Source: Pseudoalteromonas rubra
GTDB lineage: Bacteria > Pseudomonadota > Gammaproteobacteria > Enterobacterales > Alteromonadaceae
Direction: 5' to 3'
Length of the DNA stretch: 64,000 nt
Assembly (NCBI RefSeq): GCF_005886805.2
Contig: NZ_CP045429.1
Location: forward strand, 4,372,501 to 4,436,500
Position numbers and translations under genes: made by a program. The notes beneath the pieces were generated by a model that saw only the letters and a list, made by a program, of their open reading frames with translations, was not told where the DNA came from and did not search any database. Positions within the stretch are counted from its first letter, which is position 1, and every line of letters starts with the position of its first letter. This document shows positions 1 through 64,000 of the stretch, piece by piece.

Positions 1-737
1 ACAATGAAATCGGGATTTTCTGTACTTTCTCTTTGATTGTATGTCAGCGGGTTAAATTCAGCATCCGTGATACAGCCTCCAGCTTCTTCAACAATCACCT
101 GTGATGCCCCCGTGTCCCATTCACCGGTCGGCCCAACCCGTAAAAAGCAGTCAGCCTTTCCTTCAGCCACGATGCACGCCTTAAGCGAACAAGACCCCAG
201 TGCCACCGTATCAAACTGGCTGTTTAAATACTGACTTACAGCCTCAATTTTTTGCCTGCGGCTCACAGCCAGAGTCAGGGTGCTTTTCGGGGCAACAGAA
301 ATCGGCTCATCGCGTCCAGCAATACGCTTAAACGCACCACCCTGATGAGTAGCAAAATAGGTCACGTCTTTTGCCGGCCAATGGATCACACCAAGCACAG
401 GCTGATTGTTCTCAATCAGCGCTATGTTGACTGCAAAATCGCCACTTTCAAGAATGAACTCTCCGGTACCGTCCATAGGGTCCAGCAGCCAGTAACGTTG
501 CCAGTGTTGTCGATTCTCTAGCGGGGGAATGGGTGTCTCTTCTGACATGATCGGTACATCTGGGGCCAGGGCTTGAAGCCCAGCGGTCAGTACTTCATTC
601 GAAGCCAAATCGGCAGCCGTCACTGGCGTATGATCTGACTTTTCCCGCGCACCTATGTCGTCTTGCTGATAGATGGCCATGATCGCTTGCCCAGCCTGTT
701 CAGCAAGCGCAATACAGGGCTCTAAAAATGACTGCAT
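1..737 (-). CDS. cysQ: 3'(2'),5'-bisphosphate nucleotidase CysQ (3' end cut by window)
   Basis: Inositol-monophosphatase-superfamily enzyme that removes a phosphate from 3'-phosphoadenosine 5'-phosphate (PAP), the by-product of sulfate assimilation. The reading frame is open from an ATG at 735-737 to the left window edge (about 245 residues), and the last visible residues match the family C-terminus, so only a few codons are missing. Visible metal-site motifs are the SEE segment (about residues 65-67), DPMDGTGEF (86-94, family DPLDGTKEF) and WDTGAS near the C-terminus. The start codon overlaps the stop of the upstream nudE gene as TAATG, so the two are translationally coupled, the usual nudE-cysQ order in gammaproteobacteria. 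Family assignment is strong; substrate preference is inferred. Confidence 0.93.
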   Translation of the reverse strand, partial: MQSFLEPCIALAEQAGQAIMAIYQQDDIGAREKSDHTPVTAADLASNEVLTAGLQALAPDVPIMSEETPIPPLENRQHWQRYWLLDPMDGTGEFILESGDFAVNIALIENNQPVLGVIHWPAKDVTYFATHQGGAFKRIAGRDEPISVAPKSTLTLAVSRRQKIEAVSQYLNSQFDTVALGSCSLKACIVAEGKADCFLRVGPTGEWDTGASQVIVEEAGGCITDAEFNPLTYNQRESTENPDFI

Positions 738-1300
738 TAAGCCTCCGTTGTCAGGTACTGTTGCAGTAACAACAACGCGGCGACACTACGGGCTTCTGTA
801 AAGTCAGGCTGACTCAGTAACCCTTGCCATTGCGACATGGGCCACTTCACCACCACCAGCGGTTCAGGCTCATCACCAGCCAATTGCTCCGGATATAAAT
901 CCTGGGCCACTAAAATATGCATTCTGGCATTAAAGTAGCTGGGTGCCAGTGATAAGGTTTTCAAATCACAAAATTGATGAGCGCCAAAGCCAACTTCTTC
1001 TTTTAACTCACGATTTCCCGCTTCAATCGGGGTTTCCCCCGGATCAATCAGCCCTTTTGGAAAGCCAAGCTGATAATCATGTGTCCCCGCACAGTATTCT
1101 CTCACTAATAGTAGCTCATTTTCGGCTGATATGGGCACTATCATTACGGCACCCCGGCCGCCGCCACGAACACGTTCATACTCACGGCGCTCACCATTAG
1201 AAAATGACAGCGACAGTGACTCAACCGTAAAGAGCTTACTTTTTGCGACAACCTCAGAGGCTATTATCTCAGGGGGAATTGGGTGCTTTTTCTGTGACAT
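737..1300 (-). CDS. nudE: ADP-sugar/NADH pyrophosphatase NudE (Nudix hydrolase)
   Basis: Cytosolic Nudix hydrolase of the NudE type, which cleaves ADP-ribose, Ap3A and NADH-like dinucleotides. The Nudix box is complete at residues 83-105: G83, E89, R97-E98 and E101-E102 sit in the GX5EX7REUXEEXGU pattern. Length (187 aa) equals that of the E. coli enzyme. It is the first gene of a two-gene unit with cysQ and starts divergently from the yrfG-type nucleotidase; the 61-bp gap at 1301-1361 must hold both promoters. Nothing unusual is seen. Confidence 0.92.
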   Translation of the reverse strand: MSQKKHPIPPEIIASEVVAKSKLFTVESLSLSFSNGERREYERVRGGGRGAVMIVPISAENELLLVREYCAGTHDYQLGFPKGLIDPGETPIEAGNRELKEEVGFGAHQFCDLKTLSLAPSYFNARMHILVAQDLYPEQLAGDEPEPLVVVKWPMSQWQGLLSQPDFTEARSVAALLLLQQYLTTEA

Positions 1301-1361
1301 AGAGATTATTTTGCTATCATGGCGATTAACCTCATCATAAAGCCTTTACAGGTAAAAGCCT

Positions 1362-2018
1362 ATGTTAAATTGGTCAAAGATCGATACTGTGTTGCTGGAT
1401 ATGGACGGCACGTTACTCGACCTGCATTTTGATAATCATTTTTGGCTCGACGTGATCCCAAAAGCCCATGCCGTTAAGCAAGGTCTGACACTCGAACAAG
1501 CCCGGGCTGATATTCTCGCGCGCTATGAAGCTGTCATGGGACAGATTGAGTGGTATTGCCTGGATTACTGGCAACAACAACTTCAATTGCCCATTATGGA
1601 ACTCAAGCGCGAGATCCAGCATCTGATTTCTGTTCGAGAGGATGTACCAGCATTTTTACAAGCATTAAAAGCAGCCGGAAAAGAGTTGATTTTACTCACC
1701 AATGCGCACCCGGATAGCTTAAGTCTTAAAGTAGAAAGAACCCAGTTTGACCAATACCTGGATAAATTAATTTCAACGCACAGCTATGGGGTGAGTAAGG
1801 AAAGCCAGCAGCTATGGCAACAGGTTCAGGCTGATCTGGGGTTTGATAAAGACCGCACCTTATTTGTCGATGACAGTCTGGCGGTGTTGGCCGCAGCAAA
1901 AGAGTATGGCATCGGGCATTTACTGGCCATCGCGAATCCGGATAGCCAGCAACCTCACAACGACATCACTGACTACCCGGCCATTTGCGACTACCGCACG
2001 TTACTACCGATCAGCTGA
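1362..2018 (+). CDS. yrfG: HAD-family GMP/IMP nucleotidase, YrfG type
   Basis: Haloacid dehalogenase-superfamily phosphatase of 218 aa. HAD motif I is DMDGT (D13 nucleophile, D15 acid), motif II lies in LLTNAHPDS (about 112-120), and the VDDS motif IV aspartates follow near residue 168. The segment after motif I (LLDLHFDNHFW) is characteristic of the YrfG 5'-nucleotidase group, which prefers GMP and IMP. It is convergent with the dUTPase gene: its stop at 2016-2018 directly abuts that gene's stop at 2019. The HAD assignment is certain; nucleotide specificity comes from homology. Confidence 0.87.
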   Translation: MLNWSKIDTVLLDMDGTLLDLHFDNHFWLDVIPKAHAVKQGLTLEQARADILARYEAVMGQIEWYCLDYWQQQLQLPIMELKREIQHLISVREDVPAFLQALKAAGKELILLTNAHPDSLSLKVERTQFDQYLDKLISTHSYGVSKESQQLWQQVQADLGFDKDRTLFVDDSLAVLAAAKEYGIGHLLAIANPDSQQPHNDITDYPAICDYRTLLPIS

Positions 2019-2639
2019 TCAGCCTGGGTAGCGTGCTTGCAAGCCCTGATATACCTGCTTAGCAAAGTCTGGATGTTCTGTATCCAGGCTTTTCACAACT
2101 TCAACCAGGTGCTCATTGTCTTCTTTACCCTGCCACTCTTTGATGTAGCTACCATCTTTATATCCATGGTCCTGGCGGAAGAAATTCAGGGTGTTTTTAC
2201 CCACATATCCCCGATATAGATCGTCGATGCTCATACCAATCTGCTGCATACACCCTGCAAAAGCGGCGGCATTGAAGGTTTTGTCGGCCACAGCCGATGC
2301 AGCAAGGACTTCCAGCGTTGCCTTAAAATCTTCGGCATACAAAGGCTGAGACAACTCACTATCCAACTGTGCTGCCAGTGCCTCATAAGTCGTTTCACCA
2401 TCAATGCGCAGTGACAGGCCAAAGTGGAAGATGTCGACCAACTCCAGGATCACTTGCTCAGTATCCGGGGTTTGCTTCTTCCACCACTTCCAACCGTAGT
2501 GGTCCAACATTTCTGCACACTCAACCCAGATGGCCCGGTACCATTCAAACCCCTGGCTGAACCATTGCTCATGCACTTTGGTATTCATGGCGTTTTGCAT
2601 CTCTAGCATCACAACCAGCTTTGCACTATTCGCAGACAT
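2019..2639 (-). CDS. Dimeric all-alpha dUTP diphosphatase (dUTPase_2 / MazG-like)
   Basis: A 206-aa all-alpha NTP pyrophosphatase that would hydrolyse dUTP to dUMP and keep uracil out of DNA. The two acidic metal-binding motifs of the family are visible: E40-C-A-E43 and E66-L-V-D69, separated by a tryptophan-rich helix (WKWWKK). This is the dimeric dUTPase type, unrelated to the trimeric beta dUTPase (Dut). The annotated start is an ATG at 2637-2639; internal methionines at residues 11 and 14 are alternatives. It is convergent with the yrfG-type gene. Confidence 0.85.
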   Translation of the reverse strand: MSANSAKLVVMLEMQNAMNTKVHEQWFSQGFEWYRAIWVECAEMLDHYGWKWWKKQTPDTEQVILELVDIFHFGLSLRIDGETTYEALAAQLDSELSQPLYAEDFKATLEVLAASAVADKTFNAAAFAGCMQQIGMSIDDLYRGYVGKNTLNFFRQDHGYKDGSYIKEWQGKEDNEHLVEVVKSLDTEHPDFAKQVYQGLQARYPG

Positions 2640-2770
2640 ATTTGGGCTCTCACTCTCACTATTCAGTCAAAGCGCTATGATACCCACACAGTGGTGCAAA
2701 TGCCATGATGAAAGCTTTTTTGCTCTGCCCCGTTCTATTAGGAGTCATAAATACATTTTTGAGGTTTTAC

Positions 2771-3412
2771 ATGCGATCCATACTTCTTGCGATAACACTC
2801 TCAGTCTCGCAATTACTGTCTTTTTCTCTGTCAGCTGCACAAGCCACTAACATCAGTGATCACCCGGAGAAGGTATCCCCCTTGCTTCCTGGCCTCACAG
2901 CCCCTGCTTTAACGCTGCAGGATAACAATGCCAAGGCCATCGATCTGAGCAAGCTGTATCAGGACAAAACCACTGTTTTGGTGGTGTATCGTGGTGGCTG
3001 GTGCCCCTATTGCTCTCGTCAGTTGGCTGGACTACAAAAAATTGAAAAGCAAATTGTTGAGCTAGATGCACAGATAGTTGCGGTTTCACCGGACAGCCCA
3101 CAAGCATTGAGTAAAAGTACCATCAGTTCACCCAATTACCGGTTACTCTCAGATAACCAGCTGGCTTTAACTCAGGCACTGGGACTGGCATATTACCTTG
3201 ATGACAAAACCGCAAAAGCCTATCGCGACCGCATGGGTGTACAGTTTGTCGACCTGGATGGCAAAAGCCGAGTGGCACTGCCAGTACCTGCTGTCTTTGT
3301 CATTGATAAAGCGGGTCTGGTACAGTTTCAGTATGCCAACCCCAATTACAAAGTGCGTCTGGAAGAAAGTGTACTGCTAGCAGCAGTCCGTGCCGCCAGT
3401 AATCTGAAATAA
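2771..3412 (+). CDS. Exported thioredoxin-fold (AhpC/TSA-like) oxidoreductase
   Basis: A 213-aa peroxiredoxin-like protein with an N-terminal signal peptide (hydrophobic residues about 3-20, followed by SAAQA). The thioredoxin fold carries a C78-P-Y-C81 motif in GGWCPYCSRQL, so it resembles the AhpC/TSA family of periplasmic disulfide or peroxide-handling proteins. The frame is open from 2705, but I chose the ATG at 2771: GAGG lies about seven bases ahead of it and the signal peptide then begins properly. It is convergent with the cti gene across a small hairpin at 3418-3435. The exact redox substrate is unknown. Confidence 0.8.
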   Translation: MRSILLAITLSVSQLLSFSLSAAQATNISDHPEKVSPLLPGLTAPALTLQDNNAKAIDLSKLYQDKTTVLVVYRGGWCPYCSRQLAGLQKIEKQIVELDAQIVAVSPDSPQALSKSTISSPNYRLLSDNQLALTQALGLAYYLDDKTAKAYRDRMGVQFVDLDGKSRVALPVPAVFVIDKAGLVQFQYANPNYKVRLEESVLLAAVRAASNLK

Positions 3413-3417
3413 TCATC

Positions 3418-3435
3418 AGCGGGCCTGAGCCCGCT
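3418..3435. terminator. GC-rich hairpin between convergent genes
   Basis: A perfect 7-bp stem (AGCGGGC / GCCCGCT) with a CTGA loop lies between the ends of the thioredoxin-fold gene and cti. There is no clear U-run on either strand, so it is at best a weak bidirectional terminator. Confidence 0.45.
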
Positions 3436-3440
3436 GTTAG

Positions 3441-5777
3441 TTACCTGTTTTCCAATCGGTTGTAGTCAAACAATCCGTACTCTACACCCCGCAGGTCACG
3501 GGCAACACGGTGCAATAGGTCACTGTATTGCCAAAACTGCGGGTGTGTTCTACGGATCCCAAACGTGGCTTTTAGCATCCGGTAATCCGACTCGCTACGC
3601 ACCTCACCTAGCTGTTGCACAAAAGCGTCTATATGCGCCTGATTCGGCAGGTGCCAGATAGCTTCCGGGTAGTCACCGATAAACCCTGGTACCACAGTCG
3701 CAGTGTCTTCTTCGTACGCACGCTGACCTTCCTCATTCAGCAAACTCGAAATATTAAAGTGCGCATTGTGGTGGATCAGGGTGTAGGGCTGATGCTCGCC
3801 TTTGCCATCAACAGCCAAAATAAACGACACCTGAGGCAGCTGATTAATCGCGCGCACGGGCAGTGTATTGAGTGGTTGCAGTGCTGCCGGAACGGCGGTG
3901 TAATCGTAGGCCTCATTCAGAACCGGCTTCAGGTGCGCTTTTAACATGTCATACAATTCTGCCTGTGGGTCATCGCTGTGATAGTGGATCCCAGACGGCG
4001 CCCCCAGTAATGACTTGCGATTAATGAACTCACTGAGACTCAAATGAGATTTACGATACCAGTGCTGTTTAATCGCCTGACGCTGACTCAGCGGCAGTAA
4101 ATTCAGAAAGTTCTGCTCGCCTTCAAGACGCAAAAAATCCATATATAACCGAGTCACCAACTGATGACCAATATTCCCATACACATCAAAGCCCGCGACC
4201 AGTAAGTAATGGATCCGCTCAAACAAAGCATAATCCAGCACCCAGGTCGTTTTGGGAGCTTGCCCAATGAACCCTTTCACCACGGTGGCGCTGTCAAAGT
4301 GGCGGAATATGGTCAATGCGGCATTCTGATTGTGTCCTTCTCCTTGCCAGATCAGGTCAAGGTTAAGCTGCTTGCCATCGGCAAATACCTGATTAGACAG
4401 GGCCGTTTTGGCTTCCAAATAATCATGCTGGCGCTTGGCATACTTCGCCCAGCTCGATAAAGGCAAAACATTACTCTGCTCTGCCGCTGGTAGGAGCAAG
4501 TCATCATCATGACGGGTAAGCAATTGCGCCACGGCCGGCGACGCATTTTTCTCAGGGTCCACAAAAGCCACCCAGAAGTGGTCGTTGATCACGTTCAGGG
4601 CTATCTGACCACGACACACCGGGCCTTTAATAAAACCTTTGACGATCAGTTCCGCTTCATCGAGCATAAATTGATACCGTGACTTCACAGGGATCGCCGC
4701 AAACACTTTAAAGGGGTTCGCTGCCAGTTTAGGGGCGTAGCCCGGTAACTGTGGCACCTGATAATCACTGTGAATAAATTGCGTCTGCAAGCGTGCCAGT
4801 TTGTCGTCATTCAGTGCCAGCGGCATATGCGTTTTAGACAGGATAGTGCTGCGTACCTGCATAAAACGATAATAAACCCGTGCGATTTTGGGGTCATCAA
4901 ATGGCCTGACCGTCGCAATAAGTTCAATGGGCTCACCCGGTGGCGTCTTAGAGCGCACTAACTTAAAAAAGGCATCGCCACCCAGGCGGTCAAAATAAGC
5001 ATTCGCCAGATACCAATGTTCATAAATATAACGGGCGGCAAGGCGAGACTTATTGTCATCCTGATTTAAAAAGCTTTCCCACTTTGCAGCCGCCAATTGC
5101 TCATTCGCATTGGGTGGGGCAATCTGGCTCATCGGCGAGCCTTGCTTGATCCATTCAGTGAGTTGTGTAAATTCACTGTTCGTTAGTGCCGGCAAACCAT
5201 AGGGCATACCTGCATGCGGCTGCTCTTTAGCATAGTCTGGATACTCATCCATCGTCGGACAGGTCTGCGCTCTGTCTAATGAAAAGTCATAGTGTTGAGG
5301 CAACAGCCCTTGCTGAGCAAACGGCTGCGTATGTTTGAGCAGTAAGCTATTATACAGCACACTGCCATTGAGGTTGGCATACTCCGTTTGTACGCGCTCA
5401 TTGAGAATAGGGGTAAAACCCTTCTCACGCCATTGTGATGTAGACTGCGCATCAAACAGTAAGCGGGTTGGAGATTCGGCCAGCAAGCGGGTGCCATCAT
5501 ACACTCGGGTTTTACTTACCCCCCGATCTATGCCTTCTGGTGAGCTCAATTTAAGCTGACAGGGCGCATCATAACAGCCATGGCATACCACACACCGGGT
5601 ATCCAGAATTGGCTTAATATCACTTAGGTAAGCCGCGCCGTGCGGCTCTGATTGCGGTTGGATACGCTGTTGCACCTGCTGTGGTCCAAACAAATCATCG
5701 TAATGATTCATACCCAATGCCACACACCCGCTTAAAAACGTAACTAAGCCAATCAGTATCCAGCCCGATCTGCGCAT
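3441..5777 (-). CDS. cti: Periplasmic fatty acid cis/trans isomerase Cti
   Basis: Haem-containing isomerase that converts cis-unsaturated membrane phospholipid acyl chains to trans, a fast response to solvent, heat or osmotic stress. The 778-aa length is typical. A lipoprotein-like signal (lipobox LSGC, C18) precedes the cytochrome-c type motif C62-V-V-C65-H66, which binds haem covalently in the periplasm. The rest is the large Cti domain with several repeated VxGFIG/KGFI motifs (for example VVKGFIGQAP and VVPGFIGDYP). Its ATG overlaps the stop of the upstream 123-aa gene as TAATG, so its translation is coupled to that gene. Confidence 0.93.
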   Translation of the reverse strand: MRRSGWILIGLVTFLSGCVALGMNHYDDLFGPQQVQQRIQPQSEPHGAAYLSDIKPILDTRCVVCHGCYDAPCQLKLSSPEGIDRGVSKTRVYDGTRLLAESPTRLLFDAQSTSQWREKGFTPILNERVQTEYANLNGSVLYNSLLLKHTQPFAQQGLLPQHYDFSLDRAQTCPTMDEYPDYAKEQPHAGMPYGLPALTNSEFTQLTEWIKQGSPMSQIAPPNANEQLAAAKWESFLNQDDNKSRLAARYIYEHWYLANAYFDRLGGDAFFKLVRSKTPPGEPIELIATVRPFDDPKIARVYYRFMQVRSTILSKTHMPLALNDDKLARLQTQFIHSDYQVPQLPGYAPKLAANPFKVFAAIPVKSRYQFMLDEAELIVKGFIKGPVCRGQIALNVINDHFWVAFVDPEKNASPAVAQLLTRHDDDLLLPAAEQSNVLPLSSWAKYAKRQHDYLEAKTALSNQVFADGKQLNLDLIWQGEGHNQNAALTIFRHFDSATVVKGFIGQAPKTTWVLDYALFERIHYLLVAGFDVYGNIGHQLVTRLYMDFLRLEGEQNFLNLLPLSQRQAIKQHWYRKSHLSLSEFINRKSLLGAPSGIHYHSDDPQAELYDMLKAHLKPVLNEAYDYTAVPAALQPLNTLPVRAINQLPQVSFILAVDGKGEHQPYTLIHHNAHFNISSLLNEEGQRAYEEDTATVVPGFIGDYPEAIWHLPNQAHIDAFVQQLGEVRSESDYRMLKATFGIRRTHPQFWQYSDLLHRVARDLRGVEYGLFDYNRLENR

Positions 5778-6148
5778 TACTCATCCTCTTCGTCATCAAG
5801 CCCTAAATCGAATGTGGGCATCATTTCCATTGGTGGAGAAACAAACACAACCTCGCTTTCACAGCTCAATACGGCACTCAGTACCGGACCGTGATTAAGC
5901 AACAACTGCGCCTGGTGGCCATGGCTCAAAACCTCAGCCACTTGGTGTTCGATATTACTGACTTGATAACCTTCAAGTGGAATACTCACACTTTGCTCGG
6001 GGGCGGGGTTCTGACAAAGATTGGCCAGTAGATTGGCATCCAGAATAACTTCCAGTGTCAGGTCAGGCTGCGCGATATCGCGCTCAGCCAGATTATCATC
6101 CAGTTTAAACAGAGGCAGGTTTAGTGGGGTGTTTTCTTGAAGTTCCAT
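5777..6148 (-). CDS. Small acidic protein translationally coupled to cti
   Basis: A 123-aa protein without signal peptide or membrane segment. It is acidic and ends in an Asp/Glu tail (GLDDEEDE); the middle (about residues 60-100) alternates hydrophobic and polar residues like a beta-rich domain. I recognise no family. It starts at the ATG at 6146-6148 and its stop overlaps the cti start (TAATG), so it is the first gene of the pair. The coupling suggests, but does not prove, a role linked to Cti or its regulation; the lack of an export signal argues against a direct periplasmic subunit. Confidence 0.7.
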   Translation of the reverse strand: MELQENTPLNLPLFKLDDNLAERDIAQPDLTLEVILDANLLANLCQNPAPEQSVSIPLEGYQVSNIEHQVAEVLSHGHQAQLLLNHGPVLSAVLSCESEVVFVSPPMEMMPTFDLGLDDEEDE

Positions 6149-6225
6149 GAAAATTAGCTCATTTATGCAAATACCTGCCCGAAGTTTAGCACAAATTTGC
6201 CCCTTTCCGGTGTACTACCCGGCAC

Positions 6226-6891
6226 TTACCAAGGCAGACGATCACCATTGGCATGCCAAAATCCACCACTGGTTTCTAATTTCAACTCATCGATGCGTTG
6301 GATCAAACGCTGTGCAGCCTCCGCGGGAGAAATATCACCCGCATAATTGACCATTTGGGTCTGCACAAACCCTGGGTGTAGTAGCGCCACAGCAATCCCA
6401 TGCGGCTTTAGCTCATGCGCCAGACTCACCCCAGCCGCATTCAGCGCCGCTTTGGACATACGATAGCCTATATAAGCACCCGAGCCATTGTCCTCAATGG
6501 AGCCCATTCGGCTGGTGATCATCGCCACCTTGCCCCCCGCAGTTAGATTGCGCAGCAACGCATGCGTAACACGCACTGGTGCGACGGCATTGACCATCAG
6601 CTGCTGTTCCAAAGTGGTAAAATCCATCTGTTGCAGGGTTTCATTGTGAAAAATGCCAGCATTATTAATCAGTATGTCAATAACCTGGTCTCCAAGAGCT
6701 GATGACAGTGTGCGCACATCTTCGGCAATACTAACGTCAATGCCATCAAGGACTGTCACGCCTAGCGACTGAAGCTCTTCCGATGTACGACGCACTAAGG
6801 CCGTTACCCGATCACCCGCTGCTACATAATGTCGGCATAACTCCAAACCAATACCACGGTTAGCGCCGGTGATCACCACATGTTTTGACAT
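6226..6891 (-). CDS. Short-chain dehydrogenase/reductase (SDR)
   Basis: A classical cytosolic SDR of 221 aa. The Rossmann glycine motif GANRGIG is at residues 8-14, the NNAG motif at about 75, and the catalytic Ser-Tyr-Lys set is present (SR after ITS, then Y-R-M-S-K). The basic residue in the glycine motif suggests NADP(H) preference. The sequence resembles the bacterial C-factor/sniffer-type SDRs that act on carbonyl compounds; the substrate is unknown. It is followed leftwards by the unrelated two-gene cti unit after a 77-bp gap. Confidence 0.88.
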   Translation of the reverse strand: MSKHVVITGANRGIGLELCRHYVAAGDRVTALVRRTSEELQSLGVTVLDGIDVSIAEDVRTLSSALGDQVIDILINNAGIFHNETLQQMDFTTLEQQLMVNAVAPVRVTHALLRNLTAGGKVAMITSRMGSIEDNGSGAYIGYRMSKAALNAAGVSLAHELKPHGIAVALLHPGFVQTQMVNYAGDISPAEAAQRLIQRIDELKLETSGGFWHANGDRLPW

Positions 6892-7018
6892 ACCTTTCTC
6901 CTCGTTTATTTATCTGCGCTCACATTAGCATACCTGCCATTCTATAGATTGCAGTGATTACTTTCAGCCTCACCAGGTTCTGCTACCTTTAAAGGACGCC
7001 AGTTAAGGGAGTACACTC

Positions 7019-7744
7019 TTGCCACGATATTTCATCCTGATCGCCCTGTTGTGGCTGCCAGCTGCGCTAGCAAATACCTATCGTGTCAATATCAGCGAAG
7101 CTTTGTCATATACGCTCGGGCAGCAGCAAATCACAGCGATGTTCAGCGCCATTTATGCACCATTGGGGATCCAACCGGAATTTGAGTTCTTGCCAAGCGA
7201 GCGGGGCCTGCAATTGGTGAATGAGGGTGAACTGGATGCGGAAGCCGGACGCGTTGACTTAGTTGGTGCACGCTATGCTAATTTAATCGCTGTGCCTGCA
7301 CCACTCGGTCAACTCAAATTGATGCTGCTTTGTACAGATCCAAAGTACTGTGACCTGTCTTATGAAACAGACCTGGCAATCATTGCCGGTAATCTGATCA
7401 CAGTTTGGTTTTGTCAGCAGCACCAGCTCAATTGTAACCGGGTCCAGAATGACATATCAGCCTATCAGGCACTGAGCCGTGGCCGCGTCAATCGGATATT
7501 AGCCACAGATAAATATGCCTTGGGCTCCTTATGTGAGTCCGGATTGACCACACTGTATAGTAAAACGGCCTCAGCACGTACTTTTACCATCTATCATTAT
7601 GTTCATAAAAAGCACCAGGCTCTGGTACCGAAACTCAGTGCCCACATAAAAGCAATAAGAAAAAGCGGACAACTCAGGCAATATGCAGAGCGACTGGAAA
7701 ACGCCTTTTCTCAGTGTCAGGGGCAGCTGATCTCACTAGACTAA
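7019..7744 (+). CDS. Periplasmic solute-binding-like protein (ABC-type amino acid SBP fold)
   Basis: A 241-aa exported protein with a signal peptide ending around LAN (residue 19). The remaining sequence follows the SBP_bac_3 pattern of small periplasmic binding proteins common in Alteromonadales (FEFLPSERGLQLVNEGELDAEAGR is a typical lobe-1 segment, here given as positions about 57-80). The start is a TTG at 7019-7021: a strong ribosome site (AAGGGAG) lies seven bases upstream and no ATG fits the signal peptide. No permease or ATPase gene is adjacent, so it may serve sensing rather than transport. Confidence 0.75.
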   Translation: MPRYFILIALLWLPAALANTYRVNISEALSYTLGQQQITAMFSAIYAPLGIQPEFEFLPSERGLQLVNEGELDAEAGRVDLVGARYANLIAVPAPLGQLKLMLLCTDPKYCDLSYETDLAIIAGNLITVWFCQQHQLNCNRVQNDISAYQALSRGRVNRILATDKYALGSLCESGLTTLYSKTASARTFTIYHYVHKKHQALVPKLSAHIKAIRKSGQLRQYAERLENAFSQCQGQLISLD

Positions 7745-7777
7745 AGAACAGGCGGTCGTACCTTAGCCATATGTGAG

Positions 7778-8581
7778 TTAAGGTTCAATGTCATGCATTT
7801 GAGATTGAATAATTGAAAAGACAGCCCCCTGAGGGTCAGTGATCACAGCAAATCGACCAACCTGAGGGATATCCGTCGGCGGCACACACACTTGCCCACC
7901 CAGAGTCCGGGCTTTATCGGCCATGGCATCGCAATCCAGCACTGCAAAGTAGGCCATCCAATGTGCGGGGATCTCATCTCCCCATTCTTCACTCATCTGT
8001 AACATGCCCGCCACAACTGTGTCGCGTGCGCTGAACAACACATAATCCATGCCTTCCATAGGCTTATCTTGCGCCTGCCAACCCAGTAGTGCACTGTAAA
8101 ATGCCCTACTTTTTTGGCTACTCCGTGTCGCCAACTCAAACCAATAAGGCACATTAGCTTCCAGCTCTCGGTGGCACCCCGGGTGCTCTTTTGCCTGCCA
8201 AAGCGCAAAATGGGCCCCCTCTGCGGGTTCCTGTAACATCACCATTCTGCCCGCTTCAGGCACATCATGCGGGCCGGCAATGATTTCAGCGCCCAGTGCC
8301 TGGGCTCTGTCAGCCATCTCATCCACATTCTCAACCGCGATATAGCTCAGCCACTGGCTCTGCGCACCCGCTTCTTTCTGCTGCGGCATCATCTGATACA
8401 TAGCCGCAATATCATCGCCCTGTTTTTGCAGCATTGTATAATAAGTGCCCTCTCCAATTGGTTGATCGTCAAACCCCCAGTCAAAAAGTTGCGTGTAAAA
8501 GGCTTTCGCCTCCTGCCAATTGCTGGTGCACAGCTCTGCCCAGCAAAACGCCCCCACCCGGTTATAAGAAACTAATGCCAT
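7778..8581 (-). CDS. Two-domain VOC (glyoxalase/bleomycin resistance-like) protein
   Basis: A 267-aa protein built of two vicinal-oxygen-chelate domains in tandem (about residues 8-130 and 140-262). Each starts with the motif that pairs CWAEL or YWFEL with an A-x-x-FY helix, and each ends in a D/E-P-x-GA-x-F strand (EPAEGAHFALWQ, DPQGAVFSIIQ). This fits the family of uncharacterised glyoxalase-like proteins seen in many proteobacteria. The frame is open to 8635, but the ATG at 8579-8581 gives the conserved N-terminus MALVSYNRVG. Function is unknown. Confidence 0.82.
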   Translation of the reverse strand: MALVSYNRVGAFCWAELCTSNWQEAKAFYTQLFDWGFDDQPIGEGTYYTMLQKQGDDIAAMYQMMPQQKEAGAQSQWLSYIAVENVDEMADRAQALGAEIIAGPHDVPEAGRMVMLQEPAEGAHFALWQAKEHPGCHRELEANVPYWFELATRSSQKSRAFYSALLGWQAQDKPMEGMDYVLFSARDTVVAGMLQMSEEWGDEIPAHWMAYFAVLDCDAMADKARTLGGQVCVPPTDIPQVGRFAVITDPQGAVFSIIQSQMHDIEP

Positions 8582-8664
8582 ATTGCACCCACTGATAAAA
8601 TACCATTCACCGCTTAAGTGAAGCACTGGATACACGATTGAGCAATAATTAAGTCACCATGCAC

Positions 8665-10446
8665 CTAATAATGCAGAACAAATTGCACACCCAACTCATG
8701 GTTTTCATAATCACGATTTCGCTCTAGTTTAAAAGACAGATTGAACATACTGTCCTGGGTCATAAACCAGCTCAGGGAAGTATTTAAGTAATGACTGCGG
8801 CTTGACTCGGCGACAGCACCGCTTATCGCCCCCAACTCCAGCGTAAATTTACTGTCTACCAGTACATCTGCCGATAACCCTGCAGTGGCTTCGATATAGC
8901 CACGGGTATGGCTGACATCCGATGTCAAACCGCCACCCAGTAACCAATAACCCAATATGTCTCTGTGTAACTGATATGATTTGCCAGCAAGACCTGAGAA
9001 CTCCAGCAACGACTTTTCATCGAGCTGTTGTGTTTTTTGTGGCCGGTAACCAAAGTACACTTGTGAAGATAATTGTCCAAATGCAGGTAAAGATGCCGCT
9101 AAAGATCGCGCTTTATAGAGCGTCAACTCATCCAGGCTCAAACTTTGCGCATCAAAATCATAAGCCAAAACGGTATAGCCCATTTGTAGTTCTGATTCCG
9201 ACAAATACTGCCGAGTATCACTTTGCAAAAAATGTCCAGCGGGTAACCAGCCTAGTTTAATTACATCATGGCCATTTCTTTGCCTCGCAAATCGCAGATC
9301 AAAAGAAGAATCTTGGGGAGCCTTAGTTGGCATTTTATGATGCATCAAATTAAGCTGATGTTGATCGACTTCAGCCTGAAGATCCGCAACATAAGTCTGT
9401 GCACGCTCGGAGACAGAAAGGTACTTTAGCGATCTCATCAGGTACTCTTTCTCAAGCGGCGTTAATGACACCTGTCCCAAGGCAGACAAATCACTGGCAA
9501 GCAACTGATCCATTCTAGCTAGGCTGGAGGCTGGTAGCTCTTCAGACATGGCATGTACGAGCCATAAATCCGATGCATCGACATGAATTGTATCTACTTG
9601 CTTATGTTTTGTAGCTGCCTTTACAACATCCAAAGGTGACACAATACTGCCTTTTTCATCGATAATATCGATATTGAGCAAAGCCAGAAGTTCAAGCGTC
9701 ATCGTAGCGCAGTTATACGATTGAAAATAGTATACTAACTCTTTACCTTTAAGCTCCCATAAGTGTAACTGCAATAACGATAGCTTTTTAGGGTCTGCCT
9801 TTAATTTATACTGCCACAAGCTGCGTTGTTCAATATCACGATACTTCACCAAATCTTTGGAAAATGGCCGCACTGAGAAAAACCCAGGCATTCCCGTGTA
9901 GGTACTCTCAACCAGTAGTTTAAGTGGGTTGAATGTGGTGATTTCCGTAAAATAAGCCAAAGAGTGGGCCACGTCCGTCCCTTTGTGATTTTTGCCTTCG
10001 GCCTTAAAAAATATATGCCCCATCATACTGGATGCAGACGTCACCACTTCTGATGCAAAAACCAGTGTCAGTGAATCAAAGGGAACATAATCAAGAAACT
10101 TTTGTAATTCAGGGCATTGTTGAGCCATATCGGGGGAAAGTATCTGCCCGGTGGCTTGCGATATAAGCGTCACTCGCGCAGGAAACTGGCAATAAGCAAG
10201 GCGAAGATCTTCATTCATTAACGCCAGTGTTTTATCCAACTCAGCCTTTGCCGAGAAGTGGCCAGACTCAGCAGAAAGTACAAACTGTGGGTCCTTAATC
10301 TGAGGCATACCGTTGTCATCTAAATGAAGTAACAGATGCCACTGTTTTGAATTAGCAAGACGCTCCAATGGTGCTGTGGTATGTGCAACAGACTGCACCG
10401 TGAATAAAAAAAAAGCTGTTATAAAACAGCTTAATATTTGTTTCAT
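8665..10446 (-). CDS. DUF4105 (Lnb N-terminal-like) periplasmic protein
   Basis: A 593-aa exported protein: signal peptide about residues 1-21, then a DUF4105 domain related to the N-terminal periplasmic domain of lacto-N-biosidase-type proteins. The family signatures are visible: SASSMMGHIFFK (about 137-148) and SYNCATMTLELL (about 244-255), whose Ser/His/Cys residues suggest a papain-like hydrolase. The C-terminal about 200 residues are beta-rich with alternating aromatic residues and may form an outer-membrane barrel; this is inference. It follows a 121-aa lipoprotein gene after 14 bp on the same strand. Substrate unknown. Confidence 0.75.
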   Translation of the reverse strand: MKQILSCFITAFFLFTVQSVAHTTAPLERLANSKQWHLLLHLDDNGMPQIKDPQFVLSAESGHFSAKAELDKTLALMNEDLRLAYCQFPARVTLISQATGQILSPDMAQQCPELQKFLDYVPFDSLTLVFASEVVTSASSMMGHIFFKAEGKNHKGTDVAHSLAYFTEITTFNPLKLLVESTYTGMPGFFSVRPFSKDLVKYRDIEQRSLWQYKLKADPKKLSLLQLHLWELKGKELVYYFQSYNCATMTLELLALLNIDIIDEKGSIVSPLDVVKAATKHKQVDTIHVDASDLWLVHAMSEELPASSLARMDQLLASDLSALGQVSLTPLEKEYLMRSLKYLSVSERAQTYVADLQAEVDQHQLNLMHHKMPTKAPQDSSFDLRFARQRNGHDVIKLGWLPAGHFLQSDTRQYLSESELQMGYTVLAYDFDAQSLSLDELTLYKARSLAASLPAFGQLSSQVYFGYRPQKTQQLDEKSLLEFSGLAGKSYQLHRDILGYWLLGGGLTSDVSHTRGYIEATAGLSADVLVDSKFTLELGAISGAVAESSRSHYLNTSLSWFMTQDSMFNLSFKLERNRDYENHELGVQFVLHY

Positions 10447-10460
10447 ATTGGAACTACAGC

Positions 10461-10826
10461 TTAGTTATCACACTGGATTTCTACGCTATCTGCATAGTCC
10501 CACATTTTACCTGTTGAGGAATCTGTGGTTGAACCAAACACGCCTCCGATAAGGATGTTACCGAAAAATGCAGGCGTAACAGATTTCTTAATTGGTGTTT
10601 CAGAAGCACAGCCCGCAGCAGTGGTTCTGATCACTTTATCCTGACCATCTCTCAGCACCTGAACGGCACCTGGGGTGTTTGCTAGATTACCATCAGCAGT
10701 CACTTCAACAACTTTACCTGTGTTTGTTGTTACCTGGATAGTTTGCATATCAGAAGTCATAACGCTTGCGCAGCCAGACAACATTACTAGTGCAGCAGCA
10801 GGGATAATTGAGTATTTCATTTCCAT
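10461..10826 (-). CDS. Small outer-membrane-type lipoprotein
   Basis: A 121-aa protein with a clear lipobox (LSGC, C19) after a short hydrophobic signal, followed by about 100 residues rich in Thr, Val and Gly (TIQVTTNTGKVVEV; NILIGGVFGS). A short Gly-rich hydrophobic segment at about 88-98 resembles the hairpin of small surface lipoproteins. It probably forms an operon with the DUF4105 gene 14 bp downstream. No function can be assigned. A second in-frame ATG two codons later is possible, though the spacing from GGA would be too short. Confidence 0.75.
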   Translation of the reverse strand: MEMKYSIIPAAALVMLSGCASVMTSDMQTIQVTTNTGKVVEVTADGNLANTPGAVQVLRDGQDKVIRTTAAGCASETPIKKSVTPAFFGNILIGGVFGSTTDSSTGKMWDYADSVEIQCDN

Positions 10827-11451
10827 TTATCTTTATATTAAAAAAGTTACCCAAATTCTACACGCGAGCACTAACCTGTCAATAAAAATGTTCATTATAC
10901 ATTCAGAAAAAACAAAAAATTGAATAAACATCAACCAAAAAAACAATCTCTGAATATTAAACATTTAACATTAATGAAATGAACAACGCTCTCGTCAAAT
11001 ACTGAGAATATAACTACTCAAATTACGGCTAAAGAAGCGTATTTAGTGATTATAAGATCGTATATTAATCATTAATTAATCAGCTTTACTACTCTCTTTC
11101 CTAATTCAAATTCATGTCGGGTTATAATCATGGTGCACTGCACAAGTCGCAACAATGGTAACTGTGTTCCGTGACAAATCATCGTATCGCCTGATGCTAA
11201 TACCGCAATCTCTTTCGCAAGGGTGGAAAGTGTACGACAGAAGTATCTGGAGTACTTTTGAACAGCTATGCTGGCTCGAAGAGCGTAAGGCAAGAAGCAC
11301 GGAGTCACCACCGCTTCGCAGCATGAGGAGGTGAGCGCACGGACCCACATGGATGCGGGGAAGTAGAATAATGCAGGAGCAATTATCGAGATGCGCGATG
11401 GGCACCGCTACAAGGATGTACTTCCACACCGCATTTTCCATCGCCATATCT
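10827..11451. other. AT-rich spacer and intergenic repeat sequence, no gene
   Basis: No supportable gene. 10827-11100 is AT-rich and holds the promoter region of the lipoprotein gene. From about 11210 the sequence changes to a GC-richer mosaic whose part at 11308-11340 (CACCGCTTCGCAGC...GAGGAGGTGAGCGCACGG) recurs at 12017-12050. The block at 11391-11451 recurs at 12053-12112 and contains an inverted GCGATGG/CCATCGC pair, as in dispersed intergenic repeats. Frames through it, such as 11112-11447 on the minus strand, show no protein-like composition. Confidence 0.55.
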
Positions 11452-11459
11452 CAGGCATT

Positions 11460-11486
11460 AAAAAAGGCCGCCTAAGCGACCTTTTT
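11460..11486 (-). terminator. Terminator hairpin behind tuf remnant 1
   Basis: An A-run, the stem GG-C-CGC / GCG-A-CC with one mismatch, and a T-run; it would end leftward transcription. It is identical to the hairpin at 12121-12147. Confidence 0.6.
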
Positions 11487-11510
11487 CAAAGTGTTACTGC
11501 AATCTGTAGA

Positions 11511-11571
11511 TTATTCTACGATTGTAGCTACAAGCACCTACATTACCCTGTGGAAGGCGCCACCTTCACAT
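11511..11571 (-). pseudogene. Decayed tuf 3' end, synonymously diverged (copy 1)
   Basis: On the minus strand the last codons read GTA GCT ACA ATC GTA GAA TAA, that is V-A-T-I-V-E-stop. This is exactly the C-terminus of the live EF-Tu at 12321, but with different synonymous codons (the live gene uses GTT GCA ACT ATC GTT GAG TAA). Upstream, GAA GGT GGC (E-G-G of [10 protein letters not shown]) is still legible, with scrambled sequence and a TAG between. It is a remnant of a second tuf paralog, not an expressed gene. Confidence 0.7.
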
Positions 11572-11592
11572 GATGGCTTTCACTCAGGCATT

Positions 11593-11630
11593 AAAAAAGG
11601 CCACGCTCTTTATTAGAGAATGGCCTTTTT
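11593..11630 (-). terminator. Terminator hairpin behind tuf remnant 2
   Basis: A perfect AAAAAGGCCA / TGGCCTTTTT stem, extended by an inner CTCT/AGAG pair. It is identical to the hairpin used by the live tuf gene at 12254-12291. Confidence 0.7.
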
Positions 11631-11659
11631 CACAATGCTTATTGCATCACTACTGTTGA

Positions 11660-11680
11660 TTACTCAACGATAGTTGCAAC
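11660..11680 (-). pseudogene. tuf C-terminal remnant (copy 2)
   Basis: The last six codons plus stop of tuf (V-A-T-I-V-E-stop), with the same bases as the live gene. The upstream coding part is missing and is replaced by unrelated repeat sequence from 11681. Confidence 0.7.
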
Positions 11681-11810
11681 TAGCACCTACATTACCCTTT
11701 AGAGAGTGCCACCTATCGTGCAAAGGATAATGACACAGTGCTTGCACTGGCATTTCCTTTGCGCAAGGTGAAGTGAGCCAGTTTAACCAGACACACTACT
11801 TTCCTCATAT

Positions 11811-12000
11811 CTCAGGCATTAAAAAAGGCCACGCTCTTTATTAGAGAATGACCTTTTTTACAATGCTTATTGCATTAACTAAAGTCGATATTACTCAACG
11901 ATAGTTGCAACTAGCACCAACATTACCTTGTAGAGAATGCCACCTATCGTGCAAAGGGCTAATGACACAGTGCTTGCACTGGCATTTCCTTTGCGCAAGG
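11811..12000. repeat. tuf-terminator repeat unit, copy 2
   Basis: A diverged second copy of 11583-11768. It has the same order: terminator-like hairpin (11821-11857, here with one stem mismatch), tuf C-terminal codons (11891-11911) and the tail with the inverted TGCAAAGG / CCTTTGCGCA pair. Confidence 0.8.
11891..11911 (-). pseudogene. tuf C-terminal remnant (copy 3)
   Basis: Reads V-A-T-I-V-E-stop with the codons of the live gene. Upstream sequence no longer encodes EF-Tu. Confidence 0.65.
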
Positions 12001-12120
12001 GCGACGAGTGAACGAAGCACCGCTTCGCAGCACGAGGAGGTGAGCGCACGGATGCGCGATGGGCGTCGCTACAAGGATGTACTTCCACACCGCATTTTCC
12101 ATCGCTATATTTCAGGCATT

Positions 12121-12147
12121 AAAAAAGGCCGCCTAAGCGACCTTTTT
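12121..12147 (-). terminator. Terminator hairpin behind tuf remnant 4
   Basis: Same sequence as 11460-11486. The 21 bases TCAGGCATT...GGCCGC that start this block also precede the EF-G terminator at 52191-52211. Confidence 0.6.
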
Positions 12148-12171
12148 CAAAGTGTTACTGCAATCTGTAGA

Positions 12172-12232
12172 TTATTCTACGATTGTAGCTACAAGCACCT
12201 ACATTACCCTGTGGAAGGCGCCACCTTCACAT
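12172..12232 (-). pseudogene. Decayed tuf 3' end, synonymously diverged (copy 4)
   Basis: Identical to the remnant at 11511-11571. V-A-T-I-V-E-stop is encoded by synonymous codons that differ from the live tuf, with E-G-G still legible upstream. Confidence 0.7.
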
Positions 12233-12253
12233 GATGGCTTTCACTCAGGCATT

Positions 12254-12291
12254 AAAAAAGGCCACGCTCTTTATTAGAGAATGGCCTTTTT
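12254..12291 (-). terminator. tuf operon terminator
   Basis: Intrinsic terminator 30 bp past the tuf stop. It has a 10-bp AAAAAGGCCA / TGGCCTTTTT stem with an inner CTCT/AGAG extension and runs of T on both strands. Confidence 0.88.
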
Positions 12292-12320
12292 CACAATGCT
12301 TATTGCATCACTACTGTTGA

Positions 12321-13505
12321 TTACTCAACGATAGTTGCAACAACACCAGCACCTACTGTACGGCCACCTTCACGGATCGCGAAACGTAGACCTTCGTCCA
12401 TCGCGATTGGAACGATTAGCTCAACAGTCATCTTGATGTTGTCACCAGGCATTACCATTTCTACGCCTTCTGGAAGCTCAACGTTACCAGTTACGTCAGT
12501 TGTACGGAAGTAGAACTGTGGACGGTAGCCTTTGAAGAATGGAGTATGACGGCCACCTTCATCTTTAGACAGTACGTATACTTCTGAAGTGAACTTAGTG
12601 TGTGGGTTGATTGAACCAGGCTTACAAAGAACCTGACCACGCTCAACTTCATCACGCTTAGTACCACGTAGAAGGGCACCGATGTTCTCACCTGCACGAC
12701 CTTCGTCAAGCAGCTTACGGAACATTTCAACACCTGTACAAGTTGTCTTCGTAGTTTCTTTGATACCTACGATTTCAACTTCGTCGTTCACGTTGATGAT
12801 ACCAGCTTCAACACGGCCAGTTACAACAGTACCACGACCCTGGATTGAGAATACGTCTTCGATAGGCATGATGAACGGCTTATCGATGTCACGCTCTGGC
12901 TCTGGGATGTAAGAATCTAGTGCTTCTGCAAGCTCAACGATCTTGTCTTCCCACTCTTTCTCGCCTTCTAGCGCTTTAAGAGCTGAACCCTGGATTAGAG
13001 GCAGGTCATCACCTGGGAAGTCGTACTCAGAAAGAAGTTCACGAACTTCCATCTCTACTAGCTCTAGAAGCTCTTCGTCGTCAACCATGTCACATTTGTT
13101 CATGAATACGATGATGTAAGGTACACCAACCTGACGAGAAAGTAGGATGTGCTCACGAGTTTGAGGCATAGGACCGTCAGTTGCAGCAACTACCAGGATC
13201 GCGCCGTCCATCTGAGCAGCACCAGTGATCATGTTTTTAACGTAGTCAGCGTGTCCAGGACAGTCAACGTGCGCGTAGTGGCGAGTTGGAGTGTCATACT
13301 CAACGTGTGAAGTTGAGATTGTGATACCACGCTCACGCTCTTCTGGAGCGTTATCGATTGATGCGAAGTCTTTCGCTTCACCACCGTATACTTTTGCAAG
13401 TACGTTAGTGATTGCTGCAGTTAGGGTAGTTTTACCGTGGTCAACGTGGCCGATAGTACCAACGTTAACGTGCGGTTTCGAACGTTCAAACTTTTCTTTT
13501 GCCAT
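12321..13505 (-). CDS. tuf: Elongation factor Tu
   Basis: GTPase that brings aminoacyl-tRNA to the ribosome. At 394 aa it is the full family length. G1 is GHVDHGKT (residues 19-26), G3 DCPGH, G4 NKCD and G5 SALK; domains 2 and 3 follow, with [11 protein letters not shown] and the FRTTDVTG segment. It is the last gene of the Thr-Tyr-Gly-Thr tRNA operon, so it corresponds to tufB; a second tuf is expected with fusA in the str operon elsewhere. Strong codon bias fits high expression. Downstream, instead of the usual secE-nusG, there is a tract of tuf 3'-end copies. Confidence 0.98.
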
Positions 13506-13647
13506 GACGGAACCTATAAGTTTTGTGTATCTAGATTACATATAAAAATAATCCACACGCCACAACGGCGGCAGATTAGAATTATTCAGTACAATTATAA
13601 ATGTTTTTATGACAAATCAAAGGAAGTATTTAGGAAGATCCGAAGAC

Positions 13648-13723
13648 TGGTGCTGATAGGCAGATTTGAACTGCCGACCTCACCCTTACCAAGGGTGCGC
13701 TCTACCAACTGAGCTATATCAGC
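13648..13723 (-). tRNA. thrT: tRNA-Thr (GGT)
   Basis: 76-nt cloverleaf with acceptor stem GCTGATA/TATCAGC, anticodon loop CTTGGTA, T-loop TTCAAAT and an encoded CCA end. It is the last tRNA before tuf, as in E. coli thrU-tyrU-glyT-thrT-tufB. Confidence 0.97.
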
Positions 13724-13735
13724 ACACCAGAAAAC

Positions 13736-13810
<75 letters not shown>

Positions 13811-13854
13811 TTTAGGAACCTGTTCTTAACTACCTCTAACCGTCAAGAATAAAG

Positions 13855-13939
13855 TGGTGGAGGGGGCTGGATTCGAACCAGCGAAGGCAGTGCCGTCAGA
13901 TTTACAGTCTGATCCCTTTGGCCGCTCGGGAACCCCTCC
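13855..13939 (-). tRNA. tyrU: tRNA-Tyr (GTA)
   Basis: 85-nt class II tRNA with a long variable arm. Acceptor stem GGAGGGG/CCCCTCC, anticodon GTA in CTGTAAA, TTCGAAT T-loop and an encoded CCA end. Confidence 0.97.
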
Positions 13940-13980
13940 ACGTCAAAAAATTCTTGTCTAAAGCGTTGCTATTCAAAAAC

Positions 13981-14056
<76 letters not shown>

Positions 14057-14077
14057 ACTGCTTTAGTACGGGGCGAG

Positions 14078-14106
14078 ATATTAGAGGAATGGCCGGGACT
14101 ATGCAA
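14078..14106 (-). promoter_or_regulatory. Promoter of the tRNA-tuf operon
   Basis: On the minus strand TTGCAT (-35, 14101-14106), a 17-bp spacer and TAATAT (-10, 14078-14083) are followed by a GC-rich discriminator (CTCGCCCC). Such a discriminator is typical of stringently controlled stable-RNA promoters. The predicted start is about 14 bp ahead of the first tRNA. Confidence 0.82.
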
Positions 14107-14184
14107 CACCCAAATCAAAAAAAATCACAGATAATTGTTTAAATGGTCACATTTACAGCAAAAACTTGTATTGCAGGCAAATTA

Positions 14185-14883
14185 TTATGCAAACTGCTGA
14201 TATTTACGCCAGTACATCAAACCTTGCAGGACCAAAATATCGTTATATGTACTGGGGCGGACCAAGTGTTGTTGCATTAATTCGCCGTATCCACCGGCGC
14301 ATACAATCACAGGATCCTCGTTCGACTTGCTCAGGTAAAACTCCAAAGCACCAAGCGTCGCAACCAAGGCCCCATTTTTTATCGCATTTGGTGTGTTCTT
14401 GCCGAGCTCTGGCAAAAATAAGCTGGTATCGTCACTGAATACTTTCTGAGTGTTTGCAACCAAACTACTGAGCATCATATCCAGACCCGGTAAGATCCAA
14501 CCCCCTAAGTGCTGCCCTTCACTATTTAACACGTCAATTTTACTGGCGGTCCCACAATCCAGTATCACACAGTACTGCTGTGGATAAAGGTGATAGCAAG
14601 CCACCACGGTCAGCCACCTATCTATACCCAGATTTTCAAATTGCGGATAAGCGCACCGCAGTTCACCCAATGTCGCGTTCACAGTCGCATAATAATGAGG
14701 GATAGCCAATTGCTGCGCGCGTTCTATCAATGGCGCCACCAACTCGCCTTTACCAACCTGAGCGATCAGCACTTCCTCTATCTCTGACCAGGGAATATCC
14801 GTCTCATCAACCAGGGTGATCGTCTCTCCTGTCAGAGTCGCAGTTTTCAGTGCCGTGTTACCCACATCAACTAACAGCTTCAT
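14185..14883 (-). CDS. coaX: Type III pantothenate kinase CoaX
   Basis: Catalyses the first step of coenzyme A synthesis (pantothenate to phosphopantothenate) and belongs to the ASKHA fold. It has 232 aa with the N-terminal phosphate motif DVGNTALK (residues 6-13), the CGTASKIDVL motif (about 127-136) and the GGWILPG segment. Its ATG overlaps the birA stop as ATGA, so it is co-translated with birA, a frequent pairing. Many gammaproteobacteria use CoaA (type I) at the same birA-linked site; here the type III enzyme takes its place. Confidence 0.93.
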   Translation of the reverse strand: MKLLVDVGNTALKTATLTGETITLVDETDIPWSEIEEVLIAQVGKGELVAPLIERAQQLAIPHYYATVNATLGELRCAYPQFENLGIDRWLTVVACYHLYPQQYCVILDCGTASKIDVLNSEGQHLGGWILPGLDMMLSSLVANTQKVFSDDTSLFLPELGKNTPNAIKNGALVATLGALEFYLSKSNEDPVIVCAGGYGELMQQHLVRPSTYNDILVLQGLMYWRKYQQFA

Positions 14884-15875
14884 GACAACTCCTTACGCAC
14901 AGAAATTTCTCCCCCATAATAGGTCTTCAGCTCACCATCCTGACGCAGCACCAACCCACCTTGCTGATCGATGCCTTCACAAATACCCCGCCATTGTCTC
15001 TGCCCGGTAGTCAGTGTCACTGCCTGCTGGCGATATACGTTCAATGCGTTCCACTGCTCACTCATTACACTCAGCCCATGACGCTGATAAATCTCCAGGC
15101 GCTTTTGCAAACACAAAGTCAGCACGGCCACCAGCTGATTTTTATTTACCGCACTGACGTGCTGGCTCAGATCTGTCCAGGCCTGATCTATCGCCCCGGC
15201 AGCACTGTCTGGCATCGCCACATTCAGACCGATACCAATCACCAGATGACAAGGGCCTTCAACCTGACCGTCCAACTCGACCAAAATACCCGCCAGTTTC
15301 TGTTCATTCAGATAGACATCATTCGGCCATTTCAGTTGTACCTCCAGATCAAATAACGCCTTGAGCGCATCATATACCGCCAGTCCGACGGCTATTGATA
15401 ACCCCATGGCAGCCTGCATCCCCTCTTCCAATTGCCAGTAGCAGCTATAGTAGAGATTGGCACCAAACGGAGACTGCCACTGACGTCCTCGCCTGCCGCG
15501 CCCTGCCTGCTGCATTTCCGCAACCAGCACTTGCCCACGTGGAATTGGCTGCTTAGCCTGAATACGGCGCATCAGCTCGCTATTGGTTGAGTCAATAATT
15601 GAATGCACTTCTATCTGACATGGCGTGTCGCTGAGCTGCTCCCAGCTCTGACGGATCTCGGCTTCCTCTAATAAAGGCAGGCTATTATTGAGCCGATAGC
15701 CTTTGCCCGTCACCTTAAAGATATCAATGCCCATTTGCTGCAAAGACTTAATATGCTTAGACACCGCCGCGCGGCTGATCCCCAGCTGCTCGCCCAATGC
15801 CTGTCCCGATACAAATTCACCGCACTTCAGGGCATGTAAAATAGCCAACTTATTACCATCTGGTGCTTTAACCAT
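14880..15875 (-). CDS. birA: Biotin-[acetyl-CoA-carboxylase] ligase and biotin operon repressor BirA
   Basis: Bifunctional protein. The N-terminal winged helix (QALGEQLGISRAAVSKHI, about residues 27-44) binds the bio operator, and the catalytic domain attaches biotin to BCCP. The ligase loop GRGRRGRQW (about 114-122) and the KWPND motif are intact. I start it at the ATG at 15873-15875, which overlaps the end of murB by 8 bp and has AGGA at proper distance, giving 331 aa; the frame is open to 15902. The presence of the DNA-binding domain indicates that it can regulate biotin genes. Confidence 0.94.
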   Translation of the reverse strand: MVKAPDGNKLAILHALKCGEFVSGQALGEQLGISRAAVSKHIKSLQQMGIDIFKVTGKGYRLNNSLPLLEEAEIRQSWEQLSDTPCQIEVHSIIDSTNSELMRRIQAKQPIPRGQVLVAEMQQAGRGRRGRQWQSPFGANLYYSCYWQLEEGMQAAMGLSIAVGLAVYDALKALFDLEVQLKWPNDVYLNEQKLAGILVELDGQVEGPCHLVIGIGLNVAMPDSAAGAIDQAWTDLSQHVSAVNKNQLVAVLTLCLQKRLEIYQRHGLSVMSEQWNALNVYRQQAVTLTTGQRQWRGICEGIDQQGGLVLRQDGELKTYYGGEISVRKELS

Positions 15876-16881
15876 AGTGCGCTTCCTGTATTGTAATTTC
15901 ACCTTGATGGCCTATCAGCCTGACTTCATGCTCCAGCACAATGCCAAACTTGTTGAATATCATCTGTTGAATATGGCTGATCACTGCTTTGAGATCCTCA
16001 CCACTGCTGTTCCCTTCGTTTACCAACACCAGAGCCTGGCGCTCATATACTCTGACGCCCCCCTGTTGATAGCCTTTTAACCCGGCGTGTTCAATCAGCC
16101 AGCCAGCGGCCAGTTTGCAGCGCTTTGCGTCTACCGGATAAAGGGGTAAATCAGGGTAGCTTTGCGCCAGGGCTTGAGCTTGCGATTTGTCAATTACTGG
16201 GTTTTTAAAAAAGCTTCCAGCGTTTGCCAGCGTCTGCGGGTCGGGCAACTTACTGCGCCGGATTGCCATCACTTGCTTTGCGACTATCTCAGGTGTCACC
16301 GTCTCATTGCGTAATGCCTGTAACGGCCCATAGTGCAACACAGGTTGCCATGGCTTGGGTAAATGCAACGTCACTTCAGTGACTATAAAACAGTCTTTCA
16401 GGGCGTGTTTAAAGACAGAGTCTCGATAGCCAAGCTGACATGCCGCTTTATCCAGTGTTTTCAGAGCCCGACTGGCTATATCAAATCCGCGTACCTGATA
16501 TAATAGATCTGCCAGCTCCACCCCATAAGCACCAATATTCTGGATCGGAGCCGCGCCCACAGTACCCGGGATCAGCGCTAGGTTCTCCAGCCCACCAATG
16601 TTGCGTGTCAATAAATGCATCACCAGTGCGTGCCAGGATTCGCCAGCGGCCGCACGCACAACATAGTGTTCGGCCTGCTCCTCTACCTCCACACCCAAAT
16701 TTGCCATCTGGATCACGGTGCCCTCATAATCTGCGAGAAACACACTGTTGCTGCCTTCACCCAAAATATAAAACGGCGTACAAAAATCGTGGTCGTAAAG
16801 CTGCGCCGGATCGGTGATACGCAGTAAGGTACGACATGATGCCGGTAACGAAAATGTATGTAATGACTGCAAAGACGGCAC
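15868..16881 (-). CDS. murB: UDP-N-acetylenolpyruvoylglucosamine reductase MurB
   Basis: FAD enzyme that reduces UDP-GlcNAc-enolpyruvate to UDP-MurNAc in peptidoglycan synthesis. Visible motifs are LGEGSNSVF (FAD/phosphate loop), GLENLALIPGTVGAAPIQNIGAYG, the YRDSVFK segment (Tyr and Arg) and NAGSFFKNP with the catalytic serine. It is the type I MurB. The frame opens with a TTG at 16905, but I prefer the GTG at 16881: AGGGG lies six bases upstream and the resulting N-terminus aligns with E. coli MurB (337 aa). It overlaps birA. Confidence 0.93.
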   Translation of the reverse strand: MPSLQSLHTFSLPASCRTLLRITDPAQLYDHDFCTPFYILGEGSNSVFLADYEGTVIQMANLGVEVEEQAEHYVVRAAAGESWHALVMHLLTRNIGGLENLALIPGTVGAAPIQNIGAYGVELADLLYQVRGFDIASRALKTLDKAACQLGYRDSVFKHALKDCFIVTEVTLHLPKPWQPVLHYGPLQALRNETVTPEIVAKQVMAIRRSKLPDPQTLANAGSFFKNPVIDKSQAQALAQSYPDLPLYPVDAKRCKLAAGWLIEHAGLKGYQQGGVRVYERQALVLVNEGNSSGEDLKAVISHIQQMIFNKFGIVLEHEVRLIGHQGEITIQEAHYG

Positions 16882-17011
16882 GCCCGACCCCTGTAACAAA
16901 TGCAAAATTGCCGCTAGTGTAGCCTATCCGAAGCTCTGACGCATCAAGGTGTCATTTTGGCACTTAAGTGGTATAACAACGGCTCTACTCACATCATGAG
17001 CAAGGATAATA

Positions 17012-18859
17012 ATGAAACTTTCTGCCCTAACCTTTGGTCTTGCCTTAGCAGGCCTGTCACACACCGCGCTGAGTGCTCAGGCGGTGGACGAACACACCTA
17101 TGCCAACCTCAACGACGTGATCAGTACACACCTTCACCTCGATCTGGATGTCGACTTTGCAGACAAACAGCTGGAAGGTTTTGTTGAACACACACTGGCA
17201 TGGCAAAACAAGCAAGCCAGAACCCTAGTGCTGGACACGCGTGACCTTGAAATCGATAAGGTGATGTATCAGGGCAGCAACGGCAAATGGTACCCAGCGG
17301 CTTTCACACTTGCAAAACGCGATGATGTAAAAGGGTCTAAGCTGACCATTCGCTTCAAACAGCAAGCAAAAAAAGCCCGTATTTACTATAACAGCTTACC
17401 GCAGGCATCTGGTTTGCAGTGGCTGACACCAGAGCAAACCGCCAGCAAGTCCCATCCTTTTATGTACAGCCAGTCTCAGGCTATCCATGCACGCAGCTGG
17501 ATCCCCGTCCAGGATACGCCAGCGATGCGCGTTACCTATTCTGCCCGTGTTAACACCCCTGAAGACGTGCGTGCGGTTATGAGTGCCGACAACAGCGGTG
17601 CGTTAATCAAAGACGGTGACTATTGGTTTGATATGCCACAAGCCATTCCGCCTTATCTGATAGCGATTGGCGCAGGTAACCTTGAATACAAAGAGATGTC
17701 GCACCAAACCGCTATCTTCGCCGAGCCGCAGATCCTGGATGCGTCTGTCGCTGAATTTAATGATACCCAGGCCATGATCGACAAAACCAATGTCATGTAT
17801 GGGGAGTATGCCTGGGGACGCTATGACTTATTGATGCTACCGCCCAGCTTTCCGTTCGGTGGCATGGAAAACCCACGTTTATCTTTTATTACCCCAACCG
17901 TCGTCGCTGGTGATAAAAGCCTGGTTAACCTCATCGCCCATGAACTGGCACACTCCTGGTCAGGCAACCTGGTTACTAACGCCACCTGGGAAGACTTATG
18001 GCTGAATGAGGGTTTTACCTCCTATGTAGAAAACCGCATTATGGAAGAAGTCTTTGGTCGCGAGCGTGCGGTCATGGAACAGGCATTGGATTCCGCCCGG
18101 TTGCGTAACGTCGTCAAAGAACTACCAGCACCTGACACCCGCCTGAATCTGCGCCTGAATGGTCGCGATCCAGACGACGCATTCAGCTCTATTCCGTACA
18201 CCAAAGGGCAGCTCTTCCTTATCTATTTAGAGGAAAAGTTTGGCCGAAAGGTGTTTGATGCCTTTGTGAAAGGATATTTTGATGCGTATGCGTTCAAATC
18301 GCTGACCACAGCCGAGTTTGTTCAATACATAGAGAAACACCTCATCAACAAACACCCTGGCATTGTCAGCATGGATAAGGTCAATGAGTGGATCCACGCG
18401 CCAGGCTTGCCTGCAGATGCACCTAACCCCACTTCTGATGCGTTTGACAAAGTCGATGCTGCTACTAAAGCCTGGTTAGAAGGCAACAGCACATTAGACA
18501 GCATACCCACCGCGAGCTGGACAGTGCATGAGTGGCTGCACTTTATCAATAATCTGCCACGCGATCTGGCCGAGAATAAAATGGTCGCGCTGGACCAGGC
18601 GTTTGGGTTAACTGACTCAACCAACGCGGAATTGGCGTTTGCCTGGTTCATGCTCGCAGTTGGCAACGGCTATGAGGCCATCTACCCGGCACTCGACAAA
18701 CACCTCAGCGGTATTGGCCGTCGCAAGCTGATTGTTCGCCTGTACAAATCACTCGTTGCTAATGGTAAACGTGACTGGGCCTATCAGGTGTATCAGAAAG
18801 CCCGTCCGGGTTACCACCCATTAGCCCAGGGCACCATTGACGCTATCTTTGCGAACTAG
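17012..18859 (+). CDS. M1-family zinc aminopeptidase (LTA4H / ColAP type), exported
   Basis: A 615-aa zinc metallopeptidase with a signal peptide ending near ALSA (residue 21). The substrate-binding motif GGMENPRL lies at about 283, the zinc site is H310-E-L-A-H314 and the third ligand is E333 in NEGFTSYVE. The closest described type is the leukotriene-A4-hydrolase-like cold-active aminopeptidase of Colwellia. It removes N-terminal residues from peptides, probably in the periplasm. It is transcribed divergently from murB and ends at a hairpin shared with the convergent DUF2057 gene. Confidence 0.92.
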   Translation: MKLSALTFGLALAGLSHTALSAQAVDEHTYANLNDVISTHLHLDLDVDFADKQLEGFVEHTLAWQNKQARTLVLDTRDLEIDKVMYQGSNGKWYPAAFTLAKRDDVKGSKLTIRFKQQAKKARIYYNSLPQASGLQWLTPEQTASKSHPFMYSQSQAIHARSWIPVQDTPAMRVTYSARVNTPEDVRAVMSADNSGALIKDGDYWFDMPQAIPPYLIAIGAGNLEYKEMSHQTAIFAEPQILDASVAEFNDTQAMIDKTNVMYGEYAWGRYDLLMLPPSFPFGGMENPRLSFITPTVVAGDKSLVNLIAHELAHSWSGNLVTNATWEDLWLNEGFTSYVENRIMEEVFGRERAVMEQALDSARLRNVVKELPAPDTRLNLRLNGRDPDDAFSSIPYTKGQLFLIYLEEKFGRKVFDAFVKGYFDAYAFKSLTTAEFVQYIEKHLINKHPGIVSMDKVNEWIHAPGLPADAPNPTSDAFDKVDAATKAWLEGNSTLDSIPTASWTVHEWLHFINNLPRDLAENKMVALDQAFGLTDSTNAELAFAWFMLAVGNGYEAIYPALDKHLSGIGRRKLIVRLYKSLVANGKRDWAYQVYQKARPGYHPLAQGTIDAIFAN

Positions 18860-18876
18860 TTAGTATCGCAGCCAAT

Positions 18877-18908
18877 AAAAGTGCAGCCTCACCGGGGCTG
18901 TACTTTTT
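18877..18908. terminator. Bidirectional terminator between aminopeptidase and DUF2057 genes
   Basis: Stem AAAAGTGCAGCC / GGCTGTACTTTT with one G-U pair, flanked by A and T runs. Its right half lies inside the last codons of the convergent DUF2057 gene. Confidence 0.75.
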
Positions 18909-19497
18909 CTAAAAACGCCGCGCGCTGCGCCGGGCTGGCTTGTTGCCACCAAAAGTCCAGCATTGCTGCGGCATCAGGCTTTCCAGCCTGAGGTGCCACG
19001 GGCGGCTCTACCGGCAAAGAGTCTGAAAATTGCGGTTTCACTGGTGCCGCCTCTGGCATAGGTTCGGTGGTTGGTACGGCCCGCACCTGCAGTTGATGTG
19101 CAAGCGCCTTTATCGGTGTGCGTGTGCCATCAGGGGCCTTCAGCCAGAGTCTGGGCTGCTTTGCAAACTGCTTAGCCGCTTTTAGTGTGTCGGCCCGATC
19201 AAACCCAACCTGATAGCCACCCAGCTCCTCGACCTCAACACTCACCCAAAATGGTTTTGATTCAATCACTTCATGATCGTCATACCCAATCTCGTACAAG
19301 TCCGTATACTTGACTTTTACCTGGTGCGTGCCCGCGCCGAGCGTCAGATCCCGCACTTTATTAAAGAAGGAATGCTCTATTTCCTGTTGCCCGACCTGTA
19401 GCGGTAACAACTCTTCTGGAAAAGATAATTGCGCTGCCACTGCTCGACCACTCAGCAGGCTGAGTAACAGAAAGTAAAAAATGCGTTTTTTCTTCAT
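18889..19497 (-). CDS. DUF2057 (YccT-like) exported protein
   Basis: A 202-aa protein with a signal peptide (residues 1-21). The DUF2057 domain follows, with the typical N-terminal strand pattern (LSFPEELLPLQV, then the GxHQVxVKYTDL segment) and a Pro-rich linker (about 145-175) before a C-terminal helix WWQQASPAQRAAFLEKV. The family (E. coli YccT/CsgI) is periplasmic; one member affects curli assembly, but no function is established for this one. It is convergent with the aminopeptidase gene. Confidence 0.82.
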   Translation of the reverse strand: MKKKRIFYFLLLSLLSGRAVAAQLSFPEELLPLQVGQQEIEHSFFNKVRDLTLGAGTHQVKVKYTDLYEIGYDDHEVIESKPFWVSVEVEELGGYQVGFDRADTLKAAKQFAKQPRLWLKAPDGTRTPIKALAHQLQVRAVPTTEPMPEAAPVKPQFSDSLPVEPPVAPQAGKPDAAAMLDFWWQQASPAQRAAFLEKVQPR

Positions 19498-19714
19498 AAT
19501 TCCTCTTTATTTTGTTGTTAATGTGGCTGACACTTAGCTTTGAACCCAAAATAGCCACAGAGAATTCAAGCGCTCAGTTAAGGCCAACATACCCGCTCCA
19601 CTGGTATGGGTATTCGGTTTTCAGGTGACCAAACTCTGAACAACACTTTTCGCTTGTATCTTACTCTTTGCACGCTATGCTGATCAGCTAAACTATCGTC
19701 TACAAGGAAAAATA

Positions 19715-20086
19715 ATGAGCCAAGAAACAATTTTTACCAAGATAATTAATCGGGAAATTCCCGCCGATATCCTGTTTGAAGATGATCTGGCCCTGGCATT
19801 TAAGGACATTAACCCACAAGCGCCCTTTCATGTTCTGGTGATCCCAAAAACCCCCATCGCCACCATGAATGACATTAATGAAGAAAATGCACACCTGGTT
19901 GGGCACTTATATCTGGTAGCAGCTAAACTTGCCAAAGAGCATGGTTTTGCAGAAAACGGATATCGCGCAGTCATGAATTGCAACAACGATGGCGGTCAGA
20001 CCGTTTACCACATTCATTTACACGTGCTTGCCGGGAAAGAAATGGGCTGGCCCCCATACCAGGATAAGAAAAAAGTACTAGGCTAA
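19715..20086 (+). CDS. hinT: HIT-family purine nucleoside phosphoramidase HinT
   Basis: A 123-aa HIT protein that hydrolyses AMP-lysine and other nucleoside phosphoramidates. The histidine triad is H99-I-H101-L-H103 in YHIHLHVLAG. The N-terminus (TIFTKIINREIPADILFEDD) is the standard HinT signature. The ATG at 19715 has AAGGA at good distance. It is a single-gene unit followed by a hairpin at 20157-20180. Confidence 0.95.
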   Translation: MSQETIFTKIINREIPADILFEDDLALAFKDINPQAPFHVLVIPKTPIATMNDINEENAHLVGHLYLVAAKLAKEHGFAENGYRAVMNCNNDGGQTVYHIHLHVLAGKEMGWPPYQDKKKVLG

Positions 20087-20156
20087 ATTATTCTTTGTTA
20101 ATGAATGTAATTTACTAACATATTAGCAAATAAAAAATTAAAATTATAAATTTCAT

Positions 20157-20187
20157 AGCCTTAGTTATTTCGCTAAGGCTTTAATTC
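20157..20187 (+). terminator. Terminator after hinT
   Basis: A perfect 8-bp stem AGCCTTAG / CTAAGGCT with an 8-nt loop, followed by TTTAATT. Confidence 0.6.
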
Positions 20188-20313
20188 GACAACAAGATCA
20201 GAAATGCCACAATATATAGCAGAACAATCTATTTATTGATGTGATTTCTAATACAAAAGGCCTGAATCACGTGATAGCATTGCGTAATCAGACAGAATGA
20301 GAGTGTTTTCCAC

Positions 20314-20970
20314 ATGAGCAGTACTGCATTTTTATTGCTAGACAAAGAGCCTATTAACACCATAGGCGTCAATGTATTACAACCATTGCTGAAAACTCAG
20401 GGGTTGGACGTAATCACTGGGACCGATATTTCAGATGTACCAGAGAACACTCGTTTGCTCTTCATCGAAACAGCCGTCAATGACGCCTGGGGTCAGTTGA
20501 AAGAACAGCTGGTTAACCTGAAAGTCAGTTGTGACATTGTCCTGTTTAACCTGGATGAGAACCCTGAGCTGGCCAATCGCGCATTGCTCAGCGGTATCCG
20601 TGGTGTCTTCTACACCACAGATAATGCGGATGTGCTGATGAAAGGTATTCGCCTGCTGATGGAAGATCAGCTCTGGTATCGTCGCGAAATTATGTGTAAT
20701 GCATTAAACCGTATGTTGCAGTTTAATAAAGATGCGCTACACAAACTGACCGAAGGGGATATTGAGCCGGTTAAACTCACAAAACGTGAAAAAGCCATTA
20801 TTACCCTGATGAGTAAAGGGTCAAAGAACAAAGAGATTGCCGAAGATCTGAACATCAGCCCACATACGGTGAAGACGCACTTGTATAGTGCATTCAGAAA
20901 AACGAAATGCCGGAATCGAATCGAATTATTGTCCTGGGCGCAACAAAATATCCCAGACGAGATCCGCTAA
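20314..20970 (+). CDS. CsgD/VpsT-like LuxR-type transcription regulator
   Basis: A 218-aa regulator. Residues about 5-120 form an atypical receiver-like domain lacking the usual DD-D-K phosphorylation set, and 152-206 form a LuxR/FixJ helix-turn-helix (TKREKAIITLMSKGSKNKEIA). The segment GVFYTT (98-103) and the ending WAQQNI match the architecture of CsgD and VpsT. At the position where VpsT has its c-di-GMP motif W[FLM][TS]R, this protein has W121-Y-R-R124. The hybrid kinase gene starts 111 bp downstream on the same strand, suggesting a shared pathway, perhaps biofilm or surface-matrix control. Confidence 0.83.
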   Translation: MSSTAFLLLDKEPINTIGVNVLQPLLKTQGLDVITGTDISDVPENTRLLFIETAVNDAWGQLKEQLVNLKVSCDIVLFNLDENPELANRALLSGIRGVFYTTDNADVLMKGIRLLMEDQLWYRREIMCNALNRMLQFNKDALHKLTEGDIEPVKLTKREKAIITLMSKGSKNKEIAEDLNISPHTVKTHLYSAFRKTKCRNRIELLSWAQQNIPDEIR

Positions 20971-20989
20971 CCGCCTTCTCTACTGTATC

Positions 20990-21014
20990 CAGTGTCGGGT
21001 CAACCCCGACACTG
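20990..21014 (+). terminator. Strong hairpin after the CsgD-like gene
   Basis: A perfect 10-bp stem CAGTGTCGGG / CCCGACACTG with a 5-nt loop. No U-run follows, so it may be an attenuator or RNA-stability element between the regulator and the kinase rather than a full terminator. Confidence 0.5.
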
Positions 21015-21081
21015 TCTACCGCTTTACTGATATCTCACTTGCTTTTATGCTAGCAAAGTCGATTGATTGCTAGGGCACACC

Positions 21082-23238
21082 ATGCTGGATCCCAAAACTC
21101 TGTATGTCACCAGCGTCGTCATGACGGCGATGATGACCCTTCTAAATTATCTAACATGGCGGGCTAATAAAGACACCCCCGGCACTGTGTTATACATTTT
21201 TTACCCTATGGTATTGTTTGCCGGCATTATCGGCTTTGCGCTACACAGCCACTTCCAGCAGTGGCAGACCATAGGCATTGCAAACGGTCTGTTATTTGCG
21301 GCATCCGTGCTGCATTGCTGGGCGATCAGCCAGTTTCTCGGGGTCCGAGATAAAGCCTTTCAGTTTTATCTGATAGTCACAGGGGTTTTATTTTGTGCCC
21401 TTGTTTATTTCAGTGCTGTAGCGCCGGGCCTCAGACAGCGTATTCTCATCTCCGATCTTCAGCATATCGCCGAGGCCCTGCTGTTACTGTACTACTTTAT
21501 CCGCTATGCCCATCCTCTGTATCCCAACGGCAGTATTGTCTATCTCATCGTACTGAGCTTTATTCTGTGTGTGTTTACTGGCCGAACTTTACTCATGGGG
21601 GAGATCCACCATGGTAACCTGCTGGACAGTCCCTGGTTCACCATTACACTCTTTTTCAACGGCGTGCTGGCACCTATTTTCTATGCCACTGGCATGGCAA
21701 TTTTATGTAATGAGCGTCGCGAACATAACCTCAACCGATTGACAGAAAAAGCACAACAAGACCTTGAGATCCGGGGGCTGTTCTTGTCCACCGTCAGCCA
21801 TGAGATCCGTACCCCGCTCAACGGCATCCTGGGCAGTGCGCAACTGGTACTGAACCGCATTGGGGATCAGGCCAGTAAAGCCTACTGCGAAGCCATTATT
21901 AACTCCGCTGAATCACTCAACCTACTGATCGATAAAGTGCTCGACTATGCCAGTCTGGAACAAAGTGACGAAGTGCTGGCCGCCGAGGACATTGAATTCA
22001 AGAGTTGGCTAAACAACCTGTGCCTGCTGATGACACCCATGGCTGAGCAACGCGGGCTGACCTTTACCCTGGTGTACGACATGCCCGAGCAGGTTTGCTA
22101 CTACTGCGACCAGCAAAAGCTGCGTCAAATCCTGCTGAACTTGGTTGGCAACGCCATTAAATTTACCGATCAAGGCGAAGTAAAGGTCTGTGTCGAGCTG
22201 ATCAAAGAAGGCAATATGGAACACCGGGTGCGTTTTAGCGTGATAGACACCGGTCCGGGCATTGAAGAAGAGGACATCGAAAAACTGACCGAGCCATATG
22301 TCCAGAGCAGCGCGGGTAAAACCAAAGGCGGCACCGGACTTGGATTAGCTATCACAGCACGCCTGCTGGATAAAATGGGCAGTCAGCTCGAGATCATCAG
22401 TGAACTGGATAAAGGCAGCTCCTTCAGCTTTGATCTCACCTTAACGGTCGGCGAGCTCAGCCTGGTCGAAAAGCGCCATCACAATGTCGACTACGCGACC
22501 GGCCTGGATGTTCTCTTGGTGGAAGATCTCGACCTGAACCGTAAAATAGCCATCGAATTTATGGCCATTGATGAGCACCGAATTAAGCTGGCCAACGATG
22601 GCCAAAGTGCCATAGAACAACTTACGGAGCATGCCTTTGATGTTGTTCTGCTGGATATGAACTTGCCAGACTTAACGGGTCAGGAGGTGCTCAAACGGCT
22701 TAAGAACATTGAGCATAAAAATCGCCGCACCCCATTTTTAGCCTTTACCGCAAGCCTGAGCCCCGAAGAGGTTAAAGAGTACCTGGCACTGGGGATTCGT
22801 GACGTTGTGGGCAAGCCGATTAAACAAGATAAACTGCGTCAGGCCATTAGCAACTCGCAAAAGGCGCAAACCCCTGACATCAGCGTCGAGCTCAGCGACA
22901 CCCTGTACGACGAGAGTGCGGTGGGCTCCCTGAGCGGCTTCAGTGAAGACGAAGTGTCTTCCATTTACAATGAATTTGTTTTGTCCGCCCGCACGAAACT
23001 GCGCCACATTCAGCAATTACTGGATGAGGACGATCAACAGTGCATCAAACTCCTGCACCGACAGGCCAGCACAGCGCTGCAACTGGGTTTCAATCGCTAT
23101 GGTCTGACACTCAAGAAAATTGAGCGCAGGCTGCTGGATAAAAAACGCTGTGACGAGGAACTGGCCGATGCCATGGTGTTGTGGCAACAAAGCCTGGAAG
23201 CCTATTTGCAGTACGTACGGCATCAAACACTCAGCTGA
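21082..23238 (+). CDS. Membrane hybrid sensor histidine kinase (HisKA-HATPase-REC-Hpt-like)
   Basis: A 718-aa kinase. About seven hydrophobic segments fill residues 5-205 (7TM sensor-like), then a short coiled region, HisKA with H240 in SHEIRTPLNG, and HATPase_c with N-box GNAIKFTD and G-boxes DTGPGIEEED and GGTGLGLAI. A receiver domain follows with phosphoacceptor D525 in LLDMNLPDLTG, and a C-terminal helical domain is Hpt-like with H659, but HRQASTA replaces the usual HTLKGSA. The ATG at 21082 (AGGG upstream) is preferred to the in-frame TTG at 21067. Next to the CsgD-like regulator, it probably controls it or acts in parallel. Confidence 0.88.
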   Translation: MLDPKTLYVTSVVMTAMMTLLNYLTWRANKDTPGTVLYIFYPMVLFAGIIGFALHSHFQQWQTIGIANGLLFAASVLHCWAISQFLGVRDKAFQFYLIVTGVLFCALVYFSAVAPGLRQRILISDLQHIAEALLLLYYFIRYAHPLYPNGSIVYLIVLSFILCVFTGRTLLMGEIHHGNLLDSPWFTITLFFNGVLAPIFYATGMAILCNERREHNLNRLTEKAQQDLEIRGLFLSTVSHEIRTPLNGILGSAQLVLNRIGDQASKAYCEAIINSAESLNLLIDKVLDYASLEQSDEVLAAEDIEFKSWLNNLCLLMTPMAEQRGLTFTLVYDMPEQVCYYCDQQKLRQILLNLVGNAIKFTDQGEVKVCVELIKEGNMEHRVRFSVIDTGPGIEEEDIEKLTEPYVQSSAGKTKGGTGLGLAITARLLDKMGSQLEIISELDKGSSFSFDLTLTVGELSLVEKRHHNVDYATGLDVLLVEDLDLNRKIAIEFMAIDEHRIKLANDGQSAIEQLTEHAFDVVLLDMNLPDLTGQEVLKRLKNIEHKNRRTPFLAFTASLSPEEVKEYLALGIRDVVGKPIKQDKLRQAISNSQKAQTPDISVELSDTLYDESAVGSLSGFSEDEVSSIYNEFVLSARTKLRHIQQLLDEDDQQCIKLLHRQASTALQLGFNRYGLTLKKIERRLLDKKRCDEELADAMVLWQQSLEAYLQYVRHQTLS

Positions 23239-23377
23239 GGTGAAACGCTGAAAGCCAAACGCACAAAGCGGTACTTTTATCGCCGCAATGTCGACTTTAT
23301 TGGAAAATTTAGTCATTCTAACCGACACAGGGTACCCGACGACCCAGATAACAAGAAATCTGAAGGAAATTTATAAA

Positions 23378-26300
23378 ATGACACTACATAAATCATCGCT
23401 GGCCATTGCCATCGGTGCGGCCATGATTGGCCTTAGCACGCCCAGCGTGGCAACTGCCACAGAACAGGCATCACAGGCGAGCACCAAAGAGTGGAATGTA
23501 CTAAATCCGCCAGGTGACAAGCAAACCATTACCATAGACACCAATGAAACGACCTGGAGTAACCTGGACGTCAGCCCCGACGGTAAGTCCATTATCTTTG
23601 ATATGCTAGGTGACATTTACGTCATGCCTATTAAAGGTGGCAAAGCAACCGCCATTACCAGCGACAGAGCCTGGAACTTCCAGCCTAAATTCTCGCCGGA
23701 CGGCAGCAAAATCGCCTTTATTTCAGATCGCGAAGGCGCTGAAAACCTGTGGGTGATGGACGTCAATGGCGACAACATGCGCAAAGTCTCTGATGAGTCT
23801 CACAACCTGCTACATAACCCAGCCTGGTCGCCTGACGGTCAGTACATTGCTGTCAAACAAGGTCAGGTAACGGGCCGTACCATTCCGGGTGGCTCGATCC
23901 GCATGTATCATATTTCAGGTGGTAAAGGCGTTGTCGTAAGAGATCGTTTGCACGGCGCAAAATCACAGAAGAACATCGCTGAGCCCGCTTTCTCAACCGA
24001 TGGTAAGAAGCTCTATTACTCCGTCGATGCCACTGCAGGCGTACGCTGGGAATACAACAAAAATGCACTGGGTTCAGTGTTTGAAATCCGCTCCTGGGAT
24101 CTGGCCACCGGTGAAGAAGAAACCGTGATCCGTGGCTCCGGCGGTGCAATTCGCCCAACGCCGAGTCCAGATGGCAAATCTCTGGCGTTCGTGAAACGTA
24201 TTGAAAATGGCGAGGTGATGCAAAGCGCCTTGTATATCAAAGATCTGAAATCCGGTATCGAAACAGAGATCTTCTCTGGACTGGACCGTGACCTGCAAGA
24301 AGCCAATGGTGCTCAGGGTAATACTCCAGCATTCGCTTACACGCCCGATGGCAAAGCACTGGTTTTCTGGGCCGCTGGCGTCTTCCATAAGGTAGATATT
24401 GCAAGCAAACAAGCCAAAGTGATCCCGACCCGCGTGGTTGCTGAAAAAGAGATTACCCCGGCACTGAAATTTGCCGTTGATGTGGCACCGGATGCATTCA
24501 AGGTCAAGCTGGCACGTTGGTCACAAATTTCACCAGACGGTAAAACCGCGCTGTTCCAGGCACTGGGCCACCTGTACACCAAAGACATCGCCTCTGGTAA
24601 GGTACGTCGCGTTACCAAACAAAACGATCATTTTGAGTTCTACCCAAGCTTCTCACGTGATGGTAAGTACATTGTATACACCAGCTGGGACGATCAGGAC
24701 TTAGGCGCCGTACGCATTGTTTCAGCCAGTGGGGGTAAAGGCCGAGTGATCACTCAGGACCCGGGTCACTACATCAACCCAAGCTTCTCGCCAGATGGTA
24801 AACACGTACTGTATCGCAAAGTGACTGGTGGCTACCTGCTCAGCGGTGACTGGTCGATGGAGCCAGGCATCTATCTGACCAGCGCCAAAGGTGGCGAAGC
24901 CAAGCGCATCATTAAGCGTGGTGACAACCCACACTTTGGTGCGGAAAAAGACCGTATCTATTTCAGTGTGATGAGCGATGAAACCCATCGCGAACTGAAA
25001 TCAGTCGACCTCAGCGGTGAAAAAGAACGTTCACACTTCAAAGGCGACTACATTTTTGATTATCGCGTCTCTCCGGACGGCAACTATGTTGCTTTCATCG
25101 AGAACTTCAACACCTTCGTTGCGCCCTTCACCAGCACAGGTAAAACCTTGTCTATCAACAAGGGCACTAAATCATTCCCAGTGCAACAAGTCTCTAAATA
25201 CTCAGGAGACTTCCTGAACTGGAAGGCGGACAGCAGTGCCCTGACCTGGGCCTTTGGCCCGACTTTATATCAGCGCAAGCTGACCGATACCTTTGCGTTT
25301 TTGAAAGGTGCCGTAGCCGAGGCTACACCTTTAACTGCCGAAGGCATCGACCTGAGCTTTGAGAAAAAGGCCGACAAGCCTGAAGGCATATTGGCCCTGG
25401 TTGGTGGTAAAGTCGTGACCATGCGCAACGCCGACGAGCAACAGGAGATCATCGAAGATGGGGTAGTGTTGATTGAAGAAAACCGCATTATCGCGGTCGG
25501 TACCCGCAGTGAAGTTGAGATCCCGAGCAAAGCCAAGGTAATGGATATCACAGGTAAAACCGTGATCCCGGGTCTGGTCGATGCGCACGCCCACGGCAGC
25601 TATGGCAGCTACAACCTGCAACCTGAGCAAAACTGGAACCAGCTGTCTAATGTCAGCTTTGGTGTGACGACCATTCACGATCCATCGAATGACTCTAATG
25701 AAGTCTTCTCTATGGCTGAATTACAACGTGCCGGCCTGACCGTAGCACCGCGTATTTACTCCGTAGGCCGGATCCTCTATGCCGGTAATGCACCTGGGTA
25801 CAAAACGCCGATCAGCAACCTGGAAGATGCTCAGTTCCACGTTAAACGTCTGAAAGACGCCGGTGCAATCACGGTTAAGAGCTACAACCACCCGCGCCGT
25901 GATACCCGCCAACAAGTGCTGGAAGCAGCAAAGCAGATGGAGATCATGGTAGTACCAGAAGGCGGTTCTAAGTTCCAGCAGAACATGAACATGATCATCG
26001 ATGGTCACACGGGTCTTGAGCACGCCCTGCCAATCCCGAACATCTATTCAGACGTCACTCAGATGTGGAGTCAGACAGAAGCGGGCTTTACACCCACCTT
26101 TAACGTTGCCTACGGTGGTATCAAAGGGGAAGACTATTTCTATGACACCACAGATGTGTGGAAGAATGAACGCCTGGCAAGCTTTGTTCCGGACTACATT
26201 CTGAACCCGCGCTCTGTTCGTCGTGAAAAAGCCCCTGAGCACCACTACAACCACATCAATGCAGCTAAATCTGCCAAGCAATTGCGCGACAAAGGCGTAA

Positions 26301-26707
26301 CCGTGCACATCGGCGCACACGGCCAGCGTGAAGGTCTCGGTGCACACTGGGAACTGTGGTCAATGGCACAAGGTGGCTTTACACCATGGGAAGCGCTGCG
26401 CAGCGGTACCATTGACGGTGCGAAATACCTGGCAATGGACCATGATATCGGCACCATTGAAAAAGGTAAACTTGCCGACTTAGTGATCATCGACGGTGAC
26501 GTCCTGAACGACATCCGTGAATCAGAAAAAGTCGCTTATACAGTACTGAATGGTCGAATCTATGACGCCGCGACCATGAATGAAACCGGCAATTATAATG
26601 TGAAGCGCCAGCCGCTGTTCTTCGAAAATGGCAACAAGACGCCAATGCATCCGGCTACGGAAGCTTATATGGAAGAGAAAGCACATAAATATCACTGGAA
26701 ACACTAA
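23378..26707 (+). CDS. Exported TolB-propeller / amidohydrolase fusion
   Basis: An 1109-aa protein with a signal peptide (MTLHKSS..., cleavage near VATA, residue 27). The first about 640 residues are WD40/TolB-like beta-propeller repeats; the recurring F/W-SPDG-K motif (for example FSPDGSKIAF, WSPDGQYIAV, PSPDGKSLAF) is seen more than eight times. The C-terminal third is an amidohydrolase TIM barrel with the metal motif H737-A-H739 in VDAHAHG and later catalytic His/Asp residues (HIGAHG, GTIEKGKLADLVIID). It probably hydrolyses an amide or peptide-like compound in the periplasm; the substrate is unknown. The frame is open to 23288, but AAGGA supports the ATG at 23378. Confidence 0.9.
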   Translation: MTLHKSSLAIAIGAAMIGLSTPSVATATEQASQASTKEWNVLNPPGDKQTITIDTNETTWSNLDVSPDGKSIIFDMLGDIYVMPIKGGKATAITSDRAWNFQPKFSPDGSKIAFISDREGAENLWVMDVNGDNMRKVSDESHNLLHNPAWSPDGQYIAVKQGQVTGRTIPGGSIRMYHISGGKGVVVRDRLHGAKSQKNIAEPAFSTDGKKLYYSVDATAGVRWEYNKNALGSVFEIRSWDLATGEEETVIRGSGGAIRPTPSPDGKSLAFVKRIENGEVMQSALYIKDLKSGIETEIFSGLDRDLQEANGAQGNTPAFAYTPDGKALVFWAAGVFHKVDIASKQAKVIPTRVVAEKEITPALKFAVDVAPDAFKVKLARWSQISPDGKTALFQALGHLYTKDIASGKVRRVTKQNDHFEFYPSFSRDGKYIVYTSWDDQDLGAVRIVSASGGKGRVITQDPGHYINPSFSPDGKHVLYRKVTGGYLLSGDWSMEPGIYLTSAKGGEAKRIIKRGDNPHFGAEKDRIYFSVMSDETHRELKSVDLSGEKERSHFKGDYIFDYRVSPDGNYVAFIENFNTFVAPFTSTGKTLSINKGTKSFPVQQVSKYSGDFLNWKADSSALTWAFGPTLYQRKLTDTFAFLKGAVAEATPLTAEGIDLSFEKKADKPEGILALVGGKVVTMRNADEQQEIIEDGVVLIEENRIIAVGTRSEVEIPSKAKVMDITGKTVIPGLVDAHAHGSYGSYNLQPEQNWNQLSNVSFGVTTIHDPSNDSNEVFSMAELQRAGLTVAPRIYSVGRILYAGNAPGYKTPISNLEDAQFHVKRLKDAGAITVKSYNHPRRDTRQQVLEAAKQMEIMVVPEGGSKFQQNMNMIIDGHTGLEHALPIPNIYSDVTQMWSQTEAGFTPTFNVAYGGIKGEDYFYDTTDVWKNERLASFVPDYILNPRSVRREKAPEHHYNHINAAKSAKQLRDKGVTVHIGAHGQREGLGAHWELWSMAQGGFTPWEALRSGTIDGAKYLAMDHDIGTIEKGKLADLVIIDGDVLNDIRESEKVAYTVLNGRIYDAATMNETGNYNVKRQPLFFENGNKTPMHPATEAYMEEKAHKYHWKH

Positions 26708-26727
26708 TATCTGGTCATTTCATTCAT

Positions 26728-26755
26728 AAAGCAGCCGAAAGGCTGCTTTTTTTTC
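26728..26755 (+). terminator. Terminator after the amidohydrolase gene
   Basis: Stem AAAGCAGCC / GGCTGCTTT with a GAAA loop and eight T. This is a canonical intrinsic terminator. Confidence 0.9.
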
Positions 26756-26981
26756 ACTAAACACCACATTTAAGCATTTATCTTCTGGCAACAAGGCCTT
26801 ACACGCATCTCTTTGTCCCGATCCATGTGCTGGATATTGTCGAGAACTGTTCTAAACTGTGTCACTGAATAGGATACTCTGTCGTCAAGCTCATGCTATG
26901 ATGGCTGTGTAACGAGGTCGTCAATCTAGGTTTTATCGGTCAGCCTCACAGGTATATCAGCGAATACAAGGAGCAGGGAGC

Positions 26982-29900
26982 ATGTCTGATCTCAGCCACT
27001 TTTTTAAGTCACTTAACCTGACGCAAAAATTGATCTCGGCCTTTCTACTGGTCGCCCTGATCCCCACCGCCATCATTATCGCCATGGCGCTGATACAATC
27101 ATCCGATGCAATGAGCCGGCAAGTCTATGCCCAACTGGGCGCGGTAGGCGAAATTAAAGAAAGCGCCATTGAGCGCCATTTCAATGGCGTCCAGGACAAG
27201 CTGGTATCGCTGGCTGTCAATCCCTATGTCCAACAGGCGGCTACAGATTTTATGGGCGCCTATGGCGAAGTTGAGGATGCAGTTGCCACCCCCACCAGCC
27301 TGACACGCTTCTACCGTGAGCAGTTTGCGCCCCAATTTAAATCACTCAATGAGCAGGCTGCGCCCCCCGCAATATTGCTCTCGGAATTATCACCTCAGGG
27401 GATCACTTTACAGACTCGCTACCTGGCCGAGAACCCTCACCCTCTGGGCGAAAAAGTCAACCTGACCAGCAGCGGTGTTGATGATGCGTATGATGAAATA
27501 CATAGCCAATACCACGCATTTTTCACAAAAATTGCCGATGTTTACGAGTTCTACGATATTTTTATCGTCGATAACCTGAATGGCAATGTGATCTATTCGG
27601 TTTACAAAGAGAGCGATTTTGCCACTTCGTTACTGTACGGCCCCTATGCACAAAGTAACCTTGCCAAGGCATTTCTGGCAGCCCGCGAGCTCACCAAAGA
27701 AGGAGAAATGGCCTTTGTTGATTACGAGCAATACCTGCCTTCTTACAATGCTCCGGCAAGTTTTGTTGCTGCGCCTTTGGTCATCGATGGTCAGGTATCA
27801 GCCACACTAATCTTCCAACTCTCCATTGACGCCCTGAATACCATCATGACTGAACGTCAAGGATTGGGTGAGAGCGGCGAGACCTACCTGGTTGGCCCGG
27901 AAGGCCTGATGCGCTCAGATTCTTATCTGGACCCGGTTCATCACTCTGTGACCGCCTCATTCCGTCACCCTGAAAAAGGCACAGTGAATACCGAAGCATT
28001 TAAGCTGGCCATGCAGGGGCAACAAGGGCAAAAAGTGGTGCTGGACTACAATGGCAATCCTGTGTTGTCAGCATACACATCTGTAGACGTATTTAATGTA
28101 CGCTGGGCCTTGCTGGCTGAAATTGATGAGGCCGAGGCCTTCGCCCCCATTAATACTTTGCGTACTCAGCTGCTTATCGTACTGGCGGCCTGTGTGCTGA
28201 TGATCATTCTGGCCGCATTCTGGTTTGCCCGAACCTTGACCCGTCCGGTTCATGCGCTGGTCAATACCATGCGTCAGGTAGAAAAAGAAGGCGACTTTGC
28301 ACTACGCACCAAGATTGACACCAAAGATGAAATTGGCCGCTGTGGACAAGCATTCAACTCACTACTGGACGCACTGCAATTGTCTATTTCGGAAACAAAC
28401 CGAGTTATGGACCGCATGGCGGCCGGTCGCTTTGATGACCGGATCAGTGCTCCCTGTAAAGGCGAGCTGGATACCCTTAAACGCGCCACCAATGATTGTG
28501 CCCAGAGCCTGCAAAGTGCACTGAGTGACATCGGCCAGGTGATCCACGCCATGTCGGAAGGTCAGTTTGATAAACAGTTGCAGTCAGACATGTGTGGCGA
28601 CCTGGCAACCCTGAAGCAGCACATCAACAGCTCAATGCATTCAATCAATACCACCATGACGGAAATTGTCTCCGTGATGTCGGACATGGAGCAAGGCCAC
28701 TTTAGGGGACAAGTACAGGTAGAAGCACAAGGTAGCCTGCAGCAACTCAAAGTAAGCGTCAACAATTCCGTGAGCAGCGTCGCCAGCGCCATAGATGGAC
28801 TGGCAGCGATGATGAGCGCACTGCGCCAGGGCGATTTTAGTAAGCGTCTCGAATTGCCGCTGCGTGGTCAACTGGAAGAGCTCAAAGAAGACACGAATTC
28901 CAGTGTCGAAAACCTTGCCGCCATTATCGAAGACATTGGCCATACCATGGCTGCGGTCAGCGAAGGGGACTTTAAACAGGAAGTATCAACACCAGCTCAG
29001 GGGCAGCTTGGTGATTTGAAAGAGCACATAAACGTGTCGGTCAGCAGTGTTGATGAAGCCATCAGTGAGATTTCATCTGTGATGATGGCAATCAGCCGTG
29101 GCCGCTTTGATCGCACCATCAACTCACCCATGCGGGGCCAGCTGGACACCCTCAAAGGCGATATCAACCACTCGGTCAATAACCTCAGCCGTGTTATTGA
29201 AGAACTGGCCAGCGTGATGTCAGCCATGAGCCAGGGTGATTTTACCATCCAGATAGAATCCGACTTGCAGGGTCAGTTACTGCAACTTAAGGAAGACGTG
29301 AATACCTCAACAACCACGGTCTCTGATGCCATCAATGAAGTCACCCGGGTACTCGGGGCACTGGCTAAAGGACAGTTAAACGAGCAGATCAACGGTCACT
29401 ATGAAGGTGTGTTTGAAACCCTGCAGCGTGACGTGAATGCCACCATTGCCAAGTTGACTGAAGTGATTGAAGGGATCCAGTATGCGGCCGGCCAAGTCAC
29501 GCAGAGTGCTGGCGAGATAGCCGCCAGTAACACCGAGATCAGCCAGCGCACTGAGGAACAAGCAGCCAACCTGGAAGAGGCCAGCGCAAGCACAGGCCAT
29601 ATGCTGGAAGAACTGACTCAGGTTGCACAACAATCCGGTACGGCTGTGGAATTGGCCAGCAACGCGGAGACCATCGCCAAAGAAGGTGGCTCCTTATCGC
29701 AGGACACGGTTGATGCCATAGGCGAAGTTAACCGGGCCAGCAAAGACATTAATGAAATCGTGTCGGTGATCGACGCGCTGGCATTCCAGACCAACTTACT
29801 GGCCCTTAATGCTGCCGTAGAAGCTGCCCGCGCCGGCGAGAATGGCCGGGGTTTTGCCGTGGTTGCCAATGAAGTGCGTGAATTAGCGGGCCGCAGTGCC

Positions 29901-30290
29901 GCGTCTGCAAAGCAAATTAAAGAGATCATCGCTAACAGCAACGAAAAAGTGGAACAAGGCACTCAACTGGCGAATAACTCAGGCGATAAGCTGCACCAGA
30001 TAGTGCAGGCAGTTGCCGATGTCAGCCAGAATATAGTGAAAATCAATCAGTCGACGACCACGCAGCAACAGTCCATCAAAGAGGTAGACATTGTGGTGCA
30101 ACGCCTGACCGATTTAATTCAGGAAAACTCAGCCATTACGGAAGAAACCATGGCTGCGGCCAGGCAAATGGCGGATCAGGCGAATGCAATGCGTGAGTTG
30201 CTTGGCTATTTTTCGATAGCCTCGCCACAGCAATCAGCGCTGGCTCCTCCTGAGCAGGAGCTGCTCATCCACAGCTACAATGCATCTTAG
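26982..30290 (+). CDS. Methyl-accepting chemotaxis protein with a nine-unit HAMP array
   Basis: An 1102-aa transmembrane receptor. TM1 is at about residues 13-38, a large periplasmic dCache-type sensor at about 40-390 and TM2 at about 393-417. Residues about 415-828 then consist of nine consecutive HAMP-like units of about 46 aa; units 2-8 share a motif of the type M-x-x-G-x-F plus a G-x-L/Q-x-x-L-K turn (GRFDDRI, GQFDKQL, GHFRGQV, GDFSKRL, GDFKQEV, GRFDRTI, GDFTIQI). The signalling domain follows, with the hairpin tip [16 protein letters not shown]. It has no C-terminal CheR pentapeptide. It is a stand-alone gene, so it must couple to a chemotaxis system encoded elsewhere. Confidence 0.92.
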
Positions 30291-30322
30291 GTCGTATCGG
30301 CAGGTATGCCAGATTTAACTTA

Positions 30323-30351
30323 GCGCGACGAATTCATTCGTCGCGCGGTCC
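30323..30351. terminator. Bidirectional terminator between MCP and omega-amidase genes
   Basis: An 11-bp perfect stem GCGCGACGAAT / ATTCGTCGCGC with a 2-nt loop, followed on the plus strand by GGTCCTTTTT. It overlaps the stop of the convergent gene. Confidence 0.7.
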
Positions 30352-31146
30352 TTTTTCCAATGCGGGTAACACGAAGTCATCTGCATCAAGGTGAGCAGGA
30401 AACCCTTGTTTAAAGGTTTCCAGTGACGCCTTTTCCAGACTAACTACGAGTACATCGGCAGCGTCATCCGGGGCACCGGCCAATAATGCGCCTGTAAAGT
30501 CATAAGCGGCGGTGCCACCGTTGTGCGCCGTTCCATAGCCATCGTCACCAATACGATTGCAGCCCAGCACATAACACTGATTTTCAATTGCTCTGGCTTG
30601 CAATAAGGTATCCCAGATCCGACGTCGCGCAGCAGGCCAGTTAGCCACATTGATCATCACATCATAATCATTGCGGTTACGCTGGAACACCGGAAAACGC
30701 AGGTCATAGCATACCTGGGGTAAGATCCGAAACCCCTTTACCTCAACAATGACCCGTTCCTGTCCGGCATGCACATAATCCCCTTCTTTACCCAGACAGA
30801 ATAAATGGCGTTTGTCATAATAGCGCACGGTGCCATCCGGCCAGCACCAGTAAAAACGGTTGGCTTTCTTTTCGCCCAGCTCCACCAACACACTGCCCGC
30901 CACGACGGCCTGCCAGCGCTGTGCCAGCTGGTGTAAAAAAGCCAGAGCTTCTCCCAGGTCAGGTGGCTCGGCACACGCTTCAGCCAATGCAAAACCGGTT
31001 GCAAAGGTTTCTGGCAAAATGATCAGATCGCAACCACTGAGTTGCGCCTGCTGTGCATCCAACAGCCTTTCCAGCTGAACAAAGTTATTCTGGGGAGCCA
31101 GCCACTCAATGGCCTGCTGAACCAGAGCGACAGTTAAAGCTGACAT
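30334..31146 (-). CDS. Omega-amidase / nitrilase-family hydrolase (YafV-like)
   Basis: A 270-aa carbon-nitrogen hydrolase with the full catalytic triad: E46 in LPETF, K112 in YDKRHLF and C146 in QVCYDLRFP. In the methionine salvage context it would hydrolyse the alpha-ketoglutaramate left by glutamine-dependent transamination of 2-keto-4-methylthiobutyrate, which pulls the last step towards methionine. It overlaps the upstream aminotransferase by 13 bp, so the pair is co-translated. This coupling supports the YafV/omega-amidase role over other nitrilase types. Confidence 0.9.
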   Translation of the reverse strand: MSALTVALVQQAIEWLAPQNNFVQLERLLDAQQAQLSGCDLIILPETFATGFALAEACAEPPDLGEALAFLHQLAQRWQAVVAGSVLVELGEKKANRFYWCWPDGTVRYYDKRHLFCLGKEGDYVHAGQERVIVEVKGFRILPQVCYDLRFPVFQRNRNDYDVMINVANWPAARRRIWDTLLQARAIENQCYVLGCNRIGDDGYGTAHNGGTAAYDFTGALLAGAPDDAADVLVVSLEKASLETFKQGFPAHLDADDFVLPALEKGPRDE

Positions 31147-32273
31147 AAACGCTTCGCCGCCTCCAGTAAGGTGTTATCTTCTTTGGCAAAACACAAACGG
31201 ATCACTTTATCTGTACTGCCGTCGGCATAAAATACGCTCAGCGGAATAGCGGCTACCCCGACTTCTTCCACCAGATAATCACAAAAGCGCACATCATCCA
31301 GTGACGAGATAGCACTGTAATCCAGCAACAGGAAGTAGCTCCCCTCGCTGGGTAAAATAGTAAACCGCCCGGGTTTAAGCGCCTCAATGAGCAGATCGCG
31401 CTTATGCTGATAAAAATCAGCCAACGCATCCACATGCTCAGGCTCTTCATTAAGCATGTCTGCCAGTGCCAGCTGCGCTGGCGTAAAACAGGAGAAGGTT
31501 ACATACTGATGGATCTTACGAAACTCCTTGCTCAGCGCCTCTGGTGCGATGCAATACCCCAGCTTCCAGCCAGTACAATGGAAGGTTTTACCAAAGCTGG
31601 CCACCACCATCGCACGCGCAGCCAGCGTCGGGTCACGCAACGCACTCAAATGTGGCTGCGCATCAAAGGTAATGTGCTCGTAAACTTCGTCGCTGATCAC
31701 ATACAGGTCATGCTCAATCACCAGGGCCTGAAGCGCTACCATATCTGCTGCTTTGAGTGTTTTCGCACTCGGATTATGTGGCGTGTTAACAATAATAGCG
31801 CGAGTTTGAGGTGTGATAGCTGCCGCAACCTGCTGCCAGTCAACCTGGTAATCAGGCGCCTGCAAAGCAATGTGCACACTGGTGCCACCTGCCAGCTCTA
31901 TCGCCGGATGGTAAGAGTCATAGGCCGGGTCAAACACGATCACTTCATCACCCGGGCGCACCAGGGTCTGAATGGCAACAAACAAGGCTTCTGTGGCGCC
32001 GGCAGTGACTGTGACCTGCGCCTCGGCGTCGATCTGCGCACCGTATTTGCGCTCTGCCAGGGCCGCTATTTGCTGCTGCAGCGCCGGCACACCGGGTGAT
32101 GGCGCGTATTGGTTCATCCCCGCTTGTACATGCTGAGTCAACCGCAGTTTAAGGCGCTCTGGCGCATCAAATTCAGGAAAACCCTGAGACAAGTTCAGTG
32201 CACCGTGCTGATTAGCCAGCGCAGTCATCTTAGAAAAAATACTGGTGCCTACATGAGGTAATTTACTTTCCAC
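31134..32273 (-). CDS. ybdL: Methionine (glutamine-dependent) aminotransferase, YbdL-like
   Basis: PLP fold-type I aminotransferase of about 380 aa that would convert 2-keto-4-methylthiobutyrate to methionine, the last step of the salvage pathway. The PLP lysine is in SFGKTFHCTGWK, followed by the YCIAPE segment. The frame is open to 32399, but I place the start at the GTG at 32271-32273: GAGGA lies seven bases ahead and the N-terminus (ESKLPHVGTSIF) then aligns with YbdL. It overlaps the omega-amidase gene and is divergent from mtnB across a MetJ-like site. Confidence 0.9.
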   Translation of the reverse strand: MESKLPHVGTSIFSKMTALANQHGALNLSQGFPEFDAPERLKLRLTQHVQAGMNQYAPSPGVPALQQQIAALAERKYGAQIDAEAQVTVTAGATEALFVAIQTLVRPGDEVIVFDPAYDSYHPAIELAGGTSVHIALQAPDYQVDWQQVAAAITPQTRAIIVNTPHNPSAKTLKAADMVALQALVIEHDLYVISDEVYEHITFDAQPHLSALRDPTLAARAMVVASFGKTFHCTGWKLGYCIAPEALSKEFRKIHQYVTFSCFTPAQLALADMLNEEPEHVDALADFYQHKRDLLIEALKPGRFTILPSEGSYFLLLDYSAISSLDDVRFCDYLVEEVGVAAIPLSVFYADGSTDKVIRLCFAKEDNTLLEAAKRLCQL

Positions 32274-32333
32274 TGCCAAGTCCTCGTTTGTGTGTGGTGT
32301 AACGGCCCGAGCGATGCTATCATTGCTGCAAAT

Positions 32334-32349
32334 AGAAGTATAGCCGTCT
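32334..32349. promoter_or_regulatory. MetJ-like operator between ybdL and mtnBCD
   Basis: Two adjacent 8-mers, AGAAGTAT and AGCCGTCT, match the met box AGACGTCT at 6/8 and 7/8 positions and are in tandem without a gap, as MetJ needs. They lie in the intergenic region shared by the divergent ybdL and mtnB genes, so one site could repress both. Confidence 0.6.
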
Positions 32350-32386
32350 AAAATTATCCACGATGTTACTCGTGAGAGGTAAGCGT

Positions 32387-33001
32387 ATGCAATCAGCACA
32401 AGCGAAACATGCCCTGATAGACGCCGGACGTTGGCTCAGTGAGCAAGGCTGGGTACCGGCAACCGGGGGCAACTTTTCCATTAGAACAGAGCAAGGCTTT
32501 GTTGTCACGGCCAGTGGTCATGACAAAGGGGCGCTGCAACCCGAGCATTTTCTTGAGTTCAATACCGAAGGCACACACATCGCAGGAACCGGTAAGCCCT
32601 CAGCCGAAACCGAGCTGCACCTTGCCCTGTATGCACTCAGTGCGCGTACACACTGCATCTTGCATACCCACTCCGTTGCGGCAACAGTTCTGTCTCGCCT
32701 AACAGCAGAGCACAGCCTGAACATTCAGGGGTACGAAATGCAAAAAGCCCTGCATGGTTTCACCAGTCATCTGGAGACCCTGGCTATTCCGGTTTTCGAC
32801 AACGATCAGGATATTCCAGCCCTGGCACGTCGGGTGGCTGAATACCATGCCCACACGCCTGTGCGGCACGGGGTGCTGATCCGCGGCCATGGACTTTATG
32901 CGATGGGGGCAGACATCAGTGAAACGCGTCGTCATATCGAGGCACTGGAATTTTTGTTTAACTGCGAACTGACGCGCAGACAACTGGAAAAAAACGCATG
33001 A
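32387..33001 (+). CDS. mtnB: Methylthioribulose-1-phosphate dehydratase MtnB
   Basis: Class II aldolase-fold zinc enzyme (204 aa) that dehydrates 5-methylthioribulose 1-phosphate. Motifs are TGGNFSIR (residues about 25-32), the zinc ligands in LHTHSV (about 92-97) and RGHGLY near the C-terminus. The ATG at 32387 is preceded by GAGAGG at seven bases; the frame is open to 32363. It overlaps mtnC (ATGA), so mtnB-mtnC-mtnD are one translation-coupled operon. Confidence 0.93.
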   Translation: MQSAQAKHALIDAGRWLSEQGWVPATGGNFSIRTEQGFVVTASGHDKGALQPEHFLEFNTEGTHIAGTGKPSAETELHLALYALSARTHCILHTHSVAATVLSRLTAEHSLNIQGYEMQKALHGFTSHLETLAIPVFDNDQDIPALARRVAEYHAHTPVRHGVLIRGHGLYAMGADISETRRHIEALEFLFNCELTRRQLEKNA

Positions 33002-33684
33002 TCAAAGCAATTTTGACCGACATCGAAGGCACCATTACCCGTATCTCTTTCGTCAAAGAGATCCTGTTCCCCTATGCCGCAAACAAGCTACCCGATTTCG
33101 TGTGCCAGCATGCACACACCCCGGAAGTGACTGCACAGCTGGATGCAGTGCGTGCTGAACTGAACGCACCACAAGCCTCACTGGATCAGGTTGTCCAGAC
33201 GCTACTCAGCTGGATCGCTGAAGATAAGAAAGTCACGCCTCTGAAACAATTACAGGGCATGATCTGGCAACATGGCTATCAAAATGGCGATTTTACCGGC
33301 CATATTTACCCAGATGCGCACCAGTTTTTGTCTACCGAACATGCTGCGGGCACTGCACTCTACGTCTATTCGTCTGGTTCAGTGCAGGCCCAACAACTGC
33401 TGTTTGCCCATTCGGACTATGGTGATATGCGTCCCTTATTCAGTGGTTATTTTGATACCCGGATAGGTGCCAAACAGCAACCCGAGGCCTATCAGGCCAT
33501 CGCCAGTCAGCTATCCTTTGCGGCGCATGAAGTGCTCTTTCTGAGCGATGTGGTGGCCGAGCTGGATGCGGCAAAAGCAGCAGGCATGCAGACCTTGCAA
33601 TTATGGCGTGACGGACAGCCACGGGCGCAGGCACATGCCTTTATTGAAGATTTCAGCCAATATAATGCACAGGAGTCACGATGA
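32998..33684 (+). CDS. mtnC: Enolase-phosphatase MtnC
   Basis: HAD-family bifunctional enzyme (228 aa) that enolises and dephosphorylates 2,3-diketo-5-methylthiopentyl-1-phosphate to acireductone. The HAD nucleophile motif is D8-I-E-G-T in LTDIEGTI, the SSGSVQAQ motif II is near residue 121, and the LFLSDVVAELDAA motif comes later. Both ends overlap neighbours by 4 bp (ATGA), with mtnB before and mtnD after. Confidence 0.94.
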   Translation: MIKAILTDIEGTITRISFVKEILFPYAANKLPDFVCQHAHTPEVTAQLDAVRAELNAPQASLDQVVQTLLSWIAEDKKVTPLKQLQGMIWQHGYQNGDFTGHIYPDAHQFLSTEHAAGTALYVYSSGSVQAQQLLFAHSDYGDMRPLFSGYFDTRIGAKQQPEAYQAIASQLSFAAHEVLFLSDVVAELDAAKAAGMQTLQLWRDGQPRAQAHAFIEDFSQYNAQESR

Positions 33685-34223
33685 GCCAATTGACCATTTA
33701 CCATGATCAGCACCCGGATAACATTGAATTCCACAGTGATGCACACAACCAGATAGCCGCTCAGCTTGCTGAGGTGGGTGTCCGCTTCGAGCAATGGCAG
33801 GCCGCCTATGAGATTAACCAGACGACATCACATGATGACATTCTTGACGCATATGAGCAGGACATTAATCGCCTGAAAACACAGGATGGCTATCAGACTG
33901 TAGACGTGATCTCTTTGCCAAAAGGTCACCCCGACGCGCCCGTTATGCGTCAGAAGTTTCTGTTTGAGCACACCCATAGCGAAGATGAAGTACGTTTTTT
34001 TGTTCAGGGTCAGGGGCTATTTTGCCTGCATATTGGCGAACGGGTTTATCAGGTTCTTTGTCAGCAGGGCGATTTGATCTCAGTACCCGCGATGACACCT
34101 CACTGGTTTGATATGGGCAGCGACCCTCAGTTTACCGCAATTCGGCTGTTCAACAATGAACAGGGCTGGGTCGCACAAAGTACTGACAGCCCTATCGCCG
34201 AGCGCTTTCCGTTGCTGGATTAA
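33681..34223 (+). CDS. mtnD: Acireductone dioxygenase MtnD
   Basis: Cupin metalloenzyme (180 aa). With Fe2+ it produces 2-keto-4-methylthiobutyrate and formate; with Ni2+ or Co2+ the off-pathway products 3-methylthiopropionate, formate and CO. The metal ligands are visible in FEHTHSEDEVRFF (His, His, Glu) and TPHWFDMG (His). It is the last gene of mtnBCD and convergent with mtnA. Confidence 0.95.
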   Translation: MSQLTIYHDQHPDNIEFHSDAHNQIAAQLAEVGVRFEQWQAAYEINQTTSHDDILDAYEQDINRLKTQDGYQTVDVISLPKGHPDAPVMRQKFLFEHTHSEDEVRFFVQGQGLFCLHIGERVYQVLCQQGDLISVPAMTPHWFDMGSDPQFTAIRLFNNEQGWVAQSTDSPIAERFPLLD

Positions 34224-34246
34224 AGCGCTCGCCCGGCACGGTGTCG

Positions 34247-35269
34247 TCATACCGTGCCTAAAACGCCCGCCGCCACGTCCTGCGGATAATACACGCCCGT
34301 ATCCAGTACCCAGGCCGTGATCAGCTCAGCTGGTGTGACATCAAAAGCCGGGTTATACACTTGTGCCTGTACGGGTGCCCACTGACAGTGACCAAAGCTG
34401 CCACTCACCCCAGTCACCTCGCTTTCAGCGCGCTGTTCAATCGGGATCTCTGCGCCCGAGGCACAGCCAATGTCCAGAGTTGTTACCGGGGCAACGACAT
34501 AGAAAGGGATCTTATGATAGTGGGCCAGCACAGCCAAATTATAGGTGCCCACTTTATTGGCAAAGTCGCCGTTCGCAGCAATGCGATCAGCCCCGACAAA
34601 AATTTTATCGACCTTGCCTGCTGCCATCAGACTGGCCGCCATATTGTCACAAATCAAGGTATAAGGGATCTGCCACCGCGCCAGCTCATATGCAGTCAGT
34701 CGTCCTCCTTGCAATAATGGCCGGGTCTCATCAACCCAGATATGGATGTCCGCATGCTGACGGGCAGCATGATGGATCACGCCCAAAGCGGTGCCCACCC
34801 CAGCAGTGGCCAGCGCGCCGGTGTTGCAATGTGTCAGAATATTATCTGAGGGTTCGACCAGCTGCGCACCCAATGTGGCCATTCTGTCGCACAGTGCACA
34901 GTCTTCTTCAAACAATCGCTCCGCCTCCGTCACCACAGCCAGGGCAAAGTCTTGCTGTTGCAAGGCAGTGCGCAGCCTCGCCATGCAGTGCATCAGATTC
35001 ACTGCCGTCGGGCGGGTGGCTTCCAGCTCGTCAATTGCCTCACTAAGCTGAGTTTTACTGTGACCCTGCTCCGCCAGGTAAGCAACCAGCAGACTCGCTG
35101 CTAAACCAATCAAAGGAGCGCCACGCACTTTCAGCGTCAGGATCAGCGACGTCATTTGCGCCACACTGGTGCAATGATGCCATGTCTCCTCATGTGGCAG
35201 TAAATACTGGTCCAGCACCTGAACCCTACCAGCCTGATACTTCAAACTCCGCGCAACTAGCTCTTTCAC
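34247..35269 (-). CDS. mtnA: Methylthioribose-1-phosphate isomerase MtnA
   Basis: Converts 5-methylthioribose 1-phosphate to methylthioribulose 1-phosphate; eIF2B-alpha-like fold, 340 aa. Typical motifs are RGAPLIG (residues about 50-56), [17 protein letters not shown] with the catalytic cysteine, DETRPLLQG, and [11 protein letters not shown] with the catalytic aspartate. The start is a GTG at 35267-35269 with GGAG upstream. It is divergent from mtnK; the gap between them carries a MetJ-like operator. Confidence 0.94.
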
Positions 35270-35451
35270 CGTTGTTTACTCCGATTTGCTCCTGACGACT
35301 GCCCATTCATATCGATGGACAGGCAAGTATGAAGTCTGGCACTGACCGTGCCGTTATGACCTCTTTGTGTCATCTGTCACCGACGAAATTACTTCATCTC
35401 GACAGTGCCCGATTGAAAAAACGAACGGCTCTATTCTACATCAAGATCTAA

Positions 35452-35475
35452 AGATGTATAGACTTCTAAACGTTT
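35452..35475. promoter_or_regulatory. MetJ-like operator (three tandem met boxes) between mtnA and mtnK
   Basis: Three contiguous 8-mers, AGATGTAT, AGACTTCT and AAACGTTT, match AGACGTCT at 6/8, 7/8 and 6/8. They are in exact 8-bp phase, about 48 bp before the mtnK start. This is the typical layout of a MetJ-SAM repressor site. Confidence 0.7.
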
Positions 35476-35522
35476 GCAGGTATAGAATGCTGATCTAATT
35501 TTATGCTATCTGGATGATCCAA

Positions 35523-36725
35523 ATGAGTGCTTATCAGGCGTTTGACAATGACAAGGCCATTGAATACATCAATAACCTGGGGGGGATGTTCCCACCAGAC
35601 GCACAGCTGAACTGCTATGAGTTTGGCGATGGCAACCTGAACCTGGTTTTTCGGGTCACTGATCAACATAACCACAGCGTGATCCTTAAGCAGGCGTTAC
35701 CCTACGCGCGCTGTGTCGGTGAAAGCTGGCCACTGACACTTGATCGGGCCCGCATTGAAGCCAGCGCCTTACGTCGCCATGGTGAGGTTTGTCCCACCCA
35801 TACTGTCAGGGTATTGCACCACAACAGTGAGCAGGCAGTGACGATACTTGAAGATCTGGGTCATCTGAAAATCTTACGCAGTGAACTCAACGCCGGGCGT
35901 ACTTTTGCCAATCTGGGTCGGGATGTGGCCCGCTATCTGGCCACAACCAGCTTTTATCACAGCGATTTCTACCTCACGCCTGCAAACAAGAAAGCCCTGA
36001 TCCAGTCTTTTACCAACCCGGAATTGTGTGCCATCACAGAAGAGTTATTTTTTGACGACCCCTATCAGGATACCGAGCGTAACCACTATCCGGATGCGCT
36101 GAGCAAAGAGGTCGACAAGCTACGTCACAATACAGCATTAAAACTGGCCATTGCTCAGCTCAAGCAGCGTTTCTTGTCTTCTCCGCAAGCGTTACTGCAT
36201 GGTGATGCACACAGTGGTAGCCTGTTTGTCGATGACACAACCACCAAGTTTATTGATCCGGAATTTGCCTTTTTTGGTCCCATTGGTTTCGATCTCGGCT
36301 CTTTTATCGGTAATTTGCTCCTCAATTTCTGTGCTCAGCATGGCCGTATCAGTGAAGCGTCAAAGCGTCGTGATATGCATACTTACTTGTTGCGCACCAT
36401 AGATATCTGCCTGGGTGAATTTGACTATCAATGGCAGACGTTGTGCGAACAACATGGCACAGACAGTACATTGCAGGCACCTGGTTATACGGCATTGTTT
36501 CTGCGTGATGTATTACAAGACGCCATTGGGTATTGTGGCAGTGAGATGATCCGCCGCACCATCGGGCTTGCCCATGTCAGCGATTTGGATGAAATTGAAG
36601 ATGAGCAGGCACGCCTGCTAGCACAGCGCCTGGCATTGGAGGTCGGTGAACAGCTGATCCTGAATGCCCGCAGCTGTCAAAGCAAAGACGCCTGCTATCA
36701 GTTGATCATCAGCGTCTTACAGTAA
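35523..36725 (+). CDS. mtnK: 5-methylthioribose kinase MtnK
   Basis: Phosphorylates 5-methylthioribose at C1, feeding mtnA. The sequence (400 aa) shows an aminoglycoside-phosphotransferase-like kinase fold: DGNLNLVFRV (nucleotide loop), LLHGDAHSGSLFVDD (catalytic Asp) and FIDPEFAFFGP (metal-binding D-x-E). I prefer the ATG at 35523 because GGAT lies at usable distance; an ATG at 35514 in the same frame is possible. With mtnA, B, C, D and YbdL it completes the pathway from methylthioribose to methionine; methylthioadenosine nucleosidase must be elsewhere. Confidence 0.93.
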   Translation: MSAYQAFDNDKAIEYINNLGGMFPPDAQLNCYEFGDGNLNLVFRVTDQHNHSVILKQALPYARCVGESWPLTLDRARIEASALRRHGEVCPTHTVRVLHHNSEQAVTILEDLGHLKILRSELNAGRTFANLGRDVARYLATTSFYHSDFYLTPANKKALIQSFTNPELCAITEELFFDDPYQDTERNHYPDALSKEVDKLRHNTALKLAIAQLKQRFLSSPQALLHGDAHSGSLFVDDTTTKFIDPEFAFFGPIGFDLGSFIGNLLLNFCAQHGRISEASKRRDMHTYLLRTIDICLGEFDYQWQTLCEQHGTDSTLQAPGYTALFLRDVLQDAIGYCGSEMIRRTIGLAHVSDLDEIEDEQARLLAQRLALEVGEQLILNARSCQSKDACYQLIISVLQ

Positions 36726-36738
36726 TATCTGTAGCACC

Positions 36739-36772
36739 TGGATCAACTCAGGCCAGGCTCAGAGTTGATCCA
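36739..36772. terminator. Hairpin between convergent mtnK and DUF885 genes
   Basis: A perfect 11-bp inverted repeat TGGATCAACTC / GAGTTGATCCA with a 12-nt loop lies 14 bp past the mtnK stop. It has no strong U-run. Confidence 0.5.
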
Positions 36773-36783
36773 CCTGCCCGTTA

Positions 36784-38544
36784 CTATGTCTGGCTTGTGT
36801 TTTGCGCCGACGCAATATACTTATCGATCTGCGTTTCCAGGACATTTAACGGCACAGAGCCATGACGCAGGATCTGATGGTGGAACTCACGAATATCAAA
36901 GGCATCCCCTAACGCCGCCTCGGCTTTCGCACGCAAACGTTTAATGGTCAACTCACCGACCTTGTATGACAATGCCTGACCTGGCCAGGATATGTAGCGA
37001 TCCGTTTCTGTCTTCACATTGTGCAGCGACAAAGCCGTATTATCACGCATAAAGTTCATCGCCCGCTCCCGGCTCCAGCCAAACATGTGCATTCCGGTAT
37101 CCACAACCAGGCGAGCTGCCCGCCACATTTCGTAGGTCAGGCGGCCAAAATTGCTGTACGGGTCCTGATAAAAGCCAGCTTCCAGACCCAGATATTCAGC
37201 ATACAAGCCCCACCCTTCTCCAAATGCAGAGATATAGGAATCGCGACGGTAATCAGGTAAATAGTCCAATTCCTGGTTCAGCGAAATTTGCAAATGATGT
37301 CCCGGCACCGCTTCGTGCAGGGTCAGGGCTTCAAGCACATATAAAGGACGCTTATCTAACGCATAGGTATTGACCCAGTAAAAACCTGCGTCAGTGTCCT
37401 TGCTTGCCCCCAGATATCGCCCGGTAGTGTACTTAGGTGCAATGGCATCCGGCACCGGCGCAACCCCATAAGGGCGACGCGGTAGTGTATGGAATAACTT
37501 AGGCAACTGCGCATCCATTTTCTTGGCAATGAAAGCGGCTTCTTTAAGCAACTCTTCTGCACTGCTGGCGTAAAACTGCGGATCGGTTCTTAAGAACTGG
37601 ACAAACTCGGCAAAGCTCCCGTCAAATTTGGTTTGTTTGATGATCTCCATCATTTCACTTTTGATCCGGGCCACTTCTTCCAGCCCCAACGCATGCACCT
37701 GTTCAGGTGTCATCTGTGTGGTCGTAAAGTGCGCGGTCCGATTGCGGTAAAACTCAACGCCATTCGGGGTGCTGGAGATACCAATGTCATCACGTGCACC
37801 TGGCCTGTACTGCTCGACAAAAAATGCCAGATACTCGCGATATGCCGGGATCACCTGCTGTACGATCACTTTCTGTGCCTGCTTTTGTAAGCGCTCAAAC
37901 TCGTCATCTGGTAGGCCGCTGCGATTATGCTTGAAAGGACGGAAGTAGGTCGACTCCGTCGCCTCATCGACAATAAAGGCCTCAATAGATGCCTCGTACC
38001 CAGCCAATACTGCTTTTGGCTGAGTCAGGCCTGTTTCAAGCCCCTTACGCATCCAGGCAATATTTTCTGCAAAATAACGCGGCACTTCTGCCAGTTTACT
38101 CAGATACAGCGCATAATCATCGCGGGTTTTAAACTCTGTACCACCCAGTAGCCTCGGCAGACTGCTGTGAAAGCCGCTTTCAGACTTAAGTGGCATGTAG
38201 TGCGCATTGAAGCGATAGCGATCTACCTTGTCCTGGATCTGAGCACGCAGAATGATCAGGTTTATACGATTTTCTTCACTTAATTTTGTTTCATCCAGTG
38301 CGTCTATACGCTGCAAAAAGGCTACGCGCTCGGCATTTTTAGTGGCCAGATAGGCTGCACTCAAATCCGGCAGTAAAGTGCTTCCCTGTGCCTGCTTGTC
38401 ATTGCGAAATACCATGACTTGCTGAGCTAAAGTCGTAAATTGCTGGTCAGCGCTGACCTGAGTTAGTTCACACCCTGCCAGGCCCAGTGCCAATGTCACT
38501 GCGCACAAAGAGCGGGATAGGGTTGTTTTCAGTGGGAAGCTCAC
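36784..38544 (-). CDS. DUF885-family lipoprotein (putative metallopeptidase-like)
   Basis: A 586-aa DUF885 protein. A lipoprotein signal ends in the lipobox LAGC (C24). The family motif LHEAVPGHHLQI (HE..GHH, a gluzincin-like zinc site) is at about residues 405-416, with SAFGEGWGLYAE following, whose Glu would be a further ligand. Members are predicted exported peptidases of unknown specificity, abundant in Alteromonadales. The start is a GTG at 38542-38544 with AAAGGA six bases ahead. Confidence 0.85.
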   Translation of the reverse strand: MSFPLKTTLSRSLCAVTLALGLAGCELTQVSADQQFTTLAQQVMVFRNDKQAQGSTLLPDLSAAYLATKNAERVAFLQRIDALDETKLSEENRINLIILRAQIQDKVDRYRFNAHYMPLKSESGFHSSLPRLLGGTEFKTRDDYALYLSKLAEVPRYFAENIAWMRKGLETGLTQPKAVLAGYEASIEAFIVDEATESTYFRPFKHNRSGLPDDEFERLQKQAQKVIVQQVIPAYREYLAFFVEQYRPGARDDIGISSTPNGVEFYRNRTAHFTTTQMTPEQVHALGLEEVARIKSEMMEIIKQTKFDGSFAEFVQFLRTDPQFYASSAEELLKEAAFIAKKMDAQLPKLFHTLPRRPYGVAPVPDAIAPKYTTGRYLGASKDTDAGFYWVNTYALDKRPLYVLEALTLHEAVPGHHLQISLNQELDYLPDYRRDSYISAFGEGWGLYAEYLGLEAGFYQDPYSNFGRLTYEMWRAARLVVDTGMHMFGWSRERAMNFMRDNTALSLHNVKTETDRYISWPGQALSYKVGELTIKRLRAKAEAALGDAFDIREFHHQILRHGSVPLNVLETQIDKYIASAQNTSQT

Positions 38545-38864
38545 GTAGATGTTCCTTTAACAATATTGTGAAATTTGCGCAACACATAAACATGCTCGAG
38601 ATGGGCTTGCAACTTAATACGACCAGTGGCTACTTTGAGCCATCAATGCCCCTGCAACGCCCAGTCAAGGAGACAATAAAAAAGTGATTACTAATTCAAC
38701 AACACCCATAAAAAGCAATAAATTTGTCTCATTACGCGGATTTTTGCTTTTCAAAACTCTACAGAGCGATTAATGTAGCCGCAACGAAGCCAGGTATCTC
38801 ATAGGAACCGTTTCGAGTATTTCTGCCAAGTATTTAACAGCAACTGATTATTGTGGTAAGTAAA
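38545..38864. other. Intergenic region, two divergent promoters presumed
   Basis: About 320 bp between the divergent DUF885 and GGDEF genes. I see no RNA gene, no strong hairpin and no recognisable operator. It must contain both promoters. Confidence 0.4.
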
Positions 38865-39872
38865 ATGATGTTCCATGATCCCATGGCAATAGCACAAGAA
38901 AAAATGACCAAAGTTTGTCAGTTTCTGGAACAGAATCAGCTGCCGCCTACCCCCCTAAATTACCACATTGGCTATGTCTATATCAGCCAGACTCATCGCG
39001 AGCTCAATGAACAGCTGGATCGCGATATCCGAAACCGTGCCAACATCGACAGTATTTACATTGAGCAGCTCTACTACGAGCACCTGCAAAAAGAGCATCA
39101 AACTGAGGCAACGCTCATCCAGCAAGTTGGCGGCATGATCGATCACCTCAGCGACTCAGCGCAGCAGTCTCAGCAAAGCCTGATTGGATTTGCTAAACAG
39201 ATCAGCCACTGTATCCACAATCTCGATGAGCATAACGTCGTTAAAACGCGGGCGGCCTTAACTGACTTCAGCGCCCACACAGAGCAACTGCTCAAACAGC
39301 ATCAGCAGTTTAAAAACGCTCTGCGCAAAGCCCGGGAGCTACACGAAAAACAGCAGCAACAATTGCTGACTCTGCGCAAGCAACGCATTTTAGACCCACA
39401 AACGGGTTTGTATAAACGCCACTACCTGGGCCATAAAACCCAACTATGGCTGACCCAGGATAAACCCGTTTTTGCCATTTCCATCTTAATCGAAAACCTC
39501 GACGACTTTAGTCAGGGGTTTGGCGAGCTGATCGGCGAAACTGTATTGCAGCGGGTCGCAAAAAGGATCAAAAAGTACGTACTCCACAGCGGCTTGCCGG
39601 GACGCACAGGCAGACAGGAATTCACCATTGTGCTGGCAGACTGTGACGCCGATACGGCCCAGGTCGTCGCGCAAAAAATTCGTCGTGGCGTGAGTCGCCT
39701 GAAATTTGTCAGTGCCAAAGGCGATGTCTCGTTTCCCGACATTGATTTGGCCATTGGCATTGCACAACATCAACCCGAGCACGATTTCAATACCCTGGCC
39801 CAGCGTGCTGCCTTTGCTGCCAAAAAAGCCCAGTCGCTCGGTCAGCACTACTATGTCTCTGCCGCTACATAA
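38865..39872 (+). CDS. GGDEF-family protein with degenerate active site
   Basis: A cytosolic protein of about 335 aa: an N-terminal helical region with coiled-coil character (residues about 20-170, Gln/His rich) and a C-terminal GGDEF domain. The DPQTGLYKRHYL entry motif is present, but the catalytic GGDEF is changed to G-R-Q-E-F, and there is no RxxD inhibitory site before it. It is therefore unlikely to make c-di-GMP and may act as a structural or GTP/c-di-GMP-sensing module. The start is uncertain: GTG at 38853 or ATG at 38865/38868; no option has a strong ribosome site. Confidence 0.75.
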   Translation: MMFHDPMAIAQEKMTKVCQFLEQNQLPPTPLNYHIGYVYISQTHRELNEQLDRDIRNRANIDSIYIEQLYYEHLQKEHQTEATLIQQVGGMIDHLSDSAQQSQQSLIGFAKQISHCIHNLDEHNVVKTRAALTDFSAHTEQLLKQHQQFKNALRKARELHEKQQQQLLTLRKQRILDPQTGLYKRHYLGHKTQLWLTQDKPVFAISILIENLDDFSQGFGELIGETVLQRVAKRIKKYVLHSGLPGRTGRQEFTIVLADCDADTAQVVAQKIRRGVSRLKFVSAKGDVSFPDIDLAIGIAQHQPEHDFNTLAQRAAFAAKKAQSLGQHYYVSAAT

Positions 39873-40003
39873 CATTTCCTCAGTTCATCCGGCTTCAGTG
39901 CAGCGGCCTGTTGATTAATCTGCTTAAATTGCTGACACCGATTGCGCTCACTGAGTGCTATCAAGTACACTATTAACACCCAGATCCGGCACAAATAACA
40001 CAC

Positions 40004-40759
40004 ATGAAAGAAGCAAACCGCGACACCACACACTTTGGCTATCAAACAGTAGCAACGCAGGAAAAGGCCTCAATGGTGGCCGACGTTTTCCATTCTGTGG
40101 CTGCAAAATATGATGTGATGAATGACCTGATGTCATTCGGGATCCATCGCTTATGGAAGCGCCAGACCATTGCGTGCTCTGGTGTCAGACAGGGCCACAA
40201 AGTTCTGGATCTGGCCGGTGGTACCGGTGATCTGACAGCCAAATTCAGTGAATTGGTGGGTGAAACAGGTCAGGTGATCCTGGGCGACATCAATGACTCC
40301 ATGCTACGTGTAGGCCGCGATAAACTGCGTGACTTGGGCCGGGTTGGGAATATCGAATATGTGCAAATGAATGCCGAAGCACTGCCCTTTCCGGACAATA
40401 GTCTGGATGTGATCACCATCGCCTTTGGACTGCGCAACGTCACAGACAAAGATAAGGCACTGCGTTCCATGTACCGAGTATTGAAGCCAGGTGGTCGTCT
40501 GTTGGTGCTGGAGTTCTCTAAAACAGACAACGAAGCGCTGTCGAAGCTATACGATTTCTACTCATTCAATATCCTGCCAACTATGGGTAAATTGGTTGCC
40601 AACGACAGCGAATCCTATCGCTACCTGGCAGAGTCTATCCGTATGCACCCAGACCAGGAAACCCTGAAAACAATGATGGAAGAAGCAGGCTTTGAACAAG
40701 CGAGCTACCAGAACCTGACGGGCGGTATTGTGGCGCTTCATCGAGGCTTTAAATTTTAA
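40004..40759 (+). CDS. ubiE: Ubiquinone/menaquinone methyltransferase UbiE
   Basis: SAM-dependent C-methyltransferase of the ubiquinone and menaquinone pathways, 251 aa. The SAM site is [11 protein letters not shown] (residues about 67-77), followed by GDINDSML and the NALPFPDN-like segment [11 protein letters not shown]. The C-terminus [12 protein letters not shown] matches the family exactly. It is the first gene of ubiE-ubiJ-ubiB. Confidence 0.97.
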
Positions 40760-40782
40760 TTTCGAAGAAGCAAGGAAATTGT

Positions 40783-41400
40783 ATGTGGATCACGCTGCTC
40801 ACCGCCGTTGCCGAAAGCGCACTGGATCAGCTGCTGAACAAAGAACCTGATTTAGCACTGCAGCTGGCTCCCACGCAGCACAAAACGCTGGCGATCACCT
40901 TAACCGATCTCGGCTTGTGCTGTGCGCTGCACTATGTGGGTGAACAACAAGGGAAACCACATTGTTTTGTCTATGGAAACTACCAGGACAAAGCCGACTG
41001 CCACATCACGACCACCTTATCGACCTTAGGTGAAATCTCAGATCCCAGTCAGCTGACGCGTCTCATCCGTGAGGAAAAGCTGGATCTCGAAGGCGATTTA
41101 CAACTGGCACAAAGCTACAGCAAAGCATTTTCCGGCCTCGATATTGACTGGGCAGAACACCTTTCACGTCATCTTGGCGATGCGCCGGCCCAACTGCTGG
41201 TCGAGCGCTGCAAGACAGCCACGCAACGTGGTGGCAGTCATCTCAAGACGCTACAACGGACCTTTACACAATTGTGCCAGGACGAGCTGAAAGTAGCCGT
41301 TCACCCGCTGGAAGTCCGCCAATTTAAATCCCATACGCGACAGTTGGCTCAACAACTGGCGGCGCTGGAACAACGTATCAACGCGTTAAGCGAATTATAA
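40783..41400 (+). CDS. ubiJ: Ubiquinone biosynthesis accessory factor UbiJ (SCP2 domain)
   Basis: A 205-aa accessory protein of the Ubi complex. The N-terminal half is an SCP2-like lipid-binding domain thought to hold the polyprenyl intermediates; the C-terminal part is helical ([17 protein letters not shown]). It lies 23 bp after ubiE and 10 bp before ubiB, with the canonical gene order. Confidence 0.92.
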
Positions 41401-41410
41401 GGAGCTGGGT

Positions 41411-43021
41411 TTGTCCATCGCTCGTCTGTATCAAATCGGTAAAACTTTTCTTAATTACGGCCTGGACGACCTGCTTCCAAGGCACAAGCAACCCTGGTAT
41501 GCCCGGGCGATTAGACGTAGTTTATTTTGGCTACCCAATCAGCACAGCGACAAACCCGTCGGTGCCCGCCTCAGACTGGCACTGCAAACATTAGGACCGG
41601 TATGGGTCAAGTTTGGCCAAATGCTGTCAACGCGTCGCGACTTACTGCCACCCGACATTGCCGAAGAACTCGCCCTGTTGCAGGACAAAGTTGCCCCTTT
41701 CCCTGGCGATCAGGCACAAGCACTGATAGAAAAAGCACTGGGCCTTAATAGTATCCACGATGGTTTTGTCGAATTTGAACAAACACCGCTGGCCTCGGCT
41801 TCTATCGCGCAAGTGCATTGCGCCAAGCTAATCGTTGAGGAAGAATTAAGAGAAGTGGTGGTCAAAGTGATCCGCCCGAATATTGAAAAACAAATCCTCG
41901 CGGACCTGTCTTTGATGGAGCGTTTTGCTCATCTGCTGGCCAGCCTAATCAGTGCCGGTCGCCGCCTGCGCCCGGTCGAAGTGGTCAGGGAATATCGAAA
42001 AACCCTGCTCGATGAACTCGACCTGATGCGTGAAGCCGCTAATGCCATCCAGCTCAGACGTAACTTTGAAGGCTCGGCTTCACTTTATATTCCAGAAGTG
42101 TACAGTGATTATTCAAGACGCAATGTCCTGGTGATGGAACGCATTTACGGTATCCCTGTATCGGATACAGAAGCACTGCTGGCCCAGGGCACCAATATGA
42201 AGGTGCTGGCTGAGCGCGGGGTCGAAGTGTTTTTTACCCAAGTTTTCCGCGACAGCTTTTTTCATGCCGACATGCACCCGGGTAACATTTTTGTGTCACG
42301 CGAAGATCCGCATAACCCGAAATATATCGGCATTGATTGTGGTATCGTGGGCACCTTAAATCGTGAAGATAAACGCTACCTGGCAGAGAACTTCATTGCC
42401 TTTTTCAACCGCGATTACCGTCAGGTTGCACAGTTACACGTCGACTCAGGCTGGGTACCCCCCGACACCTGTGTTGAGGAGTTCGAGTTTGCTATTCGCA
42501 CTGTGTGCGAACCAATCTTTAACAAACCACTGGCCGAAATTTCGTTCGGACATGTACTGGTTAACCTGTTCAATACCGCTCGGCGTTTTAATATGGAAGT
42601 GCAGCCCCAACTGGTGTTGTTACAGAAAACCCTCTTATACGTTGAGGGTCTGGGCCGCCAGCTCTATCCACAGCTGGATTTATGGAAAACGGCCAAACCC
42701 TTTTTAGAAAAGTGGGTGCAGGATCAGGTCGGTCCTCTGGCAGTGGCCAAAAAACTCTACACCAACTTGCCATTTTGGGCTGAAAAAATGCCTGAGCTGC
42801 CAGATCTTATCTATCAGAATCTGAAGCGCAGCCAGCGTCAAAGTGCACCCATTGTGCAACAAAACCACACAGACACCCGTGCATTGCTACTTGGCCTTGC
42901 CGCAGCAGCGCTCACCATTGTGGCTGGTTTGTGCTTTGTTGATGAGCGTCAGCTCGCAAGCGGAATCTGCGCTACACTGGCAATTGCAATATTTATTAAA
43001 GCATGGCGCAAAACAGGGTGA
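41411..43021 (+). CDS. ubiB: Ubiquinone biosynthesis regulatory protein kinase-like UbiB
   Basis: A 536-aa ABC1/ADCK-family ATPase needed for ubiquinone synthesis. The KxGQ motif is in KFGQMLSTR (residues about 70-78), then the A-rich loop [10 protein letters not shown], and the kinase motifs [11 protein letters not shown] and IDCGIVG. Two hydrophobic segments at the C-terminus (about 490-530) anchor it in the membrane. The start is a TTG at 41411 with AAGGAG close upstream; no nearby ATG gives a proper N-terminus. Confidence 0.96.
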
Positions 43022-43081
43022 TATTTTACACACTCGGCGTATAATCTTTCTTAATTCAATAACACATTAAATGGAGTAGAC

Positions 43082-43327
43082 ATGGGTTTTGGTGGTATCA
43101 GTATTTGGCAGTTGCTTATCATTCTGGCCATTATCGTGCTTTTGTTTGGGACGAAAAAACTGCGTGGCATTGGTAGTGATTTGGGCAATGCGGTAAAAGG
43201 CTTTAAAAATGCAGTGTCTGAAGACGAAGAAGAAAAAAAGTCAGAAAAAACGGATAGCAAAGAACAGCTGACCGATCAGGCTGCACAGGCTAAAACAACC
43301 AGCGAAAAAGAAAAAGACAAGGTGTGA
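43082..43327 (+). CDS. tatA: Sec-independent translocase subunit TatA
   Basis: An 81-aa protein with one N-terminal membrane helix (residues about 2-21), the hinge [14 protein letters not shown] with the conserved FG pair, an amphipathic helix and a Lys/Glu-rich tail. It forms the protein-conducting assembly of the Tat pathway. It is the first gene of tatABC; ATGGAGTAG... (43072 on) provides the ribosome site. Confidence 0.97.
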
Positions 43328-43333
43328 TCTGAC

Positions 43334-43666
43334 ATGGGGATGTGGGAACTCGTCGTAGTGTTGATCGTTGGCCTGGTTGTGCTCGGGCCAGAACGCCTGC
43401 CTGTTGCGATCAGAACGGTCAGCCGCTGGATCAACACAGTCAAATCTGTTGCCAATTCCGTCAAGGCGGAAGTAAGCGAAGAGCTGAGAGTACACGAGTT
43501 GCATAGCAACCTGAAAAAAGCCGAAGAACAGGGCCTGGACAATATTTCCCCAGGTCTCAAACAATCGGTTGAGGAGTTGCAGCGTGCGGCAGAGTCAGTA
43601 CGCCACAGCTACAGCAAGTCTCCAGATCCGTCGAAAAACGACAAAGATCCGTCCTCTCAAAACTAA
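43334..43666 (+). CDS. tatB: Sec-independent translocase subunit TatB
   Basis: A 110-aa protein with an N-terminal membrane helix followed by the conserved LGPERLP motif (residues about 19-25) and a long amphipathic helix. Together with TatC it forms the twin-arginine receptor complex. It starts 6 bp after the tatA stop. Confidence 0.96.
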   Translation: MGMWELVVVLIVGLVVLGPERLPVAIRTVSRWINTVKSVANSVKAEVSEELRVHELHSNLKKAEEQGLDNISPGLKQSVEELQRAAESVRHSYSKSPDPSKNDKDPSSQN

Positions 43667-43684
43667 CCGTTTACGAGTTTTTGC

Positions 43685-44431
43685 ATGTCAGATATGACAA
43701 ATAGTGGCTTTATTGGCCACCTTATTGAGCTTCGAAACCGTCTAATTAAGGCGCTTCTAAGCATCCTGATCATTTTTATTTCTTTGGTTTATTTTGCCAA
43801 CGATATATATGCATTTGTGGCAGCCCCACTGGTTGAAAGCCTGCCCGCAAACAGCACTATGATAGCCACAGATGTCACGGCCCCTTTCTTTGCCCCCTTT
43901 AAACTGACCCTGTTTGTATCACTGTTTCTGGCAGTGCCTATGATACTGCATCAAATCTGGGGATTTCTGGCACCCGGCCTGTATCAGCATGAAAAACGCA
44001 TGCTGATGCCCATTCTGCTGTCCAGTATCCTGCTGTTTTACGCCGGTATTGCATTTTGTTATTTTGTCGTGATGCCCATTATTCTCGGCTTCTTTACCGC
44101 CGTGGGTCCCGACATGATGACCCTCTCTCCGGATATCAGCAGCTATCTTGGCTTCATTTTGAAGTTGTTCTTTGCATTCGGCGTTGCATTTGAAATACCC
44201 GTGGCCATTATGCTGTTGTGCTGGAGCGGTGTCACGACCACACAAAGCCTGGCACAAAAACGGCCCTATATCATAGTCGGCGTGTTTGTCGTCGCGATGT
44301 TTTTAACGCCTCCCGATGTGTTATCGCAAACACTACTCGCCGTTCCGATGGCACTGCTGTTTGAATTGGGGTTATTGTTGGCCAGGCTGTACAGCAAAAA
44401 GCCCGTCGCAGAGGAAGAAAGCCATGAATAA
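43685..44431 (+). CDS. tatC: Sec-independent translocase subunit TatC
   Basis: A 248-aa six-helix membrane protein that recognises twin-arginine signals. The N-terminal HLIELRNRLIK motif and the conserved F-x-P-F-K segment (FAPFKLTLFV) are present, as is the periplasmic loop FLAPGLYQHEKR. It overlaps the next gene by 8 bp. Confidence 0.97.
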   Translation: MSDMTNSGFIGHLIELRNRLIKALLSILIIFISLVYFANDIYAFVAAPLVESLPANSTMIATDVTAPFFAPFKLTLFVSLFLAVPMILHQIWGFLAPGLYQHEKRMLMPILLSSILLFYAGIAFCYFVVMPIILGFFTAVGPDMMTLSPDISSYLGFILKLFFAFGVAFEIPVAIMLLCWSGVTTTQSLAQKRPYIIVGVFVVAMFLTPPDVLSQTLLAVPMALLFELGLLLARLYSKKPVAEEESHE

Positions 44432-44891
44432 AATCACATTTTTGCTGATCGGTGCAGTGATACTTACCGCTGTGCTTGGCATACAACCAGCTCAGGCCAA
44501 AGGTAAATTACCGCATAAATTGCAAGCATGTAGTCAGCAGCAATCCGACGACAAGCGCTTAGCCTGTTACGATCAACTGGCCGCTGACTATGCCAGTAAG
44601 CCACACCCGGTACGCTCTAAGCCGCCAGCAACGAATGCCAAGTCTTTTGGCCTGGAACACAAACAGGACAGCGAACAGACAGTCAACGCAACTGTGGTGG
44701 AGGTGAGCAAATCCGCCAATGGATTACGCCGGTTTACGCTCGATAACCAGCAATGCTGGCAGCAGATCGGCACACAAGCCTTCTTTGCAAAAGAAGGGGA
44801 CACAGTGACCATTCGTCGTGGCTCATTCAATTCTTTCATCATGCAAAAAGATGGCTCTAACCGCTCAATAAAAGTGAGAAGGGTAGATTAA
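44424..44891 (+). CDS. Small exported protein in the tat operon
   Basis: A 155-aa protein with a signal peptide (cleavage near AQA, residue 25). The segment LQACSQQQSDDKRLACYDQLA resembles the Cys-RLACYD motif found in many small exported proteins, including VasI/TagO-type ones; no assignment follows from it. The second half (about 80-150) is beta-rich and positively charged (TIRRGSFNSF, RSIKVRR). The true start is the ATG at 44424, overlapping tatC, with AGGAAG upstream; the longer frame to 44316 lies inside tatC. It sits 0 bp before tatD. Confidence 0.78.
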   Translation: MNKITFLLIGAVILTAVLGIQPAQAKGKLPHKLQACSQQQSDDKRLACYDQLAADYASKPHPVRSKPPATNAKSFGLEHKQDSEQTVNATVVEVSKSANGLRRFTLDNQQCWQQIGTQAFFAKEGDTVTIRRGSFNSFIMQKDGSNRSIKVRRVD

Positions 44892-45679
44892 ATGGCGACC
44901 TTTATTGATGCTGGCGTCAACCTGACCAGTACACAATTTGATACCGATCGCACAGCCATCCTGACCCGGGCGGCGGATCAGGGCGTAGAATCTATGTTGC
45001 TGATTGGATGTGACTTACTCACCAGTGAGCAAAGTCTGGCGCTGGCACAAGAATATAACCAGTATGCGACCGCAGGTGTGCACCCTCATGATGCCAAAGA
45101 CGTGCCGGACGATTTCATCGCCCAGCTGCGCCACCTGGCAGCCCAAGATCACGTAGTCGCTATTGGCGAGTGTGGGCTCGACTTCAATCGTGACTACTCA
45201 CCGCGCCCGGTGCAACAACTGATCTGCGGTGTGCAACTGGAGCTGGCTCAGACACTCGACATGCCAGTGTATCTGCATGAACGCGAGGCATTTGATACGC
45301 TCAGTGCCATGCTGGACGAATTTTCCCTGCGCGGTGTACTACATTGCTTTACTGGTGATAGGCACGCTTTGCGCCATTACCTGGATTATGGCCTGATGAT
45401 TGGCCTGACTGGCTGGCTGTGCGATGAGCGCCGGGGTGAAACCTTACGGGAGTTAGTGCGTTATATTCCAAAAGATCGGATCCTGCTGGAGACCGATGCG
45501 CCCTTCTTACTTCCCAGAACACTCAAACCGAAACCGAAATCCCGCCGTAATGAGCCGGCTTACCTGCCAGAGATTGCACATCATGTTGCGGCGCTCAAAG
45601 GCATTTCCCTGACGCAACTGGCCCAGCAAACCACGGAGAATTTCAAAACCTTGTTCCAGATATCAGGGAACAATGCCTG

Positions 45680-45680
<1 letters not shown>
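44892..45680 (+). CDS. tatD: TatD-family metal-dependent DNase
   Basis: A 262-aa TIM-barrel hydrolase. Metal ligands are seen in AGVHPHD, IGECGLDFN (Glu), YLHERE (His), LHCFTGD (His) and LETDAPFLLP (Asp). It has 3'-5' exonuclease activity in homologs and is not needed for Tat export despite the name. It follows the 155-aa gene directly, and its stop overlaps the start of the diguanylate cyclase gene (TGATG). Confidence 0.93.
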
Positions 45681-48533
<2,853 letters not shown>

Positions 48534-48548
48534 ATAATAGGTGATTAT

Positions 48549-48580
48549 TAAAAAAGGAGCAATAAATTGCTCCTTTTTTG
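48549..48580 (+). terminator. Terminator after hemB
   Basis: Stem AAAAAAGGAGCAA / TTGCTCCTTTTTT with a TAAA loop; canonical. Confidence 0.9.
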
Positions 48581-48673
48581 CATTTTTACGATTAACATTG
48601 TGTCATTTTTGTGTAACATAGCCCCCGTAAGCTTATGTACCCATTTGGGTTTAAACTACACACGGGAAAAACC

Positions 48674-51409
48674 ATGATAAAAACAAAATTCACTCCACTG
48701 GCACTTCTTGTGGCCGCAGCTACTGCCCCTGTGCAGGCTCAGGTCATCATGTCAGAGTACATTGAAGGTAGCTCGAACAATAAAGCAGTAGAGCTTTTCA
48801 ATACTTCAGAAAACGCAATATCCCTGGACGGATATACGCTTAGCTATTATTCAAATGGCAACACAGATCCATCAAATACCATTGAGCTTAGCGGTGAAAT
48901 CGCAGCAGGTGGTACTTATGTCATTGCAAACAGTAGCGCCGTTGATGCAGTACTAAGTGCTGCACAGCTAACAATAGGTGGCAGCTGGTACAATGGCGAC
49001 GATGCGATTGTATTACGTAACGGTGATACGGTGCTGGACAGCTTTGGCCAGGTTGGCTTTGACCCAGGCAGTAACTGGGAAAATAATGGTGTTGCAACAA
49101 AAGACAAAACACTACGTCGCAACCTGGAAGTGACAACCGGTCGCACAACCTTTGACGCGGCATTCGATCCAAGTGCCGAGTGGATACAGTTCGATAAAGA
49201 TGATTTTTCTGGCCTAGGTAGCCATAGCGGCGATACCGGCGGTGGTGATGACGGTGGCGACGATGGTGACACGCCAGAGCCTTTAGTGTGTGGAGAAGCC
49301 GCCACAGCCATTAATGCTATTCAGGGTAATGCAGACGAAAGTCCGCTTAAAGATCAAATTGTGACCATTGAAGCTGTGGTCACAGCAGACCTGCAAGAAG
49401 ACAATCAGCTTAAAGGCTTCTTTGTTCAGTCACTGGCTAATGACATGGACGAAGACAGCATGACCTCAGAAGGTCTATTTGTATACTATAAAGATGTCGA
49501 CGTAAACGTTGGTGACCAGGTACGTGTTAAGGGTACGGTTCAAGAGTTTTACAATGCCACTCAGCTGGGCAATGTCACTCAACTAGAAGTCTGTGGCAGC
49601 GCAGAAATTCAGGCGCAGGTGCTGACCCTGCCAGTCTCCGAAGTAAGCGATCTGGAGGCCGTAGAAGGCATGTTAGTTAGCCTGTCAAATGACATGGTTG
49701 TGGCAGATACTTATAACTTAGGTCGTTATGGTGAAGTTGGCTTAGCAACAGAACGCCTTTACCAGGGTACACAATTAGCGATGCCTGGTGATGAAGCCAA
49801 TGCACTGGAAGCAGAAAACAAAAAGAAGTTCCTGCTGATGGATGATGGTTCAACCGTTCAGAACCCAGAAGTGATCCCATATCCAAGTACCGGCCTGGAT
49901 GCTTACAAAACCATCCGTCTGGGTGACACGGTGTCTAATGTGCAAGGGGTTATTGCTTACAGCTTTGGCCAATACCGCCTAAACCCAACCACAGCCCCGA
50001 CTTTCAACAACACCAATGAACGTGCTGAAGCTCCAGAGCTTGAAGGTGAAGGTGATCTGCGTATCGCCAGCTTCAACGTCCTGAACTATTTCAATGGCGA
50101 CGGCCAGGGTGCAGGATTCCCAACACCACGTGGTGCAGACACAGCAGAAGAGCTGGTCCGTCAGGAAGCAAAACTGGTATCCGCTATCACTGCGCTGGAT
50201 GCCGATGTTATTGGTCTGATGGAGATCGAAAACGACGGATTTGGTGAGCACAGTGCCATTGCTGATTTAGTGAGAGCGATTAATGCTGAGTCTAATTACA
50301 CCTATGCATTTGTCGACTTCAACACCGACACAATTGGTGGTGACGATATCACAACAGGCATTATCTACCGCACCGACACAGTAGAAGAAGCGGGTACTGC
50401 TAGCTTCACAACTGCTGTGCCGTTTGATTACAGCAACCGTCCACCTACGGCGCAAAGCTTCCGTAAGCTGGACAATAATGAAGAGTTTACCGTTGCCGTT
50501 GCTCACCTCAAATCGAAAGGTTGTGGCAGCGCAGAAGGTGATAACGCTGATCAGGGCGATGGTCAGGGCTGTTGGAATGTCATCCGTACTGAAGGCGCAA
50601 ACGCGTTCGCAGACTGGCTGGCGACCAACCCAACAGGTAACGACGATGAAGACGTTATCCTGGTAGGTGATATGAACGCCTATGCAATGGAAGACCCGAT
50701 GCGTGCCTTCGCGGATAAAGGTCTGAGCAATGTTATGACTCATGTGGACGGTAACACACAGAGCTACTCTTATACCTTCTCAGGACGCTTGGGTAGCCTG
50801 GACCATGCCGTGGCATCACCTTCACTGTTAGCTAAGGTCACAGATGCGACAGACTGGCACATCAATGCTGATGAACCACGTATGCTGGATTACAACACTG
50901 AATATAGAACGGATGCACAAATTGCCGCGCTATACGCACCACATGCCTACCGTGCATCTGACCACGATCCAGTGATTGTAGAGATTAAAACAGAAGCCGC
51001 CGCGCCGCCCGTTGATCCACGCCCAGTGATTGCAGCTGGTCAAAGCTTCGACGTAGCAGAAAACACACCGATAAACACTGCTATTGGTATGCTTGAATTC
51101 TCAGATGCAGATGCTGACGAGACGCCGGTAGAGCGCTTTATTGTAACTGGTACAAACGTCATTTCGGTCAATGAATCTGGTCAGGTTGTTGTTGCCGGCG
51201 AACTGGATTATGAATTCGATAACCGAATCGAGTTCATGGTTCAGGCACAAGACAGTGCTGGTAACCTGTCAGAGCAAGTACAGGTTGTTGTCAACGTTAA
51301 AGATATCAAACAAGGTGATGACAATGACGGCGATGATGACTCAGGCAGCCTGGGCTGGTTAGCCCTGTTTGCGGCACCTCTGGCGCTGCTGCGTCGTCGC
51401 ACAAAATAA
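48674..51409 (+). CDS. ExeM-type extracellular nuclease with GlyGly-CTERM anchor
   Basis: A 911-aa secreted endonuclease. Signal peptide (ends near VQA, residue 22), an N-terminal lamin-tail domain (about 22-160), a Gly/Asp linker, an OB-fold region (about 225-360), then an endonuclease/exonuclease/phosphatase domain (about 460-770) with ENDG, GDMNAY and SDHDPV active-site motifs. A cadherin-like segment (about 785-880) is followed by a GlyGly-CTERM tail: a short Gly/Ser motif, a membrane helix and RRR. That tail would be processed by a rhombosortase. Homologs degrade extracellular DNA and shape biofilms. The frame is open to 48635; the ATG at 48674 starts the signal peptide. Confidence 0.92.
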   Translation: MIKTKFTPLALLVAAATAPVQAQVIMSEYIEGSSNNKAVELFNTSENAISLDGYTLSYYSNGNTDPSNTIELSGEIAAGGTYVIANSSAVDAVLSAAQLTIGGSWYNGDDAIVLRNGDTVLDSFGQVGFDPGSNWENNGVATKDKTLRRNLEVTTGRTTFDAAFDPSAEWIQFDKDDFSGLGSHSGDTGGGDDGGDDGDTPEPLVCGEAATAINAIQGNADESPLKDQIVTIEAVVTADLQEDNQLKGFFVQSLANDMDEDSMTSEGLFVYYKDVDVNVGDQVRVKGTVQEFYNATQLGNVTQLEVCGSAEIQAQVLTLPVSEVSDLEAVEGMLVSLSNDMVVADTYNLGRYGEVGLATERLYQGTQLAMPGDEANALEAENKKKFLLMDDGSTVQNPEVIPYPSTGLDAYKTIRLGDTVSNVQGVIAYSFGQYRLNPTTAPTFNNTNERAEAPELEGEGDLRIASFNVLNYFNGDGQGAGFPTPRGADTAEELVRQEAKLVSAITALDADVIGLMEIENDGFGEHSAIADLVRAINAESNYTYAFVDFNTDTIGGDDITTGIIYRTDTVEEAGTASFTTAVPFDYSNRPPTAQSFRKLDNNEEFTVAVAHLKSKGCGSAEGDNADQGDGQGCWNVIRTEGANAFADWLATNPTGNDDEDVILVGDMNAYAMEDPMRAFADKGLSNVMTHVDGNTQSYSYTFSGRLGSLDHAVASPSLLAKVTDATDWHINADEPRMLDYNTEYRTDAQIAALYAPHAYRASDHDPVIVEIKTEAAAPPVDPRPVIAAGQSFDVAENTPINTAIGMLEFSDADADETPVERFIVTGTNVISVNESGQVVVAGELDYEFDNRIEFMVQAQDSAGNLSEQVQVVVNVKDIKQGDDNDGDDDSGSLGWLALFAAPLALLRRRTK

Positions 51410-51472
51410 ATGTGAGTGTGATGGCTGAAGCATGTAAAAGTGCTTGAGCCATACCTGCATTAAAGAAGATAG

Positions 51473-51499
51473 AAAAATGCGCCTTACGGCGCATTTTTA
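51473..51499 (+). terminator. Terminator after the nuclease gene
   Basis: Stem AAAAATGCGCC / GGCGCATTTTT with a TTAC loop-end; canonical and bidirectional. Confidence 0.88.
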
Positions 51500-51517
51500 T
51501 TTACTCTCAGTTTTTAA

Positions 51518-51550
51518 ATCAATTCACTTGGTGAAGCGAAGTGAATTGAT
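51518..51550. repeat. 12-bp inverted repeat
   Basis: ATCAATTCACTT and AAGTGAATTGAT are perfect inverted arms separated by 9 bp, just beyond the 3' end of the minus-strand gene at 51557. It is probably part of that gene's terminator, but no U-run follows. Confidence 0.55.
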
Positions 51551-51556
51551 AGCTCA

Positions 51557-51979
51557 TCAAGCTTTCACTTGATGTTTTCTCCCCGATATAGGTACCGACA
51601 GTACCTGAGCTGCTTTTTGCAGATCAGCATCATCAATAGACCAATAAGGAAAGGACAATCTTCGGTTGTTATGAAGGACAACCTTTAAACATTGCAATGG
51701 ACCCAGCTTTTGTAGCTCCAGTGACGCTATTTCGTCTGCGTGCACATATCGTGTTTTCACCCATGTGCGATAACAAATTCCTGCTTTATCAATATGTACA
51801 AAGCGCTTGTCGGTCAGTGTCATCAGCACAATCAAAGCGACACCCGACAGGGATACAACCACCAGTGACGATGCTACGCCGTGAAGCGCCACCAAGTTCA
51901 TCATCACATAACACAGCGAAATACCACACACTGTGGCTAAAATGGCAAACCAGCTGATATCCAAATCTATGGTTCTCAT
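51557..51979 (-). CDS. Small membrane protein with a PH-like C-terminal domain
   Basis: A 140-aa protein with two adjacent N-terminal membrane helices (residues about 10-30 and 36-56) and a cytosolic beta-rich domain (VHIDKAGICYRTWVKTRYVHADEIASLEL) of the bacterial PH-like type. I do not recognise a named family. It stands alone, convergent with the nuclease gene. Confidence 0.65.
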   Translation of the reverse strand: MRTIDLDISWFAILATVCGISLCYVMMNLVALHGVASSLVVVSLSGVALIVLMTLTDKRFVHIDKAGICYRTWVKTRYVHADEIASLELQKLGPLQCLKVVLHNNRRLSFPYWSIDDADLQKAAQVLSVPISGRKHQVKA

Positions 51980-52190
51980 GAGTACCTCCCAATTTTACTC
52001 AATCACAAACAGAATCGACTGACTCTGGACACTAATGATAAAGTTGCAAAGTCCCTAAATCAAGTCCGTTTATGTGATTTTTAGCAATAGTTGGACTACC
52101 CTGACAGGCGGGAAAAAGTGGCATGATTTTATTTATATTTTTGTTTCATAGGATGAATGAACTACTGAATTGTGCAACATAGCAGAAAAT

Positions 52191-52229
52191 TCAGGCATTA
52201 AAAAAGGCCGCGAATGCGGCCTTTTTTCA
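52191..52229 (-). terminator. Terminator after EF-G
   Basis: Perfect stem AAAAAAGGCCGC / GCGGCCTTTTTT with a GAAT loop. The first 21 bases (52191-52211) are identical to the start of the repeat blocks beside tuf at 11451 and 12112. Confidence 0.92.
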
Positions 52230-52245
52230 GAAATCAGTCAACTAA

Positions 52246-54333
52246 TTACTTAGCTGCTTTTTTCTCTTTCTCAGCTGCGATTACTGCGTCAGCAACGTTT
52301 GCCGGGCAAGGTGCATAGTGAGAGAATTCCATTGAGAACTGACCACGACCAGACGTGATAGTACGCAGGTGACCGATGTATCCGAACATTTCAGATAGCG
52401 GTACTTCACCTTTGATACGAACGCCAGTTGCGCCAGCTTCTTGGTCTTTGATCATACCACGACGACGGTTAAGGTCACCGATTACGTCACCTACGTTGTC
52501 TTCTGGTGTGAACACGTCAACCTTCATCACAGGCTCAAGAAGTTGAGGACCTGCTTTAGGGATTGACTGACGGAATGCGCCTTTAGCTGCGATTTCGAAA
52601 GCGATAGCTGATGAGTCAACTGCGTGGAAACCACCGTCGAACAGCTCAACTTCAACGTCTAGTACTGGGAAGCCAGCTAGAACACCTTCGTCCATCATCA
52701 TCTTGAAGCCTTTCTCAACTGCTGGCCAGAATTCCTTAGGAACGTTACCACCAACAACTGAAGATGAGAAAGTGTAGCCAGAGTTAGGCTCACCAGGCTT
52801 AATACGGTAGTCGATCTTACCGAATTGACCAGAACCACCAGACTGCTTCTTGTGCGTGTAGCTATCTTCAACTTCTTGCGTGATAGTTTCACGGTAAGCA
52901 ACCTGAGGCTGACCAACAACAAGTTCAACACCGTAAGTACGCTTAAGGATGTCAACTTTGATGTCCAGGTGAAGTTCACCCATACCTTTAAGGATGGTTT
53001 CGCCTGAATCTTCGTCAGTTTCAACCTGGAATGAAGGATCTTCTGCAACCATCTTACCGATCGCGATACCCATCTTCTCGTTACCACCTTTATCTTTAGG
53101 TGCTACCGCGATAGAGATTACCGGCTCAGGGAAGATCATCGCTTCAAGTGTACATTCGTGCTTAGGATCACATAGTGTGTGACCAGTCTGAACGTTCTTC
53201 ATACCAACAACCGCGATGATGTCACCCGCTTGTGCTTCAGTCAGTTCGTTACGCTCGTCTGCTTGCATCTCAACCATACGGCCGATACGCTCTGTTTTAC
53301 CAGTTGCAGAGTTAAGTACTGTGTCACCTTTTTTCATGCGACCAGAGTAGATACGGATAAAGGTCAGGGCACCGAAACGGTCATCCATGATCTTAAACGC
53401 AAGCGCTTTAAGCGGCTGCTCAGCGTCAACAGTTGCAACTTCACCAGTAGGCTCACCAGTGTCTTTGTCTGTAAGCGGCTGAGGATCAACTTCTGTAGGT
53501 GCAGGTAGGTAGTCTACAACTGCATCTAGTACTAGTTGCATACCTTTGTTTTTGAATGCAGAACCACAGTAAGTTGGGAAGAAAGCAAGGTCACGTGTAC
53601 CTTTACGGATACATGCTTTGATTTGCTCAAGAGAAGGCATTTCACCTTCCATGTATGCTTCCATCAGGTCGTCGTCTTGCTCAACCGCAGTTTCGATCAG
53701 CATTTCATGGTATTCTTCAACTTTGTCAACCATGTCTGCAGGAACGTCTTGGATCTCGTAGTTTTCAGGAAGACCAGTCTCATCCCAAACGTACGCTTTC
53801 TTCTCAAGTACGTCTACAACACCACAGAACTCGTCTTCGATACCGATAGGCAGCGTCATAACAAGTGGGTTAGCAGCAAGTACGTTTTGAACCTGATCTA
53901 CTACGCGGTAGAAGTCAGCACCCATACGGTCAAGCTTGTTTACGAAGATACAACGTGCAACTTCTGATTCGTTCGCGTAACGCCAGTTAGTTTCTGACTG
54001 AGGCTCAACACCGCCAGATCCACAGAATACACCGATACCACCGTCAAGTACTTTCAGTGAACGATACACTTCAACTGTGAAGTCAACGTGTCCAGGAGTG
54101 TCGATAACGTTTAAGCGGTGGCCTTTCCACTCACAAGTTACCGCAGCTGACTGGATTGTAATACCACGCTCAGCTTCCTGCTCCATGAAGTCAGTTGTAG
54201 ACTCACCGTCGTGTACTTCACCGGTTTTATGAATTTTACCAGTAAGCTTTAGTATACGCTCAGTGGTGGTAGTTTTACCCGCATCAACGTGCGCGAAAAT
54301 ACCAATGTTTCTGTACTTTGATAAATCTGCCAT
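52246..54333 (-). CDS. fusA: Elongation factor G (stand-alone copy)
   Basis: Ribosomal translocase GTPase, 695 aa, slightly shorter than the E. coli protein (704). G1 is [13 protein letters not shown] (about residues 14-26), switch I ERGITI, G3 DTPGHVDF and G4 NKLDR, followed by domains II-V with GGSGQFGK and the RGxGxF-like segment [12 protein letters not shown]. It is not next to rpsL, rpsG or tuf, so it is a separate gene; gammaproteobacteria such as Vibrio and Shewanella carry a second EF-G like this. Whether the str operon copy also exists cannot be seen here. Strong codon bias suggests high expression. Confidence 0.93.
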
Positions 54334-54372
54334 TGTTTTGCTCTATTTAAAGTAGAAAAATTATTCGGCGGG

Positions 54373-54381
54373 AGTATATCA
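54373..54381 (-). promoter_or_regulatory. Extended -10 promoter element of EF-G
   Basis: On the minus strand TGATATACT forms an extended -10 (TGnTATACT), about 40 bp upstream of the ATG, followed by a GC-rich CCCGCCG discriminator. No good -35 is seen. Confidence 0.45.
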
Positions 54382-54552
54382 CCTCTTTAGGCGAACATCA
54401 TCCTTCAAGTCGTCTAAAATGCAATCAATTTGAGAAAAAAGTGGTTTCCAATGGAATGTATTTTGCTTATATGGCTTTTATGCGTTCTAAAACACCGTCA
54501 GATAAAGGCTGTCCCCATTTTGTTCAATGACCAAAGTGTCATGAACAGGCCA

Positions 54553-54591
54553 AATAAGCGGTCATTTTAATGATCTAAATGACCGCTTATT
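54553..54591. repeat. 15-bp perfect inverted repeat
   Basis: AATAAGCGGTCATTT and AAATGACCGCTTATT are perfect arms with a 9-bp loop. No poly-U follows on either strand, so it looks more like an operator or RNA structure than a terminator. Confidence 0.7.
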
Positions 54592-54665
54592 ACTACTCAG
54601 ACTTACCTAAAACAGGGGCTTTGACGATGATCTCGCCCCTGAGCATAACGTCTCCTTTAAGCCCG

Positions 54666-55967
54666 TTAAAACCAGATAAACAAACCCAGGATCAGCCCAA
54701 CCCCCAATAAAGGCACTAAGACAGTCAACACCGCCAACGGCCAGTACGCATCCTGATGCTTCTCGCCACAGATCGCCCGCACTGTGGTCACGACATAACC
54801 ATTGTGCGGCAAAGTGTCGAGCGCGCCTGAGCTGATCGCCACCACCCGGTGAAGCTGACTGGCATCCACGCCTAAGTCGAGATAATGTGGCGCCACCAAT
54901 GGCAGGGCAATGGCCTGTCCACCCGATGCCGACCCTGTCAGTGCAGCAATCACGCTGACCGCAATCGCGGCGCCGAGCAGTTCGTTGCCGGGAATACTGG
55001 TCATCAGGGCAACGGCCTCATTAAAGGCCGGCGTGCCTTTGGCAACCGCACCAAAACCGACCACCGCAGCCGTGTTTCCGATCGCCACCAATGCCCCTGT
55101 GGTGCCTAAGTTCACCGCCTGAGATAAATTATGAAAATGTCTGAAGTTAATCGCTAATATCGTCAGCACTCCACCCAGTAATGCGACGATCAGCGCGTTT
55201 TGCTGGAGAGTGCTATGCAGAGTAAATGACAAAATCAACACGACCAGCAAGGGCAATAAACCCGTGATCGGGTGCGGTAAGTTGCGCTGGATCTGTTCCG
55301 GGTCATTGTCCCGCGCGACAAAACATTCGCCATTGGCCACCGCCCGGCGGATCATCCAGCTTAAGAGTACATACCCTAATCCCGCCATAAAAATGGCTAC
55401 CACCAGGCTTTCCTGCCAGGCAGCATAAGGCGAAGTCCCCAGATATTTGATTGGGATCCAGTTCTGGATTTCGGGCGACCCCGCAGAGGTCATGGTAAAG
55501 GTCACGGAACCAAATGCCAGCACCGCCGGGATAAAGCGTCGGGGTAAATTGGCATCTTTAAACAGACTGAGCGCCATCGGATAGACAGAAAAGGCCACAA
55601 TAAACACGCTGACGCCGCCATAGGTCAATAAGGCACAGGCCAATACCACAGCTAACACCGCGTATTTCATGCCGATTTTGCCAATCACATAATGGGCAAT
55701 GGCATCCGCAGCCCCGCTGTCTTCCATAAATTTGCCAAACAGGGAGCCCAGCAAGAACATTAAAAACCAGGCTTGCAAAAACCCGGCAAATCCGGCCATA
55801 TAGAGAGACACAAAGGGTTGGCCTGCGGTGGCATTAAAAATAGCAATGTCACTGGTCAGGGCCACGATTAATGCGCACAGAGGCGCAGCGATAAACAAAT
55901 TGACCCCTCGCAGGGTCAGGCCAATCAGTAACGCCAATGCGCCGATTAAGCCAAGTAAACTCAGCAT
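54666..55967 (-). CDS. GntP-family organic acid permease
   Basis: A 433-aa inner-membrane transporter with about 12 hydrophobic helices. Typical GntP-family features are the GKFMEDSG loop (about residues 77-84), ALLTYGGVSVFIV, and GSASGGQAIALPL towards the C-terminus (about 345-357). The family imports gluconate, serine, citrate or other hydroxy acids with protons; the substrate cannot be told. It is a single gene, divergent from the 294-aa exported protein. Confidence 0.85.
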   Translation of the reverse strand: MLSLLGLIGALALLIGLTLRGVNLFIAAPLCALIVALTSDIAIFNATAGQPFVSLYMAGFAGFLQAWFLMFLLGSLFGKFMEDSGAADAIAHYVIGKIGMKYAVLAVVLACALLTYGGVSVFIVAFSVYPMALSLFKDANLPRRFIPAVLAFGSVTFTMTSAGSPEIQNWIPIKYLGTSPYAAWQESLVVAIFMAGLGYVLLSWMIRRAVANGECFVARDNDPEQIQRNLPHPITGLLPLLVVLILSFTLHSTLQQNALIVALLGGVLTILAINFRHFHNLSQAVNLGTTGALVAIGNTAAVVGFGAVAKGTPAFNEAVALMTSIPGNELLGAAIAVSVIAALTGSASGGQAIALPLVAPHYLDLGVDASQLHRVVAISSGALDTLPHNGYVVTTVRAICGEKHQDAYWPLAVLTVLVPLLGVGLILGLFIWF

Positions 55968-56096
55968 ACATGTCCTGTTGATTTTTTGTTATTTAAGGTT
56001 AGTTATACGGCAATTTGGCACTGGGATCGAGCACCCCAAGCAGATCCTCACTGAGGGGCATCACCGACTATCGAATAAGTATAAAGGGAGCACACT

Positions 56097-56981
56097 ATGG
56101 CTAAAAAGATCACTTCTCTGGGAACACTCTTTGCTCTGGCGCTGACCACCAGTGCCTGTGCACAAGCGACGGAACGCGCAACCTGGCTGTGGAAAAAAGG
56201 CGGAGATCCGCTGGGGGCATCCGCCATGATCACCAGCCAGTCGACGCAGCAGACGCTGATCGATTTGCTGCAACAGCAACATATCACTGCCGTCTATGGC
56301 TCCTACGGACAATATACACAAACGCAGTCTCAGGCCGTCGCACAGTGGAACCAGGCACTGGCTGCGCATGGCATTCAGTCACATTACCTGATGGCGCAAA
56401 ATACCTGGGTTTTCGCGCAAAATCACAGCAAAATGCTCAACAAATTACAAACTCGTCTTATCGATTATCAGCGCAATGCTGCGCCTGATGCTGAATTTAC
56501 TGCACTGCATCTGGATATTGAGCCTCATGCACTGGCTGAATGGAAGCAAGGCACACCCCAGTCTCGTCAGGCGTTGTTGTGGCAGCTCATTGATACATTC
56601 AGAGCCATCAGAGCTTTGCTGGATGATCAGGGTATGGCGCAATTAAAGCTGTATGCCGATATTCCCACCTGGTATGACAGCTCGGCTAAAATTGGCTGGG
56701 CCGATCAGGGGACGGCCTTTTTCGCAGCACTGGAGGAGGTACTGGATGGGATTTCAATTATGGCTTACGAGCGGGATAACAGCACGTCCATTTTAAATGC
56801 CACTGCTGATGAACGGGCACTGGTCTCCCCCACGTTTTCGGTGAGACTCGGCGTAGATGTCAGCAGTACCTGGCAGGATCCGGCCCATTTACACCGGGTC
56901 ATTGGCGAGCTGGAAGCCACGCAACAGCGCGTCGATATTCACGATGCCACCGACTACTATTACTGGCTGCAAGCACACTAA
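56097..56981 (+). CDS. Exported protein, possible TIM-barrel hydrolase, unknown family
   Basis: A 294-aa protein with a signal peptide (cleavage near TSACAQA, about residue 24). Strand-like segments HLDIEPHA (about 141-148), LKLYADIPTW (about 183-192) and DGISIMAYERD (about 220-230) are spaced as in a beta/alpha barrel and resemble the D-x-E and MAYD-type motifs of GH18-like folds; this is inference. AAGGGAG precedes the ATG. It is convergent with the next gene; no named family is recognised. Confidence 0.65.
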   Translation: MAKKITSLGTLFALALTTSACAQATERATWLWKKGGDPLGASAMITSQSTQQTLIDLLQQQHITAVYGSYGQYTQTQSQAVAQWNQALAAHGIQSHYLMAQNTWVFAQNHSKMLNKLQTRLIDYQRNAAPDAEFTALHLDIEPHALAEWKQGTPQSRQALLWQLIDTFRAIRALLDDQGMAQLKLYADIPTWYDSSAKIGWADQGTAFFAALEEVLDGISIMAYERDNSTSILNATADERALVSPTFSVRLGVDVSSTWQDPAHLHRVIGELEATQQRVDIHDATDYYYWLQAH

Positions 56982-56991
56982 GCCCACGTCT

Positions 56992-57696
56992 TTACTCACC
57001 CTGATGCTCGCATGTCAGTGTTACCCGCACGTGCGACGTCATGGTGTGTGCCTGCTCTTTGCAATGATAACCCTGTCTTTGAGTAAAGCGGTGCAGCTCC
57101 TGCTCATCATCGCGCTGATCCGCATCATTCCAGTTCGCCTCGTAGGTTACCGAAAATGACGTTGGGCTGAGCGTGGTAAACTGAAAGTTATCGTTCACCA
57201 AACAAAGACCCGGTCGCGCCTCACGAGTGCAGGCCTGTATAGGGATCACCGAGCCGGATTCTGGGGTCGTAGAAACGATTAACAATTCAAAAATGTTCTG
57301 GTCAAATGAAGTCAACTCCTGAAATGTCACATCCGTTTCCAGCAGCATACGAGTTGTATTGAAACTCGGCCAGCACCCCTCAAGCACATTTTGACAGGGC
57401 AGAACATCCGCTTTGTCTGACACGCCGACCGCCTCTCGTGGCATCGCCCATTCCAGATCACGGACCATTTGCCGCACAAAGCGTGAGTCATCACATTGCT
57501 GATCCTTGCACTGTGCCCAAAAGCGAAGACGTATCATTTGCCCTGAATGTGGTACAGGCAATGTCTCCAGATAAATTGTGTGGCCCTGAGAGGCAAATGA
57601 AAATAACTGGGTGTTGATATCAAAAGAGTCCAGAGCATATGCAGGCAGGCTGAGTGCGGCTACTGCTGCAACTGGCAAAAAACAGGGGGTCATCAT
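56992..57696 (-). CDS. Exported protein of unknown function
   Basis: About 234 aa with a signal peptide (PVAAVAALSLPAYA) and a beta-rich, Cys-containing mature part (four or more pairs of Cys, for example CKDQQCDD and CTREARPGLC), so it is probably disulfide-bonded in the periplasm or outside. The start is the ATG at 57694-57696 (or 57691-57693), with AAGGA upstream; the open frame to 57735 lacks a signal. I recognise no family. Its promoter region abuts the small RNA cluster. Confidence 0.65.
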   Translation of the reverse strand: MMTPCFLPVAAVAALSLPAYALDSFDINTQLFSFASQGHTIYLETLPVPHSGQMIRLRFWAQCKDQQCDDSRFVRQMVRDLEWAMPREAVGVSDKADVLPCQNVLEGCWPSFNTTRMLLETDVTFQELTSFDQNIFELLIVSTTPESGSVIPIQACTREARPGLCLVNDNFQFTTLSPTSFSVTYEANWNDADQRDDEQELHRFTQRQGYHCKEQAHTMTSHVRVTLTCEHQGE

Positions 57697-57822
57697 AAAT
57701 TCCTTTTTGCAATTCAAGCAAACCCAGAATAACAACTTACTTGTTTACAGAATAGATACTCCCCATGCATAAATTCATAAAATAGCACCGTACTACAATA
57801 CACAACACACCAAAAACATAAA

Positions 57823-57882
57823 TGAGAATTATTTTCAAAAAGCAATTGACAGGCACAGAGATCTAATTGATAATCACTCTCA
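57823..57882 (+). promoter_or_regulatory. Fur-controlled promoter of sRNA 1
   Basis: Fur-like box TGAGAATTATTTTCA (57823-57837, 13/15 to TGATAATNATTATCA), -35 TTGACA (57846-57851), 17-bp spacer, -10 GATAAT (57869-57874), and a second, weaker Fur-like box over -10 (TGATAATCACTCTCA, 57868-57882). Confidence 0.85.
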
Positions 57883-58088
57883 ACAAAGTGACTTGACGGT
57901 TCATTTTGTTACTCTAATTGTTTCTCGACCCTGAAACGCGTGTCGCGCACGATAACAGCATTGGTTGTTAATGAGTTACATTGACGCCCCTTGGTGTAAC
58001 TCAACAACCACCTTCTATTTTACTTGCTACATTGCTCATATCGGTGACGGTAGATATGATCCCAAAAAGCCCTCCTCAGGGCTTTTTT
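57881..58088 (+). ncRNA. RyhB-like iron-stress small RNA, copy 1
   Basis: Predicted transcript of about 208 nt from seven bases past -10 to the T-run of the terminator. The conserved core at 58021-58058 contains CTACATTGCTCATATCGG; its ACATTGCTCATAT differs at one base from E. coli RyhB ACATTGCTCACAT. A second shared block, ACGCCCCTTGG, is at about 57983. No convincing reading frame exists. By analogy it would pair with mRNAs of iron-using proteins, with Hfq, when Fur is inactive. The ends are inferred; the family assignment rests on core, promoter and length, which is near that of the Vibrio RyhB (over 200 nt). Confidence 0.8.
58064..58088 (+). terminator. Terminator of sRNA 1
   Basis: AAAAAGCCCT / AGGGCTTTTTT with a CCTC loop; canonical. 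Confidence 0.9.
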
Positions 58089-58223
58089 CATTTCTGAACG
58101 AAGGCAGACTCCCTTTCGTATTCTCCCTGACAACTAAGTGCCAGCCACATCATCAAAAACGCCTGTGTAATGCCCCGCACAACATCAACGGATACAACTG
58201 CAAGAAGGAAGAGAAAAACCAAA

Positions 58224-58283
58224 TGAGAACTATTTTCAAAAAGGCATTGACAGGCACAAAGATCTAATTGATAATCACTCTCA
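58224..58283 (+). promoter_or_regulatory. Fur-controlled promoter of sRNA 2
   Basis: Fur-like box TGAGAACTATTTTCA (58224-58238), TTGACA (58247-58252), 17 bp, GATAAT (58270-58275), second box TGATAATCACTCTCA (58269-58283). It is nearly identical to copy 1. Confidence 0.85.
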
Positions 58284-58500
58284 ACAAAGCGAGATTGACG
58301 GCTCACTTTGTCGAAGTACGTAATTTGTTTCTCGACCCTGAAACACGTGATGCGCACGTAAACAGCACAGGTTGCAGGTGCTATGTATTAACGCCCCTTA
58401 ATGCAGGATACTTGCAACCAACTTACTATTTTACTTGCTACATTGCTCATATCGGTGACGGTAGATATGAACATAAAAAGCCCTGCTCGGGGCTTTTTTT
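58282..58500 (+). ncRNA. RyhB-like iron-stress small RNA, copy 2
   Basis: Predicted transcript of about 219 nt. The conserved core is at 58433-58470 and a block ACGCCCCTTAA at about 58391. The 5' part (AAAGCGAGATTGACGGCTCA) is closer to copies 3 and 4, while the promoter resembles copy 1, so it is a mosaic. The copies are tandem in the same direction, at 401, 322 and 318 bp between their -10 elements. Confidence 0.8.
58475..58500 (+). terminator. Terminator of sRNA 2
   Basis: AAAAAGCCCTG stem against GGGGCTTTTTTT with a CTC loop and a long U-run. Confidence 0.9.
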
Positions 58501-58545
58501 ATGCCTAAAATTTACTGCCTGATGATCCAATCACAAAAACGCAAA

Positions 58546-58605
58546 TGAGAATTAATTTCAAATAGATGTTGACTCCTGGAAAGAACTAATTGATAATCAT
58601 TATCA
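58546..58605 (+). promoter_or_regulatory. Fur-controlled promoter of sRNA 3
   Basis: Fur-like box TGAGAATTAATTTCA (58546-58560), -35 TTGACT (58569-58574), 17 bp, GATAAT (58592-58597). The overlapping box TGATAATCATTATCA (58591-58605) is a perfect 7-1-7 Fur consensus palindrome. Confidence 0.9.
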
Positions 58606-58824
58606 ACAAGGCGAGATTGACGGCTCAATTTGTTGATGTTTTAACTTGTTTTCGACCCAGAATAAGTACGTGTTGCTCACGCAAAAAAGCTTAGGTTGCA
58701 GGTGTAAAGTACCGACGCCCCTCGGTGTGGCTCACAGGCAACCAACTTACTATTTTACTTGCTACATTGCTCATATCGGTGACGGTAGATATGAAATCAA
58801 AAAGCCCTCCTCAGGGCTTTTTTT
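58604..58824 (+). ncRNA. RyhB-like iron-stress small RNA, copy 3
   Basis: Predicted transcript of about 221 nt. The core, identical to the other copies across at least 35 nt, is at about 58755-58792, and a block ACGCCCCTCGG is at about 58711. It is most similar to copy 4 (shared TGTGGCTCACAGGCAACC segment). The region outside the core and terminator varies, as expected for an RNA under selection in its seed. Confidence 0.82.
58799..58824 (+). terminator. Terminator of sRNA 3
   Basis: AAAAAGCCCT / AGGGCTTTTTTT with a CCTC loop. Confidence 0.92.
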
Positions 58825-58863
58825 ATGCCCGGAATTTAACTGCCTAACACAGAAGAACCTAAA

Positions 58864-58923
58864 TGAGAATTAATTTCAAATAGGTGTTGACACTGAATCA
58901 AATCTAACTGATAATCATTATCA
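58864..58923 (+). promoter_or_regulatory. Fur-controlled promoter of sRNA 4
   Basis: Fur-like box TGAGAATTAATTTCA (58864-58878), -35 TTGACA (58887-58892), 17 bp, GATAAT (58910-58915), and the perfect Fur palindrome TGATAATCATTATCA (58909-58923) across -10 and +1. It is the strongest promoter of the four by sequence. Confidence 0.9.
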
Positions 58924-59139
58924 ACAAAGCGAGATTGACGGCTCAATTTGTTGTAGTACTCAGTTTGTTTCTCGACTCAGAAGTACGTGTTGCTTACGCA
59001 AAAAGCTCTGGTTGAAGGTGAAAAACATTAACGCCCCTTGATGTGGCTCACAGGCAACCAACTCACATTTTACTTGCTACATTGCTCATATCGGTGACGG
59101 TAGATATGAAATCAAAAAGCCCTGCCCCGGGCTTTTTTT
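58922..59139 (+). ncRNA. RyhB-like iron-stress small RNA, copy 4
   Basis: Predicted transcript of about 218 nt with the same core (about 59070-59108), a block ACGCCCCTTGA at about 59030, and its own terminator. It ends 29 bp before the convergent GTPase gene. Confidence 0.82.
59114..59139 (+). terminator. Terminator of sRNA 4
   Basis: AAGCCC / GGGCTT stem with a TGCCCC loop, flanked by A5 and T7. It could also serve the convergent GTPase gene. Confidence 0.9.
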
Positions 59140-59168
59140 ATGCCTGATTTTTGCTTCAAGCCCACAGA

Positions 59169-60122
59169 TTAACGACGGTTTTTACGCGCACGAGCACGGC
59201 GCTGACGTTTTTCTTCTTCTTTGGCTGCTTTCTTCGCCTCTGCGGCCAAACGCAACTGGGCCACCATTTCTTCTTCCTCATCCCGCATTTGTGGTGTTTC
59301 CATGGTGATACGGCCAATGACGGCATCGCGCAGTTCGTTGATCAGGATCTCCGACATTTTGTGCGTATCGACCTGATTGCCACCGCGAATACAGCCACGC
59401 TTACGTCCGGCCATTTCAATAAAAGTCCAGTCGCACTCGGGCAGCTCGTCAATTTTATAGCGTGCCTGCAACAGTTGAGGGTAGGCCTGTAACAGATACT
59501 CTGCGGTATAACTGGCCACTTCCTCATAATTGATTGCAGTATCACGAATGGCGCCGGTGGCAGCCAGACGATATCCCGAGTTTTCGTTTTCTACTTTAGG
59601 CCACAACATGCCCGGCGTGTCATACAACATAATGCCGTCTTCCAGCTTAATACGCTGTTGGGCCTTAGTGACCGCCGGTTCGTTACCCGTTTTAGCCACA
59701 ATTCGTCCGACCAAAATGTTAATTAAGGTAGATTTACCGACATTGGGGATCCCCATAATCATGGCCTTTAGCTGCTTATCCTGACCCACTTTTTGCGGTG
59801 CCAGCTTCTTACACAAGGCATTGATCCGCTGTACCTCGTTGCCCTTGTCATGGCCAAATGCGAGGGTTTTGACGCCATCTTCGCGCTCAAAGTAGTCCAT
59901 CCAGGCCTGGGTCTGCTCAGGGTCGGCCAGGTCAGCCTTGTTCAGAATTTTGATGACCGGCTTGTCGCCGCGCAACTGCGCCACCATGGGGTTTTCACTG
60001 CTGTAGGGTATACGGGCATCCAGCACTTCAATAATCACATCCATCTGCGGCATGATCTCTTTGATCTCATTGCGCGCCTTGTTCATATGTCCCGGAAACC
60101 ACTGGATACCTGTTCTGCTCAT
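59169..60122 (-). CDS. Circularly permuted ribosome-assembly GTPase (YlqF/RbgA type)
   Basis: A 317-aa GTPase with permuted motifs: G4 NKAD (residues about 59-62) comes before G1 GIPNVGKST (about 121-129), and G3 DTPG (about 168-171) follows. The N-terminal IQWFPGHMNKA signature is that of YlqF/RbgA, which matures the large ribosomal subunit. The C-terminal tail (about 280-317) is a Lys/Arg-rich, probably RNA-binding helix. ATG at 60120-60122. It is a single gene, convergent with the small RNA cluster. Confidence 0.9.
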   Translation of the reverse strand: MSRTGIQWFPGHMNKARNEIKEIMPQMDVIIEVLDARIPYSSENPMVAQLRGDKPVIKILNKADLADPEQTQAWMDYFEREDGVKTLAFGHDKGNEVQRINALCKKLAPQKVGQDKQLKAMIMGIPNVGKSTLINILVGRIVAKTGNEPAVTKAQQRIKLEDGIMLYDTPGMLWPKVENENSGYRLAATGAIRDTAINYEEVASYTAEYLLQAYPQLLQARYKIDELPECDWTFIEMAGRKRGCIRGGNQVDTHKMSEILINELRDAVIGRITMETPQMRDEEEEMVAQLRLAAEAKKAAKEEEKRQRRARARKNRR

Positions 60123-60290
60123 CGTTTTCTACCTTATTAAATCTGGCTGTGTCAGACTGTAGACGCACAGAAAACATACTTTCTGCAACCCGGCCACGCG
60201 ACACATGAATAACGCATAGTGTACTATAAACGTGGATATTGGGGGATCAAAGATGCAGCAACAGGTTACACCAAACAGGGAGCATGTGTT

Positions 60291-60653
60291 TTGAAAGGAA
60301 ACTGGGACAGAGCCGCGGTCAAAAGTGTCTTTTACACCGGCCTGCTGCTATTACTGGGTATTGCGGCTTTGATGTTTGGTGACTTCCCCGGTCCAATCGA
60401 AACGGTGCGCCTGTTTACCACCATCGCGCTCCTCTCTGCATTTTACCTTGCTTTCTCTGTGATAGGCTGGCTCACTATCGGGTTGCCGGTTCACTGGCTG
60501 TGTGGCCGCTATACCAATGGTCATCTTGTTTTCTACGCAACCCTGCCTGCTATACTGCTGATACTCTCGCTGACTTATAACGGACCCTGGTTACTGCCTA
60601 GCTGTGCGCTTTTGCAGGCGTGTCTGTTCCGTTACTACCTGCACCGTGGTTAG
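60291..60653 (+). CDS. Small inner-membrane protein (about four helices)
   Basis: A 120-aa hydrophobic protein with membrane segments at about residues 13-31, 42-62, 68-86 and 92-112. The frame opens at 60219, but the best start is a TTG at 60291: AGGGAG (60277-60282) lies eight bases upstream, and the longer N-terminus is not membrane- or signal-like. No family is recognised. It is followed after 77 bp by yaeQ. Confidence 0.55.
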   Translation: MKGNWDRAAVKSVFYTGLLLLLGIAALMFGDFPGPIETVRLFTTIALLSAFYLAFSVIGWLTIGLPVHWLCGRYTNGHLVFYATLPAILLILSLTYNGPWLLPSCALLQACLFRYYLHRG

Positions 60654-60730
60654 TGCAGATCCGCCTCACTTTCCCCGCACAAATTGTGTATTTACCGATA
60701 TAATGGCGTTTTTGCTAAATTGGACAGGCA

Positions 60731-61270
60731 ATGGCACTCAAATCAACTATTTTAAAGGCCAACCTCTCGCTCAGCGATATGGACCGTCATGTGTATCAGG
60801 ACATCAGTGTCACGCTGGCACAACATCCATCAGAAAACGCCCAACGCGTGATGGTCAGGCTACTGGCGTTTGCACTGGAATATCAGGATGGACTCAGTTT
60901 TAGTAAAGGCTTATGTGTCGAAGATGAGCCGGATATCTGGCTAAAAAACTACAGTGACGAAATTGAGCTATGGCTAAGTGTTGGCTTACCGGAAGAAAAA
61001 TGGCTGAAAAAAGCCAGCAATCGAGCCAAACAAGTGGTACTTTATACGTATGGTGAGAACAATCAGGGCCCATGGTGGCAAAAGAACCAAAACACCCTGC
61101 GCCAGTATAGCAACCTAAAAATCATCAGCCTGCCATATAGCGCCACCAGCGTGATGGCTGAAATGCTAACGCGTACAATGGCGTTAACCGTCACAGTGCA
61201 GGATGGCGAGATTTGGTTCAGTGATGAGCAACACAGCGTGCATCTGATCCCCGAAACACTACAAGGATAA
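60731..61270 (+). CDS. yaeQ: YaeQ-family protein
   Basis: A 179-aa protein with a PD-(D/E)xK nuclease-like fold. The N-terminus MALKSTILKANLSLSDMDR, the ELWLSVGLPEEKWLKKA segment (about 76-92) and WW...N motifs are the family signature. E. coli YaeQ was once linked to RfaH-independent transcription, but this role is not established. It is followed after 30 bp by the alpha/beta hydrolase gene, so they are probably co-transcribed. Confidence 0.9.
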   Translation: MALKSTILKANLSLSDMDRHVYQDISVTLAQHPSENAQRVMVRLLAFALEYQDGLSFSKGLCVEDEPDIWLKNYSDEIELWLSVGLPEEKWLKKASNRAKQVVLYTYGENNQGPWWQKNQNTLRQYSNLKIISLPYSATSVMAEMLTRTMALTVTVQDGEIWFSDEQHSVHLIPETLQG

Positions 61271-61300
61271 GCTCACCCGGGTGCAAAAGAGGTAAAAACA

Positions 61301-61906
61301 ATGGCAGTAACCAAAGTGGTCGTCTTACATGGATTGTATATGTCTGGATTTGTCATGCGCCCGCTGTGCGAGCGCCTGGAAAAACTTGGCTTTGACATCC
61401 TCAATCTCAGCTACAACACGCTGACACCCGACAGACACGCTATCTTTGAACAAATCGATGCCTTTGTTGCGGGCCATGATGCCGCGTTGGTCTGCCACTC
61501 CATGGGTGGCCTGGTGGCCCGGGATTACCTCACTCACAATTCAGCCGCCAGTGCGGCCATCAGCAAAGTGATCACCCTGGGGACACCACACAAAGGCAGC
61601 TATATCGCCAAACACATGCATGATCACGGCTTCGATATGCTGCTCAAAAACAGTGTCGAATACCTGCTCAGCCAACAGCAAAACTGGCCGTTTAAAGCCA
61701 AGCTCTATAGTATCGCCGGAGACTTGCCAATTGGTCTGATGCCGCTGTTGAAAAAAGGCAGCCGTTCCGATGGCACCGTGCTGCTGGACGAGACCAAATT
61801 GCAGGGCATGGCCGAGCACAAGATCTTTCGTCTCAGCCATACCACCTTAATTTATTCCCGGACGGTGCTCGATTACATCGTCGAAGTACTCGAACGTAAT
61901 CAATGA
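61301..61906 (+). CDS. Alpha/beta hydrolase (lipase/PGAP1-like)
   Basis: A 201-aa hydrolase. The oxyanion motif VLHGLYMSG is at about residues 7-15, the nucleophile elbow C-H-S-M-G-G (Ser about 68) in ALVCHSMGGLVARDYL, a TPHKGS lid segment at about 97, and late Asp and His residues (DGTVLLDE; SHTTLIYS) give a plausible triad. No signal peptide, so cytosolic. It resembles small esterases of the PGAP1-like group. The ribosome site is AGAGGT before the ATG; the stop overlaps the convergent small gene by 7 bp. Confidence 0.82.
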   Translation: MAVTKVVVLHGLYMSGFVMRPLCERLEKLGFDILNLSYNTLTPDRHAIFEQIDAFVAGHDAALVCHSMGGLVARDYLTHNSAASAAISKVITLGTPHKGSYIAKHMHDHGFDMLLKNSVEYLLSQQQNWPFKAKLYSIAGDLPIGLMPLLKKGSRSDGTVLLDETKLQGMAEHKIFRLSHTTLIYSRTVLDYIVEVLERNQ

Positions 61907-62109
61907 TCGCCGTTGGCTGCAATTTTGTAAGCCACCAATGCGATGATCCCCACAATCAGAGGAATGGGCGCAGCAATATATCCAAACGCATCTGAATTTG
62001 CATAGCTGGCACCTGCCAGGTGGCCAACCAGGCCCACAACAAAGGTCAACAGTGCTATCACCACGACAGCGATTTCGGATTTATGTTGAGAAGGGGTTTT
62101 ACCTTGCAT
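61900..62109 (-). CDS. Small two-helix membrane protein
   Basis: A 69-aa protein with two membrane segments (residues about 14-33 and 44-62) and a short hydrophilic N-terminus. The longer frame to 62151 is less likely: AAGGAG is six bases upstream of the ATG at 62107-62109. It lies divergently from the dps region, with two FNR-like sites between them. Function unknown. Confidence 0.65.
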   Translation of the reverse strand: MQGKTPSQHKSEIAVVVIALLTFVVGLVGHLAGASYANSDAFGYIAAPIPLIVGIIALVAYKIAANGDH

Positions 62110-62261
62110 GATACGCTCCTTGGGTGCTGCACAGTATTTGTGCTCTGACACACCGAAATAATAACCTAACGGGATGGCTCAGATGCGCACTTAAATTACC
62201 CTGAAAAAATACACGCTCTGTGCCTGTTAAGTTCATTATGCGCCTCTGAATCGTGGAAATT

Positions 62262-62275
62262 TTGACCTGAATCAA
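62262..62275. promoter_or_regulatory. FNR-like site 1
   Basis: TTGAC-CTGA-ATCAA matches the FNR consensus TTGAT-N4-ATCAA at 9 of 10 positions. Confidence 0.5.
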
Positions 62276-62311
62276 AACGCTGCTGTGGCAAAAATACAAC
62301 CCATTTTACGT

Positions 62312-62325
62312 TTGAGATAGATCAA
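62312..62325. promoter_or_regulatory. FNR-like site 2
   Basis: TTGAG-ATAG-ATCAA matches TTGAT-N4-ATCAA at 9 of 10 positions. It lies exactly 50 bp (about five helix turns) from site 1. Confidence 0.5.
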
Positions 62326-62437
62326 CTTAGCTGTCGTTGTTGGGGTGCGGCGTGTCAAATTGGCAAACTTTAAGCATCCTTAACACCCACGCTAAGCGCT
62401 TGCTGTACCTTCTTTTTTCTAACAAGGAGACACGCGT

Positions 62438-62575
62438 GTGGCAGCACTGTCTTCAATAATCTCGATACCGGCAATCGACTTTTCCCATTTGGCATCTGCC
62501 GCCTTTTTAGTCACACTAAGCATCAATCAGACGCATCATGTCGCGTCCTCTTTTTTAACCACAGTACAGGAGTAA
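62438..62575 (+). CDS. Possible 45-aa leader ORF before dps
   Basis: A GTG at 62438 with AAGGAG eight bases upstream opens a 45-codon frame ending three bases before the dps start. The peptide is mildly hydrophobic, and its last codons (CAG GAG TAA) contain the dps ribosome site, so its translation could influence dps. An overlapping GTG two bases earlier would instead give a 7-codon leader. No homology is known to me; it could be chance. Confidence 0.25.
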   Translation: MAALSSIISIPAIDFSHLASAAFLVTLSINQTHHVASSFLTTVQE

Positions 62576-62578
62576 ACA

Positions 62579-63046
62579 ATGAGCAACAGCATTGGATTAG
62601 ACAGTCAGAAAAGTCAGGCACTGGTAGGCAGCCTCAATACCCTGTTAAGTAGTTACCAGATCCAATATATGAATGCCCGCAGTGTTCACTGGAACATCAA
62701 AGGCCGTAACTTCTTCGAGTTACACGTTAAGTTTGAAGAAATTTATAACCAGTTACTGCTTCAGGTCGATGAAATCGCAGAGCGTATCCTGACTATTGAA
62801 GGCACCCCTTTGCACGCCTTCAGCGATTATCTGGAGCACAGTCAAATCAGTGAAGCGAAAGGGATCAGTGATGGTCAGGAAGCGGTAAAACGCTTACTGG
62901 ATGGCTTTACCACCTTGATTAAAATGCAGCGCAATATTCTGGAGCAGGCAGGTGATGCCAGCGATGAAGGCACCGCAGCAATGATGAGTGATTACATCAA
63001 AGAGCAGGAAAAACTGGTGTGGATGCTTAAAGCGTATCTCGCATAA
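62579..63046 (+). CDS. dps: Dps-family miniferritin (DNA protection / iron storage)
   Basis: A 155-aa ferritin-like protein that forms a 12-mer, oxidises Fe2+ with peroxide and stores iron. The ferroxidase residues are visible in SVHWNIKGRNFFELH (first His about 37, second about 49) and VDEIAERIL (Asp and Glu about 64-68). The N-terminal tail is short and not Lys-rich, so DNA binding may be weak. CAGGAG precedes the ATG. The start sequence ATGAGCAA is complementary to 8 nt of the small RNA core found about 3.4 kb upstream. Confidence 0.93.
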   Translation: MSNSIGLDSQKSQALVGSLNTLLSSYQIQYMNARSVHWNIKGRNFFELHVKFEEIYNQLLLQVDEIAERILTIEGTPLHAFSDYLEHSQISEAKGISDGQEAVKRLLDGFTTLIKMQRNILEQAGDASDEGTAAMMSDYIKEQEKLVWMLKAYLA

Positions 63047-63100
63047 TACCAATTAACTTAATTAAGTGGAGGGCACGCCCTCCACCTCAAACAAGGCGGC

Positions 63101-63502
63101 TCAGCTCAGCCAGGACGTCGCCTCACGATAATGCGGGTGCTGGACCAGGTAAGCATCGGCATCCAGGTAAAATAACACTTTCACCGGCTGTGTCTGCCAC
63201 AATTGTGTCAATAATTGACGCGACACCGCATTCACCCCGATAAAATCAATTTCCTGATAACCGCGCTGGGCCACATCCGCAAAATACACCTGCAATGCAG
63301 CCAGACTGTCTGCGGTTGCCAGTTCACACTGGGTCAGATTTATCACCACGCGCTGAAGCTCACCAGCGGTACAAGGCGCGATTTCAGTCAGCACTTGTTG
63401 CTCAAACGCCCGCACTCCTTCACGATTAAATGCGCCAACCAGATCCACAAATATCACTGGCGGCACAATGTCGATTTGCCATTTTCCATGTGCTGAAAAC
63501 AT
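63101..63502 (-). CDS. Possible STAS-like protein
   Basis: About 133 aa. The pattern VVINLTQCELATADSLAALQ followed by a strand IDFIGVN is like a STAS domain (alternating strand and helix), but the match is loose. The frame opens at 63550; I prefer the ATG at 63500-63502 with GGAGAAC eight bases upstream. No partner anti-sigma or kinase gene is adjacent. It lies upstream of ptrB in the same direction. Confidence 0.55.
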   Translation of the reverse strand: MFSAHGKWQIDIVPPVIFVDLVGAFNREGVRAFEQQVLTEIAPCTAGELQRVVINLTQCELATADSLAALQVYFADVAQRGYQEIDFIGVNAVSRQLLTQLWQTQPVKVLFYLDADAYLVQHPHYREATSWLS

Positions 63503-63585
63503 ACCTTGTTCTCCAAACGTTTGTATCACCTGTGTCACGTTTTCTGGCAAACCGGCTGACAGATGCCAACCGACGGTTGCACCAG

Positions 63586-64000
63586 TTAGTGTTCTAACAA
63601 GCCAATAAAGAAAGCCATTTCCAGGGCTTTTTCACGCAAACTCTTAAAGCGACCTGAAGCACCGCCGTGCCCTGCATCCATATCGGTTTTAAACAACAGT
63701 TGATTGTCATCAGTTTTTAACTCACGCAGCTTAGCCACCCACTTCATCGGCTCCCAATACTGCACCTGAGAATCATGCAGGCCAGTTGTTACCAGAATAT
63801 TAGGATAGTCCCCTGCGCGCAGGTTGTCATAGGGTGAGTAGGCTAAAATGGTGCGATAATCCGCCTCATCATTGGGGTTTCCCCACTCGTCATATTCATT
63901 GGTGGTCAGCGGGATGCTTTCGTCCAGCATGGTTGTCAATACATCCAAAAACGGCACATGACATCCGATACCACGATAGAGCGCTGGCGCCTGATTCACC
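63586..64000 (-). CDS. ptrB: Oligopeptidase B (C-terminal part, cut by window)
   Basis: Serine peptidase of family S9A that cuts after basic residues in short peptides. Only the last about 138 residues are in the window. The sequence [16 protein letters not shown] and EEWGNP-like segments match the S9A catalytic domain; the catalytic Asp is in [12 protein letters not shown] and the His in [11 protein letters not shown]. The Ser and the propeller lie beyond the right edge. Family assignment is firm. Confidence 0.95.

Follow-up and report, generated by a model that had tools for sequence, protein, structure and literature searches.

A tandem array of four genes in Pseudoalteromonas rubra most probably encodes Fur-repressed, trans-acting small RNAs (sRNAs) of the iron-sparing type, which, together with a fifth copy located elsewhere in the genome, are predicted to block synthesis of the iron superoxide dismutase (FeSOD) via pairing of a hairpin loop with codons 5-8 of its mRNA. 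From the sequences compared here we assign this reading a probability of about 0.78. The likely target and the mechanism, i.e. the contact between loop and FeSOD mRNA, are the new result of the analysis. The array as such had been described in an earlier note on this DNA, which contained neither the orphan fifth copy nor the complementarity to sodB in the loop adjacent to the linear stretch.

Organization of the array

The array occupies positions 57820-59139 of the window (NZ_CP045429.1; the window is the whole 64-kb stretch of DNA that was analysed) and consists of four direct-repeat units arranged head to tail, with start-to-start spacings of 411, 324 and 315. Repeat and promoter scans confirmed the arrangement given in the earlier note, with -10 hexamers (GATAAT) starting at 57869, 58270, 58592 and 58910 and TTGACA or TTGACT 17 bp ahead of each. 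The promoters (57846-57881, 58247-58282, 58569-58604 and 58887-58922, on the plus strand like all other elements of the units) were the best four of six promoter-like sites between 57700 and 59250 and showed 10-11 of 12 matches.

Each promoter is accompanied by two Fur-like boxes. The upstream box, which is kept between the units and reads AAATGAGAATTATTTTC in unit 1 (57820-57836, 58221-58237, 58543-58559 and 58861-58877 in units 1-4), matches the consensus GATAATGATAATCATTATC at 13, 12, 13 and 12 of 19 positions. The box overlapping the -10 element, located at 57869-57881 in unit 1 and present as GATAATCATTATC at 58592-58604 and 58910-58922 in units 3 and 4, reaches 13, 13, 15 and 15 of 19. 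Among 20,000 random 47-nt windows from the rest of the 64-kb window, a score of at least 12 was found in 2.7%, of at least 13 in 0.3% and of at least 15 in none; two of the four upstream boxes score just 12, which is the level of 2.7% of the random windows. Fur-binding sites are thus predicted at all four promoters, and the sequence supports the previous description of the units as tandem, Fur-controlled sRNA genes of the iron-sparing type.

With the RNA start set to the eighth base past the -10 element, the predicted sRNAs comprise 207 nt (57882-58088), 218 nt (58283-58500), 220 nt (58605-58824) and 217 nt (58923-59139). Each predicted RNA is one nucleotide shorter than the 208, 219, 221 and 218 nt given in the earlier note. 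ACATTGCTCATAT, a GC-rich hairpin and then T occur in all four units. Likewise, the intrinsic terminators claimed for each unit were recovered as stems by reading the sequence together with the repeat table (58064-58087, 58475-58498, 58799-58822 and 59114-59137), but the automated scan of the plus strand listed the one of unit 1 only. In an alignment of the four units the 5' half is variable, and the 3' core is identical over more than 40 nt. The convergent neighbour outside the array, on the minus strand at 59169-60122, encodes the ribosome biogenesis GTPase YlqF (TIGR03596, 353.8 bits versus a cut-off of 208.2). A cluster of four tRNA genes was noticed in another part of the window (13651-14056, minus strand).

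The RNA core and its predicted folding

The 3' core is composed of a U-rich linear stretch, TTTTACTTGCTACATTGCT (58018-58036, 58429-58447, 58753-58771 and 59068-59086 in units 1-4), the hairpin CATATC-GGTGACGGTA-GATATG (58037-58058, 58448-58469, 58772-58793 and 59087-59108) and the terminator. Units 1-3 include the hairpin in their minimum-energy fold, as does the orphan copy in a form with a longer stem; in unit 4 it appears in the centroid structure only. Compared to shuffled sequences, the whole RNAs folded with z values of -4.1 (unit 1), -4.4 (unit 2), -2.5 (unit 3) and -2.7 (orphan copy), and unit 4, with -1.07, was not clearly better than its shuffles. Isolated hairpin pieces folded just 0.9-1.1 standard deviations better than shuffles. 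RNAalifold detected the hairpin in 33 cores with nearly no covariation (term -0.01, both-sided change in one of 16 pairs), which is to be expected since the stem hardly varies. In the five RNAs of P. rubra the loop is predicted to be unpaired to 62-91%.

For comparison within the genus we used 98 distinct units from the fetched loci, identical ones being counted once and those short of upstream sequence being dropped. The loop GTGACGGT, which lay outside the motif by which the units were gathered, is kept in 96 of them. It is also kept in two orphan copies of other genomes with an altered stem, where the change is compensatory in one case (CATATT..AATATG, L064_u1 of G015) and one-sided in the other (CATATT, L065_u1 of G001). 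No part of the aligned cores varies less than the linear stretch, partly by construction because this very stretch, with at most 2 mismatches, served to collect the units. A TTGA(C/A)-type promoter precedes 97 of the 98 units, and the 91 of these 97 in which a terminator T run was recognized by the criterion applied here were used for the length and coding counts.

Complementarity to the FeSOD mRNA

The gene sodB is the classic target of RyhB, and superoxide dismutase genes were examined for this reason. Codons 5-8 of the FeSOD gene, CUACCGUCAC (nucleotides +13 to +22), are complementary to GGUGACGGUAG, the loop of the core hairpin. Within this site CTACCGTCAC is the exact complement of GUGACGGUAG in the loop, and a further G-U or A-U pair is possible. 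This complementarity near the translation start was found in all 29 FeSOD genes of the genus (one per genome in the 29 Pseudoalteromonas genomes searched). Codons 5-7 read CTA CCG TCA in 29 of 29 genes and are mostly followed by CTA or CTT; the first base of codon 8 is C in 28 genes and T, which still permits a G-U pair, in one. By contrast, 28 FeSOD genes taken from the best-scoring loci of 27 other genera of the family all lack CTACCGTCAC. Residue 7 of the protein is Ser in 29 of 29 genes of the genus, whereas in the outgroup it is Ala (25 genes) or Pro (3 genes).

The conservation of the site extends to the nucleotide level. In the 28 genes with 193 codons (the 29th gene, with 194 codons, was excluded from this count) the longest stretch of the 579-nt coding sequence without any variation is GAACTACCGTCA at nucleotides 10-21, i.e. 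12 nt compared to 8 nt for the next longest. Of 71 codons with an invariant amino acid and at least four synonyms, five are invariant in all letters, and three of these five are codons 5, 6 and 7. The match to the loop thus appears to have frozen FeSOD codons across the genus.

The duplex predicted for the hairpin and the FeSOD mRNA of P. rubra has an energy of -21.9 kcal/mol, compared to a mean of -11.9 for shuffled targets, and none of 2000 mononucleotide shuffles reached it. For duplexes of the loop with the FeSOD starts of the genus the worst of the 29 genes had -16.5 (mean -18.7), while the best of the 28 outgroup genes yielded -12.8 (mean -9.6). For the second dismutase of P. rubra, of the manganese type by sequence class, the duplex energy of -11.9 was no better than that of shuffles. 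The FeSOD protein itself scores 331 bits, which is below the NCBIfam cut-off for the iron type (348) but greatly exceeds the 159.5 of the manganese type.

The decamer CTACCGTCAC occurs 11 times in the genome of P. rubra and is rarer than its reversed control (48). Four of these sites are antisense to the sRNAs of the array, and of the seven others only the FeSOD site combines a start codon with a ribosome-binding-like sequence. In the predicted fold of the mRNA the accessibility of the site varies by base, with unpaired values of 0.2-0.94, and two bases in its middle are mostly paired (0.2).

The hexamer GCAATG, which would permit pairing of the RyhB type at the start codon, was detected in none of the 29 FeSOD starts of the genus and in none of the 28 of the outgroup. 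Start-codon pairing of the kind known for RyhB and sodB was rejected on this ground, and the expectation of the earlier note that pairing involves the RyhB-type motif ACATTGCTCA was not borne out for sodB. About 85% of the known pairing sites of repressing sRNAs are given as lying within -40 to +20 of the start codon (PMC4231754, in the text available). The FeSOD site lies at +13 to +22, and we therefore interpret the array as a regulator of FeSOD with an iron-sparing role.

Proposed mechanism and significance

Promoters of this kind are repressed by Fur with bound iron as long as iron is plentiful, and sRNAs pairing near a start codon block ribosomes. When iron becomes scarce, Fur would leave both boxes of each promoter and RNAs of about 210 nt would be made. 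Their loop GGUGACGGUAG would then pair with codons 5-8 of the FeSOD mRNA, CUACCGUCAC, within or at the edge of the footprint of the initiating ribosome, so that translation of FeSOD would be blocked; degradation of the mRNA would probably follow. For further targets and for Hfq, the linear stretch UUUUACUUGCUACAUUGCU is the probable site. Copy number, which varies between 1 and 5 in 107 genomes, may shift through tandem duplication and loss. Altogether we infer an iron-dependent expression of the array, a role of Hfq, repression of FeSOD and an effect of gene dosage.

A more far-reaching version can be put forward tentatively, at somewhat less than even chance. According to it, the array represents an iron-sparing sRNA that is specific to the genus and may have arisen independently of RyhB; its kissing-type contact between loop and FeSOD coding sequence would have frozen three codons including that of residue 7 (Ser instead of Ala or Pro), with a dosage drifting between 1 and 5 copies by birth and death of tandem units. 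If the proposed contact with FeSOD is real, the regulatory link between RyhB and FeSOD can outlast a shift of its pairing site, away from the start codon to codons 5-8 and to a hairpin loop on the side of the sRNA, and an sRNA can constrain the synonymous codons and even one amino acid of its target throughout a genus. With 1-5 copies occurring naturally, the question of why bacteria keep sibling sRNAs would furthermore be open to a direct test by dosage.

Copy number and distribution in Pseudoalteromonas

A DNA search of the two contigs of P. rubra revealed the orphan copy on contig 2 (G000:C2:106538-106610). It is part of locus L003:2380-2612 (about G000:C2:106379-106611) and has its own double Fur-like boxes and promoter, a shorter 5' part and the same core with the loop AGTGACGGTT; the predicted RNA comprises 170 nt.

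Searched for with a tolerance of 2 mismatches, the 23-nt pattern of the core was present in 107 of 108 Pseudoalteromonas genomes in 1-5 copies, and the reversed pattern was found in none. Zero, 1, 2, 3, 4 and 5 copies were counted in 1, 13, 38, 37, 17 and 2 genomes, respectively, the maximum occurring in P. rubra and in G007, its best match. The assumption that the copy number is unusually high is in line with PMC4211561, whose available text gives two copies per species for RyhB and PrrF siblings. Four-copy tandem arrays are also present in P. aurantia 208 and Pseudoalteromonas sp. MSK9-3, among the matches listed. The earlier note had also suggested looking for the cluster next to YlqF in other Pseudoalteromonas genomes; YlqF was found beside the array at only 15 of 31 loci (1.5-kb flanks), and the other 16, including the orphan locus, gave no YlqF match.

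With the complete array as DNA query, all 108 genomes were matched at E values up to 0.001, G096 weakly (4e-4). G096 is the sole genome of the genus without a core at up to 2 mismatches, and the covariance model of the core, R1, reached at most 24.6 bits in it. Its FeSOD gene (L204) still contains the complementary codons, and the core may either have been lost or fall into an assembly gap (180 contigs). Under stricter filters R1 yielded 71-102 bits in 12 of 246 genomes of the family, all of them Pseudoalteromonas. Other genera contributed three matches at about 30 bits (L051-L053), which were judged to be due to chance by score and gene context, and a more sensitive pass of R1 over G096 and 39 genomes of sister genera gave nothing above 30.5 bits. 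In named genomes, 79 of the 80 matches listed for the 19-mer CTTGCTACATTGCTCATAT belong to Pseudoalteromonas; the remaining one, in a Bacteroidales MAG (L328), lacks the hairpin sequence after the 19-mer and was taken as chance. The searches run here thus revealed no convincing match outside the genus.

In the unit tree, the units of the clade containing the window group by array position across species, with 18 of 38 inner branches open. Unit 3 clusters with the extra copy of G007 inside the group of units 3 and 4 and therefore looks like a recent duplication, i.e. the youngest copy of the array. In G042 two copies group with each other within the species.

Relation to RyhB and other known systems

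A RyhB-like function of the array sRNAs is well supported as a prediction. Their membership in the Rfam family RyhB (RF00057), implied by the earlier note, is not supported: the model gave no match between 57700 and 59250 at E values up to 10, and its six matches in the genome of P. rubra, which at a cut-off of 55 bits reach 23.7 at best, all lie outside the array locus. This result says little, because RyhB of Shewanella was missed by BLAST and by the Rfam model as well (PMC2964681, in the text available).

With RyhB of Enterobacteriaceae and Vibrionaceae the array RNAs share the promoter with Fur boxes, ACATTGCTCA in the 3' core, the intrinsic terminator and the FeSOD mRNA as likely target. 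They differ in the unmatched Rfam model, in 1-5 copies and in the neighbourhood: polA follows the RyhB-type loci L104, L111 and L122 and hemB precedes that of L122, whereas at the array these genes are absent and YlqF is the neighbour. Moreover, E. coli RyhB pairs with sodB between the ribosome-binding site and the start codon (PMC4231754), whereas the contact predicted for the array is made by a hairpin loop at codons 5-8. As a side observation, the RyhB-type cores of L111, L112 and L104, from other families of the order, occur as tandem pairs, located upstream of polA in L111 and L104; the second core of L104 ends with TTTT instead of TTCC.

Going by the description in PMC2964681, Shewanella RyhB (168 nt in S. 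oneidensis) resembles the array RNAs in being longer than E. coli RyhB, in having a Fur box and in tandem duplication, with two tandem copies in S. amazonensis. It differs in its position downstream of SO4716 and in at most two reported copies, and the available text of this paper contains no description of a pairing between a loop and FeSOD codons. PrrF1 and PrrF2 of Pseudomonas aeruginosa are, by their layout, likewise tandem iron-sparing siblings, but with two copies and the joint product PrrH (PMC4211561). Similar numbers of sibling copies are given for the Vibrio Qrr RNAs and the Streptococcus csRNAs (4-5 and 2-6, respectively; PMC4211561), which respond to other signals and act on other targets, the Qrr copies being dispersed. 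In titles and abstract openings of open-licence literature on RyhB, Fur and iron sRNAs, sodB pairing and Pseudoalteromonas we found no description of the RNAs reported here, nor are they mentioned in the available parts of three Pseudoalteromonas papers (PMC11277574, PMC12096840, PMC11882849).

How the array is related to RyhB by descent is a matter of two opposing groups of observations. The longest exact run shared with the RyhB pairing core ACATTGCTCACATTGCTTCC is the 10-mer ACATTGCTCA. When unit 2 was shuffled 20,000 times by mononucleotides, 73 of the shuffles shared a run of at least 10 nt with a 30-nt core of the polA-linked RyhB type. In polA-linked RyhB-type loci the 10-mer is likewise located on the 3' side, ahead of the terminator. 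Furthermore, in loci which we term Vibrio-like, inspection by eye showed one Fur-like box ahead of the -35 element and another near the -10 element, as in the array. The shared 10-mer and the double box favour a common ancestry with RyhB, while the failed Rfam match, the different neighbours and the different contact with FeSOD indicate strong divergence or an independent origin. That the sRNAs are true RyhB descendants which still use the ancestral ACATTGCTCA as main seed on ancestral targets, the loop being merely structural, appears improbable to us; the invariance of the linear stretch would fit this, partly by construction as mentioned above, but the conserved FeSOD complementarity belongs to the loop and GCAATG is missing at every FeSOD start. 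An independent invention, in which a Fur-controlled sRNA of this genus without RyhB descent converged on FeSOD, differs from our preferred reading in ancestry only and is a real possibility, if a doubtful one. The restriction of high R1 scores to Pseudoalteromonas is consistent with it, as is the lack of exact ACATTGCTCA at 29 YlqF loci fetched from other families, five of which contain one-mismatch matches. Against it stand the common position of the 10-mer, the similar box layout and the precedent of the Rfam-missed Shewanella RyhB.

Two further explanations concern the nature of the transcripts. Adjacent units might mainly give rise to longer read-through RNAs, for which the tandem arrangement and the precedent of PrrH, made from prrF1-prrF2 (PMC4211561), could be adduced. 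This is very unlikely in view of the promoter and terminator stem in every unit and of core-to-core spacings that vary between species. That the units are a mobile or protein-coding repeat instead of RNA genes can hardly be maintained. They are direct repeats, the core has two frames without stops and YlqF flanks not all of the loci, but the core occurs in nearly every Pseudoalteromonas genome and each unit has its promoter and terminator. There is also no conserved reading frame: in 50 of 91 units the best one runs through the core without a stop and has a start within the transcript. The protein-coding reading was rejected for this reason, and the coding-type conservation that the earlier note had named as evidence against RNA genes was not seen. 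Our preferred reading, iron-sparing sRNAs acting on FeSOD through the loop, accommodates either ancestry.

Further candidate sites and motifs

A search of the P. rubra genome for sites complementary to the linear stretch (16 nt, up to 3 mismatches) yielded 64 non-self sites compared to 41 for the reversed pattern. Six of the 64 are located outside a longer frame and between -40 and +75 relative to a start codon that has a ribosome-binding-like sequence. One of them, 69 nt ahead of iscS, falls within the last part of iscR (L406), another lies 43 nt ahead of ccoG (L174) and a third 14 nt into nqrD (L183); the three remaining ones are L165, L387 and L400. The sites at iscS, ccoG and nqrD, genes of iron-sulfur assembly or respiration, are regarded as leads only.

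A second conserved motif, ACGCCCC, was observed in or beside the predicted loop of a middle hairpin (57984-57990 of the window and equivalent positions) in 85 of the 98 distinct units. It could pair with purine-rich ribosome-binding sites.
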